DNA of 64,000 bases from Saprospiraceae bacterium (GCA_020628855.1 JAHDEL010000001.1:89044-153043); one strand, 5' to 3'; positions 1 to 64,000 are shown, counted from the first letter of the stretch. Translations and numbers: made by a program. Notes: generated by a model from the sequence alone, not told the origin.

Positions 1-551
1 ACACTGGTACCTTCATGGTTGAGTCGATTAATTTCGTCTTTCATCAAATTGGTGTTGACAGGGTCAAGACCAGTGAAAGGCTCATCTAAAATGATTAAGG
101 ATGGTTTATGTAGTACAGTTGCTATGAATTGCACCTTTTGCTGCATCCCTTTCGATAGCTCTTCAATCTTTTTAGACCACCAATCTTTGATGTCAAATTT
201 TTCTAACCAATATTTTATGGACTGTAATGCCTCTGTCTTGGTCAATCCTTTAAGCCTAGCTAAGTAGAGCAAATGTTCGCCTACCATCATTTTCTTATAA
301 AGTCCTCTTTCTTCAGGAAGATAGCCTACTTCTCTAATTTCAGTCTGAGCAATATCCTTACCATTTAGTAGTACTTGACCACTATCAGCTGCAGTAATGC
401 GAGTAATAATCCTTATCAAAGAAGTCTTCCCAGCGCCATTTGGTCCTAGTAGACCAAAAATACTTCCTTTAGGTACTTCAAAACTGACCTTATCCACTGC
501 TTTATGTCCAGCGTATTGCTTTTCAACATTCTGTACAGATAGTACGCTCAT
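1..551 (-). CDS. ABC transporter ATP-binding protein (3' end outside window)
   Basis: Only the first 183 codons are present; the gene runs off the left edge. It is the cytoplasmic ATPase of an ABC transporter. Seen: Walker A GPNGAGKT at residues 36-43, the segment GYLPEERGLYKKM after the Q-loop region, signature-like ELSKGMQQK and Walker B LIILDEPFTGLD. The GYLPEERGLY segment is typical of the NatA/YhaQ (EcsA-like) class that carries a DUF4162 tail, which would lie outside the window. It starts 9 bases after the MacB-type permease gene, so the two are probably co-transcribed. The ATPase class is not the LolD/MacB one usually paired with such a permease, so a further permease may lie to the left. 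ATPase identity is secure; partner and substrate are unknown. Confidence 0.9.
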   Translation of the reverse strand, partial: MSVLSVQNVEKQYAGHKAVDKVSFEVPKGSIFGLLGPNGAGKTSLIRIITRITAADSGQVLLNGKDIAQTEIREVGYLPEERGLYKKMMVGEHLLYLARLKGLTKTEALQSIKYWLEKFDIKDWWSKKIEELSKGMQQKVQFIATVLHKPSLIILDEPFTGLDPVNTNLMKDEINRLNHEGTS

Positions 552-560
552 ATCTCATTT

Positions 561-1802
561 TTATTCATAACGAAGTGCCTCTATTGGATCAAGCCGACTT
601 GCCTTATAAGCAGGATAGATTCCTGACAACACTCCAGTAATTACACAAGTAACAATGCCCAAAGCTATCCAATTAAATGGAATAATGAACCTGCCTTTGA
701 CCAATAAAGCCACTAAGTTTCCTATTCCAATGCCGAACAAGATACCTACCAAACCTCCAATTAAACAAATCACAATAGCTTCAATCAAAAATTGAGCAAG
801 AATACTATTCGAAGGAGCTCCAACTGCTTTTCGCAAACCTATTTCTTTAGTTCGTTCTGTTACAGACACTAACATGATATTCATCAGACCAATAGCAGCG
901 CCTAATAATGTCATAAATGCTATGGCAACGGTAGCAAATCTGATTTCTGTAGTCATTTCTTTGATGTTATTAATAATACCATCACTCTTTCGAATTCGAA
1001 AATCATTAGGCTCTCCTATGCCTATCCTACGCACATTGCGCATAATTCCAATACTAGTATTTATAGACTGGTCCAAATCAGTTATCACCTCTACACCTGC
1101 TGTAATCTGAAAGTTCGTTCTGTTGTGCCCATAATACTTTTTCGCTGCTGTTACTGGAATAAATACTCTTCTGTCACCACTATCCGAAAAGCTTGATCCT
1201 TTTGCCGCTAGAACTCCAATGACTTTATACTTGGCATTATCAATTTTAATTGTTTGACCTATAGCTTCTTGCTCATTGTCATTAAATAATGACTTGACAA
1301 TTTCTTGGCCTATTATTGTCTTATGATTGCCTGCTAAGATTTCCCTCTCAGTAAAATTCCTGCCAAGCCCTAGTTCATAGGCTGCCACTTTGAGATAATT
1401 TTCATCGACTCCGATCACTCTGACTGTCGGATTAGTCTCTTTGTCAAGAAACCCTATTGTGCCTCCACTACCACAATACAATGAGACAGAAACATTTCCA
1501 TTTGATTCTTGAAACTTCTCTTTGAATTGCATTGCTTGTTTAAATGAAATATTCTCTGCTTGCTTCTGCCCTCTTCCACCACGTCTGGTATTCATCGACT
1601 CTTGCCCTGGAAGTATAGAATACGAATTAGCCCCAATTCTATTGAAACTGCTGTCTATTGAGAGAATGAGTGCATCTATGGCTGTAAGTATGCTTACTAA
1701 ACATGTAATGCCAACAGCAATGATAAGCAAGGTCAAGATAGACCTTAACAAATTAGATTTAATGGATCGAAGTGCGACCTTAATATTCTCAATAATATTC
1801 AC
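561..1802 (-). CDS. MacB/FtsX-family ABC transporter permease
   Basis: A 413-residue inner-membrane permease. Seen: one N-terminal membrane helix at about residues 18-42, a soluble periplasmic MacB_PCD-like region at about 43-280, then three C-terminal helices containing the FtsX hallmark ERTKEIGLRKAVGA near residue 320. Family knowledge: such proteins transmit ATP-driven movement to the periplasm in export of macrolides, lipoproteins or peptides. The start is GTG; the first residues MNIIENIKVALRSIKSN match the usual N-terminus of the family. It is upstream of, and probably in an operon with, the ATPase at the left edge. Substrate unknown. Confidence 0.88.
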   Translation of the reverse strand: MNIIENIKVALRSIKSNLLRSILTLLIIAVGITCLVSILTAIDALILSIDSSFNRIGANSYSILPGQESMNTRRGGRGQKQAENISFKQAMQFKEKFQESNGNVSVSLYCGSGGTIGFLDKETNPTVRVIGVDENYLKVAAYELGLGRNFTEREILAGNHKTIIGQEIVKSLFNDNEQEAIGQTIKIDNAKYKVIGVLAAKGSSFSDSGDRRVFIPVTAAKKYYGHNRTNFQITAGVEVITDLDQSINTSIGIMRNVRRIGIGEPNDFRIRKSDGIINNIKEMTTEIRFATVAIAFMTLLGAAIGLMNIMLVSVTERTKEIGLRKAVGAPSNSILAQFLIEAIVICLIGGLVGILFGIGIGNLVALLVKGRFIIPFNWIALGIVTCVITGVLSGIYPAYKASRLDPIEALRYE

Positions 1803-1920
1803 TGGAATAAAAGTAAAAGTAATCAGGAGTTATCTTTTGGTTTTTAGAAGAACGGAGTCTTACTATCGATAGAAGAAACACCAATACATTCTTGAAGAGC
1901 AATTCTAAGTTCAACCGAAA

Positions 1921-3072
1921 TTATTTCCAAATTCTGTCCCTTAACCTCATAAATGGCATCTCCCAAAACTTATAAAGCAATATAGAACACGAAATTGTAA
2001 AGATCCAATAAGCAGCTGAAGCTGCCATTGGATAAATTGCTGCACTCTGTTCTATTGAACAAAAACCCAAAACCTTAGGAACAACATACATGACCATGAC
2101 ATTGAGATTGAGTAAATACATTGAATAGGAAATCAGACTGATATAAGTAACTGGTTTATAAAAGATACTCGAAGTCTTTTTCCATTCACTCAAGAAAGGT
2201 AGTACCGCTAGAGTGCCAAATGACGTCATCATAAAAGTAAATACACAGAAATAGAGATTAATTCCAGTCACAGGAAGCATAAATTTCCAAATGTATTTTT
2301 CTCCTAGGATCATAAGAATACCTAGAAGAAATAATGGTACTTTATGCTTAATCCAGTTTTGATGTTTGTAATAAGCAAAGTAAGCACCAATGATGCCATA
2401 CATCAAGCTATCAAGTCTAGTAACTACCTGTTTGCGAAAAAGGAGATCCCATTGGAGCAATCCAATGTTTGGGTTAAGTAAGTACCGGATATATCTCAAA
2501 TTAGTCACAAATAAAATAATCAGTACGGCAATAATCAATACCGCATATCGAGGCGGAATTTTGAATAACCAAATCAATAGAAAAATGGAAATAGGTATAA
2601 GTAGATAAAACCATTCTTCAATACTTAATGACCAAGCCTCTCCGAAAAAAGGTAAATGTGGGGAGTTGAAATTTTGACCAAACCAAAGAAAGCTCTTGTA
2701 TTCCCAAAAGTTGAAATTGGGTTTTGTAGAATATGCAATAGCTACTAGTATAGCCAGAACTAAATAGTAGTTAGGCAGAGTTCTTAGCCATCTTCGCATC
2801 CAAAAATTCTTTAGAGTAGCAAATGTTGGTTCATTGTTTTCTAGGATCTTAATGAGAATACCTCCAATCAAAAAACCACTGAGAACAAAGAAAATAGAGA
2901 CCCCATCATAAATCAAGTAATTATATGTACCCTTATATTCTTGAGGAATAAAATGGTCTCCATGACCTATCACTACGACCATGATTGCAAACGCCCTTAA
3001 AACATCAAGCCCAAAAATCCTTTTTGGATTAAGCTCGATATGAAACAGCCTTAGCGGGTTAAACTTGCTCAT
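1921..3072 (-). CDS. Acyltransferase 3 family membrane protein (OafA/YrhL-like)
   Basis: About 383 residues, ten or so membrane helices. Family knowledge: acyltransferase 3 proteins O-acylate cell-surface polysaccharides or lipids. Seen: the diagnostic LDVLRAFAIMVVVIGH near the N-terminus, with the arginine and histidine used for catalysis, followed by a SLSIEEWFYLL segment and closely spaced hydrophobic helices. A TTG codon five codons upstream (3087) is an alternative start; I prefer the ATG at 3072 because the conserved part follows immediately. Neighbouring genes do not reveal the acceptor. Confidence 0.87.
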   Translation of the reverse strand: MSKFNPLRLFHIELNPKRIFGLDVLRAFAIMVVVIGHGDHFIPQEYKGTYNYLIYDGVSIFFVLSGFLIGGILIKILENNEPTFATLKNFWMRRWLRTLPNYYLVLAILVAIAYSTKPNFNFWEYKSFLWFGQNFNSPHLPFFGEAWSLSIEEWFYLLIPISIFLLIWLFKIPPRYAVLIIAVLIILFVTNLRYIRYLLNPNIGLLQWDLLFRKQVVTRLDSLMYGIIGAYFAYYKHQNWIKHKVPLFLLGILMILGEKYIWKFMLPVTGINLYFCVFTFMMTSFGTLAVLPFLSEWKKTSSIFYKPVTYISLISYSMYLLNLNVMVMYVVPKVLGFCSIEQSAAIYPMAASAAYWIFTISCSILLYKFWEMPFMRLRDRIWK

Positions 3073-3150
3073 AAATTCAGAGACCAATACTTGAACAAGT
3101 AAAGGTAATCTTGTCTTTTGAAATTTGAAGACATTGGAGAGTTGCTTTCT

Positions 3151-3954
3151 CTATTCCATAGATAGAATTACCCCTTCGATTGCCTTATGGAGTTTAGGGT
3201 TGGCAACTATAACTTCTCCTTTCTCAAGTGAATTATCTCCTCCGTTGAAGTCAGAAACCATACCTCCTGCTTCCTTCACAAGCAATATCCCTGCAGCAAT
3301 ATCCCAAATATTCAAGGAAGCTTCATAGTAGGCATCAAGTCTTCCTGATGCAACGTATGCCAGATCTAAGGCGGCAGATCCTAACCTTCTCACCCCACGT
3401 GCATGCTTCAGAAAATATGCTAACATCCTCATTAAGCTCTCAAAAGTGTCTTGCCTATCATAAGGAAAGCCAGTTACAAGAATTGCTTCATTCAAGGCAG
3501 ATATTGGTGATACTTCTATACGCTTTCCATTGCAGAAAGCTCCTCCTCCCTGGATGGCATGGTAATAGGTATCCTGAGAAATATCACTCACTACACCAAT
3601 AGCCAATTCTCCATCAATCATCAATGCAATACTGCTGCTGTAGTGCGGAATACGTTTGAGATAATTAGTTGTCCCATCGAGAGGGTCAATAACCCAAACA
3701 ACTTTCTCATTCTGTGTAAGATGACTGGCTGTTCCTTCCTCTGTTATGAAGCCACTTTGTGGCAGAAGATTACTAAGCGCTTTGACAAACATTTTCTCGG
3801 CGGTAGTATCTACATAACTCACAAGACTATTCATGTCTTTGAGAAGGATATCTTCAGACGAAACCTTGTCAATTTCTGACTTAATGAAGTGACCTACCTT
3901 TTTGGAAATCTCAACAACCTCTAAAGCTAAGCCGACCAGCTCTTGGTGAGTCAT
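3151..3954 (-). CDS. suhB: Inositol monophosphatase family protein
   Basis: A cytoplasmic Mg-dependent sugar-phosphate phosphatase of the IMPase/SuhB family, about 267 residues, the usual length. Seen: EEGT in the first metal site, the WVIDPLDGTTNY signature, and the second signature around NIWDIAAG with metal-ligand aspartates. Start choice: an ATG at 3975 lies out of frame inside the upstream nfu gene; the ATG at 3954 follows the nfu stop after one base (TAG C ATG), which is typical of a coupled operon. Activity could be on inositol phosphate, histidinol phosphate or another sugar phosphate; the symbol is by family resemblance only. Confidence 0.9.
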   Translation of the reverse strand: MTHQELVGLALEVVEISKKVGHFIKSEIDKVSSEDILLKDMNSLVSYVDTTAEKMFVKALSNLLPQSGFITEEGTASHLTQNEKVVWVIDPLDGTTNYLKRIPHYSSSIALMIDGELAIGVVSDISQDTYYHAIQGGGAFCNGKRIEVSPISALNEAILVTGFPYDRQDTFESLMRMLAYFLKHARGVRRLGSAALDLAYVASGRLDAYYEASLNIWDIAAGILLVKEAGGMVSDFNGGDNSLEKGEVIVANPKLHKAIEGVILSME

Positions 3955-3955
3955 G

Positions 3956-4570
3956 CTACCCCATTTCTGAAACAACCTCCTTAACCTCTGGGACCATACG
4001 CTTTAACATACCTTCGATACCAGATTTGAGAGTGACTGTAGATGAGGGACATCCACTACATGATCCTTGGAGAATCACAGTGACAATACCCTCCTTATAA
4101 GACTTGAATTCAATATTTCCCCCATCCATCTCGACTGCAGGCTTGACATAAGTGTTCAGGAGCTCTTTAATCTTTTTTACCAGCTCAGCATCTTCTTCAG
4201 AATACTCATAGCTCACACCTTCCTCCTCTTCTTTCTTAGCCATAGCTTCAGCAAAACCTTCAGTAATTAAAGTCTTCCCTTCCTCTATATAAGCTTTGAT
4301 AAATTCTTTCAATTTAAACATGATATCTTCCCATGCAAAATTGAATTCTTTGGTAACAGTGATAAAGTTATTGCTTACATAAACACCTTTGACATATGGC
4401 ATTTCAAAAAGCTCTGTTGCAATAGGGGACCATTCTTTCGCTAAGTCTTGCTCTCTAAAGTCGGCAGTCCCTCTGTACAACATTCTATTTGTAACAAATT
4501 TGAGAGATTCTGGATTTGGTGTTTGTTCTGTGTAGAGCATCACCGGATTTTTAACAGCTGTACCTTCCAT
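3956..4570 (-). CDS. nfuA: NifU/Nfu-type iron-sulfur scaffold protein
   Basis: A 204-residue cytoplasmic Fe-S cluster carrier. Seen: an N-terminal Nfu_N domain (residues about 10-95, TPNPESLKF motif), a short acidic, Glu-rich linker (about 110-125) and a C-terminal NifU-like domain (about 125-204) with the cluster-binding CSGC at residues 171-174. Family knowledge: the CxxC pair from two monomers holds a 4Fe-4S cluster delivered to client enzymes. It is the first gene of a pair with the inositol monophosphatase, whose start lies one base after this stop. Assignment is secure. Confidence 0.93.
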   Translation of the reverse strand: MEGTAVKNPVMLYTEQTPNPESLKFVTNRMLYRGTADFREQDLAKEWSPIATELFEMPYVKGVYVSNNFITVTKEFNFAWEDIMFKLKEFIKAYIEEGKTLITEGFAEAMAKKEEEEGVSYEYSEEDAELVKKIKELLNTYVKPAVEMDGGNIEFKSYKEGIVTVILQGSCSGCPSSTVTLKSGIEGMLKRMVPEVKEVVSEMG

Positions 4571-4657
4571 TCGGTATAATATTCTTTAAAAAAGTAAAGT
4601 TATGTGTTACATTAAAAACCTTAACACGTCCAATTTGTTCCACAAATATCTTAAAGT

Positions 4658-5761
4658 GTGACGAATAATACAATAGAGCATATTGAAGACGAGCAGCAAG
4701 AACAGGCTCTTGCTGAATCCGTGAAGTTGAGAAAGATTATTGTTCCCATACTTCTGGGGGTTTCTGTGGTACTATTTCTAGTATGGCGAACTTTTGATGT
4801 AGAAGCATTTAAGAACCTCACCTGGAATGGAAAAACCTTTTTTTATTTTGGTTTAGCTCTTGGTTGTTATATCATCAGACACATTTTCTATTCCCTCAGA
4901 ATCAAAGAAGTATCAGGTCATGACTTTGGTTTTTGGAAAAGTGTTGAACTCATTACCATTTGGGAATTTGCTTCTACTGTATCTCCAACTTCTTTTGGTG
5001 GGTCTGCAGTCGCAATTTTCCTTCTAGCTCAAGAAAAGATTACCGCTGCTAAGTCAGTTGCAATGGTGCTCTATACTGTCTTAGTTGATACCTTATATTA
5101 TGTTATCACGATTCCTTTGCTTTTCTTCATTTTTGGACCAATAGTATTACGCCCCTTAGCTGACTCCGGTATACAAGGCTATGTGATATCCATGTGGGTG
5201 ATTTATGGGTTTACAATTCTCTACGGTTCATTCATGGCACTAGGTATTTATAAGCCAGAATATGTAGGGAAATTTATTACTTGGCTTGGCAATAGAAGTT
5301 GGATGTCCCGATTCAAAACAGGATTAGCCAAAACTGCGGAAGACATAGAAGTTACCTCGAAAGTTTTAAGAACAAAACGACTAGGCTTTCACCTTAGAAT
5401 TATCCTCTATACTTTCATTGCGTGGACAATGCGATTTCTCGCAGTAGTCTTAGTTATTATAGGCGTTGTTCAGAATCTCAACATCTCGTTTAATGACATC
5501 AGCATTCTTTTTGGTCGAACTGAAATGATGCAAGTTATCACCCAGTTTTCTCCTACCCCTGGAGGAGCAGGTGTTGCTGAAGGAATGTTTGGTGGATTCT
5601 ATGCTGACTATATTCCTAAGGGTGTATCAACCGTCATCGCGTTGATTTGGAGATTCATCACTTACTATCCCTACCTTTTCATCGGAATGTTAGTTATTCC
5701 AAATTGGCTTCGGGGTGTTATGAAGCGGAGAGCAAGTGATAAAGACAATGCTAATTCATAA
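4658..5761 (+). CDS. YbhN/AglD-type flippase-like membrane protein
   Basis: A 367-residue polytopic inner-membrane protein of the lysylphosphatidylglycerol synthase transmembrane-domain family (UPF0104). Seen: about eight helices, an acidic soluble N-terminus rich in Glu and Gln (residues 1-22), and the family motif SPTPGGAGVAEG near residue 300. Family knowledge: the membrane domain of MprF is a lipid flippase; stand-alone members have suspected lipid or glycan transport roles. There is no aminoacyl-transferase domain, so it is not a full MprF. The start is GTG. Its 3' end overlaps the convergent ftcD gene by 11 bases. Confidence 0.85.
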   Translation: MTNNTIEHIEDEQQEQALAESVKLRKIIVPILLGVSVVLFLVWRTFDVEAFKNLTWNGKTFFYFGLALGCYIIRHIFYSLRIKEVSGHDFGFWKSVELITIWEFASTVSPTSFGGSAVAIFLLAQEKITAAKSVAMVLYTVLVDTLYYVITIPLLFFIFGPIVLRPLADSGIQGYVISMWVIYGFTILYGSFMALGIYKPEYVGKFITWLGNRSWMSRFKTGLAKTAEDIEVTSKVLRTKRLGFHLRIILYTFIAWTMRFLAVVLVIIGVVQNLNISFNDISILFGRTEMMQVITQFSPTPGGAGVAEGMFGGFYADYIPKGVSTVIALIWRFITYYPYLFIGMLVIPNWLRGVMKRRASDKDNANS

Positions 5762-7445
5762 TTGTTTGTTCGACTTTATTTAGAATCTCTATTTTCTTTT
5801 CCTGCGAACTTGAAATAAACTTATTGGCTTCTTCGAGGACTCTTGAAGTATAGACTTCATCTTTATATTCTTTGCAATTGATTTTGACATTCAATCCGGC
5901 TCCAATAATGGCCGTATCTATACATGCTACACCTACTCCAATATCAGATATTGACGCTGGATTTCCTTGTACAGCAAGCTCATCTAAAAATTCATATGCT
6001 CCCCAAGCAATACGCATGACTGACAATGGTACTTCTATTGCATTTCTTGTAGCATTGTCTATTGCCTTCTTCCTTGTTGCTTTGTCCTCAGTAGTAGTTT
6101 TTGGCATTCTAATCGCTTCGATGATTTTATTGAAAGCTTCTGTATCCTCATCTACTTTCTCAAGAAGTGCATCCTTTATATCTTGACCTCGCACAGCCAA
6201 CTTGGAGAAGTACTCCCATCTATCATCCCATCCGCGTTTATGCGATGAAAGGTTAGCTACCATTGCCCCAAGAGAAGCTCCTAATGATCCTACATAAGCA
6301 GCCACGCTTCCACCTCCTGGCGCTGGACTTTCACTAGATGTTTCTTCCGCAAATCTGTTTAAACTCATCCGCACCAGTCCTGTATTCTCAGATTGGATGA
6401 CATACTCAATAATCTTCTTGTTTGGATCAAAGGGTCCCAACTCATCAAGGCCCATACTTTTAACAGCTATCTTGATTAGTTCCTGCTCACTTACCCCTAA
6501 AGAGCGTTGTTGCTTAGCTAAAAAATACCTTCCAGCTTCTAACATAACTTGCTTTGGCACAAGACCAACTAACTCGCTACCAGTTACTCTGAGTCCTCTC
6601 TGAGTTGCTGAAGTATTACAGGCTTCAAAAGCTTCATGTAAGCTTGTTTGCTGTATATCTGTAATATTCATGGAGATTTGGGCAACCCCATACTCCGGAA
6701 TGTACCATCCTATTGCTTTGACTCCTTTACAGACTCCTGACTCTCTGATCGGTTCTCCAGCATCATCTCTAAGGATAGCACCGTCTAATCTACCTCCTTC
6801 TCTTTTTATTCTTCCTTTCTCTCTAACATCAAAAGCAATTGCATTTGCTCTTCTGACAGAAGTGGTGTTTAGATTAACATTATAAGCGATCAAAAAATCT
6901 CTGGCCCCAATGACAGTTGCTCCATGTTTTTCTGGTAATTCTGTCGGTCCATAATCTGGTTTCCATTCAGGCTTTTGGATCTTTGCAGCCATACCCTCAT
7001 ATTCTCCCGCCCTAATGGTTGCAAGATTCTTTCTATCTGGACTTTTAGCAGCAGCTTCGTACATAAACACAGGTATTCCTAGCTCTTCACCGACTCTTCG
7101 TCCAAGCTGGTTGGCATATTCGACAGCTTCTTCCATTGTAATACCACTTATGGGTATTAAAGGGCAAACATCTGTTGCACCCATTCTCGGATGTTCTCCA
7201 TGATGATTTCTCATATCAATTAACTCTGCTGCTTTCTTAATTGCCATAAATGCAGCATCAATCACAGCCTCAGGTTCTCCTACAAAGGTGACAACGGTTC
7301 TATTGGTTGCTTTACCTGGATCAACATCTAATAATTGTACACCATCAGCTTCTCTAATTTGATCAGCAATGCTTTGAATGATTGTCGTATTGACACCTTC
7401 ACTAAAATTTGGAACACATTCTATAAGCCTTCTTGTTGTTGTCAT
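5751..7445 (-). CDS. ftcD: Glutamate formimidoyltransferase / formimido-THF cyclodeaminase
   Basis: A bifunctional cytoplasmic enzyme of 564 residues that ends histidine degradation: it moves the formimino group from formiminoglutamate to tetrahydrofolate, then deaminates formimino-THF to methenyl-THF and ammonia. Seen: N-terminal formiminotransferase subdomain beginning LIECVPNFSEG, conserved HHGEHPRMGATDVCPLIPI, a linker near residue 330, and a C-terminal cyclodeaminase domain with SPAPGGGSVAAY near residue 375. The size matches the fused animal-type enzyme, whereas many bacteria have separate proteins. hutH lies 45 kb away in this window; hutU and hutI are not present. A TACATTTG -7 box precedes it. 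Confidence 0.95.
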   Translation of the reverse strand: MTTTRRLIECVPNFSEGVNTTIIQSIADQIREADGVQLLDVDPGKATNRTVVTFVGEPEAVIDAAFMAIKKAAELIDMRNHHGEHPRMGATDVCPLIPISGITMEEAVEYANQLGRRVGEELGIPVFMYEAAAKSPDRKNLATIRAGEYEGMAAKIQKPEWKPDYGPTELPEKHGATVIGARDFLIAYNVNLNTTSVRRANAIAFDVREKGRIKREGGRLDGAILRDDAGEPIRESGVCKGVKAIGWYIPEYGVAQISMNITDIQQTSLHEAFEACNTSATQRGLRVTGSELVGLVPKQVMLEAGRYFLAKQQRSLGVSEQELIKIAVKSMGLDELGPFDPNKKIIEYVIQSENTGLVRMSLNRFAEETSSESPAPGGGSVAAYVGSLGASLGAMVANLSSHKRGWDDRWEYFSKLAVRGQDIKDALLEKVDEDTEAFNKIIEAIRMPKTTTEDKATRKKAIDNATRNAIEVPLSVMRIAWGAYEFLDELAVQGNPASISDIGVGVACIDTAIIGAGLNVKINCKEYKDEVYTSRVLEEANKFISSSQEKKIEILNKVEQTIMN

Positions 7446-7479
7446 AGATATAAACTAAATTTAAAACACAGAGAAAGTG

Positions 7480-7510
7480 CAAATGTACTTTACACCATCG
7501 CTATGACATA
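7480..7510 (-). promoter_or_regulatory. Putative Bacteroidota-type promoter of ftcD
   Basis: On the minus strand TACATTTG (complement of 7480-7487) matches the -7 consensus TAnnTTTG. A TTG lies 23 bases upstream, at the long limit of spacing. It sits 35 bases before the ftcD ATG and overlaps the start of the divergent gene at 7503. This is a pattern match only. Confidence 0.45.
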
Positions 7511-8936
7511 CAATCCTGCCTACATCCTTTTCCTCTTTTTTCTTTTTGCTGCTTATTTGCTACCTGCACAGGAGGTATTAATCTCGCAAGAAGTGAATTT
7601 AAGGAACACAAAAAAGTATGTTATCCTTGGAAAGAAAGAGAACAACATTCAGCTTTTCAGAGATAGAGAATCAGCTCAAGAGGTTGATGTATTCGATGAG
7701 AATCTATCCTACAAATATTCACGAGATGTCAAGCTTGAGGGAGATAACAATAAGATTTTTGCTGTCATCGGCCATGGTAAAAATGAATCTTCTGTCATCT
7801 ATGGCTCCTATCTCAAAGACAGTGTCAGATTAAGACAATATGTCATTAATGGTGATGGTGAAATGAAAGATACCTCAACGTTAATCACTGTTGAAAAAAA
7901 GCAACTGAGAAGTAATCTGAAATATGCATACTCAGAAAACGAACAGCGTCTTCTCCTCTTCAATAATGTAAAGGATGATAAACTGAATCTCTTTATGATC
8001 AACCTTCCCAAAAGAACATTATCATGGGAGGCATCTGTAGTAATAAAGAATAAAAGTGAAGGCTATAGGTTCTTAGATATGGTTGTATCTAATGAAGAAG
8101 ATGTCTTCATACTCTATGAGAAGGCCAACAATAGATATATGGTTGATGATCATGCATTTATGCTGTATCATTTAGGTGAAGATGCTCAATATTTTGTCGA
8201 GTTAACTATGCCAGACTATCTGAGTAAGGACTCTCACCTTACTTATGATGAGCTCAATAACAACATTCTCCTTATAGGACTCTATACACAAGCTAACCGA
8301 TCATCTGCGTTAGGCTATTTTACTTTTTCAAGCAGCCGTAATGGTATTGGGAGTAGTGACGAAATACTCTTTTCTCCTTTTGATGCCAGCTTTATAGAAG
8401 AAGTGAATGGTAAAAGAAAAGGTGTAAATAACACCCTTGATTATTATTTTATCAAAGATGTAATTTTTCAGAAAGATGGAAGTTTTGTTTGGATTGGTGA
8501 AATGTATAAACAGTATGTAAGAAGAGCACCATCCCCATATAACAGAGGTGGAGGCAGTGGTTTACAAGGGTATATTGATCATTATACGGAAGATATCGTC
8601 GTGTTCTCAGTTGATAAAGATGGTTCGGAGTCTTGGCGAAATGTCATTTTCAAAAAACAGTTTTCTCAGGATGATGATGCAACTTATAGCTCCTTCTTCC
8701 TCATGAAGTCTCCATCAAGATTACGATTGTTTTTTAATGATGAAATCAAAAGGTCAAATACTGTTAGTGCTTATCATCTTGATCCTTTAGGCAATATGAA
8801 GAGAGAGACAGTTATGAATACCGAATACGAGAATCTCAAGTTAAGGTTCCAAGATGGTATTCAGATAGCCAATGAAAGTCTCCTATTGGCAAGTGAGGGC
8901 AGTGGAATGCTCAACCTTGTTAAGATCAGCTTGTAA
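7503..8936 (+). CDS. Exported protein of unknown function
   Basis: About 477 residues. The reading frame is open from 7335, but the ATG at 7503 is immediately followed by a clear signal peptide (hydrophobic YILFLFFLFAAYLLPAQ ending in an AQ cleavage site), so I start there; the upstream part overlaps ftcD on the other strand. The mature protein is rich in beta-strand-like alternation and in charged turns (YLKDSVRL, DKDGSESW) and resembles a beta-propeller or other repeat fold without a recognisable motif. No T9SS sorting domain is visible. It is divergent from ftcD and overlaps the convergent lgt-like gene by 11 bases. Function unknown. Confidence 0.75.
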   Translation: MTYNPAYILFLFFLFAAYLLPAQEVLISQEVNLRNTKKYVILGKKENNIQLFRDRESAQEVDVFDENLSYKYSRDVKLEGDNNKIFAVIGHGKNESSVIYGSYLKDSVRLRQYVINGDGEMKDTSTLITVEKKQLRSNLKYAYSENEQRLLLFNNVKDDKLNLFMINLPKRTLSWEASVVIKNKSEGYRFLDMVVSNEEDVFILYEKANNRYMVDDHAFMLYHLGEDAQYFVELTMPDYLSKDSHLTYDELNNNILLIGLYTQANRSSALGYFTFSSSRNGIGSSDEILFSPFDASFIEEVNGKRKGVNNTLDYYFIKDVIFQKDGSFVWIGEMYKQYVRRAPSPYNRGGGSGLQGYIDHYTEDIVVFSVDKDGSESWRNVIFKKQFSQDDDATYSSFFLMKSPSRLRLFFNDEIKRSNTVSAYHLDPLGNMKRETVMNTEYENLKLRFQDGIQIANESLLLASEGSGMLNLVKISL

Positions 8937-10095
8937 CAACCTGGTTATTAATGGGTCTCCCATTCTTTGATGAGAACCAGTAACCAACAATTCCTCCAAT
9001 TACAAAAAAGAAAGCTAACCATTGTGACAAAGACCAGCCCAAATTGAGTAAATCATACTTTTCATTCACCCGAATGCCTTCAATAAAAAATCGCGCTACC
9101 CCTGTAAGCCCTAAATAAATAAAAAAGAGCATTCCTGCTTTTGGAAGGCGCTTGCGCAAATACCAAAGCAATCCAAAGGTTAATACTGCAATCAGAATTT
9201 CATAAATGGGTGTTGGATAGACGGTCTGAGACAGTTTATTACAATAGTACCCTACACAATCCTGAATTTCCACACCTCTTCCTAATACATTTCTAGGGTA
9301 ATCATAGGCCCAAGCCCAGTCTGGAAAAATGAACCAATCAGGCTTTGGGTTAATATTTACTATGCCCCAATCACCATCTCCACTAAATTGACATCCCATC
9401 CTTCCAATGCCATAGCCTAATGCTAATGCAGGAGCAGCTGCATCTGCTAAATGAACAGTTGGTAGATTGATTTTCTTAGTATAAAGTACAAGGACAAGAG
9501 TAGCAAGAATGAGCCCTCCATAGATGGTGAGGCCACTTCCAGAAAAGAGTTGACCCAAAGGATCAGCAGAAAAAGACTCCCAATTTTCTAAAATAGAAAA
9601 CAACCGAGACCCTACGATTCCTGAGACTGCTGCTATTATGATAATATCTCCTACTTTTTGATGAGGCCATTGTCGTATTTCTCCAGCTTCAGAAGCCGCT
9701 GTTCTTCCACGATAATACAGACCCATAATAACTAACAATGCTAGTAAACCCAATAGCATATTTCCTCCGGAAGAAAAGAGTATGCTTGCAGGGTCTCTTT
9801 TGAAGTTATCAAAATTAGAAATGATGAAAGGTATTTTGTAAATCAAAAATCCTCCTATCGCACCATTGATCAATCCATCCTTAATCCATTGGTTTGCTGA
9901 AGATGCTGTTTTCTTAATAATCATTGGCGTCAGCAGACCTTCACCTTCCATTCTTCGAAATTCTTTTGAGACTATCCAAGCACTTACTACAAATACAGTA
10001 GCTAAGAACATTCCAAATGTTTTGAAAATAGAAGTCCAATTATCAGGGGCAGTCCCAAATAAGTCATGAAAAAAATAGGATAAATCTGGATACAT
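8926..10095 (-). CDS. lgt: Prolipoprotein diacylglyceryl transferase-like protein (long form)
   Basis: A 389-residue polytopic membrane protein, about 100 residues longer than classical Lgt. Family role: transfer of diacylglycerol from phosphatidylglycerol to the lipobox cysteine of prolipoproteins. Seen: GYGIGRMGCQFSGDGDWG at residues about 228-244, in the place of the Lgt signature GRxGNFxNxE, then YPTPIYE and FIYLGLTGVARFFIEGIR as in Lgt C-termini. A region at residues 73-128 is repeated at 150-205. The classical Asn after GRxG is Cys here, and the His of the HGG motif is Tyr (IYGG). Enzyme activity is likely but not certain. Confidence 0.82.
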   Translation of the reverse strand: MYPDLSYFFHDLFGTAPDNWTSIFKTFGMFLATVFVVSAWIVSKEFRRMEGEGLLTPMIIKKTASSANQWIKDGLINGAIGGFLIYKIPFIISNFDNFKRDPASILFSSGGNMLLGLLALLVIMGLYYRGRTAASEAGEIRQWPHQKVGDIIIIAAVSGIVGSRLFSILENWESFSADPLGQLFSGSGLTIYGGLILATLVLVLYTKKINLPTVHLADAAAPALALGYGIGRMGCQFSGDGDWGIVNINPKPDWFIFPDWAWAYDYPRNVLGRGVEIQDCVGYYCNKLSQTVYPTPIYEILIAVLTFGLLWYLRKRLPKAGMLFFIYLGLTGVARFFIEGIRVNEKYDLLNLGWSLSQWLAFFFVIGGIVGYWFSSKNGRPINNQVVTS

Positions 10096-10143
10096 AATAA
10101 ATAGTATTTTAGCTTTTAGCTAACCTCAACAATATTACGAACT

Positions 10144-10740
10144 ATGAGTCCAAATGGTAAGATTCTTCTACGAAACTTGTTTTCCTTTCTGCTAAGTGTA
10201 GCATGTGTAACATTGTATGGCCAAGAAGGAGGTGGAATGCATATTTATGCGGGTCCATCACATATGTCTAATGCTTCAACTGCATACACACCAGAAGGAC
10301 AAGTGCATTCTGGTCATCATGTTGGTGGTGACTTCATCCTTTTAGGTGGTGGTATGTACTTTATGTTTGGTGCTCAATATCACAATACTGACCTAATCCC
10401 AACAGATGAACATTCTCTATTTGACATCAACACCAAGCTCATTTGGATTAAACCTCGAGGAGGACTTGGTTTCACTGTCCTCGAATTGACAGATTGGCTC
10501 GCGCTGAGAGCTAAAGCATTAGTAAGTGTGGATATTATGGTACATTCATTAGAAACAGCAGCAATTGCAACTAATCCTCCGCTGAATGACGGGACGGCTT
10601 CTTTAAACCTAGGTGTAGGGGCATCCATAGGTCCTGCAAGAGTTGATGTTGAGTATCATAAAGCTCTGTTCAATGCTTATAATGAACTCAAAGGAACAGG
10701 ATATAATTTTCTACTTGTAAATGTTGGGTTCTTTTTCTAA
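10144..10740 (+). CDS. Probable small outer-membrane beta-barrel protein
   Basis: A 198-residue exported protein. Seen: basic N-terminus and hydrophobic signal peptide (LFSFLLSVACVTLYGQ), alternating glycine/aromatic strands throughout, and a chain ending in FFF, a typical terminal strand of an outer-membrane barrel. The N-terminal third of the mature protein is rich in His and Met (MHIYAGPSHM, VHSGHHVGG), which might bind a metal, but this is inference. No family was recognised. It overlaps the convergent gene by 4 bases (CTAA). Confidence 0.7.
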   Translation: MSPNGKILLRNLFSFLLSVACVTLYGQEGGGMHIYAGPSHMSNASTAYTPEGQVHSGHHVGGDFILLGGGMYFMFGAQYHNTDLIPTDEHSLFDINTKLIWIKPRGGLGFTVLELTDWLALRAKALVSVDIMVHSLETAAIATNPPLNDGTASLNLGVGASIGPARVDVEYHKALFNAYNELKGTGYNFLLVNVGFFF

Positions 10741-11876
10741 CCAATTGCTTGTTTGAGATCTTCCCATAAGTCTTCCTTATTCTCAATTCCAACACTGAGT
10801 CTAATCAGCGAGTCAGTCAATCCGATCTTTTGCCTTTCGTCATAAGGTATGGAAGCATGAGTCATCGAAGCAGGATGTCCTATCAGACTTTCTACACCAC
10901 CTAGGGATTCTGCTAGTGCAAACAAGTGTGTTTTCTCCAAAATTTTATTCGCTTGCTCTTGCGTGTCCTCTTTGAGATCGAAAGAAATCATTGCACCAAA
11001 ATGCTTCATTTGCGATTTTGCTATCGTATGACCTGGATGGTCTTCAAAACCTGGAAAGTACACATTTGCGATTTTATCAAATCCTCGAAGCTTTTCAGCA
11101 AGATAACTTGCGTTTTCGCATGCTCTATCCACTCTCACATGTAAAGTCTTGATTCCTCTAATAGTCAAAAAACAATCTTGAGGCCCTGGAACAGCTCCAC
11201 TTGCATTCTGAATGAAGTAGAATTGGTCTGCAAGCGACTTGTCTTTAACTATTACTGCTCCAAGAACCACATCAGAGTGACCATTAATGTATTTCGTAGC
11301 AGAATGTAACACAATGTCAGCTCCTAAGTCCAAAGGTTGTTGTAAGTAAGGCGAAGCAAATGTATTATCCACACATACCAACATGTTATCTGTTTTATAT
11401 TTTTCAACAATAGATTTAATGTCAATTATTGATAACATTGGATTTGTTGGTGTCTCAATCCATAATAGTTTAGTCTTAGCATGAATTACCTCAGAAATAG
11501 CTTGGTGATCTCTAAAATCTACAAAATGAAACTTGATTCCATATTTCTCAAAAAGCTTTACCATTAAGCGATAAGATCCGCCGTAAAGATCATTAGTCGA
11601 GACTACTTCATCACCAGGGTTCAGCAATTTCATTATTGCATCAAGAGCAGCTAGACCACTCCCAAACGCAATGCCGTGAGTCCCATTTTCTAATGCAGCT
11701 AAATTTTCTTGCAATACGTTTCTTGTTGGATTCTGAGTCCGAGCATATTCAAATCCTTGATGGTCGCCTGGGCTCTTTTGCACATAGGTAGAAGTCTGAA
11801 AAATTGGAGTCATGATCGCACCAGTACTTGGATCTGGAGTTACTCCAGCATGTATTGCCTTAGTTTCAAATTTCAT
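10737..11876 (-). CDS. metB: Cystathionine gamma-synthase/lyase family PLP enzyme
   Basis: About 379 residues, standard length for the Cys/Met metabolism PLP-dependent family. Seen: TKAIHAGVTPDPSTGA at the start, YARTQNPTR, the PLP-lysine region HSATKYINGHSDVV, and C-terminal SLGGVESLIGHPASMTH, all diagnostic. Family knowledge: members make cystathionine from activated homoserine (MetB) or split it (MetC/CTH); the sequence alone does not separate these. The ATG at 11876 is chosen because conserved sequence begins there; the longer frame from 11939 would run through the hup terminator. The gene is just downstream of hup. Confidence 0.9.
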   Translation of the reverse strand: MKFETKAIHAGVTPDPSTGAIMTPIFQTSTYVQKSPGDHQGFEYARTQNPTRNVLQENLAALENGTHGIAFGSGLAALDAIMKLLNPGDEVVSTNDLYGGSYRLMVKLFEKYGIKFHFVDFRDHQAISEVIHAKTKLLWIETPTNPMLSIIDIKSIVEKYKTDNMLVCVDNTFASPYLQQPLDLGADIVLHSATKYINGHSDVVLGAVIVKDKSLADQFYFIQNASGAVPGPQDCFLTIRGIKTLHVRVDRACENASYLAEKLRGFDKIANVYFPGFEDHPGHTIAKSQMKHFGAMISFDLKEDTQEQANKILEKTHLFALAESLGGVESLIGHPASMTHASIPYDERQKIGLTDSLIRLSVGIENKEDLWEDLKQAIG

Positions 11877-11902
11877 GAAGGTTAGATTTAGCTTAAATAA
11901 AA

Positions 11903-11936
11903 AAAGAGGCTTGCGACAAAAGTAGCAAACCTCTTT
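11903..11936 (-). terminator. Rho-independent terminator of the HU gene
   Basis: Minus-strand hairpin with a 12-bp stem (AAAGAGGTTTGC paired with GCAAGCCTCTTT, one G-U pair), a 10-base loop and a following T-run (complement of 11897-11905). It begins 24 bases after the hup stop codon. Confidence 0.88.
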
Positions 11937-11960
11937 CAAATTTTCGGTTAAGGGACTTCC

Positions 11961-12233
11961 TTAGTTTACAGCCTCAGACAAAGCTTTACCAGCTTTGAAT
12001 TTAACCATAGTTTTAGCAGGAATTTTTATAGTAGCTCCAGTTGCTGGGTTTCTACCATCTCTTGCTGCTCTTCTATTAGTTGAAAATGTTCCAAATCCAA
12101 TAAAAGCAGCTTTTCCGCCTTTCTTAAGTGTTCCTTCAATAGCACCAAAAACTGCTGCTACTGCATCGCCAGCCTGAGCTTTAGATATACCAGCTTTGTC
12201 AGCTACTACATCGATTAAATCACCTTTGTTCAT
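11961..12233 (-). CDS. hup: HU-family histone-like DNA-binding protein
   Basis: A 90-residue nucleoid protein. Seen: MNKGDLIDVVADKAGISKAQA at the start, GFGTFSTNRRAARDGRNPATG with the DNA-binding arm and intercalating proline (NPATG), and a C-terminal helix ending in KALSEAVN. It acts as a dimer that bends DNA. It has a strong promoter match (12283-12313) and its own hairpin terminator (11903-11936), consistent with a highly expressed monocistronic gene. Confidence 0.97.
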   Translation of the reverse strand: MNKGDLIDVVADKAGISKAQAGDAVAAVFGAIEGTLKKGGKAAFIGFGTFSTNRRAARDGRNPATGATIKIPAKTMVKFKAGKALSEAVN

Positions 12234-12282
12234 TAGTAATAAAAATTTTAGTTAATAAATTTCGTTATTTAAGAACGTCGCA

Positions 12283-12313
12283 CAAAATTAGTTGAAGTAC
12301 ATACATATGCAAA
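12283..12313 (-). promoter_or_regulatory. Bacteroidota promoter of hup
   Basis: Minus strand: -33 element TTTG (complement of 12310-12313), 19-base spacer, -7 element TAATTTTG (complement of 12283-12290). This is an exact match to the consensus TTTG/TAnnTTTG with preferred spacing. It leaves a leader of about 45 bases. A second, sigma-70-like pair TTGACA-17-TATAAA lies just upstream on the same strand. Confidence 0.75.
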
Positions 12314-12392
12314 GGTTTTATATAAATAATTTACTCATATGTCAATAAAATTGGGCTTTTTCAGCTGTTTTGGGCAAAAACACCTCTAGATT

Positions 12393-12623
12393 ATGAAAAG
12401 ATTACAGAAACTGACAACATTCCGCCTCCCTAGATTGACTTATCTTTTAGTGCTGGGTTTGGCTTTTTCGACCTTGACTTCTTCTTGTAGAACTAAAAAA
12501 GAAGGCTGTGCTTATAATGAAAAACTGAGAAAACAGAATGTAGATAAGAATGGTAATCTCTCGACGAAGTCTGGTGATAGTAATCTGTTTTCTAAAAAAA
12601 TGCGGAAGCGATCTGGTAGGTAG
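12393..12623 (+). CDS. Small putative lipoprotein
   Basis: A 76-residue protein. Seen: basic N-terminus, hydrophobic stretch YLLVLGLAFSTLTSSC with a lipobox-like cysteine at residue 32, then a short hydrophilic, Lys/Asn-rich tail (KKMRKRSGR). It is too small for a catalytic domain. It is divergent from hup and ends one base before the convergent permease gene. Small lipoproteins of this type are common in Bacteroidota; function unknown. Confidence 0.6.
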   Translation: MKRLQKLTTFRLPRLTYLLVLGLAFSTLTSSCRTKKEGCAYNEKLRKQNVDKNGNLSTKSGDSNLFSKKMRKRSGR

Positions 12624-12624
12624 C

Positions 12625-13626
12625 TTAGCTTTTTGATAATTTACTTCCAATCCGATTGGTATGATAAAGAAGTAAGAATAATACCATTCCAGGAAAGACA
12701 GCCATCCACCAACTTGAAAGATGATTTCTAGAGTCGCTGATCATCGTTCCCAACGTAACTTCTTCGACTGGTAGACCAAGTCCTAAGTATGACAAGGTTG
12801 ATTCCAAGAGTATTACACCAACCAGTCCAAAACATATTCTTGCTAATATTATAGTTTGAGCATTAGGCAGTATATGATGTAAAAGGATTCTACTTACTCT
12901 TGCTCCAGAGGCTTTGGCAGATAAAACAAAATCTTGTTGAGAAAGTGTCATAAATTCTCCTCTAAATAATCTTGCAAATGGGACCCAAATTAAAGCTGCA
13001 ATAACAACTCCTAATTGCACCAGGGATAATTGCTCAAAAGACCCGCTTATCACAATTAAGATGAGTAATGCAGGCAGTATCTTAATGAGTTCAAATAGTT
13101 TGACAACGGCATCGTCCATACAGAGGTAGCCAAGTTGCCTGGTCTGCATAGCAACAAGTAAACTAAACCAAAACAAAATGCTTAGCGTAAATAAGATAAG
13201 AATGGACTGTACTCCTAAAGCATGAAGTAGCACTGCTATGAGATAAGCAATCATACAGACTGCTAGAAACAGCTTCCATAACCTTACTTGCCTTCTTTCT
13301 ATCAGATGAACAATAGATAATCCAGCGAAAATAAATCCGATTAGACATGCCAAGAGAATAACACCGATAGCAAAAAAGAAGGAAATCTTTATACCATGAA
13401 TTATAGAGGCTAAGACATCACGTCCCATGCTATCAGTACCCAAGATATGAATGCTTCTTTTGGGCTCAAGAGTATTCGATGAGAGTGGTTGTTGATTGGC
13501 ATCTGCTATAGTGATCTCAGAATAGTGGTATCCTACCAAACCATCTTTGTGACACACCAGCGGCTCAAGGAGACTCAATGAGATTAAACTCAAAAGAATA
13601 ATAATATGACTTAAGTATTCTTTCAA
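12625..13626 (-). CDS. Peptide ABC transporter permease, DppC/OppC type
   Basis: A 333-residue inner-membrane permease, third gene of a three-gene importer operon. Seen: N-terminal helix, the OppC-type GTDSMGRDVLASIIHGIKIS segment, five to six further helices and a BPD_transp_1 EAA-like region (SAKASGARVSRILLHHILPN). Extra helices at about residues 110-165 form a longer insertion than usual. The start is TTG, three bases after the upstream stop. No ATPase gene of the Dpp/Opp type is adjacent. Confidence 0.87.
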   Translation of the reverse strand: MKEYLSHIIILLSLISLSLLEPLVCHKDGLVGYHYSEITIADANQQPLSSNTLEPKRSIHILGTDSMGRDVLASIIHGIKISFFFAIGVILLACLIGFIFAGLSIVHLIERRQVRLWKLFLAVCMIAYLIAVLLHALGVQSILILFTLSILFWFSLLVAMQTRQLGYLCMDDAVVKLFELIKILPALLILIVISGSFEQLSLVQLGVVIAALIWVPFARLFRGEFMTLSQQDFVLSAKASGARVSRILLHHILPNAQTIILARICFGLVGVILLESTLSYLGLGLPVEEVTLGTMISDSRNHLSSWWMAVFPGMVLFLLLYHTNRIGSKLSKS

Positions 13627-13629
13627 AAT

Positions 13630-14676
13630 TTAGATCGTTGTGAGTCTTGGGTCTAACTTGACATAAAGTAGGTCTCCTAGCAGATAAGCCAAACTAGTTG
13701 CCATAGTAAATAGAATTAAAATTGGTATAACCACATTCCAATCGCCGACCAAGACTGCATCGTAAAACAACCTCCCAATTCCTGGTATATTAAATATCTC
13801 TTCAACAATAATACTTCCGGCAAAAACACCTGGAAGTATACTTGTGACAAGCGTTACTAGACTAATTGCTACGTTCCTAAGTATATGCCTACTTCCAATG
13901 TGGAGCTCTGAAATTCCTCTTGATCTTAATCCAGTTACAAAAAATTTACCTTGAGTCTGTAGATATAAATTCTTTGTCTGTATGCTCAGATAGGCCATCG
14001 AATGTAACGCAAGGATTATACATGGTAGTAGGTATTTCGTATAAGATGGACCAGAACCGTCTATATAGACATCCACTGTTGGAAACCAATGCAGAAACTT
14101 ACTGTAGTATGGCGTTGTAAAAAACAATAATGCTAAAGTAGCAATCCAAAACAATGGAGTAATTCTGAGAGTCATGAGTACTTTCTCAATAGTATTTCGA
14201 ATTCCTGAGTTGCCTCTCGCTAAGTAAATTCCTCCAGATATACCTAATATCAGTAATAATAAAAACGCAGGAATTGTATAACGTAGGCTCTGAGTAAAAG
14301 CTAATAATACTTTCTGAAGGGAAGGGCTTCCGTCAACTCTAGAGTTTCCAAAGTCCAGTTTGAGCACAGAAGATAACCAGCTATGGAATTGATTCTTCGT
14401 GCCATGCCATTCGAGTTGAGGAAAGAAGGTGTTTCGAAAATCTAGAGTACAGTAAAATTCAGGGTTATTCAATCCTAATCTTTCACGCTCTTTGTCAAGG
14501 ATTGAGTTAGTTATTCCTCCTCCATTTACACCATGAATATCAACCCCTTGACTTTCTAGACTCAAAATAGCCGCATCGTATGGCAAGTATCTTGATAATA
14601 CGAAGAGTCCAAAAATGACAAAAAACATCAATGGAATAATCTGTAATACACGTCGAATGACAAAACTCCATTGCAT
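13630..14676 (-). CDS. Peptide ABC transporter permease, DppB/OppB type
   Basis: About 348 residues. Seen: N-terminal VIRRVLQIIPLMFFVIFGLFVLSR typical of OppB/DppB, a periplasmic region of about 100 residues, then helices with the EAA-like loop (GLRSRGISELHIGSRHILRN) and SIIVEEIFNIPGIGRLFYDA. A TTG at 14688 would overlap the binding-protein gene; I prefer the ATG at 14676, two bases after its stop, because the conserved part begins there. It pairs with the DppC-type permease downstream. Confidence 0.9.
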   Translation of the reverse strand: MQWSFVIRRVLQIIPLMFFVIFGLFVLSRYLPYDAAILSLESQGVDIHGVNGGGITNSILDKERERLGLNNPEFYCTLDFRNTFFPQLEWHGTKNQFHSWLSSVLKLDFGNSRVDGSPSLQKVLLAFTQSLRYTIPAFLLLLILGISGGIYLARGNSGIRNTIEKVLMTLRITPLFWIATLALLFFTTPYYSKFLHWFPTVDVYIDGSGPSYTKYLLPCIILALHSMAYLSIQTKNLYLQTQGKFFVTGLRSRGISELHIGSRHILRNVAISLVTLVTSILPGVFAGSIIVEEIFNIPGIGRLFYDAVLVGDWNVVIPILILFTMATSLAYLLGDLLYVKLDPRLTTI

Positions 14677-14678
14677 GT

Positions 14679-16418
14679 CTATTGACAACTAAAGGTATTA
14701 GCAAAATATCCAGGTCGTTTTGAGGTAATTATACCATCACAAGACTTCCTGATTACGTAGGCATCCTGGGGACAAAATAGCGGGATTACAGGACACTCAC
14801 TATAGAATACTTCTTGGAATTCTCTGTAGTACTTCCTTCTTTCTTCAGCATCATAAGTATTCCTTACTAACTGTATCAAAGAATCAGCTTTTTCATTGAT
14901 AAAACCCACTCTATTCCTTCCATCTAATCCAGCACTTTCAGAGTGCCACCTTGGGAAAGGGTCTTCATCAGCAGCATCAAAAGAAGCACTCAGAGCTGCA
15001 ATTTCAAAATCGTGTTTAAAAACATTTTCACGCAAGTAACTCCTTGTATCTTTCTGAATAATATTGATATCCATTCCTGCTTCCTTCGCTCCTTCTTTCA
15101 ACAAGAAAGCAATAGTCTTACTTAACTGACTTCCTGAAATATGCATGTCAAAGACGAGTTCTGTTGTCGACCCTTCAACGACTTTGTCTACTGTGCCATC
15201 GCTGTTAGTGTCTGACCAACCTGCTGAAAGCAAGAGTTGTTTAGATTTTTCAATATCCTTCAGTCGTGGAGGAAGAGCTTGGGGAAAACCTGGCTTTTTT
15301 GGAGGAAGAAGAACAGGGATAGGTCTTCCTAGACCTTGTTGTTCTACTTTGATGATTGCTTCGACATCAAGACAATGTGCCAATGCTTGACGAACTGACT
15401 TTTCTTTCAGCTTAGGATCTCTGTTATTTAGCCCTAAATATGCAATTCGCATTGTTTCAGGTGTGGAAAAACTATACAGTTCGTTTTGCTGCTTCAACTC
15501 GGTGAACGATGTCTTCGACAAAGATTTCGTCATATCTATTCCACCACTTTGCAGCAAGGTGGCTAGAGCAATCTCATCTTTGATGATCTTGAAGAGCAAT
15601 GTGTCTGCACCGCTTAGTAAATAGGGGTTGTCGGTAGCTTTGGCCCAATAATTATCTACCTTGGTCAGCAGCACATATTGATCTGTGACCCATTCTTTGA
15701 GTTGATAAGGACCTGCATGGAATACATCTTCACGATATCGCTTTGGGTCGTTAAATGCAGTTGCAAAATTTGCAAGAACTGCATTAGCTTCTATTTCTTC
15801 TTCTAACGCTTCAGCATCAAGAAATAAAGAAAGTGGAAATGATTCTAATATTTTTTCAGGATCATAAATATGCTTTGGTAAAGGATAGAATGTGTAGACT
15901 GTTTCTAAGGCCAGCATTGAGGTTCTGTCGCAATACACAGAAAACCGTTTAGGGTCATTTACATCTTTGCGTATGTCATAGATAATATCAAGATAAGGTC
16001 TCCAGGCAGAAGCCAAAGTTTGCGGATGCTTCACAGCTTTAATAGCAAAAATGTAGTCATCAGCAGTTATTGGGACTCCGTCTGCCCATTGAGCTGCCTC
16101 TCTGAGAATAACATCTAATCTCAATGTGTCATTGGATAGTATTTGTGGTTCGCTTATTGACTTTGTAAGTATTGGAGTGAGCTCGAAAGTTTCCGGATGA
16201 AAATCTGCCAATGGTAAGAAAATGGCATTGTATATTTCACGTGCTTTGACCTTAGGATTGAAAACAGGGTTTATCTTTTCTGGGTCAGCATTAATGCCAA
16301 TTGTAAATGTAGTATTTGATCTCTTGCTAGCACCATCTTCTCCGCAAGCTGAACAAAAAAGAATAACTAGAGAAAGCTGAATAATGAATAGATGCTTTCC
16401 AAACTTTGTAAGATTCAC
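14679..16418 (-). CDS. Peptide ABC transporter substrate-binding protein (SBP family 5)
   Basis: A 579-residue periplasmic lipoprotein that captures peptides or other oligomeric ligands for the two downstream permeases. Seen: GTG start, hydrophobic signal with a lipobox-like cysteine at residue 25, RDAAQWADG-like segment (REAAQWADGVPITADDYIFAI), AYLGLNNRD, and the closing EFQEVFYSECPVIPLF stretch typical of family 5 proteins. First gene of its operon, with a TACCTTTG -7 box overlapping the region before the divergent epimerase gene. Ligand cannot be read from sequence. Confidence 0.92.
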   Translation of the reverse strand: MNLTKFGKHLFIIQLSLVILFCSACGEDGASKRSNTTFTIGINADPEKINPVFNPKVKAREIYNAIFLPLADFHPETFELTPILTKSISEPQILSNDTLRLDVILREAAQWADGVPITADDYIFAIKAVKHPQTLASAWRPYLDIIYDIRKDVNDPKRFSVYCDRTSMLALETVYTFYPLPKHIYDPEKILESFPLSLFLDAEALEEEIEANAVLANFATAFNDPKRYREDVFHAGPYQLKEWVTDQYVLLTKVDNYWAKATDNPYLLSGADTLLFKIIKDEIALATLLQSGGIDMTKSLSKTSFTELKQQNELYSFSTPETMRIAYLGLNNRDPKLKEKSVRQALAHCLDVEAIIKVEQQGLGRPIPVLLPPKKPGFPQALPPRLKDIEKSKQLLLSAGWSDTNSDGTVDKVVEGSTTELVFDMHISGSQLSKTIAFLLKEGAKEAGMDINIIQKDTRSYLRENVFKHDFEIAALSASFDAADEDPFPRWHSESAGLDGRNRVGFINEKADSLIQLVRNTYDAEERRKYYREFQEVFYSECPVIPLFCPQDAYVIRKSCDGIITSKRPGYFANTFSCQ

Positions 16419-16473
16419 AGGAATGTATTTTGTTTAAAATTAAAACAATTCTCTTGACTCTGTGCTTTATAAG

Positions 16474-16505
16474 CAAAGGTAGTCTATGTCACAAGTCAAA
16501 GCCAA
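16474..16505 (-). promoter_or_regulatory. Putative promoter of the peptide-importer operon
   Basis: Minus strand TACCTTTG (complement of 16474-16481) fits TAnnTTTG, with a TTG 21 bases upstream. The site lies 56 bases before the GTG start and overlaps the beginning of the divergent epimerase gene. Confidence 0.45.
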
Positions 16506-17409
16506 TATTATAATTGCTGGAGGTTCTGGATTAGTAGGTAGCAGTTTCGTGAAATTATTTTCGCAAAAGTATTCGATCTATATACTTACTCGAAGTCAAA
16601 AGAAAGATTCTGAATTCTGCAGATATATTAGCTGGGATGTAGAAAAAGAATGGATAGAAGAAGAGAAAATTCCAGATACTTATGCCATTATTAATCTTTG
16701 TGGATCCGGTATTGCTGACAAAAGATGGACCCAACAAAGGAAGAGTGACTTACTGAGTAGCAGAATAGATCCTACAACATTTCTCTACAAAATCTTCAAA
16801 GACCGAATGCCGGAAGTCTACATAGGAGCAAGTGCAATTGGATATTATGGTGATAGAGGTGATGAAATACTGACTGCAGACTCAGCTCCAAGTAATGATG
16901 GATTCTTAAGTGAGTGTTGTATTGCTTGGGAGGAAGCAAGCGCTCTATTTGAAGATGCTGTCAATCACCATTATATTCTTCGCATAGGGATAGTACTCAG
17001 CAATCAAGGAGGAGCATTACCAAAAATGGTTCTTCCTGTCAAGCTAGGAGGAGCTGGCTATTTTGGATCTGGAACATCTTATTATTCATGGATTCACATC
17101 GATGACTTAAGTCATTCACTTGATTTTCTTCTCAATACTAAACCTCAATCGAGAGCATATAATGGTGTAGCTCCTAGTCCTGTGAGATTGAAAAATTTTA
17201 TGAAAGCGCTAAAGTCGACTTTCGCTTCTTATGCTTTACTCTTACCAGTTCCTACTCTATTACTTAAAGTTACAATGGGAGAAATGTCCACAATGTTAAC
17301 CAATAGTGACAGGATCTATCCTAAACATTTGGAACAAGCAGGGTTTCGATTTACTTACAATACGTTAGAACAAGCTTTATTGCACTTGAAAGAGAACCCT
17401 ACAGTGTAA
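16486..17409 (+). CDS. TIGR01777-family NAD(P)-dependent epimerase-like protein
   Basis: A 307-residue cytoplasmic extended short-chain dehydrogenase (SDR39U1/YfcH group). Seen: N-terminal Rossmann motif AGGSGLVGSSF, INLCGSGIADKRWT (family-diagnostic), SAIGYYGDRGDE with the Tyr of the active-site region, and a C-terminal DUF1731-like portion with GEMSTMLTNSDRIYPK. Substrate is unknown for the family. Overlaps the convergent downstream gene by 11 bases. Confidence 0.9.
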   Translation: MSQVKANIIIAGGSGLVGSSFVKLFSQKYSIYILTRSQKKDSEFCRYISWDVEKEWIEEEKIPDTYAIINLCGSGIADKRWTQQRKSDLLSSRIDPTTFLYKIFKDRMPEVYIGASAIGYYGDRGDEILTADSAPSNDGFLSECCIAWEEASALFEDAVNHHYILRIGIVLSNQGGALPKMVLPVKLGGAGYFGSGTSYYSWIHIDDLSHSLDFLLNTKPQSRAYNGVAPSPVRLKNFMKALKSTFASYALLLPVPTLLLKVTMGEMSTMLTNSDRIYPKHLEQAGFRFTYNTLEQALLHLKENPTV

Positions 17410-17713
17410 TGACAAAATCTGCAGCCAACTTCAAGTAGGCTTTCCAATTGAGTTTAAGGTCATAAGGAAACATTACCCATGCTTTCATTGGTCGTCCTTT
17501 ACCAGATGGATCAAATGGCATAGCATCTGGTAGTTGTAGGGCTAGAGAGACATCTTGACTATCAAGTTTTGCTACCATGCACCCGTCATAAAAGCAAGTG
17601 AAAGCCTTTTTGTTAGGTAATTTGTAACATGGAGCACCAAACATGATACTTTGCTGTGCTTGGTCTATCTCTTGACAAAGCTGATGATAATATTCTAAAG
17701 CCTCTTTCCCCAT
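17399..17713 (-). CDS. TfoX/Sxy N-terminal-domain-like small protein
   Basis: A 104-residue soluble protein. Seen: SIMFGAPCYKLPNKKAFTC, which resembles the MFG-g-y...FA core of TfoX N-terminal/YjbR-like domains, and a final KGRPMKAWVMFP segment. Only the single domain is present. In gamma-proteobacteria TfoX regulates competence, but single-domain homologues elsewhere have no known job, so no regulatory role is claimed. DUF1801-like or YjbR proteins are alternatives. Confidence 0.6.
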   Translation of the reverse strand: MGKEALEYYHQLCQEIDQAQQSIMFGAPCYKLPNKKAFTCFYDGCMVAKLDSQDVSLALQLPDAMPFDPSGKGRPMKAWVMFPYDLKLNWKAYLKLAADFVITL

Positions 17714-17783
17714 GTTTTTACATATTGTAAATTAAAATTACTCCATTTGATATTTGAACGATAATATTAAATACTATCTCGTT

Positions 17784-17791
17784 TAAGTTTG
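17784..17791 (+). promoter_or_regulatory. Putative -7 element (TAAGTTTG)
   Basis: Exact TAnnTTTG match 19 bases before the ATG at 17811. The nearest upstream TTTG is 27 bases away, too far, so the match is incomplete. Confidence 0.3.
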
Positions 17792-17810
17792 AAATATCAA
17801 TGAGAATATT

Positions 17811-18440
17811 ATGATGAATATTACAAAAAGTTTGGTCTTTCCAACAGATATTTTTGATCAATTTATTATTAGAAATTTAGGAAAAGCATTTCAGCATAAT
17901 GATAGAATTCGATCTATGGTTAACAAAAACTACCCAGACTTTATAGGTGGTATTAAACTCATTATTAGCTATTGTTATCTTATTGTCAAAAAAGGCGGTA
18001 ATATCCATATTAGTCAAGATAGTTCAACCTTTTTATTGTATGATCAAAAGAGTAAGCGAGAGATGACATTGTCAGATTTTTTCAGGTCTTGTTATCTCGT
18101 TCTTTTCGTCATTGGGCTTCGCAAACTTCCTCAGATTCTAAAGAGAGAACGGCTTGTAAACTCAGTTCGTGGAGAAATGTTGAAGAAACTCAATCATACC
18201 GACTACCTATATGTTTGGTTTCTCGCTCAGAAAAAAGAAGTCAATAACCTCAAAGGATTAATAGAAGCAAAACGTCATATTTTTGAATTATCAAAAACAA
18301 CGAATCTGCCTGTTTTTATGGAAACCACCGTTGGAAGACTTGTCCCTTTGTATGAAAGAATGGGCTTTCATTTTTACTGGAAATCTCAAGATCCAGCATC
18401 AAATGGCACTATTTGGTTTGCTCATAATCTAAAAGGGTAA
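17811..18440 (+). CDS. GNAT-like acyltransferase-fold protein
   Basis: A 209-residue soluble protein. Seen: in the C-terminal half, YVWFLAQKKEVNNLKGLIEA followed by LPVFMETTVGRLVPLYERMGF, which has the Glu-Thr and LYERMGF pattern of the last strands of GNAT N-acetyltransferases. The N-terminal half is basic and not recognisable. It ends five bases before the desaturase gene, suggesting a joint transcript and a possible link to lipid modification, which is inference. The acyl-CoA-binding loop is poorly conserved, so activity is uncertain. Confidence 0.65.
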   Translation: MMNITKSLVFPTDIFDQFIIRNLGKAFQHNDRIRSMVNKNYPDFIGGIKLIISYCYLIVKKGGNIHISQDSSTFLLYDQKSKREMTLSDFFRSCYLVLFVIGLRKLPQILKRERLVNSVRGEMLKKLNHTDYLYVWFLAQKKEVNNLKGLIEAKRHIFELSKTTNLPVFMETTVGRLVPLYERMGFHFYWKSQDPASNGTIWFAHNLKG

Positions 18441-18445
18441 AACGC

Positions 18446-19552
18446 ATGAGCTACCCAAGAATAACCTTCAAGCAATGTGAGAAAGAACAACTCTTTCTAG
18501 CTGTTCTTTCTGAGAGAGTCACTAACTATTTCTCCAAGACTAATCAGTCAAAATATGGTAATCACATTGCTCAAATAAAAGCCACTCTCTTACTCTCTAC
18601 CTATCTAATAACCTCTAGTTCAATCCTAGTAGCAAAGAGTCTCCCGGTCTTATACCTCATGTATGCAACATCTGGTATGCTGACGATATTTGTTGCTCTC
18701 AACATTGCACATGATGCAGCACATGGTACTTTATCAAAGAAGCAACGCCGTAATAATTTCTTACTCCACACCTTTGACTTGCTTGGTGCAAGTGGTTACA
18801 TGTGGAAGTTAAAACATGTTTACTCTCATCATCCTCATGTCAATATACCAGACAAGGATGGCGATATCAAACAAAGTAATCTAGTTAGGATTTTCCCTAA
18901 TGCTCAGTTTCTAAAGTTTCATAAGTATCAGCACATCTATATGCCGATACTCTATGCGTTTTATACCATTGTTTGGTTACTGTTTCGTGATTTTAGAGAT
19001 TTTTTCAATACTGACATTAGTGGTAAACCCAATGTTAAGCACGATCCCATTGAATTTCTCAAATTATTTTTAGGCAAAGTCATCTTCTTGTCAAGGTTTC
19101 TGATTCTTCCTGCTCTGATTTGTAGCTTTTCATTTTCAACAATTCTCTTTGGCTTTTTTATTTTTCACATTTGTGCTAGCTACACCGTCGCTTTGGCTCT
19201 AATTTCTGCGCATGTAGGTGAGCATTCTGTTTATCCAAGTCCAGATAAAAGTGGTTCAATAGATCATTCTTGGGCTTATCATCAAATGATTACAACTTGT
19301 GATTTTGCCACACAAAATCCAATCATTACCCATCTCTTCGGTTCATTTAATCATCATGTTGCTCATCATTTGTACCCAAATATTTGCCACATTCACTATC
19401 CAGCAATTACTCAGATTCTGAAAGAAATCAGTGAGGAGTATGGTATGCCTTATCAAGAAAATCATAGATTATGGGACGCTGTAAAATCACACTTCAAGTT
19501 TTTAAAGATGAGAAGCAAACAACAACAGTCTGTTCACTTCTTAGAAATGTAA
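18446..19552 (+). CDS. Fatty-acid desaturase (membrane di-iron)
   Basis: A 368-residue membrane enzyme. Seen: the three histidine boxes HDAAHG (residues 89-94), HVYSHHPH (124-131) and HHVAHH (about 303-308), an extra GEHSVYP segment, and four or more helices at about 50-85 and 215-255. Family knowledge: these oxygen-dependent di-iron enzymes insert double bonds into acyl chains of lipids or acyl-CoA; the HHxxHH third box is of the acyl-lipid/linoleoyl desaturase class. Regioselectivity cannot be predicted. Probably co-transcribed with the GNAT-like gene. Confidence 0.9.
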   Translation: MSYPRITFKQCEKEQLFLAVLSERVTNYFSKTNQSKYGNHIAQIKATLLLSTYLITSSSILVAKSLPVLYLMYATSGMLTIFVALNIAHDAAHGTLSKKQRRNNFLLHTFDLLGASGYMWKLKHVYSHHPHVNIPDKDGDIKQSNLVRIFPNAQFLKFHKYQHIYMPILYAFYTIVWLLFRDFRDFFNTDISGKPNVKHDPIEFLKLFLGKVIFLSRFLILPALICSFSFSTILFGFFIFHICASYTVALALISAHVGEHSVYPSPDKSGSIDHSWAYHQMITTCDFATQNPIITHLFGSFNHHVAHHLYPNICHIHYPAITQILKEISEEYGMPYQENHRLWDAVKSHFKFLKMRSKQQQSVHFLEM

Positions 19553-19598
19553 CTCATTAATAACAATACTGTATTTTAGAGAAGTACATTAGCACATT

Positions 19599-20786
19599 GT
19601 GAATCTATCCAAATATTTTGGTCCAAGTACTCTTGTAGCGGCTGCTTTTATTGGTCCTGGTACTCTCACGACTTGCACGCTTGCAGGAGTAGAATCAGGT
19701 TATACAATGCTCTGGGCGATGCTTTTTTCGATTTTTGCTACTCTCACTTTACAGGAAATGTCAGCACGCATTGGTTGGAAGACACAAACTGGTCTTGGGG
19801 AAGTTATTCACTCTTTCTTCCAGAACAGGCTATTGAAAAGTATTCTTGTCACGCTTGTTGTTTGTGCCATCATTGTAGGTAATGCAGCATATGAAGCTGG
19901 TAATATTTCTGGTGCTGTTTTAGGTCTTGAATTGTTTAACTTCCATTCTGATATGAGTCCTCTTTTAATTGGTGTTCCTTGTGCTTTCTTATTATGGAAA
20001 GGCAACTATAAACTCATAGAATACCTGCTCATTATTCTTGTGCTGTTAATGTGTATTGCATTCCTTTGCACTGCCTTCTTGGTGCGACCAAATCTAAATG
20101 AAATTCTACATGGTTTTATACCTGCTATTGGAACATTAGATCCATTGCTATTATTGGCATTAATAGGTACTACTGTTGTTCCGTATAATTTATTTTTACA
20201 TGCATCTCTTATATCCAAAAAGCATGATGAACGAAGTAGTCTCAAAGCAATAAGAATAGAGAATGCTGTTTCTATCTTACTTGGAGGAATGATATCAATG
20301 TTGATTATTATTACTGCTGCTGCTACTCGATCTGATAGTTTTTCGATTACCAATGCACAAGACTTAGCTCTACAACTTACTCCAGTATTTGGAGATAAGG
20401 CAAGTTGGGTGTTAGGAGTTGGATTGTTAGCAGCCGGCTTTTCTAGTGCTCTCACTGCACCTCTAGCAGCTAGTTATGCCTTTAAAGGAATCTTCAACAC
20501 TACAGAAAAGAAGTCAGCTCTCTATTATCATCTGACTTGGATTATCATCTTACTCATTGGTGTCACAGTGGCTATTTTAGGATCAAGCTTGATTTCAGTT
20601 ATCAAATTTGCACAAGTTGCTAATGCCATAATCTTACCAATACTTGGATTGATTCTTTGCTACCTCTGCAATCAAACTGCAATTGTAGGAAAACTCACCA
20701 ATACAACATTTCAAAACCTCAAAGCTTACATTGTGATTTTCATAGTTATGGCTTTAGCAGGGAGAACACTATATCTAGTTTTTTGA
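19599..20786 (+). CDS. Nramp-fold transporter linked to 5-oxoprolinase (YcsG-like)
   Basis: A 395-residue inner-membrane protein with about eleven helices and Nramp fold. Seen: N-terminal GPSTLVAAAFIGPGTLTTC aligns with Nramp helix 1, but the metal-binding DPGN is GPGT (residues 19-22). In helix 6 the MPHN motif is VPYN (194-197). Thus the Asp, Asn, Met and His normally at the metal site are not conserved. The stop is one base before pxpA, so it belongs to the 5-oxoprolinase operon, as with ycsG in the Bacillus subtilis ycsF-kipI-kipA region. A role in 5-oxoproline uptake is inference. The start is GTG. Confidence 0.88.
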   Translation: MNLSKYFGPSTLVAAAFIGPGTLTTCTLAGVESGYTMLWAMLFSIFATLTLQEMSARIGWKTQTGLGEVIHSFFQNRLLKSILVTLVVCAIIVGNAAYEAGNISGAVLGLELFNFHSDMSPLLIGVPCAFLLWKGNYKLIEYLLIILVLLMCIAFLCTAFLVRPNLNEILHGFIPAIGTLDPLLLLALIGTTVVPYNLFLHASLISKKHDERSSLKAIRIENAVSILLGGMISMLIIITAAATRSDSFSITNAQDLALQLTPVFGDKASWVLGVGLLAAGFSSALTAPLAASYAFKGIFNTTEKKSALYYHLTWIIILLIGVTVAILGSSLISVIKFAQVANAIILPILGLILCYLCNQTAIVGKLTNTTFQNLKAYIVIFIVMALAGRTLYLVF

Positions 20787-20787
20787 G

Positions 20788-21531
20788 ATGAAACGACAGG
20801 TCATAGATATTAACGCTGATGTGGGTGAAGGATTTGATGATGCTTCCATATATAGATGTATTTCATCGTGTAACATAGCTTGTGGAGGACATGCTGGGTC
20901 GACTACTTCAATGCTATTCGCGATTCGACATGCTAAGACATACAATGTTGCAATAGGTGCTCATCCATCATATCCAGACAAAGAAAATTTTGGTAGAAAG
21001 TATCTAGATATCCCCTTGAAAGACCTCTGTGATAGTTTGATTGACCAAATAAGTACACTTCGCAGACTATGTGAACAAGAACATATGTCCCTTCATCATA
21101 TCAAGTTTCATGGTGCACTCTATCATGCAATGAATACAAATCCAGATCTAACTCTTGCCATTTTGGAGGCTTGTAAACAGCAGTTTTCAGCCTGTGGTAT
21201 TTATGCTATGTCTAACTCCATCGTAAGCATTATTGCTGAAGATCTCGGTATACAGTATGCGAATGAAGTATTTGCAGATCGATCTTATAAAACACAAACA
21301 GAGCTAGTAAGCAGAAAAAATGAAAATGCTCTTATCAAAAGCTCAAAAGCAGCAGAACAACACCTCTTCAACCTCTTGAATGATTGCATTCGAACTGTTG
21401 ATGGAGATATATTTCCTGTACAATCCCAAACTCTATGCATCCACAGTGACACACCTTGGGCAGTCACACTAAGTCATCAAGTGTTTTCAACAATACAAAA
21501 AAATGGAATCAAGATCTCTCCTCCTTGGTAA
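20788..21531 (+). CDS. pxpA: 5-oxoprolinase subunit A (LamB/YcsF family)
   Basis: A 247-residue cytoplasmic protein. Seen: DINADVGEGFDD at the N-terminus, NIACGGHAGS, IGAHPSYPDKENFGRKY, VKFHGALY-like IKFHGALYH, and EVFADRSY, all characteristic of the LamB/YcsF family. Family knowledge: PxpA works with PxpB and PxpC in ATP-dependent hydrolysis of 5-oxoproline (pyroglutamate) to glutamate. The gene begins one base after the Nramp-like gene and overlaps pxpB by 29 bases. Confidence 0.95.
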   Translation: MKRQVIDINADVGEGFDDASIYRCISSCNIACGGHAGSTTSMLFAIRHAKTYNVAIGAHPSYPDKENFGRKYLDIPLKDLCDSLIDQISTLRRLCEQEHMSLHHIKFHGALYHAMNTNPDLTLAILEACKQQFSACGIYAMSNSIVSIIAEDLGIQYANEVFADRSYKTQTELVSRKNENALIKSSKAAEQHLFNLLNDCIRTVDGDIFPVQSQTLCIHSDTPWAVTLSHQVFSTIQKNGIKISPPW

Positions 21532-22198
21532 TGTTATTGTGGAGGTCAAAAACTTCAAAGACGAATTTGTCTTATTGACATCCGACAGCAATCCGCGTGA
21601 ACTCCGCCAAATAGGAAGAAGTCTATTTGAAGCTCAGTTAGATGCTATTAAGGATGTAGTTGTGAGTGAAATGGAGATTTGTATAATTCCAGAATTGGGT
21701 ATTGGTTTTGATACATTATTATTAAGTATTGGTACCATTGAGCTTGACAAAGTATCGGTTACCAATACATTATTTCTCCCAGTTTGTTTTGACCTTGGAA
21801 GGGATTGGAAGACGCTAGAAGAGCAGAGTAATATGACAAGACAGTCAATCATTGGTCTATTATCTCAATCTGAATTTGAACTAAGTCATTTAGGGTTTAT
21901 GCCTGGATTTCTCTATTTAACAGGAATGCCAGAAAGTTTGCATTGCGAACGCCTATCGACGCCACGAACTCTAGTAGAGTCAGGAACAGTAGCGATTGGA
22001 GGAAAATATTTGGGAGTCTATGGTTTGCAAAGCCCAGGTGGTTGGCATAGCATTGGAGCTACACCCGTAAAAACATATTACTCTCAGACCCTACCTTCTT
22101 ATCATCCTGGAAGTATTATAAAAATTGTTTCAATTTCATTGGAGACATTCGAACTTCTGAAAGCTAAGGATCTCTATATTCACGAATATCATGGGTAA
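21503..22198 (+). CDS. pxpB: 5-oxoprolinase subunit B (KipI-like)
   Basis: A 231-residue protein of the biotin-dependent carboxyltransferase/allophanate hydrolase subunit 1 family. Seen: HLGFMPGFLYLTGMPE, the STPRTLVESGTVAIGGKYLGVYG segment, and SPGGWHSIGATP, which are the conserved core. PxpB in other bacteria is the partner of PxpC in the ATP-using part of 5-oxoprolinase. The ATG lies inside the end of pxpA (29-base overlap) and the gene overlaps pxpC by 8 bases, so translation is coupled. Confidence 0.93.
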   Translation: MESRSLLLGNVIVEVKNFKDEFVLLTSDSNPRELRQIGRSLFEAQLDAIKDVVVSEMEICIIPELGIGFDTLLLSIGTIELDKVSVTNTLFLPVCFDLGRDWKTLEEQSNMTRQSIIGLLSQSEFELSHLGFMPGFLYLTGMPESLHCERLSTPRTLVESGTVAIGGKYLGVYGLQSPGGWHSIGATPVKTYYSQTLPSYHPGSIIKIVSISLETFELLKAKDLYIHEYHG

Positions 22199-23015
22199 TT
22201 GCACAGTAATTAAACCAGGTATGTACACGATATTGGTGCAAGCATCAAATAATCGTGCAAGCTACTATGCATTTCCTCAGTCGGGACCTATGGACTTTAA
22301 GTCTTATAAAATGGCTAACCTGGTGGTCGGTAATCCTGTCCAATCTCCAGCACTAGAATGTACCGGAACTGCCCCAACTATTCGATTCAATACTCAGGCA
22401 ACCTTAGCAGTTTCTGGAGCAGATATGCAATGGACAATCAATGGTAAAACAATACCAATGCATACATCTATACATTGTAAGAAAGATGACATTCTGTCTG
22501 GAAAAAATACTATTTACGGATTCAGAAGTTACATAGCAATTAGAGGTAATAGTTTAGAATCTATGGTCAGCAAACATGCAGTTTATCCTACACCTATCAA
22601 ACCCAAAGAAATTTTGAGCTGGCAAGACTCTGAGACTTCACATCCACATGTTTCTTTACATCCAATTACAATTAAGAAGACCATTTCATTTCTTGCTGGA
22701 CCAGAATACTCTTTTTTGGATTTGAATTCACAATCCGTATTTTCCACCGAGGAGTATGAAATAACCTCAAAAAGTAATCGCATCGGAGCTAGACTTGATG
22801 GTCCAATATTACGAGCAACCAAACAGCTAGTAACAAGCCGTCCTATTATCCCAGGGATTATACAATTACCTCCCGACGGAAAGCCTATCGTCTGTCTCCA
22901 AGATTGTCAAACAACAGGTGGATATCCAAGAATTGGTTTCATCACAAGGGAACAGCTCGACTACTTTAATCAGATTCCGCATCGTCAAAAAGTCATGTTT
23001 AAACACATAGACTAG
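22191..23015 (+). CDS. pxpC: 5-oxoprolinase subunit C (KipA-like)
   Basis: A 274-residue protein of the carboxyltransferase/allophanate hydrolase subunit 2 family. Seen: FPQSGPMDFKSYKMANLVVGN, ALECTGTAP and AVSGADM near the N-terminus, SNRIGARLDG, and GIIQLPPDGKPIVCLQDCQTTGGYPRIG at the C-terminus, typical of PxpC/KipA. The usual VQDxGR motif after the first strand reads VQASNN. Length is slightly shorter than many homologues (about 310). Last gene of the operon. Confidence 0.93.
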   Translation: MGNCTVIKPGMYTILVQASNNRASYYAFPQSGPMDFKSYKMANLVVGNPVQSPALECTGTAPTIRFNTQATLAVSGADMQWTINGKTIPMHTSIHCKKDDILSGKNTIYGFRSYIAIRGNSLESMVSKHAVYPTPIKPKEILSWQDSETSHPHVSLHPITIKKTISFLAGPEYSFLDLNSQSVFSTEEYEITSKSNRIGARLDGPILRATKQLVTSRPIIPGIIQLPPDGKPIVCLQDCQTTGGYPRIGFITREQLDYFNQIPHRQKVMFKHID

Positions 23016-23214
23016 TTTACTATACGTGTAATTGTGTTTTTGACCATTCTTCTTTTGTAAAAGAAATGCCTTTAGTTGGAATCTAAAGCCTGATTTGTAA
23101 ATATCTCTTTTAGTCTTCTACTCCTTATTCCAAATACACCTCTGGACTTAGTGCATCTTAGTATCATATTCTTCGTGGGATTGAAGAAGTAACATAATTT
23201 ATAGTTAGTGAGTG

Positions 23215-23287
23215 CCTCTGAGAAAATAGTTGTATTGTGATTGGTAAAGACTTAGTGAGCGATATGGCCTTCTCAGGGGTTTTTTTA
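23215..23287 (+). terminator. Hairpin with T-run after pxpC; possible small RNA 3' end
   Basis: CCTCTGAGAA (23215-23224) pairs with TTCTCAGGGG (23270-23279) with one G-U pair, enclosing 45 bases, and is followed by seven T. The loop is long for a plain terminator and contains a second copy of TTAGTGAG. The stretch 23016-23293 between the convergent pxpC and LytTR genes holds no reading frame of note. Confidence 0.5.
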
Positions 23288-23293
23288 ATCCTA

Positions 23294-24010
23294 TTATTTT
23301 CTATCAATAATCTTAGTATTGATATGCTTAGCGTAAAACTCTTTTCTGTATGATTCTCCTATTGCTATTTCTAATTCGTCGATTGAGATATCGTGATTTG
23401 CGATAGATTGGATTCTATTTACATTGACGATATATGACTTACTTACCCTTGCAAATTGCTCATGAGGTAGTTGTGCAAAGATGGTTTTAATGTTCATTGC
23501 TGTCATGTATTTATTATCATCCGTGAACAACATGACATAGTCTTTCATCCCTTTGATATATTTGAGTTGAGACAGCATGATTTTTATAATGGTACGCTCA
23601 GATCTGATGTAAACAAACTCCGCTTCTTGTTCAACACTTATTGCTTCTCGTTGTAATAAATCAAAATTGGATTTTGCTTTTTCAACAGCCTTAAAGAACC
23701 GTTCAAAGCGTATAGGCTTTACAAGGTAGTCTGTCACATTATATTCATAGGCCTCTAGTGCATATTGAGGATAAGCAGTTGTTAATATCACTTGCGCATC
23801 AAAAGGGGAACTTCCTAAAAATTCTAAACCAGAAAGTCCTGGCATTTCAATATCAAGAAAAACTATGTCTACTTCATTGTCTCTAATATAAGAGCCAACT
23901 GCAATTGGGTTAGGAAAGGCTTTTTGAAATTGGAGATAGTCAATTTTATCAGCATTCAACCGTATTCCTTCTCTTGCTAATGGCTCATCATCAATGATTA
24001 TATATTTCAT
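23294..24010 (-). CDS. LytTR-family response regulator
   Basis: A 238-residue cytoplasmic transcription regulator. Seen: receiver domain with IIIDDEP at residues 4-10 and phospho-acceptor Asp53 in VFLDIEMPG, switch residue region ILTTAYPQYALEAYEYNVTDYLVKPI, then a LytTR DNA-binding domain (about 135-238) with VSKSYIVNVNRI. It lies two bases after the sensor kinase gene and is surely its partner. Targets unknown. Confidence 0.94.
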   Translation of the reverse strand: MKYIIIDDEPLAREGIRLNADKIDYLQFQKAFPNPIAVGSYIRDNEVDIVFLDIEMPGLSGLEFLGSSPFDAQVILTTAYPQYALEAYEYNVTDYLVKPIRFERFFKAVEKAKSNFDLLQREAISVEQEAEFVYIRSERTIIKIMLSQLKYIKGMKDYVMLFTDDNKYMTAMNIKTIFAQLPHEQFARVSKSYIVNVNRIQSIANHDISIDELEIAIGESYRKEFYAKHINTKIIDRK

Positions 24011-24011
24011 C

Positions 24012-25028
24012 TTAAGGATTCTGAATCAATAAACTTACTGAGTAGTGATCTGCAGTTTCATCAATATTCAATGCAGCACTTTCTGGGTAGAGCAACTCCA
24101 AACGTCTCTTTACATTCTTCAAACCAATGCCCTTGTTGGGATCATTCTTTGACGCTTCATAATCTCCGATACTATTAGTAAACTCAGCCTTGATCTGTTC
24201 CTTATCTGCTTTGATACGTATATCCACCTGAGCTCTTCTTTCATCAAGCGTCTTAGAATGTTTCATCGCATTTTCAAGAAAGGTTAATAATAATAATGGT
24301 GCAATTGTCACATGATCATCAAGAATGTCAATAGCTAAGTTTACTTCTAAATCTTTCCGACGCATTTGCTCGAATTTGATATAATTCTTGAGAAAGTTCA
24401 CTTCTTCTTTAATAGAAACCTTTGGTTTCTGCCCTTCATAGAGCTGATATCTCATCAAGTCTGATAAATCAAGAATTGAGTCTTCAAGATTATCCTCTTT
24501 TTTTTGAGCCATCACATACATCCCATTTAAGGCATTGAATAAGAAGTGGGGATTCACTTGGTTTTTGAGATAGCTTAATTCAGTTTTATGCTTCAGTTGT
24601 CTTAACTCATCCAACTTGATTCTATTTCTCAATAATGTCTTAAATAGCTTCATACCTATGGCTGCAGCCAAAATGAATGCATTGTAGACAAAGTCTTGGA
24701 TATAGTAAGGGAAAAGCTCATTCTCTGGAATATCACAATATGGATCGAATAAGTAAGTATTTGAGCCCCAAATTACAGCAACACACAACAGAGATAAAAC
24801 AAAGTAGATGATGTAACGCTTCTTCAGAAAAAACTTTGGAAAGAGATAGTAGAGATTGAAATAGACAACAACTATATCAATGGCTAAGGATTGCAGAAAA
24901 ACATCCCAGTTCTCCTCCATGTAGGGAAAGTCAAGAATTATGTCTAGATATACAAAAAGCCAAAAAAGCACATGTAATACCCATGACCACTTCTTGTTAA
25001 ACAAGAGTCTTTCTTCTAATAATGCCAT
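24012..25028 (-). CDS. LytS/YehU-type sensor histidine kinase
   Basis: A 338-residue membrane sensor. Seen: four hydrophobic helices between residues 15 and 130, then the His_kinase motif NQVNPHFLFN with phospho-acceptor His161, and a HATPase-like C-terminus with LENAMKHS and GIGLKNVKRRLELLYP. There is no periplasmic sensing domain, so the signal is presumably sensed in the membrane. Operon with the LytTR regulator. A weak -7 match TATTTTTG (complement of 25049-25056) precedes it. Confidence 0.93.
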   Translation of the reverse strand: MALLEERLLFNKKWSWVLHVLFWLFVYLDIILDFPYMEENWDVFLQSLAIDIVVVYFNLYYLFPKFFLKKRYIIYFVLSLLCVAVIWGSNTYLFDPYCDIPENELFPYYIQDFVYNAFILAAAIGMKLFKTLLRNRIKLDELRQLKHKTELSYLKNQVNPHFLFNALNGMYVMAQKKEDNLEDSILDLSDLMRYQLYEGQKPKVSIKEEVNFLKNYIKFEQMRRKDLEVNLAIDILDDHVTIAPLLLLTFLENAMKHSKTLDERRAQVDIRIKADKEQIKAEFTNSIGDYEASKNDPNKGIGLKNVKRRLELLYPESAALNIDETADHYSVSLLIQNP

Positions 25029-25235
25029 AATTGCATATAAGTCTACAACAAAAATATTACCGTATTCAATGGAATTCTTCCAAGAAGTATAATAAAAACG
25101 GTATTTGCTATAAAATCAACTACCTTTTCTATGGTAAAGAGAAGACACCATGAGAAAAATAAGCGAAGAGCAATGCTTTAGAGTTTATGCTTTCTCAAAA
25201 TTTGATTGTACATTTCTGTTAACGAAATCAATATC

Positions 25236-27746
25236 ATGAAATCACAGATTACCTTATTCCTAATTGCCATTCTCACTATTGGCTGTAACACTGAAAACAC
25301 TCACTTTAAGATTCCTGGATCTTTCAAAGCGCTGGAACTCGCCACTAAAGGTAGAGCCTTCCCTAATGCAGATATGCCAGCAGACGCATTTAGTAAAGCA
25401 TACGAATATCATGTTTCTCATTTTGTTGATGGTGTTGTAGACTTTAGAGATGATAGAGAATGGGAAGCAATGGGACCATTGAATACAACAGGACGTACAC
25501 TGACCATGGCGTTCAATCCTCAAAACCCAAGAACAATATATGCTGGATCAGCAAGTGGAGGATTATGGAGAAGTTATAACGAAGGAGAAGGTATCTCTTG
25601 GGAATATGTTGAGACTGGCCATCCAATCTTAGGTGTGAGCACAATAGCTTTTGCACCAGGAGATAGTACTGTGATGTATATCGGGACTGGAGAAGTGTAT
25701 AACTATAGTGACACGGGTGATGATGGAGCATATCGTTCCACACGTGGTTCCTATGGGTTTGGAATATTAAAGAGTGAAGATGGTGGGGAAAGCTGGAGCA
25801 AATCATTGGACTGGTCGTATAATCAAAGACATGGTATCTGGATGATCAAAGTCTCTCAAGATGACCCAAATATTGTTACTGCAGCAACTACTGAAGGTAT
25901 TTATCGATCATATGATGCTGGTGGCTCATGGGAACAGTTATCTACAACAATAATGGCAACGGATGTCGAAGTTGACCCAAATGATTCAGATAGAATAATT
26001 GCCTCATATGGTAATTTTGGTACTAGTGGAAAAGGTATCTATTACTCCGAAGATGGTGGTCAGAGTTGGACACAATGCTCGGGGTTGCCAACGGATTTTA
26101 ATGGAAAGATCTTACTTTCTATGTTTGAGCAAGATGCTAATATCATTTATGCATCTATAGGAAACGGATTTGGCTTTAATGATGGCTACACCTGGTTATG
26201 CAAAACAGAAGATTTTGGTAAAACCTGGAACGTAGTAAATGAGACCGACTATTCTCAATGGCAAGGTTGGTTTGCTCATGACCTGGCTGTCCATCCAACA
26301 AATTCTAATGAAGTGACATTAATTGGAATAAATATTTGGAAAACCTTCAATGGTGGACAAAGTATAGAGCAAGTATCAAACGGAGGCGTGACACTAGGTA
26401 CTCCCCAAGCAGGTGTCGCAGATGGAGGCCCATTCTATTCTCATTCAGACCACCATTTTGTAGGCCATCACCCTACAAATCCTAGCGTGATTTATTTCGC
26501 AAATGACGGTGGAATTTTCAAGTCGAAAGATGGTGGTTTTTCTTTTGCTAGTGCAAATGGAGGCATGCAAACGACGCAGTTTTATCACGGCTTTGTGGTA
26601 AGTCCACTAGATGAAAATTTTGCCATGGGAGGATTGCAGGATAATAGTACTTCTATATTTAGAGGAAATGGTGACTGGCAAAGAGCGATAGGTGGAGATG
26701 GTTCATGGGCTGCAGTTAGTCCTGATGATCTGAATGTTGCTTTTGGTTCTTGGCAAAATCTGAATATTCAAAAATCTACAGATCAAGGACAGTCCTTTCT
26801 ACCTATAAACCTTCCTGATAATGACGACAATCCTTTATTTATTTCTCCTGTAGCGATAGCACCTTCCAATGGTCAAAAAATGTACGCTGCTGGCAGATAT
26901 ATCTATAGTAGTAATAATGAAGGCATTAGTTGGGCAAAGGTCAATCCTAGCCCATGGCCATTCTCCGACCCAATATTTTCGCTGGAAATAGCTCCAAGCG
27001 ACCATAATATTGCTTATTTCGGCACATCACCGGAAGATGGTCAGACTACCATCTACGCCACACAAGATGGAGGGCAGACTTTTACAGTAAATGAAACTGA
27101 ACTTCCGCATCGGATCGTAAATGACTTGAGTGTTGACCCAAGTGACCCTGCCATTGTCTATGCTGTATTGAGCGGATTTGAGTCGAATCACGTCTATAAG
27201 TCCATTGATTATGGTCTGACATGGGAGTCAATTGATAATAATCTTCCAGATGTACCAACCAATGCTATTCAGGTTGATCCATATGACAGTGATCATCTGT
27301 ATGTAGGTAATGATATCGGCGTTTACTTTTCTGAAAATGGCGGTCAATCTTGGGACGTACTTGATTTAGGTGTACCAAAAGCAATGATTGCGATGGACTT
27401 TGGTGTCTCAATCAAAGATCATAAAATTTGGATAGCCACACATGGCAACGGAACCTATAGAACAGATCTTGCATCTACTCCTGTGAGTTCATCAGATGAA
27501 GTCTTTGAAAGTAGTGAACTTGCTATCTATCCAAATCCTGCATCAAGTAGATTAACTATTAGTGCTAATGAATTGGAGATATCTCATGTTCAGATCATGA
27601 ACACTTCAGGTAAACTTGTGTATTCAAATACATTTAATTCTGATTCTCCAATTCAAATTGAACATTTGCCGGAAGGCACCTATATCCTAAATGCGCTCAG
27701 AGAAGGTGCAAAAGTAGGCAGTGCTCAATTCCAAAAAATGGAATGA
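25236..27746 (+). CDS. T9SS-secreted BNR/sortilin-repeat protein
   Basis: About 836 residues. The ATG at 25236 is chosen because a signal peptide with cysteine at residue 17 (LTIGC) follows; an ATG ten codons upstream is an alternative. Seen: repeated Asp-box units of the type S-x-D-x-G-x-(S/T)-W (SEDGGESW, SYDAGGSWE, SEDGGQSW, SENGGQSW) over residues about 80-740, forming a VPS10/BNR beta-propeller, and a C-terminal T9SS sorting domain starting LAIYPNPASS. Family knowledge: such proteins are exported to the surface or medium; BNR propellers occur in glycan-binding and glycosidase proteins. No catalytic residues are evident. Confidence 0.87.
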   Translation: MKSQITLFLIAILTIGCNTENTHFKIPGSFKALELATKGRAFPNADMPADAFSKAYEYHVSHFVDGVVDFRDDREWEAMGPLNTTGRTLTMAFNPQNPRTIYAGSASGGLWRSYNEGEGISWEYVETGHPILGVSTIAFAPGDSTVMYIGTGEVYNYSDTGDDGAYRSTRGSYGFGILKSEDGGESWSKSLDWSYNQRHGIWMIKVSQDDPNIVTAATTEGIYRSYDAGGSWEQLSTTIMATDVEVDPNDSDRIIASYGNFGTSGKGIYYSEDGGQSWTQCSGLPTDFNGKILLSMFEQDANIIYASIGNGFGFNDGYTWLCKTEDFGKTWNVVNETDYSQWQGWFAHDLAVHPTNSNEVTLIGINIWKTFNGGQSIEQVSNGGVTLGTPQAGVADGGPFYSHSDHHFVGHHPTNPSVIYFANDGGIFKSKDGGFSFASANGGMQTTQFYHGFVVSPLDENFAMGGLQDNSTSIFRGNGDWQRAIGGDGSWAAVSPDDLNVAFGSWQNLNIQKSTDQGQSFLPINLPDNDDNPLFISPVAIAPSNGQKMYAAGRYIYSSNNEGISWAKVNPSPWPFSDPIFSLEIAPSDHNIAYFGTSPEDGQTTIYATQDGGQTFTVNETELPHRIVNDLSVDPSDPAIVYAVLSGFESNHVYKSIDYGLTWESIDNNLPDVPTNAIQVDPYDSDHLYVGNDIGVYFSENGGQSWDVLDLGVPKAMIAMDFGVSIKDHKIWIATHGNGTYRTDLASTPVSSSDEVFESSELAIYPNPASSRLTISANELEISHVQIMNTSGKLVYSNTFNSDSPIQIEHLPEGTYILNALREGAKVGSAQFQKME

Positions 27747-27864
27747 TTTCAAAAAGAAAATTCTGGTTCTTCATTTGATTTCGATAGTGTTTTGCTATGG
27801 ATTAGCAACACATGTATAATTACTTCCAAAGGTTATATAATAAAAACACCTGTTCGTATGATGT

Positions 27865-27898
27865 GATCAACTTTTGATCTATTGCCAATCTAGTTTTG
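27865..27898 (+). promoter_or_regulatory. Putative promoter with inverted repeat before M43 protease gene
   Basis: TAGTTTTG at 27891-27898 fits TAnnTTTG; TTTG at 27873-27876 is 14 bases upstream, shorter than usual. The -33-like TTTG lies inside a perfect inverted repeat GATCAA-CTT-TTGATC (27865-27879), which could be an operator. The rest of 27747-27967 shows no gene. Confidence 0.4.
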
Positions 27899-27967
27899 AA
27901 GTATGCAAAAATCCAATGAGTATGGCGTGACACTACACTATTACTTAACCTTCAAAACAAAAACACT

Positions 27968-29716
27968 ATGAGACAGAATTGGTTATTTTTCGCACTTATC
28001 CTTATCACATTAGGATTTACAGCTTGTCAAGACGAATTATCACAGGAGCAAGCTTCTCAATCAGAAACAGTTGTTCATGATCACAGAACATGTGGGCATG
28101 ACCATCACATGACGAAGTTGATGCAAAATGAAGAGTACAGATTGATGAGAGAAGAGATGTTACTCAACTTTGAAGAAGAGAAAAGCAAGGTAGAAACTAG
28201 AGCACTATGCAGTGACCCTGTTGTGATTCCAGTAGCTGTCCACTTCCAAAGCATTAGTAATCCAAATGCATCATGTCTTATTTCACTTGCCCAAAGTCAG
28301 ATCCAGGTCTTGAATGATGACTTTCAAGGGAAGAATTCCGATATCTCTAAATGGCAAAATGCTGCCTCGAACTTCCCTGGAGTTTCGAACGGCGAAACAT
28401 GTATCAAATTTGTATTGGCCGACAAAGGTCATCCAAATGGATATGGACTTGGCGATGGAGATCTAGCAGTTACAATTAATAAAACATCTGGAGACCAAGT
28501 CAATCAATGGGCTGGATATATCAACTTTTTTGTTAGACCGAATACTGGCGTTCTTGGTTATTCTCCTCTTGGTGGAGCTGGAAATGGCGATGGTGTAGTC
28601 ATAGATGCTGCAGCATTCGGAACTGGCAATGGGTGCGGCACTGTTAGCCCAGATTCACCTTACAATTTAGGACGTACTCTAACACATGAACTTGGACACT
28701 TTCTCAACTTGGATCACATTTGGGGGTCTGCTGGTTGCGGTGGTGGCGATGCTGTAAATGATACACCTAACCAAGATGATGAAAACTACGGTTGTCCAAA
28801 TATTCCGATAGCAAGTTGTGGGTCCAATGATCTCAGCATGAACTATATGGACTACACTAATGACGCTTGTATGTATATGTTTTCAGCAGGACAAAGTACG
28901 AGAATGGAAAATTGGGTAAGTTCGAATCTAGCAAATGTAACCAGCAATGCATCAAGTGTAATCAGTGGTAGTACTGGTGGCGGCACAGGTGGTGGAACTG
29001 GAGGTGGAGGAACTACGGTTGTATGTGCAAAGCCTACAGGGGTAAGTGCAACATCACTTAGCGAGACAAGTGTGAAGATTACTTGGGAGGCACAGCCAGA
29101 AGCAATTAAATACAGAATCAGATATAGAAAGCAAGGCACTACTTCTTGGAGCTTTAAGACAATGGTTACAACATCCAAAACACTGACTGCATTACAAGCA
29201 AATACAACTTATGAATATCAAGTCAGAACAAGATGTCCACAAGGGTGGACTGGATATACTACTAAGAAGACTGTTAAGACTCAAGCTGCAACTGAAGGCG
29301 GAGGTGGAGGTTCTACATTGAACACCATCACTCTCAAACTCAAGTTTGATGACTATCCTGAAGAGACATCCTTTGAGCTTGAGAACGAGCAAGGACAGAT
29401 TGTGGCATCTGGTGGACCTTATGGTAGTGCAAACCCTGGGTCAATCAAAACAGCTGTATTCAACATTCCAGATGGATTCTATACTCTTTATGTTGATGAT
29501 GCTTATGGAGATGGTATTTGTTGTGACTATGGTAATGGTTACATCAAATTAAAAGACATCAACAATACCACCTTTGCTTCTGATAATGGAAACTTCGGGT
29601 ACTGGACATATCTTGATTTTGAAGTCTATGACAACGTGGCAACATTTATCAATCTAAAAAAAGATGAAAAGGCTACGAACCTCATGACAAAGACAAAAGA
29701 CACCTCTTCAAATTAA
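27968..29716 (+). CDS. M43 (pappalysin/cytophagalysin) metalloprotease with FN3 domain
   Basis: A 582-residue exported zinc protease. Seen: signal with lipobox-like cysteine at residue 20 (LGFTAC), a His-rich segment HDHRTCGHDHH near 38-48, catalytic HELGHFLNLDH starting at His240, Met-turn MNYMDY near 300, a Gly/Thr linker, a fibronectin type III domain (about 350-440), a second Gly-rich linker and a C-terminal domain with YGDGICCDYGNG. No T9SS sorting domain is visible at the end, so it is probably a surface lipoprotein. It has a hairpin terminator at 29735-29767. Confidence 0.9.
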   Translation: MRQNWLFFALILITLGFTACQDELSQEQASQSETVVHDHRTCGHDHHMTKLMQNEEYRLMREEMLLNFEEEKSKVETRALCSDPVVIPVAVHFQSISNPNASCLISLAQSQIQVLNDDFQGKNSDISKWQNAASNFPGVSNGETCIKFVLADKGHPNGYGLGDGDLAVTINKTSGDQVNQWAGYINFFVRPNTGVLGYSPLGGAGNGDGVVIDAAAFGTGNGCGTVSPDSPYNLGRTLTHELGHFLNLDHIWGSAGCGGGDAVNDTPNQDDENYGCPNIPIASCGSNDLSMNYMDYTNDACMYMFSAGQSTRMENWVSSNLANVTSNASSVISGSTGGGTGGGTGGGGTTVVCAKPTGVSATSLSETSVKITWEAQPEAIKYRIRYRKQGTTSWSFKTMVTTSKTLTALQANTTYEYQVRTRCPQGWTGYTTKKTVKTQAATEGGGGGSTLNTITLKLKFDDYPEETSFELENEQGQIVASGGPYGSANPGSIKTAVFNIPDGFYTLYVDDAYGDGICCDYGNGYIKLKDINNTTFASDNGNFGYWTYLDFEVYDNVATFINLKKDEKATNLMTKTKDTSSN

Positions 29717-29734
29717 TATAGTGTTAATGGTCTG

Positions 29735-29767
29735 ACAAAAGCCCCTGCCGCTGGCAAGGGCTTTTGT
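29735..29767 (+). terminator. Rho-independent terminator after the M43 protease gene
   Basis: ACAAAAGCCCCTGCC pairs with GGCAAGGGCTTTTGT (one mismatch), three-base loop, followed by ATTTT. It lies 19 bases after the stop codon and 8 bases before the next start. Confidence 0.85.
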
Positions 29768-29774
29768 ATTTTAG

Positions 29775-31325
29775 ATGAAGATGAGAAATGGCTTGATCTA
29801 TTCTTTCCTAATTCTTCTTTTGATTGTTTGCCTTTCGGCAAATGCCCAGACTTGTTTTGTAATCAAACAAGTATTCACCTCTGATTCCGACCTCTCTATT
29901 GGATCGCAGATTCATATTCTTGACGATGTAGTGCTATTTAATCAAGAATCCTTACCCGTTGAATCTCGAAATACATTCGCTTTAGGTGAAAGGTTTGAAG
30001 TTGCAAAAGTCATACAGTGCATTACAGATCTTGCTGCTTTTCCAGAAGAGGGAATATTTTATGTTACCGAGATTGATCTAAGCAACAATGAAACTCTGAC
30101 AGTACTGCGCGTCGATTCTAGCCCGCAGTCCTATCTCATCCATAATGAAGCAATCTATCTTGCTTGGCCATGTGACAGTAATGAGGTCTGTTATGGCAAC
30201 CGCTATTATCATCCTATCCTGTCGGATGCTTCAGTATCTATAACTCCTATTACTAATGCTGACGCTTTTGTGTATTCTCCGCCAAGCTTCTTCACCTTGA
30301 CAGAAGAGATTTTATTTCATGATTCTTATAGAATTCTATCTCTTGTTGACGCCCAGTTCGAGACTGTTACAGAAGAGGTTTTAGACATTTATACAGTGAT
30401 ATGTCCTGATCAGAACCCTATTTACGAAGATGTAACAGAACAAGTTTTACTTCGTGAAGCGAGTTCTGTTCTCCAAGTAGTGCCAGCCCAATTTGAGCTA
30501 GTCACAGAACTCATTCTACTTTCTGATGCTCATACCAGAGTTGAGACATTCCCAATAACAAATCCTTCTGACTCTATCAGTCTTATCATAGGCGAAGGTT
30601 ATTCCGATTACTCCTGGGCTATGAACCAAGCTGGAGGTAATTGTCCACAATTTGAGCCCTGTATTGACGTCTCGAAATACCATGTTGATCCTTTGAAAGT
30701 AACATTACCTCCGGCTTCTGATTGGGGTTGCGATATCGAGCCGAAAGCAATAGCCCTACAATATGATGTCGAAGCAATGTACGAACTCAAGACACGAATT
30801 GTTCTCACACAACCTGCCACAACAACTAGTACTGAAGTACCTGCAATCTATGAAACACGACCTTATGTCAGATTAGTCAATAAGGCTGAAATACCTGATT
30901 CGTGCATTGTTGGAGAATATTCATTTAGGACGTATGAGAGACTAACTGCACCTGCCACTACAATAAGCGAAGAAGTGCCAGCGCAGTATTCACTCATACA
31001 GCGGACCAGACTCAAAGAAGATGCCAACATCGAAAACCTAGATTTAGACGATTCTTGCCAATTTACTTTTGACTCTTACCAACTCATCAAAGATGGTTAT
31101 GAAGAAGTAGAATCCTATCCGTGTGAAATTCTCAGCAATCCTGAAGCTCAACTCGAAATTGTTGAAACATTATTCTCTTTTGGTTATCTGGAAGACCCTA
31201 ATACTGCATATGGAAGCACAGCATTTTGGGTCGGTTTGATGGAGTTTTATGATAATCTTGTCTATGACACAAATGGCTTTGGCAATATTGATTCACGAAC
31301 TTTAGATTTCTTAATCAGACCATGA
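29775..31325 (+). CDS. Exported VPA-repeat protein with peptidoglycan-binding-like C-terminus
   Basis: A 516-residue protein with signal peptide (LIYSFLILLLIVCLSANAQ). Seen: about eight degenerate units of roughly 22 residues in two blocks, with cores such as DAQFETVTEEVL, PIYEDVTEQVLLREA, VPAQFELVTELILL, VPAIYETRPYVRLV and VPAQYSLIQRTRL. The last 55 residues (ETLFSFGYLEDPNTAYG ... GNIDSRTLDFLI) resemble a PG_binding_1 domain. I recall similar VPA/VTE repeats in other Bacteroidota proteins but cannot name a function. The start lies just after the previous terminator; the 3' end overlaps the next gene by 4 bases (ATGA). Confidence 0.75.
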   Translation: MKMRNGLIYSFLILLLIVCLSANAQTCFVIKQVFTSDSDLSIGSQIHILDDVVLFNQESLPVESRNTFALGERFEVAKVIQCITDLAAFPEEGIFYVTEIDLSNNETLTVLRVDSSPQSYLIHNEAIYLAWPCDSNEVCYGNRYYHPILSDASVSITPITNADAFVYSPPSFFTLTEEILFHDSYRILSLVDAQFETVTEEVLDIYTVICPDQNPIYEDVTEQVLLREASSVLQVVPAQFELVTELILLSDAHTRVETFPITNPSDSISLIIGEGYSDYSWAMNQAGGNCPQFEPCIDVSKYHVDPLKVTLPPASDWGCDIEPKAIALQYDVEAMYELKTRIVLTQPATTTSTEVPAIYETRPYVRLVNKAEIPDSCIVGEYSFRTYERLTAPATTISEEVPAQYSLIQRTRLKEDANIENLDLDDSCQFTFDSYQLIKDGYEEVESYPCEILSNPEAQLEIVETLFSFGYLEDPNTAYGSTAFWVGLMEFYDNLVYDTNGFGNIDSRTLDFLIRP

Positions 31326-32539
31326 AGAAGCCATTTGTCTTACTATTCACTTGGATGTTATCCTATGCTTGCTTAGGGCAACAAGAGATACTTGATGGGT
31401 ACGTCACACGTAATGGTATGGACTCGATCACCATAGAAAATTATCTAAGCCAATCTGAAAACTATATCTTATCATTCTGCAATTATTGGAATGTTTGTGA
31501 AGAGACAACATGTAATCTGGATAATCAAGGACATTATCTTGAAGAGAAGTATAATTATAGACATCTCCTCATCGGAGACCAGGTAAGTGACAGAACTTTT
31601 GAAGAGTCTTTGTTGATATTACCAGGTCTGTCTTTTGATAAATATATACTAACCACATTCGACGAAGTCTTAGCCGACCAAGAGTTGCCTTTACATCTCT
31701 TTATTTCAAAAGGCAAGAAAGTTGATTATTCTCTATCTGGCCAAATTTCTGCTGGTCAAGTTGATGCTATTTGTGAAGAACTTGGGTGGAATTCACGTCC
31801 TCAATACTTTGACTCTAGCATTCTTGAATGTATTACAATAAGCCCAGATTGTGATCAAGAACTTCTAGGATATACCTCAGATGTTCTAGCACTCTCATCT
31901 CAGCTTTACTTTGAATACACTTTAGATAATCAAGCTCATCTCATTGGTTATGATAGCATCTCGAATGTTATGCTCTACCTAGAAAGCGAAACTAATGAAG
32001 CGCATGTTCTGTATCCTTTCGGAAAACGTGTTTGTGACTCAATCAACCTTTACGATACCCAAAGAAAGCAAAACAGAGTTGCTCAGATAACAGAGTATTA
32101 TTGCGCAGATGAGATCGAATATTGGGTGACTGACCTAGAAATGGAGTGCACAAATACCTTTTTTACAATTAGGTCAGACTATGGTAGTAATGCTGGATTA
32201 ATTCCAATTTATAGCGATTCCAAAGTTGCCTCGTTATTGGAGTGTCGCTTCGAGAATGAAGAGCTCGTTTACTCTCGTGTGGACAAATGTAACCCTGAAA
32301 AGCCCCAACTTCTGAATCAACTTAAAATCTACCCTAATCCTGTCACGTCTGAGATGATTATTGATGCAGGTTTGAGGCAAGCAAGCATCGCTGATCTTAG
32401 AGATGTAAAAGGTAGAGCTCTACCATTTGATTCTTTAGATGGAAATGTCTTTGATGTAAGTCATCTTCCGGGAGGAATCTACTTTCTTGGAGTTGAGATA
32501 GAGGGATTTACTCAATATCACAAAATAATCAAGGAGTAG
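31322..32539 (+). CDS. T9SS-secreted protein of unknown function
   Basis: A 405-residue exported protein. Seen: signal peptide (FVLLFTWMLSYACLGQQ), several Cys pairs (CNYWNVCEETTC), a body with no recognised domain, and a C-terminal T9SS type A sorting domain starting LKIYPNPVTSE and ending in a YHKIIKE strand. It overlaps the VPA-repeat gene by 4 bases, so the two are translationally coupled and probably act together at the cell surface. Its stop codon is only 6 bases from the end of the tRNA gene on the other strand. Confidence 0.8.
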   Translation: MKKPFVLLFTWMLSYACLGQQEILDGYVTRNGMDSITIENYLSQSENYILSFCNYWNVCEETTCNLDNQGHYLEEKYNYRHLLIGDQVSDRTFEESLLILPGLSFDKYILTTFDEVLADQELPLHLFISKGKKVDYSLSGQISAGQVDAICEELGWNSRPQYFDSSILECITISPDCDQELLGYTSDVLALSSQLYFEYTLDNQAHLIGYDSISNVMLYLESETNEAHVLYPFGKRVCDSINLYDTQRKQNRVAQITEYYCADEIEYWVTDLEMECTNTFFTIRSDYGSNAGLIPIYSDSKVASLLECRFENEELVYSRVDKCNPEKPQLLNQLKIYPNPVTSEMIIDAGLRQASIADLRDVKGRALPFDSLDGNVFDVSHLPGGIYFLGVEIEGFTQYHKIIKE

Positions 32540-32545
32540 AAAAAA

Positions 32546-32629
32546 TGCCCAAGACAGGAATCGAACCTGCACGCCCTAACGGACACATGGCCCTCAACCA
32601 TGCCTGTCTACCAGTTCCAGCACTTGGGC
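32546..32629 (-). tRNA. tRNA-Leu (anticodon GAG)
   Basis: Minus strand: acceptor stem GCCCAAG paired with CTTGGGC, D-arm with CTGGAACTGGTAGACAG, anticodon stem CATGG/CCATG around loop TTGAGGG (anticodon GAG, complement of 32593-32595), long class II variable arm, and T-arm GTTCGATTC. CCA is not encoded. An acceptor-adjacent T-run follows on the transcript. Confidence 0.96.
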
Positions 32630-32639
32630 TAATTTGCGC

Positions 32640-32647
32640 CAAAAGTA
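32640..32647 (-). promoter_or_regulatory. -7 element of the tRNA-Leu promoter
   Basis: Minus strand TACTTTTG is an exact TAnnTTTG match ending 10 bases before the tRNA 5' end, which would place the transcript start at or just before the tRNA. No good TTTG is found at -33. Confidence 0.5.
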
Positions 32648-32730
32648 CTCCTTTTTAACAAGTTTGAGATCGGCATGTACTGTTTTTTTATAGTAGTTCG
32701 TTCTATCTTCGCCATTCAAATCCAATAACA

Positions 32731-33372
32731 ATGAAGTTATCTACCCTATTCTGGAGCTTTTTAGCTTGTTCCCTCATCATTTCTTGTCAAAGAAGTCCTG
32801 AGAAGTTGCCGAAATTTAAGCAAGAATTTAAATCATCAATTGCAAAATTCGAACAACAAAAGGAGAAGACAGATAAGAAGATTGAGGAAGGCGTTGTTGA
32901 GTTGACTGGAATTGAGAAAGCTTTGGAAGAAGCCAAGAATGTAGATAAGGAGTTTAATAGAGTTTATGGTAATTGGAATAGAGTGAATAATAATGTCGAA
33001 GCACTGTATAGAGATTATGAGAAACTCAAGAATGATGCTGACAATCTCTTTTCAGCAATGACTGAACAGACAGCTTCAATCAATGACACAAAGAGTAGAA
33101 CAGAGCTCATGTCAGCTATCACAAAGATCAAAGGAGATTACAATGTTAATTTGAATAGAACTGAAAAAGCTGTCACTAAACTTAGGGGTCTTCATGATGA
33201 AGCTATGGACATCATCAAGGGTCTCGAAGTAGCAGTTGCGCTAGGTCAAATCTCAGAAATCAATTCAGGCCTACAGGGTATCGAGTCTAAGGTCGCGGAT
33301 ATTATGGCTGACCTCAATCAATCTATAGCAGAAAGTAAGGCATTGTATGATGATAAGATTGGGAATTTCTAA
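32731..33372 (+). CDS. Putative coiled-coil lipoprotein
   Basis: A 213-residue protein. Seen: signal peptide with a good lipobox (LIISC, Cys19) followed by an almost wholly helical, Lys/Glu-rich sequence with heptad-like hydrophobic spacing (residues about 30-205), consistent with a long periplasmic coiled coil. No catalytic motif. It resembles small envelope spacer or chaperone-like lipoproteins but no family was recognised. Overlaps the convergent yifB gene by 4 bases. Confidence 0.7.
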   Translation: MKLSTLFWSFLACSLIISCQRSPEKLPKFKQEFKSSIAKFEQQKEKTDKKIEEGVVELTGIEKALEEAKNVDKEFNRVYGNWNRVNNNVEALYRDYEKLKNDADNLFSAMTEQTASINDTKSRTELMSAITKIKGDYNVNLNRTEKAVTKLRGLHDEAMDIIKGLEVAVALGQISEINSGLQGIESKVADIMADLNQSIAESKALYDDKIGNF

Positions 33373-34925
33373 CCAGCCCAGCCCTCTCTATCAAGGCTTC
33401 TATACTGGATGGCTTCTGCCAAATGTTCGATCTTAATATCTTGGGATCCTGCTAGATCGGCTGAGGTCCTAGCCACTTTTAATATCCTATCATATGCTCG
33501 TGCAGATAATTGCAACTTTGTCATTGCAGTCTTTAGCAAAACAGTTCCTGCTTGATTGATTTGACAAATATCCTTTACCATATTACTTGGCATCTGAGCA
33601 TTGCAATAGATAGTCTCCAAGTCTTTGAATCGCTCTTCTTGTAATTCTCTTGCTTTTGCTACCCTTTGGGCTATTTCTTCACTAGTGACCGAAGGTGAAC
33701 TTTGTTCTGTGAGTTCATCATAAGAAACAGGAGTCACTTCAACATGGAGATCTATCCTATCAAGTAATGGACCGGAGATTTTATTCAGATACTTCTTCAC
33801 AATTCCTGGTCCACAAACACAGTCTTTTTCTGGATGATTGTAATATCCACATGGACAAGGATTCATAGATGCAATCAACATAAAACTTGCAGGATAATCT
33901 ACTGTCACTTTTGCTCTGCTAATTGTTATCCTTCTTTGTTCCATAGGTTGTCTGAGCACCTCTAGTACTGATCTTTTAAATTCAGGTAGCTCATCCAAGA
34001 ATAAAACTCCATTATGTGCTAATGAGATTTCTCCAGGGTTAGGATTGGAACCGCCACCAACCAAAGCAACATCGCTAACGGTGTGATGTGGTGCTCTGAA
34101 AGGTCGAGTTGTGACCAAGGAAGCATCTGATGATAAGATGCCTGCGACAGAATGAATTTTGGTAGTGTCCAAAGCTTCATGGAGATTAAGTGGTGGAAGA
34201 ATCGTTGGTAGGCGCCTTGCAAGCATTGTCTTACCTGCACCAGGTGGACCTATTAGAATTGCATTATGCCCTCCTGCAGCAGATATTTCGAGTGCACGTT
34301 TAATATTCTCTTGGCCTTTTACATCCGCAAAGTCAATTTGATAGCTATTCTGTCCATCAAAGAACATTTCCCTGGTGTCATAGTCGACAGGATCGATCTT
34401 TGACTTTCCATTCAGTATATCAATAGCATCATTGAGTGAATTCACTCCATAGACATCAAGGTCGTTCACAATTGCTGCTTCTTTTGCATTTGCTTTAGGC
34501 AAAATAAAACCTTTGAATCCTGACTTTCTTGCATCAATACTGATTGGTAAAGCACCTTTGATTGGTCTTAAGCTACCATCTAGTGACAACTCACCCATAA
34601 TCACAAAATCACCTAATTTCTCCTTATCAATTTGTCCTGTTGCTGCCAAGATGCCTAAGGCAATGGGAAGGTCATATGCTGAGCCTTCTTTCTTGATGTC
34701 AGCAGGTGCCAAATTGATAATAATCTTGAGTCTTGGCATCTTGAAACCTATATTCATAATCGCAGACTCAATTCTCTGGAAACCTTCTTTCACAGCATTG
34801 TCAGGCAAGCCCACCATAAAGTAGAATTGCTTTCCAGCAGCAACTTGGCCACCAGAATTAACCTCAATAGTAATCTTTTGCGCCTCTACACCTTGTAGAG
34901 CGCTTGCATACGCTTTTACTAGCAT
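33369..34925 (-). CDS. comM: YifB/ComM-family Mg-chelatase-like AAA+ ATPase
   Basis: A 518-residue cytoplasmic ATPase of standard length. Seen: N-terminal ChlI-like/Lon-like domain (about 20-140), Walker A GPPGAGKT at 226-233, Walker B GVLFLDELPEF, a zinc-finger-like NPCPCGYYNHPEKDCVCGP, and the C-terminal Mg_chelatase_C domain with ARAYDRILKVARTSADL. Family knowledge: ComM is a hexameric helicase that helps branch migration during natural transformation; YifB in non-competent species has an unclear role. Confidence 0.95.
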   Translation of the reverse strand: MLVKAYASALQGVEAQKITIEVNSGGQVAAGKQFYFMVGLPDNAVKEGFQRIESAIMNIGFKMPRLKIIINLAPADIKKEGSAYDLPIALGILAATGQIDKEKLGDFVIMGELSLDGSLRPIKGALPISIDARKSGFKGFILPKANAKEAAIVNDLDVYGVNSLNDAIDILNGKSKIDPVDYDTREMFFDGQNSYQIDFADVKGQENIKRALEISAAGGHNAILIGPPGAGKTMLARRLPTILPPLNLHEALDTTKIHSVAGILSSDASLVTTRPFRAPHHTVSDVALVGGGSNPNPGEISLAHNGVLFLDELPEFKRSVLEVLRQPMEQRRITISRAKVTVDYPASFMLIASMNPCPCGYYNHPEKDCVCGPGIVKKYLNKISGPLLDRIDLHVEVTPVSYDELTEQSSPSVTSEEIAQRVAKARELQEERFKDLETIYCNAQMPSNMVKDICQINQAGTVLLKTAMTKLQLSARAYDRILKVARTSADLAGSQDIKIEHLAEAIQYRSLDREGWAG

Positions 34926-35009
34926 TGTTAATGAGAATTAATTAGGGAAATAAAGTGTCAAGATAGGCAATTCTAGTATTCTAGGATAACTAAACAATCA
35001 GTATGTTGT

Positions 35010-35017
35010 TACTTTTG
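35010..35017 (+). promoter_or_regulatory. Putative -7 element for the ferredoxin reductase operon
   Basis: TACTTTTG, an exact TAnnTTTG match, ends 21 bases before the ATG. A clear -33 TTTG was not found. Confidence 0.4.
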
Positions 35018-35038
35018 TGACCCAAATGAGCAAATAGT

Positions 35039-36040
35039 ATGATACAGACTGACATCTTAATAATTGGAGCAGGACCAGTAGGATTATTTACTGTGTTTGA
35101 AGCAGGCCTTCTCAAACTGCGATGTCACTTAGTTGACGTGTTGCCTCAGGTGGGAGGTCAGTTGTCAGAGATTTATCCTAAAAAACCGATTTATGATATC
35201 CCAGGTTATCCAAGCATATTAGCAGGTGACCTTGTGGATAATCTCATGGAACAGATTGCTCCTTTTAACCCAGGATTTACACTTGGTGAAAAAGCACAAG
35301 AAATCAAGTTGGTAGAAGAGAAAATGTATCAATTGACCACAGATCATGGAACAGTCATACAAGCACCTGTTATTGCAATCGCTGGTGGACTTGGTGTCTT
35401 CACTCCTCGAAAACCACCGATTGAGGGTATCGAAAATTACGAGGGGAAAGGCGTTGATTATATGGTCAAAGACCCTGAAAAATACAGAGATAAAGACATC
35501 CTCATTGCTGGCGGCGGAGATTCTGCTCTAGATTGGACAATAGAACTTCAACCAATTGCAAAGTCAATCACCATGATACACCGAAGGACAAGTTTTAGAG
35601 GTGCTCTAGATTCAGTTGATAAAGTAATGGATTTGGCAAAAGCTGGCAAAGTCAATCTAATAACTGAAGCACAAGCCGTAGGCATAATTGGTGATAAAGA
35701 ATTACAAGCTGTCACGATAAAAACAAAAGAAAAACAAGACGATCTACCAGTAGATTACTTTATTCCTTTGTTTGGCCTCACACCTAAACTTGGACCAATT
35801 GCAGAATGGGGATTAGGTATCGATAGAGGCTCTATTGAAGTAAATACGCAAGATTATAGTACCAATGTGCCTGGTATCTATGCAATCGGTGACATCAATA
35901 CTTATGAGGGCAAATTAAAGTTGATACTTTGCGGCTTTCATGAAGGAACTCTCATGGTCCAATCTGCATTTAAGTACATATATCCTGATCAAAAACTGAG
36001 CTTTAAGTATACAACCGTATCAGGTGTAAATGCTTTCTAA
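35039..36040 (+). CDS. Ferredoxin--NADP+ reductase (thioredoxin-reductase-like)
   Basis: A 333-residue cytoplasmic flavoprotein. Seen: FAD-binding IIGAGPVGLF at residues 8-17, VGGQLSEIYPKKPIYDIPGYP, NAD(P)-binding IAGGGDSALDW near 155-165, HRRTSFRG, and the second FAD motif YAIGDIN. The CxxC pair of thioredoxin reductase is absent, which together with the YPKKPIYDIPG segment marks the YumC-type ferredoxin/flavodoxin-NADP reductase. The next gene, three bases on, encodes a 2Fe-2S ferredoxin, its likely redox partner. Confidence 0.93.
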   Translation: MIQTDILIIGAGPVGLFTVFEAGLLKLRCHLVDVLPQVGGQLSEIYPKKPIYDIPGYPSILAGDLVDNLMEQIAPFNPGFTLGEKAQEIKLVEEKMYQLTTDHGTVIQAPVIAIAGGLGVFTPRKPPIEGIENYEGKGVDYMVKDPEKYRDKDILIAGGGDSALDWTIELQPIAKSITMIHRRTSFRGALDSVDKVMDLAKAGKVNLITEAQAVGIIGDKELQAVTIKTKEKQDDLPVDYFIPLFGLTPKLGPIAEWGLGIDRGSIEVNTQDYSTNVPGIYAIGDINTYEGKLKLILCGFHEGTLMVQSAFKYIYPDQKLSFKYTTVSGVNAF

Positions 36041-36043
36041 AAC

Positions 36044-36376
36044 ATGGGCAAAGAAGAGAATATAATCACTATAACTGTCATTGATAGAGAAGATCAAGAA
36101 CATAGCATTGATGCTCCTACTGACATGAATTTCAATGTCATGGAGATTTGTAAAGCATCCGAACTTCCTGTGGAAGGCACTTGTGGTGGAATGGCTCTCT
36201 GCGCTTCTTGTCATTGTTATATACTGAGCGAGCACGACCTAGGCCAACCTAGTGAAGATGAAGAAGATATGTTAGATCAGGCATTTTTTGTTGAAGAAAA
36301 CAGTAGACTCTCCTGCCAGATAAAAATATCTGATGCTATTGACGGGCTCAAAGTCAAACTTGCGCCCGTAGACTAA
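36044..36376 (+). CDS. 2Fe-2S ferredoxin (adrenodoxin-like)
   Basis: A 110-residue electron carrier. Seen: cluster cysteines C47-x5-C53-x2-C56 in EGTCGGMALCASC and Cys91 in RLSCQI, the adrenodoxin/Fdx spacing, with an acidic stretch SEDEEDML between. It begins 3 bases after the reductase stop, so the pair forms an NADPH-to-ferredoxin chain. Client enzymes are not evident in the neighbourhood; the desaturase 17 kb upstream is a possible but unproven user. Confidence 0.94.
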   Translation: MGKEENIITITVIDREDQEHSIDAPTDMNFNVMEICKASELPVEGTCGGMALCASCHCYILSEHDLGQPSEDEEDMLDQAFFVEENSRLSCQIKISDAIDGLKVKLAPVD

Positions 36377-36411
36377 ATCCTGTAGTACTTAACTATCTTT
36401 GTCTCACTCAA

Positions 36412-36819
36412 ATGATGACAAAGCAATTTCTCATTGATCTATTCAGGCTCAAGGCCAAATTTGCTGCTTCTTCAGCAATTGCTACAACTGTTGATTATTG
36501 TCTGTATTTACTACTTCTTAGATTTGAGTTCACTCCTGAAGTGGCTAACATTTGTTCAGCTGGAACTGGAATGATTATCAATTTTATTCTACAAAAGAAT
36601 TACATTTTTGATGTAAAGCGAAGAGTGCGTTCAGCGTTTATGATCTCACTCATTACATCCATCATAGGAATTAGCTTGAGTACTTTAATTATACATTACC
36701 TGACATTTATTCCTTTCTTTGCAGAATATCAATTTATCACTAAAGCGCTTGCTACAGGAATTATCTTCTTTTATAACTTTTACTGCAAGCGATTTGCCTT
36801 CGAAAAAAAGCTACTTTGA
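36412..36819 (+). CDS. GtrA-family membrane protein
   Basis: A 135-residue protein with four membrane helices. Seen: KFAASSAIATTVDYCLYLLLL, the GtrA N-terminal pattern, and a final NFYCKRFAFEKK. Family knowledge: GtrA proteins take part in moving polyprenyl-phosphate sugars across the inner membrane. The downstream GT39 gene starts in its stop codon (TTGA overlap), consistent with supplying or flipping the lipid-linked sugar donor. Confidence 0.88.
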   Translation: MMTKQFLIDLFRLKAKFAASSAIATTVDYCLYLLLLRFEFTPEVANICSAGTGMIINFILQKNYIFDVKRRVRSAFMISLITSIIGISLSTLIIHYLTFIPFFAEYQFITKALATGIIFFYNFYCKRFAFEKKLL

Positions 36820-38312
36820 CTTTGTTGCAACAAAACACTAAATACTCTAAAGTTCTCTTTTATCTGGTATTTGCAGCAGTGGTCTATTTCCCAGTTTTCC
36901 ACCATTTAGAGCGCCAACCCATCAATCTTTGGGATGAGTCTTTGTTCTCTCTAAGAGCACTCCATTTGGCACAAACAGGAGAATATCTCGATAACTTCAA
37001 TCTCTATCAAGATCTGCCTGATCATCGCAATACAAAACTGCCATTCACAACGTATTTGCAGACTTTGAGTTTGAAAATATTTGGTGTCAATGAGTTTGCA
37101 ATTAGATTACCTATTTCGTTACTTTTTATTGGTACCGTTATCCTTGTCCTCATACATATCCAACGTAGATTCAATGTAGGAAGACTCGGTGCTGTTTTTG
37201 GATTAGTTGCAATCACAGCTATTGGTTTTGTTGAGCCACATTTTCTAAGAACTGGTGATCAAGATGCCCCGTTTGCGTGCTACTTATTGCTCTGTTGTAT
37301 TTGGTATCTTGACTATCTAGAAACCAAAAAGACAAAATACTTGATTGGTTTTACGGCGATGGCAATAGCCGCTCTTCTCACTAAGAATTTGCTAGCAGGT
37401 CTTATTGCCCCAGGAATTTTGCTCTTTACTTTTTGGAAAGGTAAGTTATTCTCGATGCTAAAAGATTACAAATTCCTTCTGAGCTGCGTATCCATCCTTG
37501 GCGTATATGCTGCTGTAATTGCGTATTTCGAGTCTAGATTTCCAGGTTTTATTGATAGGATGTGGAACTACGAGCTGATGGGGCGATACACAAATACAAT
37601 AGAAAACCATAGCAAAGATTTTCTCTACTTCTTTACAGATTTGGCCCTCGAATCCTTTGTGCCTTATTTTTTGCTCATCCCAATAATTTTTGCATCGAGT
37701 TTTAACAAATCCATGTCAAAACCATTGCAAGACTCCATACAACTCATCACTCTTGTAATGTTCTGCTATACTCTAGTATTGAGTTTTTCCCAAACGAAAA
37801 CTGATTGGTATATAGCACCCAATTATCTTTTTGGTTCATATGTTATTACTTTAGGAAGTATCGTTCTCTATAAATACATAACTCATGTTTCTGAGCAGTC
37901 CAGACGATTGCTCTATATCGGAATTGGAGTGAGTTGGACATTGCTTTATATCACTGTAATGAGAAATGTACATAACCCACAACCAATTCATAAGGACGAA
38001 AAATATGGCTTGTTTATGAAGAAGCTGGCCAAAGAAAATCCAGGCATAAAGCAATATACAATCGTCGATAATAACTTTGGCACAACTGCATCATTCTATA
38101 AAGAAATGTATAATTCAAAAGACATTGATTATGCTATTGGTTATCAAAGACATTTCGCTCTAAACAATGATCAACTCATAATGTCGTGTCTTAACAATGT
38201 TTTGAATCCTGTCAATAAACTTTATCAAACTGAAACTGTAAGACATTGGGATGATTGTAAACTTCTTAAGATAATATCTAAAAACGATGAGCAAAATACA
38301 CCTCAAGACTAA
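36816..38312 (+). CDS. Glycosyltransferase family 39 (ArnT/PMT-like) membrane protein
   Basis: A 498-residue polytopic inner-membrane enzyme that transfers a sugar from a polyprenyl-phosphate donor. Seen: NLWDESLFSLRA, with the catalytic Asp-Glu of GT-C enzymes in the first periplasmic loop, NTKLPFTTYLQTLSLKIFG, about ten helices and a short soluble C-terminal domain. The start is TTG, overlapping the gtrA-like stop by 4 bases. The acceptor (lipid A, glycan or protein) cannot be predicted. Confidence 0.88.
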   Translation: MTLLQQNTKYSKVLFYLVFAAVVYFPVFHHLERQPINLWDESLFSLRALHLAQTGEYLDNFNLYQDLPDHRNTKLPFTTYLQTLSLKIFGVNEFAIRLPISLLFIGTVILVLIHIQRRFNVGRLGAVFGLVAITAIGFVEPHFLRTGDQDAPFACYLLLCCIWYLDYLETKKTKYLIGFTAMAIAALLTKNLLAGLIAPGILLFTFWKGKLFSMLKDYKFLLSCVSILGVYAAVIAYFESRFPGFIDRMWNYELMGRYTNTIENHSKDFLYFFTDLALESFVPYFLLIPIIFASSFNKSMSKPLQDSIQLITLVMFCYTLVLSFSQTKTDWYIAPNYLFGSYVITLGSIVLYKYITHVSEQSRRLLYIGIGVSWTLLYITVMRNVHNPQPIHKDEKYGLFMKKLAKENPGIKQYTIVDNNFGTTASFYKEMYNSKDIDYAIGYQRHFALNNDQLIMSCLNNVLNPVNKLYQTETVRHWDDCKLLKIISKNDEQNTPQD

Positions 38313-38694
38313 TGGCAGTCTGAATACTTACACATGTAGCAATCCAGATGGCAACAGTATCGATATTGGAAATGAAGGAAAAACAGTTAGGCCTCTGGAG
38401 TCTGTGCTTATGGCGATGGCTGGATGCAGCACGATAGATGTTGTAATGATCTTAGAGAAAATGAAACAAAGCATCGTTGATATTGAGGTAATTGTTGAAG
38501 GCAAAAGGGCTGAGGACCACCCAAAAGTCTATACCTCAATAACAGCCCACTATATTCTTTATGGTGATATTAAGGAAAAGAAAGCTGAACAAGCTATTCA
38601 ATTATCCGTTGACAAATACTGCTCAGTTGCCAAAATGTTAGACAAAACAGCGCACATTTCTACTTCATTCGAGATACAGAACAAGATATCATAG
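38287..38694 (+). CDS. OsmC-family peroxiredoxin-like protein
   Basis: A 135-residue cytoplasmic protein. Seen: the two family cysteines, Cys47 in AMAGCSTIDV and Cys112 in DKYCSVAKM, plus RPLESVLMAMAG. Family knowledge: OsmC/Ohr proteins reduce organic hydroperoxides using such a Cys pair. The start lies 26 bases inside the GT39 gene, so it is read in the same operon. Whether its substrate is a lipid peroxide is unknown. Confidence 0.92.
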   Translation: MSKIHLKTNGSLNTYTCSNPDGNSIDIGNEGKTVRPLESVLMAMAGCSTIDVVMILEKMKQSIVDIEVIVEGKRAEDHPKVYTSITAHYILYGDIKEKKAEQAIQLSVDKYCSVAKMLDKTAHISTSFEIQNKIS

Positions 38695-38753
38695 CCATAC
38701 GTAGTGGGCATCTAAGCTAATTGGGTCTTTATAGTGTTCTTACTTGACCTACA

Positions 38754-40682
38754 TTGGAAGTTAATAATCAAAACACAGCTTGGTGGATAGTCTTTACTAT
38801 TCTATTGTTCACCACTCATCTTCATGCCAATGATGATATTCGACAGCTGCCTGTAGACAGTTTGATCTCATTAGCTTATAACCAATTCAACAAAGATCTC
38901 AATCAAGGAATTTACTATGCTGATTTAGCCGTGGATAAAAGCAGTGCTTTGGGTCTTCATGATCGAGAAGTAGATGCACTGATAACTAAAGGTATGCTTC
39001 AATATTATGCTTCAGATATCGATGCTGCTCTCCATACTCTCAATCGATCTGATTCGCTTCTCCATGTCCATGCAAAAACGGAAAATTATCCTGTACAAAT
39101 GGGCCGCCTTGATTATTTCAGAGGAAGACTCTACATGCTTTTGAATTATAACGATTTGGCCTTAGATGCCTTAATTAATTCACTAGATAATCTGAGCATT
39201 GCCAAAGATTCGTCTAAGCTGAGCAAAATCATGGAGCTCTTAGGCACATTTTACTCTTCACAAGAAGACTTGACAAAAGGAGTATCATACTATCATAAAG
39301 CCTACAGTATTAATGAAGCGATGGGTTCTGGAGATCAGCTCTCTATTCTTTGTAATCTTTGTCAATCTTATGCGGAACTGGAACAGGTCTCTTCCGCAGT
39401 CCAATACTGTACAAAAGCAGTCCAAGAGTGTCAATCTGCTAATGATAGCTTTATGCTTGCTTATGCATTGTGCAACCAAGCAATACACTTTGCTCAAACC
39501 GAGAAAACAATCCCAAAGGCAATCAATGGATTCCAGCAATCAATTGCCCTAGCAACGAAATATGATGATCAATATCTTTTAGTAGATAACTATTATCAAT
39601 TAGCAAAATGTTATAACACTATTGGTGATATTCCTTCTTCTCAAAATGCGCTAGAGTCTGCTATGCGAATTAGTGAAGAACTTGATTTGAGTGATTATAA
39701 ACTTAAAATTTATACTGTCTTTATCGATAACTATGAAGCCATTCAGCAACCAAGGAATGTAAATGCTTATTTGAAAAAATCAATTGCATTAGAAAGAGAA
39801 ATTGATCAAAAGACAAATCAAAGCAAAGTGGAAGAGCTCACGATTCAGTATAATCTCAAAGAAAAAAACCTCCAACTAGCCAAACTGCAACAAGAAAATG
39901 CGCTAAAGCAACTGACGATAAGTAATTCAAGAAATATTCTGTTCGGTTTATCTTTTGGTCTTTTCATAGTCACCTTGCTTGCATTCTGGATTTACCGCTA
40001 TTGGAAACGACAAGTTGTTATAGAAAAAGAGTTAGCAGATACACAAAGATCAGCCTTGAAAGCTGAATTTAACCTCGAAAGAACAAATGCATATTCGGAA
40101 GGTATTTCTGCCGAGCGCAAACGGCTGGCTATGGAACTTCATGACCATATTGGTGGTAGTCTTTCTGCCTACAAGCTGAAAGTATATAACAAACAATCCA
40201 AAGACGAACTTGATGTATTGGATAACATCATCAGTGATGTAAGGAAAATTTCGCACGACTTAGCTGCTGATGACCTCAGCCATGCTTCATTTAATCAGTT
40301 GATTACTTATAGAGCGAATGAACTGCTCAATCTTGAAGGCTTAACACTAAATATTATTTTCCACCCACTAGATGCATGGAACACTCTTGATGAGAACATA
40401 CAGATTCAGCTCTTTCATGTTGTTACTGAAGCTCTACAAAATATACGTAAACACGCTGAAGCAAAGTCAGTAGACCTAGCATTCACAAAAGATGAGAACA
40501 ATACTATCACTGTATTAATCGAAGATGACGGTAAAGGCATAAACACTGATACTGTATCCAAAACAGGAATTGGACTCAATAATATCAGACGCCGAATCGA
40601 ACAACTGAATGGAACCCTAACAATAGATTCAGCTATTGGTAGAGGCACAATACTCACAATTCAACTAAAAGCAAATGATTGA
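38754..40682 (+). CDS. TPR-containing sensor histidine kinase (NarX/DesK-like)
   Basis: A 642-residue sensor. Seen: signal sequence (WWIVFTILLFTTHLHA), tetratricopeptide repeats over about residues 30-370, one membrane helix near 400, a HisKA_3 domain with ERKRLAMELHDHIGG (phospho-acceptor His463) and a HATPase domain ending with GIGLNNIRRRIEQLNG. The TPR part is exported and likely the input domain. The start is TTG. It overlaps the LuxR-type regulator gene by 8 bases. Confidence 0.93.
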   Translation: MEVNNQNTAWWIVFTILLFTTHLHANDDIRQLPVDSLISLAYNQFNKDLNQGIYYADLAVDKSSALGLHDREVDALITKGMLQYYASDIDAALHTLNRSDSLLHVHAKTENYPVQMGRLDYFRGRLYMLLNYNDLALDALINSLDNLSIAKDSSKLSKIMELLGTFYSSQEDLTKGVSYYHKAYSINEAMGSGDQLSILCNLCQSYAELEQVSSAVQYCTKAVQECQSANDSFMLAYALCNQAIHFAQTEKTIPKAINGFQQSIALATKYDDQYLLVDNYYQLAKCYNTIGDIPSSQNALESAMRISEELDLSDYKLKIYTVFIDNYEAIQQPRNVNAYLKKSIALEREIDQKTNQSKVEELTIQYNLKEKNLQLAKLQQENALKQLTISNSRNILFGLSFGLFIVTLLAFWIYRYWKRQVVIEKELADTQRSALKAEFNLERTNAYSEGISAERKRLAMELHDHIGGSLSAYKLKVYNKQSKDELDVLDNIISDVRKISHDLAADDLSHASFNQLITYRANELLNLEGLTLNIIFHPLDAWNTLDENIQIQLFHVVTEALQNIRKHAEAKSVDLAFTKDENNTITVLIEDDGKGINTDTVSKTGIGLNNIRRRIEQLNGTLTIDSAIGRGTILTIQLKAND

Positions 40683-41307
40683 CATATTGATTATTGATGA
40701 TCACAAACTCTTTCTTGATGGTCTAACCAAGATCTTTGAAGAGGTGAGTGAAGTAAACGTATTAGAGACTTATACAGACCCCAACTTTGCCCTAGCTGGT
40801 CTGAACAAACATCAACCTACATTGATTCTGCTCGATATTAACATGCCGCAAATGTCAGGTTTCGATTTTGTTCTTAAAGCCCGTCAACAGAATACGCAAT
40901 TGAAGTTTATTCTACTTTCTATGCACGACGATGCCATTAGAATCCAAAAAGCCCTCTCTCTAAACATTGATGGTTACTTATTAAAAAATACATCTCCTCA
41001 AGAGCTTATCACGGCAGTAAAAAAGGTGTCAACCGGAGAAAAATATTACAATGAAGAATTAAAAAATATTGCTTTAAATCTTGCTCAAAGTTCAGATCCA
41101 GTAAGTTCAGTCAGACTCACAAAAAGAGAATCTGAAGTACTAAAACTTATTCTAGATGAACTTACAACAAAGCAGATCGCTGAAGAACTCTATATTTCAT
41201 CAAACACGGTTGAAGTCCACAGGAAGAATCTGTTTACAAAATTCGATGTCAAGAACTTAACCGGCCTTGTTAAGAAGGCAATAACATCACAATATCAAAC
41301 AAACTAG
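40675..41307 (+). CDS. LuxR/NarL-family response regulator
   Basis: A 210-residue DNA-binding regulator. Seen: receiver domain with acidic IIDDHKLF, phospho-acceptor Asp54 in LILLDINMP, and a GerE helix-turn-helix at about 145-205 (RESEVLKLILDELTTKQIAEEL ending in HRKNLFTKF). It is the cognate partner of the overlapping TPR histidine kinase. Confidence 0.95.
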   Translation: MIDILIIDDHKLFLDGLTKIFEEVSEVNVLETYTDPNFALAGLNKHQPTLILLDINMPQMSGFDFVLKARQQNTQLKFILLSMHDDAIRIQKALSLNIDGYLLKNTSPQELITAVKKVSTGEKYYNEELKNIALNLAQSSDPVSSVRLTKRESEVLKLILDELTTKQIAEELYISSNTVEVHRKNLFTKFDVKNLTGLVKKAITSQYQTN

Positions 41308-41397
41308 TAGAATACCACTATACTAAAAACCATGCAAAAGGGTGAAGTCTTTCACATGAGTTCAGACCCATCTTTGCATCAACAAAAACAAAAAAAC

Positions 41398-42909
41398 ATG
41401 AAAACTTTACACGCTTTACTTATTGGTAGTTTGGTACTATTCTTACCTCTACTTGTTACAGGTCAGAATCAGATTCATGCTATTGTAGAACAAGTATCAC
41501 TCAATATTTCTGATCCTACCATAGAAGATCAAATTGAAGTGACAGTATCAGGCTATATGTTCGAAGGCTGCGTAAGCTTTATGCACACTCAAGAAGAGCC
41601 TCTAGGTTTTGGTGACAAAACTTATATTCTTCTTGGCTTTGACTTTCACAGACCCGAAGGAATGTTTTGTACACAGGCTCTTGTGCCTTTTACTCAAACA
41701 TTTGCATTAGGGTATTTACCAGAGGGTGATTATAAAATCGAGCTCTTTGGTGATGCTTTTCAAAATGTGACTGAAGAATTTGAATTCTACGTAAGCCCTC
41801 CAATTGTTATTGAAGAACCTTGTCCAACTTATTTACTGACTTTTTGTAACCAATTTGGTTCAGATTGCTTTAAGCTAATAACAGACGATCCAGAAGTAAT
41901 CGAAATAAGTCAATCTGAACTCAATCTCAATCCTTGGCAACGTGTGCACTACCCTATTGGTCAGGTTGGACCTGGTGATGGAGGTTATAATGATAATAGA
42001 CCTTGGCATTACTATTATCACACTGTTACATTGGAATCACAGGCAATAGTCAATGACACACTATTCTGTGCATCTACAACAAATGAACTCGAAGCCAATT
42101 TGGATTTTTGGTTAGAGATAGGAGGTTGCTTTAGACCTACAGCATACCGAATTACTAATGCTGCTTTAGTACAGTCTGAACCGACTATAGAAATGAATTT
42201 ACCAGCCAATGTAACCATAGAATGTGGAGATGTTCATGTTGATGCAAGACCAGTTAGACCTATGGATGATCCTTGTGGAGAAGTTATTTATACTTTGGAA
42301 GAGTACAGTATCACTCAAGTAAATGGAAATCTCGAATGCGAAGAAGTGAGCATCTTTGAGCTATATGCAAATAATACTTTAGTGCAAATAGGAGAATCAG
42401 TAGTAACATATGCACATCCAGTTGGAGATTTCTCTAAGGACTACATAGTTGATTATGATGATTTTGGCCTATTGATTAACACATACAACCTCTGTGAAGG
42501 AATGCCAAACTATAATGCAGTAGTAGATGTAGATGGATCAGGTTGTGTGGACTTTGATGACTACTCACTCTTTGCCGCTAATTGGGGTCTAATCTGTGAG
42601 TCGCCGTGCCAGATCTTTACAGATCTACGCGAGCAAGAAGATGACAACTATCAAGTGTCAGGAAAATCTCTCTTTGGAGTATTTCCAAACCCAACAAGCG
42701 ATAAAATCATATTAAGTAATCCAACTTTCTTAGCATTTTTTATTGAAGTTGGTGCTAACATTGAGATCATAGATGCAAAAGGACAAAAAGTATTTAACTC
42801 AAAGATTGAGCAACCTAGCATAGACATTAGTCATCTATCTGCTGGACAATACTACATTAAGGTAGCCGACGACTACATGCATCTTACTGAAAGTTTTACG
42901 AAGATCTAA
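41398..42909 (+). CDS. T9SS-secreted protein with dockerin-like repeat
   Basis: About 503 residues. The reading frame opens at 41332, but the ATG at 41398 precedes a clear signal peptide (HALLIGSLVLFLPLLVTGQ). Seen: a body without recognised domain, a pair of EF-hand/dockerin-like segments (DYIVDYDDFGLLINTYN and DVDGSGCVDFDDYSLFAANWG, about residues 350-400), and a C-terminal T9SS sorting domain starting LFGVFPNPTSD. The dockerin-like calcium loops suggest surface attachment or Ca-dependent folding. Terminated by the hairpin at 42934-42963. Confidence 0.83.
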   Translation: MKTLHALLIGSLVLFLPLLVTGQNQIHAIVEQVSLNISDPTIEDQIEVTVSGYMFEGCVSFMHTQEEPLGFGDKTYILLGFDFHRPEGMFCTQALVPFTQTFALGYLPEGDYKIELFGDAFQNVTEEFEFYVSPPIVIEEPCPTYLLTFCNQFGSDCFKLITDDPEVIEISQSELNLNPWQRVHYPIGQVGPGDGGYNDNRPWHYYYHTVTLESQAIVNDTLFCASTTNELEANLDFWLEIGGCFRPTAYRITNAALVQSEPTIEMNLPANVTIECGDVHVDARPVRPMDDPCGEVIYTLEEYSITQVNGNLECEEVSIFELYANNTLVQIGESVVTYAHPVGDFSKDYIVDYDDFGLLINTYNLCEGMPNYNAVVDVDGSGCVDFDDYSLFAANWGLICESPCQIFTDLREQEDDNYQVSGKSLFGVFPNPTSDKIILSNPTFLAFFIEVGANIEIIDAKGQKVFNSKIEQPSIDISHLSAGQYYIKVADDYMHLTESFTKI

Positions 42910-42933
42910 CTATATATAGTATCAGCTTTTACA

Positions 42934-42963
42934 AATGGTTCGGGTTATGAAATCCGAACCATT
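42934..42963 (+). terminator. Rho-independent terminator after the dockerin-like gene
   Basis: Perfect 10-bp stem AATGGTTCGG/CCGAACCATT with a 10-base loop, followed directly by seven T. It is 24 bases after the stop codon. Confidence 0.92.
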
Positions 42964-42996
42964 TTTTTGTACCTTGATTTAATCAATTTTATAATA

Positions 42997-44350
42997 ATGA
43001 GGTACATCTTCTTTTGTGTTTTCTACATCTCTATAATCCAAGCATTCGCTCAAGCTCCAGCTCAATATGATCAAAGATTAGAAGAGATTATATCAAGTGT
43101 ATCGTCGGATCGAATTGCAAAAGACATAAACACACTTGTGAACTTTGGCACTCGACATACTTTGTCAGACACTGTATCATCTACAAGAGGGATTGGCGCT
43201 GCTAGACGCTGGATTAAAGCGGAGTTCGAATCTATGTAATCAATGCGGATCATGCTTAGAAGTCGCTTATCACAAAGGACTAGTGAAAGCTGGTGAGTCT
43301 CGAAGGATCCCAAATGACACTTGGGTGGTAAATGTAATTGCTACAAAAAAAGGAACAACCTTTCCTAATACCTATCTTATCATGTCTGGTGATATAGATT
43401 CAAGAGTATCAGATCCATTAGATAGCACTAGTGATTCGCCAGGAGCGAATGACAATGCCTCTGGGATGGCAGGTGTTATGGAAGCTGCCAGAGTACTTTC
43501 AAAGTATGACTTTCCAGTAAGCATCATCTTTGTAGGCTTGTCAGGAGAAGAACAAGGTCTCTTCGGCGGAAAATTTCTTGCTGAAGATGCTAGAGCGAAG
43601 GAGTGGAACATCCTGGGTGTATTAAATAATGATATGATTGGTAATATCAAAGGTATTGATGGGATTATTGATAATCAATCGTTTAGAATTTTTTCAGAAC
43701 CCATGCCCGCCAATATGGATGAGCAACAGCTTATTTGGAATAGATTCTATGGAGGCGAAGTTGATGGCCCATCAAGACAATTAGCAAGATATATCCATAC
43801 CATTACAAGAAAGTATATGCCCGAGATGAAACCAATGATGATCTATAGGCTAGATAGATTTGGTAGAGGAGGGCATCACAGACCATTTAATGATGCTGGT
43901 TTTCCTGGAGTGAGAATAATGGAAACTCATGAAGATTATAACATGCAACATCAAGATGTTCGCTTGGAAAACGGCATTAAGTATGGAGACGTTATCGAAG
44001 GCGTTAACTTTGATTATGCTGGCAAATTAACTGCTGTAAATGCATTAACTCTAGCAGCTTTGGCATGGGCTCCTCAAGCTCCTGAATTTGTCATGATAGG
44101 AGGTGCAGTGCAACCTTCTACCAGACTCAAGTGGGACCCCGTCAATGATCCAGAAATTATAGGCTATAAAGTATATTGGAGATCAACGACTTCTCCAGTT
44201 TGGGAGTATTCAAGATGGGTAGGCAATCAGACTGATATCACATTAGAAAACATTGTTATTGACAACTATTTATTTGGTGTTGCTAGTGTAAATGCATCCG
44301 GCAATGAATCTGTTATTACCTATCCTAGAACGCTCATACCTAGAAGGTAG
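42997..44350 (+). pseudogene. M28 family peptidase, interrupted by a frameshift
   Basis: Two adjacent frames together encode one exported M28 aminopeptidase-like protein. The first (from the ATG at 42997, with signal peptide YISIIQAFAQ) stops at 43237-43239 after RRWIKAEFESM; the second continues from 43238 as NQCGSCLEVAYHKGL. Skipping base 43237, or restoring two lost bases, joins them. Seen in the second part: metal-site motifs PGANDNASG, SGEEQGLFGG, NNDMIGN and METHEDYN, then a fibronectin-III-like C-terminus. The first ligand motif reads SGDIDSR rather than the usual H-x-D. It may be a real pseudogene or a sequencing error. Confidence 0.85.
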
Positions 44351-44451
44351 CTGTCATTGGACTGTTTTTTGCTGCAGTATACACGAAAACTAAAAAAATC
44401 ATAACCTGACAACTTTTCAGGAAGTAATTTGGGTATGAAACAGCACGCAAT

Positions 44452-45747
44452 ATGATAGATTCTTCTTTCGAAGATTCCACCTCCAAACTATTTGTCAAAA
44501 TACTTGGCTTAGGTGTGATAGGATTCACTATCACATTGCTCATTCAATTAGTTACAAACAACTACGAAGAAGTTGTCTATAACTTACTCTTTGGTTTTGC
44601 ACTAATAATCAGCTATATCCTAGTTAGAAGAGGTAACTATAAGCTAGCTCAACACATTTTTATCCTGAGCTATTTGTTAATAACCGTCTCCATTATAAAG
44701 ATATTTGATCATCACTATTATGCTATACTTCTTGTACCTGCAGGTGCTATGATTTTTGCTTTTATTTTTTTTGATAATAGGGCTACTCTATGGGGTTATT
44801 TTATACTATTGCTGCTCTTTGAGGCATTCTTTCTGAGTGTAGCAATGCAAGTAGATTACTACAACCTCCCTGCTGAATTCTTTCCAGAGTTAATAAATGT
44901 TGTCGCTTATATGTTTGCCACTTTCTTTATGGGAAATTTTTTCCTGAAAAGGATTAGGCGTATACAAACTGATTTAGATATAGCGAAAATGGATGTTCAA
45001 AAACAGCGAAAAGAACTGTCTGAAAAGAATGATAAATTGCAGAAATACATTGAAAGCAATATGCAGTTAGAGAACTTCGCTCATCTTGCTGCACATGAAT
45101 TAAAATCACCTCTAAAAGTGGTTCATGGTTTTGCAAAATATCTACAACCTAAACTTAAAGGTCAAATAAGCGATGAAGACCATAACATGCTTTCTATCAT
45201 CAATGAAAGTAGCGGAAAAATGGATGGCTTAATCAGCGCTCTGAATGACCTTGGCTCTGTGTCCCAAACGAAAATCGAACCTCAAGAGATTCAAATAGAA
45301 TCGTTATTGAATGAAATACTCGTTGACAGAAGAGATCAAGTAAACGAAAGAACTGCCAAGGTCAAACTCGAAGTCATCTCACCAATCCTATTTGCCGATC
45401 TTACCCTTATCAAACAATTACTTTCTAATTTAATAGGCAATGCAATCAAATTTGTTCCTGCTGAAAGAAAGCCAGAAGTCTTAATTAGAGTAACTGAAGA
45501 ATTAGGCTATAACAATATCACAATTACAGATAATGGTATAGGCATACCAAAAGAACATCGGGACACCATTTTTCAGTTATTCAATAGAGCACACACTCAA
45601 CAGACTTTTAGTGGCTCTGGAATAGGCCTAGCAATTGCAAAGAAAATAACTGATCTTCATAGAGGGACCATCTGGGTAGAAGATAACTCCCCTTCTGGGT
45701 CCATATTCACTGTGAGAATACCCATTGTTGATCAGAGTAAGAGCTAA
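44452..45747 (+). CDS. Membrane sensor histidine kinase
   Basis: A 431-residue sensor. Seen: six hydrophobic helices in residues about 20-175, a short coiled coil (about 180-210), HisKA domain with LAAHELKSPLK (phospho-acceptor His215), and a HATPase_c domain with NLIGNAIKFV, DNGIGIP and GSGIGLAIAKKI. There is no separate periplasmic domain and no adjacent response regulator, so it is an orphan kinase. Overlaps the convergent msrA gene by 4 bases. Confidence 0.93.
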   Translation: MIDSSFEDSTSKLFVKILGLGVIGFTITLLIQLVTNNYEEVVYNLLFGFALIISYILVRRGNYKLAQHIFILSYLLITVSIIKIFDHHYYAILLVPAGAMIFAFIFFDNRATLWGYFILLLLFEAFFLSVAMQVDYYNLPAEFFPELINVVAYMFATFFMGNFFLKRIRRIQTDLDIAKMDVQKQRKELSEKNDKLQKYIESNMQLENFAHLAAHELKSPLKVVHGFAKYLQPKLKGQISDEDHNMLSIINESSGKMDGLISALNDLGSVSQTKIEPQEIQIESLLNEILVDRRDQVNERTAKVKLEVISPILFADLTLIKQLLSNLIGNAIKFVPAERKPEVLIRVTEELGYNNITITDNGIGIPKEHRDTIFQLFNRAHTQQTFSGSGIGLAIAKKITDLHRGTIWVEDNSPSGSIFTVRIPIVDQSKS

Positions 45748-46463
45748 TCTCTAAATTCGGGTTTCAATAAATCAGCAAACACCTTCTTCACTTTCTCAAC
45801 CTTAGGACGACTAACTCTTAATACATAGCCATGTTCAGGGTGGAGCTCATAATAATTCTGATGATAATCCTCCGCTGTCCAAAACACGTCATATGGCTCC
45901 AATGTGGTGACAATTGGGTCATCGTAAAGCTTTGATTCATTGACTTTACGAATAGCTGCTTGTGAGCTTGCTTTCTGTTCTTCACTTTGATAAAATATAG
46001 CTGATCTATATTCTGGACCAACATCAGGTCCTTGTCTGTCTAATGTTGTAGGGTCATGAGCTACAAAGAAGACTTCCAGTATTGTATTATAATCCAAATC
46101 ACTTGTATAAAATACTGCTATACTTTCAGCAAATGTTGTCCTCCCTGTTCCAGTCAGCTCATAGGATGGTTTAATTTCTGTTCCACCACCACAATAACCA
46201 CTAACCACATCTACAACACCTTGTATTCTATGAAATACAGCTTCTGTGCACCAAAAGCAACCTCCAGCTAAAATGACATAATTATATTCTTCAAGTCCAT
46301 TGGATTTGATGTATTCATCAATGGTTACTACCCCAGCATTTTTTGTAGTTATGGAAGTCACTGAGTGACCTTCTTTGGTGCTTGGGTTTCCTTGCTGACA
46401 AGATGCCTGTATACATAACAGAGCAATTCCTAAAAAGACTATTTGTTTAACTATCGAATTCAT
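45744..46463 (-). CDS. msrA: Peptide-methionine (S)-S-oxide reductase
   Basis: A 239-residue exported MsrA that repairs oxidised methionine. Seen: N-terminal signal with a lipobox-like Cys22 (IQASC), then the catalytic motif GGCFWC with nucleophile Cys69, GYCGG, YEHIS-equivalent YELTGTGRTTFAES, FFVAHDPTTLDRQGPDVGPEYRS and EDYHQNYYE. The exported form would protect periplasmic or surface proteins, fitting the many secreted proteins here. It is the last gene of the minus-strand gltA-to-msrA run. Confidence 0.95.
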   Translation of the reverse strand: MNSIVKQIVFLGIALLCIQASCQQGNPSTKEGHSVTSITTKNAGVVTIDEYIKSNGLEEYNYVILAGGCFWCTEAVFHRIQGVVDVVSGYCGGGTEIKPSYELTGTGRTTFAESIAVFYTSDLDYNTILEVFFVAHDPTTLDRQGPDVGPEYRSAIFYQSEEQKASSQAAIRKVNESKLYDDPIVTTLEPYDVFWTAEDYHQNYYELHPEHGYVLRVSRPKVEKVKKVFADLLKPEFRD

Positions 46464-46511
46464 ACAAGCTATAACGGCGAAGTACAGCTGTGGTTGTTGA
46501 TTCAGCCCTAA

Positions 46512-47381
46512 TTATTGCAAAGTGAATTTTACTGGAAGTGTAAACATCACCTTCACTTTTCTGCCTTGTTGTCTACCTGGCCTCCATTTTTTCTCCATGA
46601 TATTCATTGATTCAATGACTCTTTCAACCTCATTTCCGCAACCTCCACCTATATCCTTAACAATCTGTATTTTTTGAATGGAACCGTCTTGAGCTACGAC
46701 AAACTTGGCTACAACTAAACCTTGTATATTATTCTCTCTAGCGATGGATGGATACTTTACATTTGAATAAACATATTCTAATAGTTTGGATTGTGCGCAA
46801 GACTCCTTTTCTGCTCGCAAAAGGTCAATATCCTCACACCCTGGAAATCTTGGCATTTCTTCAACTATGTCATAAGTCTTAGTATCTGGTATTTCTTTTC
46901 TTGGTGGTGGTGGAGGTACCGGTGGTGTATGAACCGTTGAAGCTAATTCTGAAGTAAATGTATCAACAATAGCAACTGAAGAATCAAGGACTATAGGTGC
47001 CTTCTCTACTGCTACCGTGTCGAAATCATCATTCTCTACAAATACAATTGTGTCGATGACTTCTGGAATATGCTTTGTCTTTTTTGGTTGTTCAAACACT
47101 GTCCTTTTGTTCACAACTTCAATATCTCGACTATCGTGAATAGCTTCTACTTCAAAGGAGTATTCCTCTTTATTACTAGACAGGTTAAAGGCGAGGATAA
47201 TCAAACTTAAGCTCCATGCAAATCCAAAGTAGAAGGCTGTGGATCGGGATTTCAAAGGGTTATAGCCTGACTTCTGGTACAGATAGTTTACACTGCGATA
47301 ACCTAGAAAAATGATGAGTACCAAAGTAGCAAATAGACCGAGTAATGATACAATGAGTTGACTTGAAGATAACATAAGCAT
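46512..47381 (-). CDS. TonB-family energy transducer (second copy)
   Basis: A 289-residue inner-membrane/periplasmic protein. Seen: two N-terminal helices (residues about 8-30 and 45-65), an extended linker with PVPPPPPRK (about 155-165), and a C-terminal TonB domain with MPRFPGCED, KYPSIARENNIQG and RPGRQQGRKVKV. Family knowledge: TonB couples proton-motive force to outer-membrane receptors. It resembles the preceding gene in architecture and final domain, so the two are duplicates. No exbB/exbD adjoins. Confidence 0.9.
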   Translation of the reverse strand: MLMLSSSQLIVSLLGLFATLVLIIFLGYRSVNYLYQKSGYNPLKSRSTAFYFGFAWSLSLIILAFNLSSNKEEYSFEVEAIHDSRDIEVVNKRTVFEQPKKTKHIPEVIDTIVFVENDDFDTVAVEKAPIVLDSSVAIVDTFTSELASTVHTPPVPPPPPRKEIPDTKTYDIVEEMPRFPGCEDIDLLRAEKESCAQSKLLEYVYSNVKYPSIARENNIQGLVVAKFVVAQDGSIQKIQIVKDIGGGCGNEVERVIESMNIMEKKWRPGRQQGRKVKVMFTLPVKFTLQ

Positions 47382-47426
47382 GTTTTCTTATTAGATGCTT
47401 TAGTTGTCAACTTTGGTGTATAAAAA

Positions 47427-47454
47427 AACAGCCGCTTCTTGCGAAACAGCTGCT
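47427..47454 (-). terminator. Rho-independent terminator between the two tonB genes
   Basis: Minus strand stem AGCAGCTGTTTC/GAAGCGGCTGTT with G-U pairs, GCAA (GNRA-type) tetraloop, then seven T. It separates the transcripts of the upstream and downstream tonB genes, at least partly. Confidence 0.87.
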
Positions 47455-47482
47455 ATATTCTTTATGGCTAAACTAATTAGGC

Positions 47483-48406
47483 TTACCCTTCCAGCTTAAA
47501 TCTTACTGGCAAAGTATATAATACTTTTACGGGTCTTCCTCTTTGTTTACCAGGAGTCCACTTCTGTGGTAGGTTATTCATTCCTTTAACAACAGACTCT
47601 GCTGCTGCACCACATCCAGCTCCAATATCTCTTACAAGATTTATATCCTTTACACTACCATCTTTATCTACAACAAACTGGATCACACACATACCCTCAA
47701 CTCCATTCTCTCTTGCTATTGCAGGATACTTCAGGTTTTTATAGATGTATTGAAGCATTTTTCCCTGTGCACACTCTTCCTTTGCCTTATTATCACCTGG
47801 CTCATCTTCACAACCTGGGAATCTCGGCATTTGCTCAACCACTTTAAATATTTCCTCTTCTTTCGGAGGCGGTGGTGGTGGTGGTGGAGGGGGTGGCGGA
47901 GCTTCTTCTTCAACTACTGGCTCCGGCTCTTCAATTTCTGTATCTTCATCAACGTCCTGATCTTCAAAAACAGGTTCGTCTTCTTCTTCTATTTCTTCCT
48001 CAGGTACCTCCTCAATCACTGGCGGCGGAGGCGGTGGTGGAGGGGGTGGCGGTTCTGCGGTACGGGGAGGCTCGATTTCGATCTCCTCATCCAGCTCTAG
48101 AGCATCATCTGGAATGAAGACTTCTTCTTCATAATTTGTCCAGCTAAAAGCAAATATTGTAAATAAAAGTGATGCTGCTAATCCAAACATAAATATGGGT
48201 CTGGATAGATTAAAAGGATTTACATCTGGATACTTTGCTCTTGCAGTGAGCGGCGATTTCCAAGTTGCATCCTGATACTTTTCTGTTAAACCATCAGCTT
48301 TCGATCTGTAATAATTCTTAAAGAATAAGATCAAACCAATGATGACAGCAGCCAGAACGAGCATCATGATGATGACCATATTGCCTGATAATGCTATATC
48401 ATTCAT
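47483..48406 (-). CDS. TonB-family energy transducer (first copy, Pro- and Glu-rich)
   Basis: A 307-residue protein. Seen: N-terminal helix (about 10-30), a second helix near 70-90, an unusually long linker with two polyproline runs (9 and 12 residues) flanked by Glu/Asp-rich stretches (about 100-185), and a TonB C-terminal domain with MPRFPGCED, YPAIARENGVEG and WTPGKQRGRPVKV. The acidic-proline linker should be extended and span the periplasm. It shares architecture with the following gene. The antisense frames over the proline codons are artefacts. Confidence 0.91.
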   Translation of the reverse strand: MNDIALSGNMVIIMMLVLAAVIIGLILFFKNYYRSKADGLTEKYQDATWKSPLTARAKYPDVNPFNLSRPIFMFGLAASLLFTIFAFSWTNYEEEVFIPDDALELDEEIEIEPPRTAEPPPPPPPPPPPVIEEVPEEEIEEEDEPVFEDQDVDEDTEIEEPEPVVEEEAPPPPPPPPPPPPKEEEIFKVVEQMPRFPGCEDEPGDNKAKEECAQGKMLQYIYKNLKYPAIARENGVEGMCVIQFVVDKDGSVKDINLVRDIGAGCGAAAESVVKGMNNLPQKWTPGKQRGRPVKVLYTLPVRFKLEG

Positions 48407-48441
48407 ACGTTAGAGTTTATAAGTTTCTTATTTCGAAATAA

Positions 48442-48460
48442 AAGTAACGCCTTGTTACTT
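48442..48460 (-). terminator. Short terminator-like hairpin at the vanZ stop codon
   Basis: Minus strand AAGTAAC-AAGGC-GTTACTT followed by TTATTT. The stop codon TAA lies in the 5' arm, so the hairpin overlaps the end of the vanZ-like gene. The T-run is short and the stem is 7 bp, so termination may be partial. Confidence 0.6.
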
Positions 48461-48817
48461 CTTTTTAGAATACACAAATAACCAAATTCCTATGACACTT
48501 CCAATAATATTGAAAAGAATATCATAAAAATCAAACATTCTGTAAGTTGTACAGTATCCCTGAATAATTTCTAAGCTAATACCTAAGATCACTCCGATGA
48601 CCCCTATCTTAAAGATAAATTCCTCAAAGGCCTTACAACCAAGCCAAGAAAAAAGACCGTACATGATAAGATGAGCAAGCTTATCTATATCCAAGGCAGT
48701 CATGGAGTCCATGGAGTCAACCTTGATCAAACTTAACAGAATTATGGTAAGGAAATACACTCCAAAAATGCACTTCCACATTAATCCCACTTTTGGGTTC
48801 TTCTTATCTAGATGCAC
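48455..48817 (-). CDS. VanZ-family membrane protein
   Basis: A 120-residue protein with four helices. Seen: LDIDKLAHLIMYGLFSWLG and GISLEIIQGYCTTYRMFDFYDILFNIIGSVIG, matching the VanZ pattern (conserved H, E, Q-G, R-x-x-D...D-x-x-x-N). Family knowledge: the first member gave low-level teicoplanin resistance; in Bacteroidota the gene commonly sits beside gcvH and tonB without a known role, so no resistance is inferred. Confidence 0.9.
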   Translation of the reverse strand: MHLDKKNPKVGLMWKCIFGVYFLTIILLSLIKVDSMDSMTALDIDKLAHLIMYGLFSWLGCKAFEEFIFKIGVIGVILGISLEIIQGYCTTYRMFDFYDILFNIIGSVIGIWLFVYSKKK

Positions 48818-48852
48818 CCTTTTAGGATTTTGGTGTATGGAAGGAAAAAAAA

Positions 48853-49245
48853 TTAAGCAACAAGCTCTCGATAAGCTTCCTCTGTAAGTAATCCTTCTAC
48901 TTCTTCAGGATTAGAAAGCTCAATCTTAATTATCCATCCCTCTCCATAAGCATCAGAATTAATTAACCCTGGATTGTCTTCTTCATTTTCATCGAGAAGC
49001 GGGTTAAACTCAAGTACTTTACCAGATAATGGCATGAATAAGTCTGAAGTAGTTTTGACCGCTTCTACAGTACCAAAGACATCATCCTTATTCAGTGTCT
49101 CCCCTACCGTATCAATCTCTACATAGACTATCTCTCCAAGTTCTGACTGAGCAAAATCAGTGACACCAATGACAGCAGTCTTATCGTCATTTATTTTGAC
49201 CCATTCGTGTTCATGGGTATACTTTAGATTCTCAGGAATATTCAT
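48853..49245 (-). CDS. gcvH: Glycine cleavage system H protein
   Basis: A 130-residue lipoyl carrier protein of the glycine cleavage complex. Seen: YTHEHEWVK, GVTDFAQSELGEIVYVE, the lipoyl lysine Lys64 in TVEAVKTTSDLFMPLSG and a C-terminal EGLLTEEAYREL. It shuttles the aminomethyl group between the P, T and L proteins, whose genes are not in this window. Its ATG shares the last base of the citrate synthase stop (TAATG), so translation is coupled. Confidence 0.97.
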   Translation of the reverse strand: MNIPENLKYTHEHEWVKINDDKTAVIGVTDFAQSELGEIVYVEIDTVGETLNKDDVFGTVEAVKTTSDLFMPLSGKVLEFNPLLDENEEDNPGLINSDAYGEGWIIKIELSNPEEVEGLLTEEAYRELVA

Positions 49246-50555
49246 TATGAAAGCTCTTTAACTATTTGTTGCATTTTTTCAAAAGTGTGAGATTTAGGTC
49301 TTTCTAATGGAAAGCCAAGTGCTCTGGACCAACAACTGTTAGCTAACACACCTAATGCTCTGGAGACACCAAATAACACAGTATAAAAACTATATTCTTT
49401 CATGCCGTAATGTACAAGGATTGCACCTGAGTGTGCATCAACATTAGGCCATGGGTTTTTCACCTTACCAAGAGCACCCAAAATATCAGGTACCACTCTG
49501 AAAAGCTGCCAAACTATATTGACATAATCATCATTCTTGATGTAGTCTTCAGCAAATACTTTCTGTGCTGTAAATCTAGGATCTGGTTGCCTCAAGACTG
49601 CATGTCCATAGCCTGGAATTACTCGACCATTATCAAGAGTTTGCTGTACATATCCAGCAACCTGTTCGTCTGTTGGTTTTGTAGTGCCAAGACTTTCTGT
49701 CATTCCAAAAATCCACTTAATGACTTCTTGGTTTGCAAGTCCATGCAAAGGACCAGCAAGTGATGCCATTCCTCCCGCAAATGAGAGATAGACATCGCTC
49801 AATGTTGAGTTAACTAAGTGCACGGTATGTGCAGATGCATTTCCTCCTTCATGATCAGCATGAATTGTAAGATAGAGTCGCATCAAGCTTTTAAAGTCAG
49901 CTTCTGTATTACCTAACATATGTGCAAAGTTCCCTGCCCAATCCAAATTCTCATTTGCAGCAATATGATCACCTCCATGATAAGTTCTTCTATAGATGTA
50001 CGCAGCAACGTGAGGAAGTCTGGCTATCAGATTCATAGCATCCTCATACGTTGCATCCCAGTAATCAGATTTGTTCATCCCTTCGGCATATCTCTGAGAA
50101 AAGACACTATCAGTCTGCATGGCTGTGATAGCAAGGACAAATTGCGTCATGGGATGTGTGTCTGCTGGTAATGCATCAAGAACATCATAAGCACTTTGTG
50201 GTACTTTAGAGCGTCTCTCCCATTCGTCCGAAAGCCAATTGACATCTTCTTGAGTAGGTATTTCATCAACAAGCATCAACCAAAACAACCCTTCTGGAAG
50301 TGGTTCCTTTCCACCCTCAACTCTAGGAAGTAGTTTTTTTAATTCAGGAATCGAGTAACCTCTAAATCTAATTCCTTCAATAGCATCAAGTTGGGAAGTC
50401 TCCCAGATCATGCTTTTTACTCCTCGCATTCCACCAAAAACCTGTGAAAGTTTCACTTGATCTACGACCAAGTTTGCATTCGCTTTCGAAAAAGCTCTCA
50501 TTTCGGTTCTTAGGGCAGAAGACTTTTCGTGAAATTTCTGCTTGAGTTTGTCCAT
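49245..50555 (-). CDS. gltA: Citrate synthase (eukaryotic/mitochondrial type)
   Basis: A 436-residue TCA-cycle enzyme that condenses oxaloacetate and acetyl-CoA. Seen: SMIWETSQLDAIEGIRFRGYSIPE, HADHEGGNASAHTVHLV, ASLAGPLHGLANQE with the active-site His, and PGYGHAVLRQPDPRF. These motifs match the mitochondrial and Bacteroidota group rather than the E. coli hexameric GltA. First gene of the run leading to gcvH. Confidence 0.96.
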   Translation of the reverse strand: MDKLKQKFHEKSSALRTEMRAFSKANANLVVDQVKLSQVFGGMRGVKSMIWETSQLDAIEGIRFRGYSIPELKKLLPRVEGGKEPLPEGLFWLMLVDEIPTQEDVNWLSDEWERRSKVPQSAYDVLDALPADTHPMTQFVLAITAMQTDSVFSQRYAEGMNKSDYWDATYEDAMNLIARLPHVAAYIYRRTYHGGDHIAANENLDWAGNFAHMLGNTEADFKSLMRLYLTIHADHEGGNASAHTVHLVNSTLSDVYLSFAGGMASLAGPLHGLANQEVIKWIFGMTESLGTTKPTDEQVAGYVQQTLDNGRVIPGYGHAVLRQPDPRFTAQKVFAEDYIKNDDYVNIVWQLFRVVPDILGALGKVKNPWPNVDAHSGAILVHYGMKEYSFYTVLFGVSRALGVLANSCWSRALGFPLERPKSHTFEKMQQIVKELS

Positions 50556-50733
50556 GGGTAATTCTTAATTTAATCGAAAAAAAGGGATACGTTCATTGAA
50601 CTTGCAATATACTGCAAAGACACAAAGCCCAACATAGGTAGAATGTAAAATTTTATCAGGTAGTTCACTTGTTGATGCAAATTTTATACTTTGAAGCTCG
50701 AATTACTCCAAATACCTATATTCGTTATCTTTT

Positions 50734-51309
50734 GTGATATTGATTGACGAAATATTAATCGAATCTCCTGTTGTCAAGACAGCTTTTGCATGTGATCTTA
50801 AAAAATGCAAAGGAGCTTGCTGTTGGGAAGGTGACTTCGGTGCTCCTGTTGAAGAAGAAGAGGCTATCCTAATCAATAAAGTATTACCTCAATTACTTCC
50901 GCTTTTATCTAATGAAAGTATTGCTCACCTCAAAAACAATGCTCCTGTAAAATATTATCCACCAATAAAAAGTCAAGGTACTCCTCTCTTAGATGATCAA
51001 TCTTGTGTCTATCTCATCAAAGGTAAGGATTATGCTACTTGTGCTTTTGAAGTCTTATATGCTGAAGGAAGTTCAGAGTTTAAAAAACCCATTTCTTGCC
51101 AACTCTATCCAATAAGAATTGAGAAGAATCACCAAACAGGAATGTCTCTACTACGCTATGATGATTGGGAAATATGTAAGCCTGCCAAACAGAAAGGTGC
51201 TAATCAGAAAATAGCACTCCACACATTTGTTAAAGATGCTTTAGTAAGGAAGTATGGTCAAGAGTTCTTCGAGAGGTTAGAAGTGGCCACTGAAGGCCTA
51301 AACGATTAG
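50734..51309 (+). CDS. DUF3109 family protein (cysteine-rich)
   Basis: A 191-residue cytoplasmic protein conserved in Bacteroidota. Seen: ACDLKKCKGACCWEGDFGAPVE with clustered cysteines, a central SCVYLIKGKDYATCAF, PISCQLYPIRI, and DWEICKPA. The cysteine pattern resembles YkgJ-type Fe-S or zinc proteins. Function unknown. The start is GTG, chosen because the N-terminal MILIDEILI matches the family. It overlaps convergent hutH by 4 bases (TTAG). Confidence 0.88.
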   Translation: MILIDEILIESPVVKTAFACDLKKCKGACCWEGDFGAPVEEEEAILINKVLPQLLPLLSNESIAHLKNNAPVKYYPPIKSQGTPLLDDQSCVYLIKGKDYATCAFEVLYAEGSSEFKKPISCQLYPIRIEKNHQTGMSLLRYDDWEICKPAKQKGANQKIALHTFVKDALVRKYGQEFFERLEVATEGLND

Positions 51310-52793
51310 ATTAATTCTTCCCACAAAAACGCTACTGATTTATGCATGTCTTCAGACAGTACCCGATCTTCTTCAGTCTTTGATATCTGCTCTCTAAATG
51401 CTGTATAGATTGTATAGTTTAGTGGGCTTGGTTTTGTTGGAAGTCTGAAGTCAAAGGCTTGGCAGGCACACAGCAGTTCTATTGCAAGTATGCTAGCAAC
51501 ATTGTCTACTATCTTTCTTGTTTTTGTCCCAGCATTGGCAGCCATACTGACATGATCTTCTTGACCCATACAGGAGATAATACTATCAGTGGTAACTGGG
51601 TTTGCAAGATGTTTTGTTTGATTCAATATTGCTGCAGCAGTATATTGACCTATCATAAACCCACTTTGAACACCAGGCTTTGAAGTTAGGAATGCTGGCA
51701 AAGCACGTTCACCGCTTATTAGGTTGTAAATACGACGCTCTGCAATGTTTCCTAATTCTCCAAGACCCATACCTAAGTATTCCAAAGCTAACCCTAGCGG
51801 CTGTGCATGAAAATTTCCCCCTGAGAGTACTTTCTCACTTGATTTGAATATTGTTGGATTATCAGTAACAGCATTCAACTCATTGACAAAGATCTCTTGA
51901 ACATGATCTAACACTTGCTTGGTCGTGCCCAAAACTTGAGGAATACATCGAAAAGAATATGGATCTTGTACATTATATTTTGGTAGATCCAGTATCTCGC
52001 TTCCTTCTAAATAATGCAATATTTTCTGGGCTACATATGCCTGACCTGTGTGTCTCCTAACTTGCTGAATGAGAGGGTCAAAAGGAGCAAGCTTTGTGTT
52101 ATAAGCATCACAAGAAAGGGCTGCAATCTTGATTGATGATTCGAAGAGGTGCTTTCCTTTGATTAATGAATCTAGACCATGAGATAAGCTAAATTGTGTC
52201 CCATTTAATAAAGCCAACCCTTCTTTCGCTTTCAAAGAAATTGGAGACAACCCCTCCGCCTTCAAAGCTGTTATGCTGTCAACGATTTGACCATTATAAT
52301 GCACTTTGCCTTCTCCTATTAATGGCAGACTCATATGTGCAAGTGGAGCTAAATCACCTGAGGCTCCTAAGGATCCAAGTTCATAAATAACAGGAATTAT
52401 GTCTCTGTTGTACAGCTCAATCATTTGATTCACAAGCTCAAGTCTGACACCAGAAAACCCCTTTGAAAAAGCAATAATCTTCAGCAAAAGCATATTCTTG
52501 CTAATAGATTCATCAATTACACTTCCAATTCCAGCAGCATGTGAAACTAAGAGTTGCTGCTGTAATCGATCGAGATCTTGTTCCTCAATCAGTACGTCAC
52601 ACAATGATCCAAAACCAGTGTTAACACCATAGATTGGTTGCTCTGATTCTTGAATTACTGTTTCTAAGTATGATCGACTGGAGCGGATAGTTTCCTTTGC
52701 CTGCTCCGAAAGCTCAAGAATTGAAGTGCCTTTCCAGGCTTTTTGTAGATCTTCTAAAGTGAGATCTTTCCCATCAATGATGAATGTGTGCAT
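51306..52793 (-). CDS. hutH: Histidine ammonia-lyase
   Basis: A 495-residue cytoplasmic enzyme that deaminates histidine to urocanate, the first step of the hut pathway. Seen: YGVNTGFGSL with catalytic Tyr55, the MIO-forming Ala-Ser-Gly at 144-146 in GSLGASGDLAPLAH, GLALLNGTQ, DNPTIF and the ISCMGQEDHVSMA segment. Together with ftcD this implies a hut pathway, but urocanase and imidazolonepropionase genes are not here. The family also includes Tyr/Phe lyases; the HutH assignment is by overall resemblance. Confidence 0.93.
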   Translation of the reverse strand: MHTFIIDGKDLTLEDLQKAWKGTSILELSEQAKETIRSSRSYLETVIQESEQPIYGVNTGFGSLCDVLIEEQDLDRLQQQLLVSHAAGIGSVIDESISKNMLLLKIIAFSKGFSGVRLELVNQMIELYNRDIIPVIYELGSLGASGDLAPLAHMSLPLIGEGKVHYNGQIVDSITALKAEGLSPISLKAKEGLALLNGTQFSLSHGLDSLIKGKHLFESSIKIAALSCDAYNTKLAPFDPLIQQVRRHTGQAYVAQKILHYLEGSEILDLPKYNVQDPYSFRCIPQVLGTTKQVLDHVQEIFVNELNAVTDNPTIFKSSEKVLSGGNFHAQPLGLALEYLGMGLGELGNIAERRIYNLISGERALPAFLTSKPGVQSGFMIGQYTAAAILNQTKHLANPVTTDSIISCMGQEDHVSMAANAGTKTRKIVDNVASILAIELLCACQAFDFRLPTKPSPLNYTIYTAFREQISKTEEDRVLSEDMHKSVAFLWEELI

Positions 52794-53037
52794 GCACTTG
52801 ATTTATACTATTGTAAATATAATTCTCTTCTTCACATTCTATAATTATTGTTAAACTACACTTTGAGCGGTTAAACAAGAGTTAAAGAGATAGCAATTCT
52901 AAATTATTCCTCCTATCTAGATGTACAAATTGGCAACAAGTGCAGCTTTCAATGGCATAATGATGAAATATCTGGAGCTGTTTTAAATATTGAACCGAGA
53001 AATTTTAATTTTGCAACCACTTTTTAACTACGTTATT

Positions 53038-53541
53038 ATGAAAAAGTCAATCCTATTTGCTGCTTTCGCCCTACTGATGACGACCGCAGCTTTCAGCCAA
53101 AGAATAGCAATCGTAGATGTCAATGCTCTTCTTGAGGCAATGCCGGAATACCAAACAGCACAAAGTGATATTGATAAGATCTCTGCTGAGTGGAGACAAG
53201 ACATTTCTCAAGATTATGATAAGATCAAGAGTATGTATAACAAATATCAAGCTGAACAAGTCCTCTTAAGCGATGAAGTCAGAAAGCAAAGAGAAGATGA
53301 AATTATGGACTTCGAAAAATCAGTGAGGGAGAAGCAAAAGCAAAGATTTGGGCCTGAAGGTGATCTTTTTAGAAAGAGACAAGAAATGGTCAGACCAATT
53401 CAAGATAAAGTTTTTGCAGCCATTGATTCTTATGCAAATGACAGAGGAATTGATATCGTTTTTGACAAAAGTAGTTCTGCTGGTCTACTTTTTGCAAATG
53501 AAGAATTTGACAAAACAGAAGATGTAAGAAAGCGGTTATAA
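53038..53541 (+). CDS. OmpH/Skp-family periplasmic chaperone (first copy)
   Basis: About 167 residues. The ATG at 53038 is chosen because the signal peptide (ILFAAFALLMTTAAFSQ) follows; the longer frame from 52990 is improbable. Seen: IAIVDVNALLEAMPEYQTAQ, a long charged coiled-coil (about 45-125) and a C-terminal AIDSYANDRGIDIVFDKSSSAGLLFAN. Family knowledge: Skp trimers hold unfolded outer-membrane proteins. The stop codon lies inside a perfect palindrome (53527-53550). bamA, which often precedes such genes, is absent. Confidence 0.92.
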   Translation: MKKSILFAAFALLMTTAAFSQRIAIVDVNALLEAMPEYQTAQSDIDKISAEWRQDISQDYDKIKSMYNKYQAEQVLLSDEVRKQREDEIMDFEKSVREKQKQRFGPEGDLFRKRQEMVRPIQDKVFAAIDSYANDRGIDIVFDKSSSAGLLFANEEFDKTEDVRKRL

Positions 53542-53550
53542 CCGCTTTCT
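53527..53550 (+). terminator. Palindromic hairpin embedding the first ompH stop codon
   Basis: AGAAAGCGGTT-AT-AACCGCTTTCT is a perfect 24-base palindrome followed by GTTTTC. The last codons (Lys-Arg-Leu-stop) form its left arm. It may attenuate read-through to the second ompH gene or stabilise the upstream mRNA. Confidence 0.7.
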
Positions 53551-53573
53551 GTTTTCAATAAACACTTATAATC

Positions 53574-54077
53574 ATGAATCTATTAAAGTATTTGTGCGTC
53601 GCATTAATCATTGCTGGAAGTACTTCTTCTACAATAGCACAAAAATTTGGCTTTATTAATAGCCAAGAAATTATACAAAACTTACCTGAGGTAAAAGAGG
53701 CAAATTCGAATATTGAAGCATTCCAGACTCAACTACAAAAGAAGGGACAAGAAATGATTCAAGTGCTTCAAGCTAAGTATCAAGAAATTGAAAAAAACCG
53801 AGATCAATATAGCCCTGTTCAATTGGAAGCTGAAGCTCAAAAACTCAAATCAGAAGAAACTAAGATTTTAGAGTTCGAGCAAAGTAGCCAACAAAAGATT
53901 CTTGAAAAAAGTGAGACACTTCTTGCTCCAATAAGAACAAAAATTGAACAAGCTATCCAAGATGTTGCTGATGAAAATGGCTATGACTATGTGTTCGACT
54001 ATAGTCTAGGCTTCGTTCTTTACGCCGATCCATCTACAGACTTGGGACCATTAGTCAAGGCCAAACTAGGCATGTAG
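53574..54077 (+). CDS. OmpH/Skp-family periplasmic chaperone (second copy)
   Basis: A 167-residue exported protein. Seen: signal peptide (LCVALIIAGSTSSTIAQ), FGFINSQEIIQNLPEVKEAN, a coiled coil about residues 45-115 and EQAIQDVADENGYDYVFDYS at the C-terminus. It is the same length as the preceding copy and about as charged. It lies 12 bases before murI, so the chaperones and cell-wall gene share a transcript. Confidence 0.93.
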   Translation: MNLLKYLCVALIIAGSTSSTIAQKFGFINSQEIIQNLPEVKEANSNIEAFQTQLQKKGQEMIQVLQAKYQEIEKNRDQYSPVQLEAEAQKLKSEETKILEFEQSSQQKILEKSETLLAPIRTKIEQAIQDVADENGYDYVFDYSLGFVLYADPSTDLGPLVKAKLGM

Positions 54078-54089
54078 ATTGTCTGAAAA

Positions 54090-54890
54090 TTGGCAGACAA
54101 TAGACCGATAGGAGTTTTTGATTCCGGTATAGGTGGACTCACCGTATCTAAGGCAATATCAGACCTTCTTCCCAATGAATCTATCATTTACTTTGGGGAT
54201 ACCCAACATTTGCCCTATGGAGATAAATCTATAGAAGCAATCAGGTATTACTCGCTTGCTATTTGTAAGTTCTTACTTGAGCAAAACTGTAAAATGATAG
54301 TAATAGCCTGCAACTCTGCTTCCAGTGCAGCTTATGAAGTTCTTGTTGACTTTTTCAAATCAGAATCAATATTTATTAATGTTGTAGACCCCTTGGTCAA
54401 AACTGTTGTCGAAAAAGGCTATGCTAGAGTTGGGGTGATTGCCACAAAGGCAACAGTGAAAACTCAAGTCTATCCTTCCAAGCTCCATACCTTTGATGCT
54501 CAACTCATTGTCAATCAAAAGGCAACTCCTTTGCTAGCTCCAATGATAGAAAAAGGGTTTCATTCTGGAGAAGTGAGCCAAACTGTCATAAAAGCTTACC
54601 TCGAAGACGAAGACTTAGCAGACATAGATGCTTTACTACTTGCATGCACACATTATCCGCTCATTAAATCAGAAATTGCAGCATTCTTTGACCATCGTGT
54701 AGACATTTTTGATTCTACTGATAGCGTTGCTAGGTCAGTCCAAGCTGCTTTAGAGCATAAGGAAATGAAAGCAGATCAAGAAAAAGGAGTCTATAGTTTC
54801 TATCTTTCTGATTATACAGAATCCTTCGAAGAAACAGCAGCTTTATTCTATGGCCAAGAGATCGATTTAGAAGAAAAGAATATTTGGTAA
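54090..54890 (+). CDS. murI: Glutamate racemase
   Basis: A 266-residue cytoplasmic enzyme that makes D-glutamate for peptidoglycan. Seen: GVFDSGIGGLTV with Asp11/Ser12, YFGDTQHLPYG, the two catalytic cysteines Cys74 (ACNSASSAA) and Cys186 (ACTHYPL), all in family spacing. The start is TTG; the conserved N-terminus begins six residues later. Gene order ompH-ompH-murI is common in Bacteroidota. Confidence 0.96.
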   Translation: MADNRPIGVFDSGIGGLTVSKAISDLLPNESIIYFGDTQHLPYGDKSIEAIRYYSLAICKFLLEQNCKMIVIACNSASSAAYEVLVDFFKSESIFINVVDPLVKTVVEKGYARVGVIATKATVKTQVYPSKLHTFDAQLIVNQKATPLLAPMIEKGFHSGEVSQTVIKAYLEDEDLADIDALLLACTHYPLIKSEIAAFFDHRVDIFDSTDSVARSVQAALEHKEMKADQEKGVYSFYLSDYTESFEETAALFYGQEIDLEEKNIW

Positions 54891-54970
54891 CTACCGTCAT
54901 TTGGGTGTTTTAGCAGCAACTTTACTTTGTCTGATTGCTTTTCGTTAACTTTCGTTACAATTTCTCAGAC

Positions 54971-57900
54971 ATGCGCCACATTTTTCTACTCTTACTGACA
55001 TTAATACTTTTCCAAACATCATTCAATGCACAAATTCCTTATGGAGGTAGTTGTCCTAACTTTAACCTAGATGACTTGGATGGTGTCAATCATGAACTCT
55101 ACGATTACCTCGATCAAGGGTACGGCGCCATCCTAGATTTTTCTGCGACTTGGTGTCCTCCTTGTTGGAATTACCACCAAACTGGCATTCTTGAAGATGT
55201 TTGGCTTGCTTATGGCCCTCCTGGGTCAGATGATGCAATGGTGTTTTTCATTGAGCCTGATCCGACTACTTCACAGCAGTGTATCTATGGCTCAAGTGGT
55301 TGTTCAGGAGGAAGTATTGGTAATTGGACTACCGGAGTAGATTATCCTATCCTCAACCCAAGTTCTTCGGGAGCTAGTCAAGTCAATAATGATTTTGACA
55401 TCAGTTACTTTCCTACTATATATGCAGTCGGTCCTAATTATAAAATCTATGAAACTAGTCAACTTAGTTTCAATGGCTGGAGTAACTGGATAGAGTCTTT
55501 CAAATTAGAAGCTACTCACAACTTTAGTGGCAATACTTCTTGTGCAGGCCAAGGTGATATTGAACTCTTTGTATCTGGAGGATATGGAAGCTTATCATTC
55601 CAATGGTCTAATGGCGCCACAACACAAAATCTGTATAATGTTACACCTGGCACTTACTCTGCTACTATTTCTGACAATCATGGTTATGATATCGAAGTAG
55701 GACCAATAATAGTTGGTGGTGAGGATCCAATCGAACTGTATCTTGATAATATTCAACATGTCGACTGTAGTGGTGAGGATAATGGTGCAATTGATATAGT
55801 TGCTGAAGGTGGATCTGGACAATACTCCTATGTTTGGGGAAATGGTGATGTAGGTAGTTCTATTGACAACCTAGATGGCGGTGTCTATTTCGTAACCGTG
55901 ACTGATGATAACACAGGTTGTACAGATGAGTCTTGGTATGAAGTAAATGAACCTCAGGCACTTTGGTTTTCATATTCTACAACGATGGCTAATTGTAATG
56001 CAACAAATGGTGGAGTTACATTGAATACATCTGGTGGTGCAGCTCCTTATCAGTTTTCATTAAACAACATGCAATCGAATAGCCCAAGTTTTTCGGGACT
56101 TGATACTGGAGCATATACTTTACTTGTAGAAGATTTTAATGGTTGCACCTATTCGGAATCTATCACTATTGAACAAGTCTTTGTACCAGTAGCAGATACC
56201 ATCACAACCCTTCCTCTCAATTGTTATAATGAAAGCGTTCAGATTAACGCTGATAGCTCCTCAATTGGTGCTTCTATTGGCTACATCTGGTTGCAAGACA
56301 CCGTAGTAGTCGATACAGGCTATGCAGTAAACCTTGAGAATACTGGAGATTTTTTGTTAGTAGTAATAGATAGTATATCTACTTGTACTGATACCTTAAT
56401 GTTTCAAGTTGCTTCTGACACTGAAATTGCTGAAGCGACAATTCTTACTTCTTCAAATACACTTACCTGTATCCAAGAGTCTATCGAGCTTCAAAGCAAC
56501 ATAGAAGATCCAAATTTAACTCAAACATGGACTTTCGAATCCGATCTTTTGAGTTCCGAAAGTGGAATTACTATCAATCAAGAAGGACAATACATTCTTT
56601 CTGTTCTAGACACATTAAATGGTTGTTCTTCATCCGATACAATTAGTATCTCTGCAGAACAAACTATTCCAGACATTGGATTGATAGAATTGGTTGACAT
56701 TAGCTGTACAATCGATGAAGGATCTATTGTTGTAGAAAGCTCAGATGAATTAAGCTATCAATGGTCAACGCAAAACGGGATAATTATTTCTGGTGAGTCG
56801 AGTGCCGCTATTTCTGTAGGAACCACTGGTGATTATGAAGTGCTTGTAACAGACGTGCAAACTGGCTGTATTCAATCTTTTAGTTATGAAGTCACTGCGT
56901 CAACAGAATTACCTGAAGTGGTTCTGAACCAACCTCAAATCCTGTCTTGTAATAATAGTCTTAGCTCCATTTCTACAACCGATTCTGAAGATTATTCCTA
57001 TGCATGGATAGACTCGGATGGTAACAGTATTCCGAATGCTAACTCAAGTAGTCTGATTGTTAACAGTCCAGGTGAATATCTTGTCGAAGTGACCAACTTG
57101 ATAAATGGTTGCAGTCAGACAGGAGTAGTCGAAGTCATTGCTGATTTCGAAGAACCTGATGTGAGTATTTTAGAACTTACTGCAATTGATTGCAACTCTG
57201 AAAGTGGTGGAATAGCCCTTACTAACGAAGAAAATTTCACTTATGAATGGTATGATTCTTCAGGCAATTTGATTGTCGATGCTGGTCAGTCAGATTTCAA
57301 TACAACTATTGCCGGAAACTATTCAGTAATTATTACTAACCAAATGAATGGGTGTTCAACTCAATTAAATACCGCAATTGAAGAAAACATCCAAGAACCG
57401 CCTGTTGAAATTTCAGGAAATCTAACTTTAGATTGTACTCAAACTGAGACGGAAATTTCAACAATAGAGGACCTGAATTACCGCTATGATTGGTTTAAAG
57501 ATGGGGAAGAATTTTCCGAGGGTATTGCCCAACTAGTTGTTTTAGAAGCTGGAAATTATACTGTTCATGTCACTGATATTAGAAATGGTTGTACTTCTAG
57601 CAAAGAATTCGTAGTTGGAGAGAACTTCACTCTACCCCAAGTAGAACTGCTTCTCATTGACGATGCAAGATGTGACAATTTGTATCAAACTTTTATAGAA
57701 GTCTCATATGATCCTAATTACGAGTACTTGTGGACATCAGGTAATGGTGAGATTATTGACTTTACAGATAATAGAGTAGAAGTTCGTGATGCAGGTGACT
57801 ATGATTTATTTATTACTGACTTGTCTAATGGTTGCCAATCATCTGCAACTTATACTGTTGAGTATAGTGTGCCTCCACCAACTTTAACAATAACTGGCAA

Positions 57901-59299
57901 TACTGAGATTTGTCAAGGAGCAACTGCTACGCTTTGTGCGGAAACCAATGGATCAGACATTCATTGGTATGAAAATGCTACAATCTTTAGCACTGATGCT
58001 TGTGTAGATCTAATAAATCCTGGTGTAATTGAGGTTGCAGTACTCAATGCAATTGGGTGTCAATCTAACGAGACTATCAACCTTACAGCTTTTAATTATC
58101 CTTTGGTTAATCTTGAGTCTAATGGTATTCTGGATTGTAATACACCAGAAGTCTTGCTCAATAGTATGATAGATGACAATATTTCCGTAGAATATACTTG
58201 GATAGGGCCTGATAATCTCGATATAAGCAATGAGTCTTCTATCCTTGCTAATCTACCTGGTTTGTATGAGCTTCAATTGTATTATCCTGAGACTGGTTGT
58301 GAAGATCTGCATACCATTGAAGTAGATATTGATCCTACTGCAACTCCACTATCTGCATTTTCCACTCAAAAGGATGAGATGAGCTTTGTCTTCACAAATC
58401 AAACAATTGAGGCAGTGGATGGTTATTCGTGGGAATTTGGGGATGGTCAAGTATCTAATGATCCTAATCCTGAAGTCACTTATTCAACTCCTGGATATTA
58501 TAATGTCTGTTTGACCACATTCAATAAATGCGGAGAAAATACACAATGTGTTGAGGTTTTAGCGGCAGAAGAGTTGACTTATAATGTAAACCCTACTCAT
58601 ATTCTATGTCATGGGGATCTGACAGGAGGATTCAATCTTGACCTTGAAGGTGGATTACCTGAATACAGTATTGAGTGGACTTCACCTGATGGCAGTAAAA
58701 TCGAAGAACAAAATCCTCAAAATCTTGCTGCAGGAGTTTACACTCTAAATGTTGTAGATAATGGTGAAGGAATGATTGAGCAAACTTTTGAGATTAATCA
58801 ACCTGATGAGATGCTAGCAGTACCTACTATCGTGCAGCCTACTGAAGGGTTTGCAAATGGCTCTATTGCTATTAATGTAAATGGTGGCACAAGTCCATAT
58901 GAATATCTGTGGAATACAGGTGATTCTTTGACCTATCTTCAAAACTTAGCATCTGGGGTGTATACCGTTACTATTATAGATAGTAATGATTGTGTTCTAG
59001 AATCCTCTTTCGAGCTAGAAGGTATCATCAGTAGCAGTAAGGATGAATCATTAGAGAAACATTTTTATGTTTTTCCAAACCCAACTTCTGCACTGCTTTA
59101 TTTCAACATATCTAAGCAAGCAGAATATCAGGTCCAACTGATAGACAAAATGGGAAGAATCTTAATGACAAACTCATTCAATAATCAATCTAATGCAACT
59201 ATCTCCTTAGATCTAAGCGCTATACCAGATGGGTTGTATCTCTTAAGACTCCAAAGTGATGAGGATATCTACGTAGAGACCGTTTTGATGGCACGGTAA
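54971..59299 (+). CDS. Giant T9SS adhesin with N-terminal thioredoxin-like domain
   Basis: About 1442 residues; the ATG at 54971 precedes the signal peptide (IFLLLLTLILFQTSFNAQ). Seen in order: a TlpA/thioredoxin-like domain (about 20-175) with active-site CPPC at 62-65 and a second Cys pair; three SprB-like repeats (about 185-400); about nine Ig-like repeats of some 75-85 residues (about 405-1125), most with a Cys near the start and a YxVxVTDxxNGC-type end; a PKD domain with SWEFGDGQ (about 1127-1200); two more SprB-like repeats; and a T9SS sorting domain starting FYVFPNPTSA. Probably a surface adhesin or gliding-type protein; the redox head is unusual. Confidence 0.88.
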   Translation: MRHIFLLLLTLILFQTSFNAQIPYGGSCPNFNLDDLDGVNHELYDYLDQGYGAILDFSATWCPPCWNYHQTGILEDVWLAYGPPGSDDAMVFFIEPDPTTSQQCIYGSSGCSGGSIGNWTTGVDYPILNPSSSGASQVNNDFDISYFPTIYAVGPNYKIYETSQLSFNGWSNWIESFKLEATHNFSGNTSCAGQGDIELFVSGGYGSLSFQWSNGATTQNLYNVTPGTYSATISDNHGYDIEVGPIIVGGEDPIELYLDNIQHVDCSGEDNGAIDIVAEGGSGQYSYVWGNGDVGSSIDNLDGGVYFVTVTDDNTGCTDESWYEVNEPQALWFSYSTTMANCNATNGGVTLNTSGGAAPYQFSLNNMQSNSPSFSGLDTGAYTLLVEDFNGCTYSESITIEQVFVPVADTITTLPLNCYNESVQINADSSSIGASIGYIWLQDTVVVDTGYAVNLENTGDFLLVVIDSISTCTDTLMFQVASDTEIAEATILTSSNTLTCIQESIELQSNIEDPNLTQTWTFESDLLSSESGITINQEGQYILSVLDTLNGCSSSDTISISAEQTIPDIGLIELVDISCTIDEGSIVVESSDELSYQWSTQNGIIISGESSAAISVGTTGDYEVLVTDVQTGCIQSFSYEVTASTELPEVVLNQPQILSCNNSLSSISTTDSEDYSYAWIDSDGNSIPNANSSSLIVNSPGEYLVEVTNLINGCSQTGVVEVIADFEEPDVSILELTAIDCNSESGGIALTNEENFTYEWYDSSGNLIVDAGQSDFNTTIAGNYSVIITNQMNGCSTQLNTAIEENIQEPPVEISGNLTLDCTQTETEISTIEDLNYRYDWFKDGEEFSEGIAQLVVLEAGNYTVHVTDIRNGCTSSKEFVVGENFTLPQVELLLIDDARCDNLYQTFIEVSYDPNYEYLWTSGNGEIIDFTDNRVEVRDAGDYDLFITDLSNGCQSSATYTVEYSVPPPTLTITGNTEICQGATATLCAETNGSDIHWYENATIFSTDACVDLINPGVIEVAVLNAIGCQSNETINLTAFNYPLVNLESNGILDCNTPEVLLNSMIDDNISVEYTWIGPDNLDISNESSILANLPGLYELQLYYPETGCEDLHTIEVDIDPTATPLSAFSTQKDEMSFVFTNQTIEAVDGYSWEFGDGQVSNDPNPEVTYSTPGYYNVCLTTFNKCGENTQCVEVLAAEELTYNVNPTHILCHGDLTGGFNLDLEGGLPEYSIEWTSPDGSKIEEQNPQNLAAGVYTLNVVDNGEGMIEQTFEINQPDEMLAVPTIVQPTEGFANGSIAINVNGGTSPYEYLWNTGDSLTYLQNLASGVYTVTIIDSNDCVLESSFELEGIISSSKDESLEKHFYVFPNPTSALLYFNISKQAEYQVQLIDKMGRILMTNSFNNQSNATISLDLSAIPDGLYLLRLQSDEDIYVETVLMAR

Positions 59300-59335
59300 T
59301 GTGTCACTAAGTGCTATGATTGACGTCTGAAGGGT

Positions 59336-60577
59336 ATGAAGTATTTCATTTTGATTATCGGAGCTATCAGTCTTTTTAGCTGCAAAAAGGCACAAGTATA
59401 TCATCTTTCTTCAATGGAGGATGTCAGGGTAGTTGGAAGCGAATTACCAGATTTAGACCCTGAAATGCGTGTTTCTTGTAACGATTGGGAGAATTATGTA
59501 CCCTATCCTAAAAATGCACATTGGTTTGAAAAAGAAACAATTCGGGTCAATTTTCACTGCATGTATGACACCATTGGCGATAAGTTGCTTCCTTTTGAAG
59601 AAATGAAGCCATTCTTATATAAGCTGCTTGATAATGCAGATTTGCGCTTGAGGTCTAATCCAAAAATGAATTTGCCGGAAGGGAATAACACACCCAATCT
59701 TGAGCCGATGTTAGCTTATAGAATTACAGCTAGTCCAGACTTTGATGACGATGATGGTTATTTCAAGCATGTTGACAATGAACTTTACTTCTATTTGAAC
59801 AAAGGCAAAGACAGAAATAACTACAATCGAGCAGTCATTCAAAAATATGCAATTGATGATGATTCAATCTTAAATGTTTTTGTCATGCCTGTTCACCCAG
59901 ATAGTGTGGCTTCTAAGACATATAAACAGCACAATGCTGGTGTTGCTCTTGGGACAAGCATCAAGATTTCAGGCTTTTGGGAAGAAGATCCTAAGTGGTG
60001 GAATTATGCATCAATGTTTAATCATGAGGTAGCTCATGTATTTGGATTAGCTCACGCTTGGACAAAGACTGACGGTTGTGAAGACACTCCTGAAAATCCT
60101 AATTGCTTTCAGATTACTGGTAAGCCGCCTTGTGAAGGTCCAATATCAAACAATCTTATGGATTATAACAATGAGCAGATGGCAATTACGCCATGTCAAC
60201 TCGGTAGAATGCACAGAAAAATTCATGATATTAGATCAAAACAGCGCAAGTTAGTCAACGAAAGATGGTGTGAATATTCTCCAGATCATCCTATTGTTAT
60301 CCCAAACAATCAAAATTGGGTAGGCAATAAAGACTTAAGTAGAGACATCATAGTCAAGCCTGGCGCTACCTTAAGCCTTTCCTGTAGAATTTCTTTTGCA
60401 AAAGGCGCCAAAATCATAGTGGAAAAAGGCGGAAAACTTGTCTTAGATAATGTAAGGTTACATAATGATTGTGGAGATCAATGGGGAGGAATAATTCTAC
60501 ACAGTCATGACCCTAGTCAAAGCATCGTATTCAAAGGTTCGAACGTTATTGAAAATGCAGGTACGTTGAAAACCTGA
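59336..60577 (+). CDS. Exported M43-like zinc metalloprotease (lipoprotein)
   Basis: A 413-residue protein. Seen: lipobox ISLFSC with Cys16, catalytic HEVAHVFGLAH from His230 (E231, H234, H240), a Met-containing turn NNLMDYNNEQ near 280, and a C-terminal beta-helix-like tail (ISFAKGAKIIVEKGGKLVLDNVRL). The motif fits pappalysin-type metzincins. No T9SS domain is visible. It stands between the giant adhesin and the serine protease, all on the same strand. Confidence 0.85.
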   Translation: MKYFILIIGAISLFSCKKAQVYHLSSMEDVRVVGSELPDLDPEMRVSCNDWENYVPYPKNAHWFEKETIRVNFHCMYDTIGDKLLPFEEMKPFLYKLLDNADLRLRSNPKMNLPEGNNTPNLEPMLAYRITASPDFDDDDGYFKHVDNELYFYLNKGKDRNNYNRAVIQKYAIDDDSILNVFVMPVHPDSVASKTYKQHNAGVALGTSIKISGFWEEDPKWWNYASMFNHEVAHVFGLAHAWTKTDGCEDTPENPNCFQITGKPPCEGPISNNLMDYNNEQMAITPCQLGRMHRKIHDIRSKQRKLVNERWCEYSPDHPIVIPNNQNWVGNKDLSRDIIVKPGATLSLSCRISFAKGAKIIVEKGGKLVLDNVRLHNDCGDQWGGIILHSHDPSQSIVFKGSNVIENAGTLKT

Positions 60578-60686
60578 TTTGGAATAGAAGTAATATGTTA
60601 TAGTTTACTTAAAAGTGAACACAATCCCGTACCTAAAACGTATTTCTTCTGTCTAAAGGTTAGCCCCTGTAATACGAGAGAAGATT

Positions 60687-63600
60687 TTGACGAAACACAA
60701 CTTTATACTGCTAATACTTACCCTGAGTTATAGCCTGTCTTCACAGGTTTACTTCGGTCATGTGTTATCTTCAGACGATAGCTCTCTCTATTGTAATGTC
60801 CTTCCTGAACAAGATAATTCTTATCTTCAAGATCAAGAAAAGCAAAGAAGAAATCTGGACCCAGATACTCCGTTAAGGTTTGCGAAGAAGCTAGCTTCAA
60901 ACGTTGATCTCATATCTTCAATGGAATGGCAAGAGACAGACCAAGGGCAGCGAATTGGAAAATATCGACTAAAATCTGCAGGGGCGTATACGTTGAATTT
61001 GAATTTTTCAAACGTAGTATTATCTCCATCATGTCAAATCAATATCTATAATCCAAAGAACGGTTATGCAATTCAACCACTTCTACCTAAAGACATCCTA
61101 GCTAATAAAGAGATATGGACTCCTGTTATCCTGGGTGAGGATTGTATAGTAGAACTGATCACCACTGACGAGATATCTAATCTTTCTCTAGTGCTAGAGT
61201 CAGTGTTTCATGATTTTGTGGGCTTTGCTCAAGAAAGCATGAGGGTTTCAGGGTCTTGTAATTTAGATGTCATTTGTGGAGAATCTGATGGTTTTCCCCA
61301 AGTAGAAGTCTTTAGAAAAGTCATCTCTTCTGTGGGTGCTTACCACTTTAACGGAAAAGAAATCTGCACTGGAGCTGCTATTAACAATACTTCAAGAGAT
61401 TGTAAGCCTTATTTTCTTACTGCACACCATTGTGGTGTCAATAGTTTGACTGCCCCCTCAATGGTTGTCTATTGGAACTATGAAAATTCCTATTGTAGAC
61501 AACCTCTAACATCAGAGAGTGGGCAAGCAGGTGATGGATCATTGAGTCAATACACCTTAGGAGCTACTGTCCTAGCAAGCTGGGCTACTTCAGACTTTAC
61601 CTTAGTAGAATTAAATCATTCGATAGATCCAGATTTTCAGGTATATCTTTCTGGCTGGGATAGGTCAAGTAGTTTGCCATCTAAGGCAACTACAATACAT
61701 CATCCCAATCTAGATGAAAAAAGAATTAGTATTGACTTCCAAAGCCCCCAAGAATGGAATGATAATTTTCTCAGAATTCAAAATTGGGAAATAGGTAGCA
61801 CAGAAGATGGAAGCTCTGGAGCACCTCTCTATAATGATCAACAACAAATTATCGGACAACTGTTTGGTGGACAAGCAGAATGTGGGAATAATGAATGGGA
61901 CGCTTTTGGTTGGTTCCATCGTTCATGGTCAGGAGGTGGCACCCCTCAAACTAGATTAAGTGATTGGCTCGACCCTGAAGAAACCAATGAAACTAATATC
62001 GCTGGACATAATTGCAGTTATGAGATTAATTACAGTCTAAATGAAGTCAATGCATGTACTGAGGTTGTCAATTCCCTTGAGGTAGAACTCATTGCTAATG
62101 AAGCATTCAATGTCCCTTTTCCAATCCAAATTGGAAGTACTGGTGGTCTTGATGTGAGTTTAAGTTCGGATATCATAGTCTTTGAGATGAATCCTATCTT
62201 GCACATAGATAATATCTCAGAAAAACCTGAAGGAAAGTATACTGTCAGTGTTATAGTGGAAGCTAATGGTATCAACCTCATGGAAGCTATTGATATCATA
62301 TTAACTGAGCGTCCTCCACAAGCTCCAATACTCACCTACCCACAAAATGGATCCGAGAAACTCGGCATTAACCAATCGTTGTACTGGGAGGGCAGTGCAG
62401 ATACTTATGAAGTCATCTTGGCTGCAGATTCAGATTTCGAGACTATTGTTTTTGAACATTCTGCTGTTAGCTCAAATGCAATTGAATTACCTCAACTACA
62501 CTCAAATGGAAATTACTATTGGAAAGTAAGAGGTAGTAATATTTGTGGTGAGGGAGAATGGAGTGATGTGTATTCCTTCAACACAGGATTTAATTTTTGT
62601 ACAACTTTGGTAAATAGTATGGATGTTACTATACCTGAAAATAGCCCTAGCACTCATTTTTATGCTATAGATTGTCCATATGATGTTAATGCACAATCAG
62701 TCTTAGTTGGAAATATACGGGGTAGACATAGCTATGTCAGTGATTTATATTTCTGGGTAACAAAAGGTCTTCAACAAATTTTCCTTTGGGGAGGTGGTTG
62801 TGGATCTACTGCAGATTTTTCAATCGGGTTTTCTATAGATGAACAGAATACTCCTTCTTGTCCAATTACTGATGGTTTACTTTATAAACCTGCACAAACT
62901 TATCAAGCTATCTTAGGCTCTTCTGCACTAGGATCATGGGATATTCGAATTGAAGATAAGGAGGCAGGTGATGGCGGTTTTATTGATCAGGCTTCTTTGA
63001 CCATATGTTTTGATGAAGTTTATCAAGATCTCATTGTTCCATCTACAAACAAGTTGTTTTTATGTGATGAGGTTATTGAGTTTGATGTATTTACAAGTAT
63101 TGAAAGTGCAGAGTTTATTACTTATAGAGTATTAACATCTAGCGGACAAGAGATACCTTTTGAAATCCTTGGCGAACTGCCTTGTTCCAATCAAAAATCT
63201 TATACCCTCCGAATAGACAGGTCTGATCTTGAGTTTTTGTCAGGTAATATTAAGGCGTTAGCTTCATTTGGAGAAACTACATTAACTACCGTATTATCAA
63301 TTGAAGAAGGTGATGACACTCCCAACAATCCAATCATATCGAATCTAGATGGCTTAGTTATCGAAACAGAAGATCAAATATTGGTCGAGCTACTTAATGA
63401 ACCTACCAGTAAAACTGTACTAGAAGTTGCTTCAGATTCTGATTTTCTTTCAATCGTCCATAGCCAAACATTCACTGATATTACTGCTGCTTATATTCAG
63501 CTGGATTGGGTGCCAGGACAAGATTACTTTATCAGAACAATTAACTATTCTCCTTTTAAGACCTGTGGTGCGATTTCTACAAGCCAAAGCTTCAAATGTA

Positions 63601-63878
63601 ATACTGTAAGCAGTGTAGATGAAGTAAGCGAAACATGTATTTTGGAAGTCTACCCTAACCCAACAACTGATAATGTTGAAATCATTGTAGAAAATCTATT
63701 TATGACAGACATTGAAGTGTATTCCATAACAGGTAAGTGTCTATCAAGTAATATTCTTAATACCCCAACACAAAAGTATACTTTGAGGCTCAAAGAGCAA
63801 TTCACCAGAGGAATGTATCTTGTCAAAGTCAGACTGTCTGATAACACCTATCAAATAGCCAAAGTAAGCCTACAATAA
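60687..63878 (+). CDS. T9SS-secreted trypsin-like serine protease with P-domain
   Basis: A 1063-residue exported protease (TTG start; signal peptide ILLILTLSYSLSSQ). Seen: lysyl-endopeptidase-like catalytic domain (about 190-440) with His248 in FLTAHHCG, an Asp in SDFTLVEL, and Ser377 in EDGSSGAPL; a FN3-like region with PPQAPILTYPQNGS (about 545-630); a proprotein-convertase P-domain (about 640-775, LGSWDIRIEDKEAGDGG); an Ig/FN3-like region; and a T9SS sorting domain starting LEVYPNPTTD. Family knowledge: such proteases act outside the cell on protein substrates. Confidence 0.9.
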   Translation: MTKHNFILLILTLSYSLSSQVYFGHVLSSDDSSLYCNVLPEQDNSYLQDQEKQRRNLDPDTPLRFAKKLASNVDLISSMEWQETDQGQRIGKYRLKSAGAYTLNLNFSNVVLSPSCQINIYNPKNGYAIQPLLPKDILANKEIWTPVILGEDCIVELITTDEISNLSLVLESVFHDFVGFAQESMRVSGSCNLDVICGESDGFPQVEVFRKVISSVGAYHFNGKEICTGAAINNTSRDCKPYFLTAHHCGVNSLTAPSMVVYWNYENSYCRQPLTSESGQAGDGSLSQYTLGATVLASWATSDFTLVELNHSIDPDFQVYLSGWDRSSSLPSKATTIHHPNLDEKRISIDFQSPQEWNDNFLRIQNWEIGSTEDGSSGAPLYNDQQQIIGQLFGGQAECGNNEWDAFGWFHRSWSGGGTPQTRLSDWLDPEETNETNIAGHNCSYEINYSLNEVNACTEVVNSLEVELIANEAFNVPFPIQIGSTGGLDVSLSSDIIVFEMNPILHIDNISEKPEGKYTVSVIVEANGINLMEAIDIILTERPPQAPILTYPQNGSEKLGINQSLYWEGSADTYEVILAADSDFETIVFEHSAVSSNAIELPQLHSNGNYYWKVRGSNICGEGEWSDVYSFNTGFNFCTTLVNSMDVTIPENSPSTHFYAIDCPYDVNAQSVLVGNIRGRHSYVSDLYFWVTKGLQQIFLWGGGCGSTADFSIGFSIDEQNTPSCPITDGLLYKPAQTYQAILGSSALGSWDIRIEDKEAGDGGFIDQASLTICFDEVYQDLIVPSTNKLFLCDEVIEFDVFTSIESAEFITYRVLTSSGQEIPFEILGELPCSNQKSYTLRIDRSDLEFLSGNIKALASFGETTLTTVLSIEEGDDTPNNPIISNLDGLVIETEDQILVELLNEPTSKTVLEVASDSDFLSIVHSQTFTDITAAYIQLDWVPGQDYFIRTINYSPFKTCGAISTSQSFKCNTVSSVDEVSETCILEVYPNPTTDNVEIIVENLFMTDIEVYSITGKCLSSNILNTPTQKYTLRLKEQFTRGMYLVKVRLSDNTYQIAKVSLQ

Positions 63879-63892
63879 TCCACTCTTTCTGT

Positions 63893-63900
63893 TACTTTTG
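63893..63900 (+). promoter_or_regulatory. Putative -7 element before the sugar kinase gene
   Basis: TACTTTTG, an exact TAnnTTTG match, 32 bases before the ATG at 63933. No convincing -33 element. Confidence 0.4.
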
Positions 63901-63932
63901 CAGCTTTATATTTCTAATCATATATTTTATTT

Positions 63933-64000
63933 ATGAGCATTTTGACCGTGGGTACTGTTGCATTTGACACTATTGAGACCCCTTATGGAAAAGTAGATTA
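63933..64000 (+). CDS. PfkB-family carbohydrate kinase (5' end only)
   Basis: Only the first 22 codons are in the window. The sequence ILTVGTVAFDTIETPYGK matches the N-terminus of PfkB/ribokinase-like sugar kinases common in Bacteroidota (the VGSVAFDTIETPFG type). It would phosphorylate a sugar or nucleoside in the cytoplasm. The rest lies outside the right edge, so nothing can be said about active-site residues. Confidence 0.75.
   Translation, partial: MSILTVGTVAFDTIETPYGKVD

Follow-up and report, generated by a model that had tools for sequence, protein, structure and literature searches.

An Nramp-fold carrier without the metal site, linked to either of two unrelated oxoprolinase-type enzymes, is a candidate 5-oxoproline importer

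What would a protein of the Nramp family carry if every canonical metal ligand were missing from it and its gene stood at the head of a 5-oxoprolinase operon? The question is raised by a 64,000-nt stretch of DNA from a Saprospiraceae bacterium (the window), in which four genes follow one another on the plus strand. The first (19599..20786) starts with GTG and encodes a 395-residue Nramp-fold (PF01566) protein that lacks the metal site and is a candidate 5-oxoproline importer; its TGA stop codon (20784-20786) is followed by a single base (g) and then by the ATG of pxpA (20788..21531). This gene overlaps pxpB (21503..22198) by 29 bases, and pxpB in turn overlaps pxpC (22191..23015) by 8 bases, so that all three subunits of PxpABC are present and in order downstream of the transporter. 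Their assignment as 5-oxoprolinase subunits A (LamB/YcsF), B and C is based on matches to PF03746 (238.6 bits), PF02682 (121.6 bits) and PF02626 (197.1 bits), which far exceed the Pfam cut-offs; the pxpA product additionally scores over the cut-off of NF003814, and the pxpB and pxpC products fall under their NCBIfam equivalog cut-offs. An Nramp-like ORF of 395 residues stopping one base before pxpA, with overlapping pxpA-pxpB-pxpC, is what the initial annotation had described, and the coordinates (19599..23015) and Pfam matches confirm it. The transporter gene and pxpABC are probably co-transcribed; promoter and terminator scans at the locus performed no better than on shuffled sequence.

The 395-residue protein matches PF01566 across the whole fold (residues 24-369; 247.9 bits against a gathering cut-off of 29.8) and is the sole member of this family in its genome. 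We aligned it with canonical Nramps, NRMT-like proteins and its own relatives. Helix 1 aligns without gaps to Nramps of solved structure, and the motif that reads DPGN in canonical Nramps is GPGT in the window protein (residues 19-22; 19653..19664), with G19 in place of Asp and T22 in place of Asn. In TM6, the motif GTTVVPYN (residues 190-197; 20166..20189) places T191, V194 and Y196 where canonical proteins have Ala, Met and His, and in TM3 the motif GN (residues 101-102; 19899..19904) supplies N102 for the conserved Glu. According to the alignment, the protein thus retains none of the five canonical metal ligands and lacks the TM3 Glu as well, and the earlier description of an ungapped helix 1 with GPGT for DPGN, VPYN for MPHN and a changed Asp, Asn, Met and His was accurate. 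A further position, N342 in TM10 (20622..20624), is Leu in canonical Nramps and invariant in the clade of the window protein.

These replacements are shared by the 79 homologues of a wider superclade, in which G19, P20, G21, N102, T191, T192, V194, Y196, N197, Q339 and N342 do not vary and T22 is retained in 77 proteins, with Ser in the other two. The TM6 motif reads VPYN, VTYN or VGYN depending on the subclade. Judged by its aligned residues, the site of the window clade is a fixed alternative rather than the outcome of decay. Structure prediction with AlphaFold2, run on a two-row alignment of the protein and one relative, returned confidence so low (pLDDT 36.5, pTM 0.28) that no site model was used.

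To which group of the Nramp family does such a protein belong? It is alignable over its whole length with the canonical Nramp/MntH proteins of clades A-C, which, unlike the window protein, keep DPGN, MPHN and the TM3 Glu and occupy loci without linkage to pxp or hyu genes. The canonical ligand motifs (DPGN in TM1, MPH in TM6) are replaced in the window protein by GPGT and VPYN, of which the G, V and Y are invariant in the clade, and the NCBIfam MntH and nramp subfamily cut-offs are missed (148.7 vs 430 and 100.2 vs 272.5 bits, respectively). The broad model NF037982, named 'Nramp family divalent metal transporter', is passed (79.2 vs 50), and proteins of this type are currently annotated as divalent metal transporters. 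The Mg2+ transporters of the NRMT group, defined by DxxG in TM1 and TxxA/T in TM6, likewise lie in PF01566 outside the canonical Nramps, and EleNRMT has T191, T192, Q339 and N342 in common with the window protein; however, the latter reads GxxT and TxxV, whereas EleNRMT still has the Asp of TM1 (DAGG) and a W at the position of Y196. In our tree, the NRMT-like proteins form a clade of their own.

A closer match is found in the published description of an 'orphan' outgroup of Slc11 (Cellier; PMC9606685, PMC10606218), whose signature of V-Y in TM6 and Y-N in TM3, as given in PMC10606218, corresponds to V194, Y196, Y98 (F in some members) and N102. Together with an Ala-to-Thr change, these substitutions agree with the window clade residue for residue when motif text, rather than the outgroup sequences themselves, is compared, and on that basis the window clade matches the signature of the orphan outgroup. 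In their accessible text, neither these reports nor the 2026 Nramp phylogeny of Ray et al. (PMC12873925) gives the orphan outgroup or the Nramp-related groups a function or mentions oxoprolinases; the phylogeny assigns MntG to 'G-motif 3' and describes the other Nramp-related groups, NRMT-like proteins apart, as entirely uncharacterised. Our literature search found no paper that gives the lineage of the window protein a function.

The protein's own gene is linked to 5-oxoprolinase, and we examined how general this linkage is in 395 Bacteroidota genomes and in plasmid records. A gap in score separates the superclade (137.6 bits) from canonical and NRMT-like proteins (122.4 bits), and the cut placed there, chosen after the adjacency had been seen and before hyuB was searched for, identifies superclade proteins in 78 of the 395 genomes, three of which (G008, G058 and G380) were counted by score alone, with their loci unfetched. 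Three subgroups can be recognised among the examples fetched. The window protein belongs to the core clade; in the second clade, matches begin close to residue 12, and the third is the VTYN clade. Besides the window and L032, the core clade includes 41 fetched loci, and in 36 of these 43, distributed over five Bacteroidota families, pxpA, pxpB and pxpC adjoin the transporter gene on the same strand. Within those 36, pxpA starts no more than about 12 bases from the transporter stop in 33. Because this junction recurs so widely, and because the substitutions, T22 aside, are invariant in 79 homologues, neither feature of the window locus can be attributed to chance. The closest relative, L032 (58% identity), has no pxp gene downstream, although pxpA is present in its genome; among named relatives, the nearest one recovered comes from a Saprospiraceae MAG, and a contig search with the window protein alone as query found one locus.

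In the second clade, which is sister to the core, a different enzyme occupies the neighbouring position. The genes hyuA and hyuB are adjacent to the transporter gene in 16 of 22 loci, two of which have only hyuB within the stretch covered, and in four of the 16 the genes overlap by 4-7 bases. One core member (L142, genome G282) has a fused 1253-residue HyuAB encoded alongside on the opposite strand, in place of pxpABC. Homologues on haloarchaeal plasmids, 40-43% identical, have hyuA starting just where the Nramp gene stops, followed by hyuB, in five of six loci (Haloferax, Haloarcula, Haladaptatus, Halorussus and Halocatena); in the sixth, from Natrononativus, hyuA-hyuB does not directly follow the Nramp gene. 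Some of these haloarchaeal operons also include a gene resembling Amdase/Asp-Glu racemase. No hyuA-hyuB pair directly follows the Pseudoalteromonas homologue, and neither pxp nor hyu genes are adjacent in the VTYN (TYN) clade. HyuAB belongs to an oxoprolinase-type, ATP-dependent enzyme family that is non-homologous to PxpABC, with 5-oxoproline as its putative substrate; family models place hydantoinases (N-methylhydantoinase) and caprolactamase among its relatives and do not separate these specificities. We also considered whether pxp adjacency might be ordinary for any Nramp, and rejected this explanation because the 15 loci of canonical, NRMT-like or FGPG type all lacked nearby pxp and hyu genes.

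Searching the same 395 genomes for PF03746 (pxpA) and PF02538 (hyuB) extends the association beyond adjacency. Each of the 78 superclade genomes has exactly one enzyme type, pxpA in 49 and hyuB in 29, with none having both or neither; among the remaining 317, either enzyme is present in 52 and both in 2 (Fisher 8e-48, kinship ignored). For the core clade, pxpA is found in 42 of 43 genomes, as against 31 of 352 without the clade (Fisher 1.8e-35, kinship ignored), and the one exception is G282, the genome carrying the fused HyuAB. The difference is also seen within families: pxpA occurs in 13/13 core-clade genomes of family f5 vs 1/27 without the clade, and in 23/24 of family f23 vs 1/15, where the without-clade counts were made by hand from the genomes listed and represent partial samples. 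Within the second clade, the six genomes with pxpA are the very ones in which hyuAB does not adjoin the transporter gene, and the 16 with hyuAB have no pxpA (p 1.3e-5). Even the VTYN clade follows this rule, with hyuB in 10 of 11 genomes and pxpA in the eleventh. PxpABC and HyuAB therefore swap for each other behind one transporter type without overlap. Had homologues with the same substitutions lain mostly away from pxp genes, the 5-oxoproline reading of the initial annotation would have suffered; instead, pxpABC adjoins most core loci, and pxpABC or hyuAB is adjacent or co-occurs in every superclade genome. At the level of the family, a role in 5-oxoproline metabolism is thus supported by strong genomic linkage, with transport itself a prediction.

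We consider it probable that the window protein is a LeuT-fold secondary carrier (PF01566) that imports 5-oxoproline (pyroglutamate), and possibly close cyclic amide acids, for PxpABC. The initial annotation had likewise suggested that the family carries 5-oxoproline or a related small acid rather than a metal, a view to which the gene linkage lends support. For substrate, direction and coupling, we infer a scheme in which 5-oxoproline would enter the outward-open cavity and its carboxylate would be held by backbone amides of the unwound GPG segment of TM1; GxG segments bind carboxylate in this manner in amino-acid carriers of the APC superfamily. The lactam (ring amide) would be held by N102, Y196, T191/T192 and N342, and the carrier would then switch and release its cargo inward to PxpABC (or HyuAB) for conversion to glutamate. 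An ion gradient would power this inward movement; the acidic TM3 residue that belongs to the proton path of canonical Nramps is missing here.

The cargo might instead be a broader or different cyclic amide, such as hydantoin, N-methylhydantoin or some other lactam acid; 5-oxoproline would then be one of several substrates or not the principal one, and the subclades would differ in what they prefer. The hydantoinases and caprolactamase related to HyuAB, the racemase-like gene added in haloarchaeal operons and the variation of TM6 among subclades would all suit such an arrangement. We judge it unlikely, given that the core-clade partner PxpABC is a 5-oxoprolinase by published work, that the other site residues are invariant across subclades, and that the two enzymes replace each other and never overlap.

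The import of 5-oxoproline by the window protein must also be considered beside a second Nramp-related lineage found in pxp operons. PxpT of Corynebacterium glutamicum is reported to be essential for growth on 5-oxoproline (PMC13274462), and the same report, citing Niehaus 2017, states that Bacillus subtilis YcsG is needed for use of 5-oxoproline as a nitrogen source. YcsG has separately been renamed MntG, described as a Mn importer and linked to an A. baumannii operon (PMC10448178); in that species MumT, located in a 'urea' operon, has also been called a Mn importer (PMC5050338). These Mn claims were obtained by overexpression, deletion and ICP-MS, that is, by genetics rather than with a purified carrier, and they form the main counter-evidence to 5-oxoproline import. 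Further counterpoints are the L032 locus, the TYN subclade and the hydantoinase and caprolactamase relatives noted above.

In our comparison, the YcsG lineage is represented by plasmid-borne YcsG-type proteins, which stand in for B. subtilis YcsG and C. glutamicum PxpT. Examples encoded beside pxp genes are those of L. fermentum (L155), Klebsiella (L161), L. plantarum (L165), Moraxella (L167) and A. baumannii (L164); L155, L161 and L164 were taken to represent YcsG because of their operon context, because PMC10448178 ties ycsG to the A. baumannii operon, and because PMC12873925 names MumT alongside MntG. The seven YcsG-type proteins compared share G19, P20, G21, G101, N102, T192, Y196 and N342 with the window clade and, like it, are PF01566 proteins found in pxp operons. 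They form their own 100% clade, to which the window protein does not belong, and carry GPGF and GGTVGGY, whereas the window protein has GPGT and GTTVVPYN. We therefore rejected the window protein as a YcsG orthologue on its low identity (23% to L155, 25% to L161), different TM6 and separate clade. The parallel with ycsG that had been drawn from the window alone consequently stands for the GPG segment and pxp context and fails for lineage. A joint clade of the two lineages receives an AU p of 0.35 and is neither established nor rejected, so that either the site and operon were arrived at twice or the two share a deep ancestry that long branches obscure. The A. baumannii operon (L164) consists of a GPGF/GGTVGGY Nramp gene followed by genes for PxpA-like, hydro-lyase-like, PxpB-PxpC-fusion and biotin carboxylase proteins; we identify this locus as mum, and it is organised as a pxp-type operon whose Nramp protein has the same site signature.

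By extension of the proposals for MntG/YcsG and MumT, the window protein might import divalent metal ions by way of a degenerate site, feeding Mn or Mg to an ATP-/metal-dependent oxoprolinase. The Mn phenotypes (PMC10448178, PMC5050338) concern proteins in which GPG, N102 and Y196 are found as in the window clade, and such a role would be non-redundant, because the window genome has no second Nramp, no ZIP and no FeoB, and only one ABC-3 metal permease. Against this proposal, that permease is nonetheless available, the Asp, Asn, Met, His and TM3 Glu are invariantly replaced in 79 homologues, and even the Mg2+-moving NRMT keeps its TM1 Asp. The constant presence of one enzyme type and never both suits a substrate better than a cofactor that many enzymes need, and the YcsG phenotypes derive from genetics. 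Our literature search found no report of metal transport by the window clade itself, the Mn claims belonging to the separate YcsG/MumT lineage, and we regard metal import as more doubtful still than a broader cyclic-amide range. It is very improbable that the protein works as a safety valve beside the degrading enzyme, exporting surplus 5-oxoproline or glutamate: 5-oxoproline does arise spontaneously inside cells (PMC13274462) and linkage of genes says nothing about direction, but PxpT and YcsG, whose relatives have a similar site signature, are reported to be required when external 5-oxoproline is used (PMC13274462), and an exporter next to a catabolic enzyme would waste its substrate.

Uptake of 5-oxoproline by a member of the Nramp family is already published (PMC13274462). 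What appears to be new, as far as could be checked, is a separate, uncharacterised lineage linked to either of two unrelated enzymes, a linkage drawn almost entirely from Bacteroidota and plasmids. Such linkage gives a concrete, testable candidate substrate to an uncharacterised group near a medically important family of metal transporters, and it offers a route to settle whether YcsG, MntG and MumT carry Mn or 5-oxoproline. Two unrelated oxoprolinase-type enzymes interchange behind the same transporter, and the finding bears on whether Nramps originated from organic-acid carriers. More tentatively, and with somewhat less than even confidence, we suggest that the non-metal sister lineage or lineages of Nramp are carriers of 5-oxoproline or cyclic amides with a common GPG/GN/Y/N site, coupled to whichever of the two unrelated oxoprolinases the genome encodes; the Nramp metal site may then have arisen among small-acid carriers, and not the other way round, and the Mn labels of MntG and MumT may reflect secondary effects.

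A locus of Acinetobacter baumannii (L164, 5001-11205) encodes, in order, MumT, which is an Nramp protein of the YcsG type, PxpA, a hydro-lyase-like protein, a 527-aa fusion of PxpB and PxpC, and biotin carboxylase. This gene set matches the published mum operon of the species and, given this order, the genes described there as 'urea amidolyase' look like 5-oxoprolinase genes. Another pxp cluster, on a plasmid of Eleftheria terrae (L162, 3236-9888), has DUF969-DUF979 in place of the transporter and closes with a gene for pyroglutamyl-peptidase, making DUF969-DUF979 a candidate for a further type of 5-oxoproline carrier.

Gamma-glutamyltransferase is a further enzyme of the gamma-glutamyl/5-oxoproline cycle. 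Its gene lies 0.1-2.4 kb downstream in two core-clade loci without adjoining pxp genes (L067, 9553-11289; L068, 7316-9049). Some haloarchaeal Nramp-hyuA-hyuB operons are preceded by a gene for a CopG-type regulator and end in one resembling arylmalonate decarboxylase or Asp/Glu racemase (L169, 9864-10625; L172, 9923-10669; L170, 9848-10540).

Two kinds of neighbour recur beside the Nramp genes of the VTYN clade, as at L081 (2999-7179) and similar loci: a tatC-like gene and, in 7 of 11 loci, a two-gene pair resembling 2-oxoacid:ferredoxin oxidoreductase, both named from sequence alone. An additional PF01566 group (L110, L118), with FGP in TM1 and no Tyr in TM6, has neither pxp nor hyu genes among its neighbours; at L110 (5871-7176) the gene adjoins an epimerase-like gene and a 351-aa ORF.

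A search of the whole genome to which the window belongs found no ZIP, FeoB or canonical Nramp protein and a single ABC-3 metal permease (C51). Metal uptake in this organism is therefore either unusual or carried out by other families.
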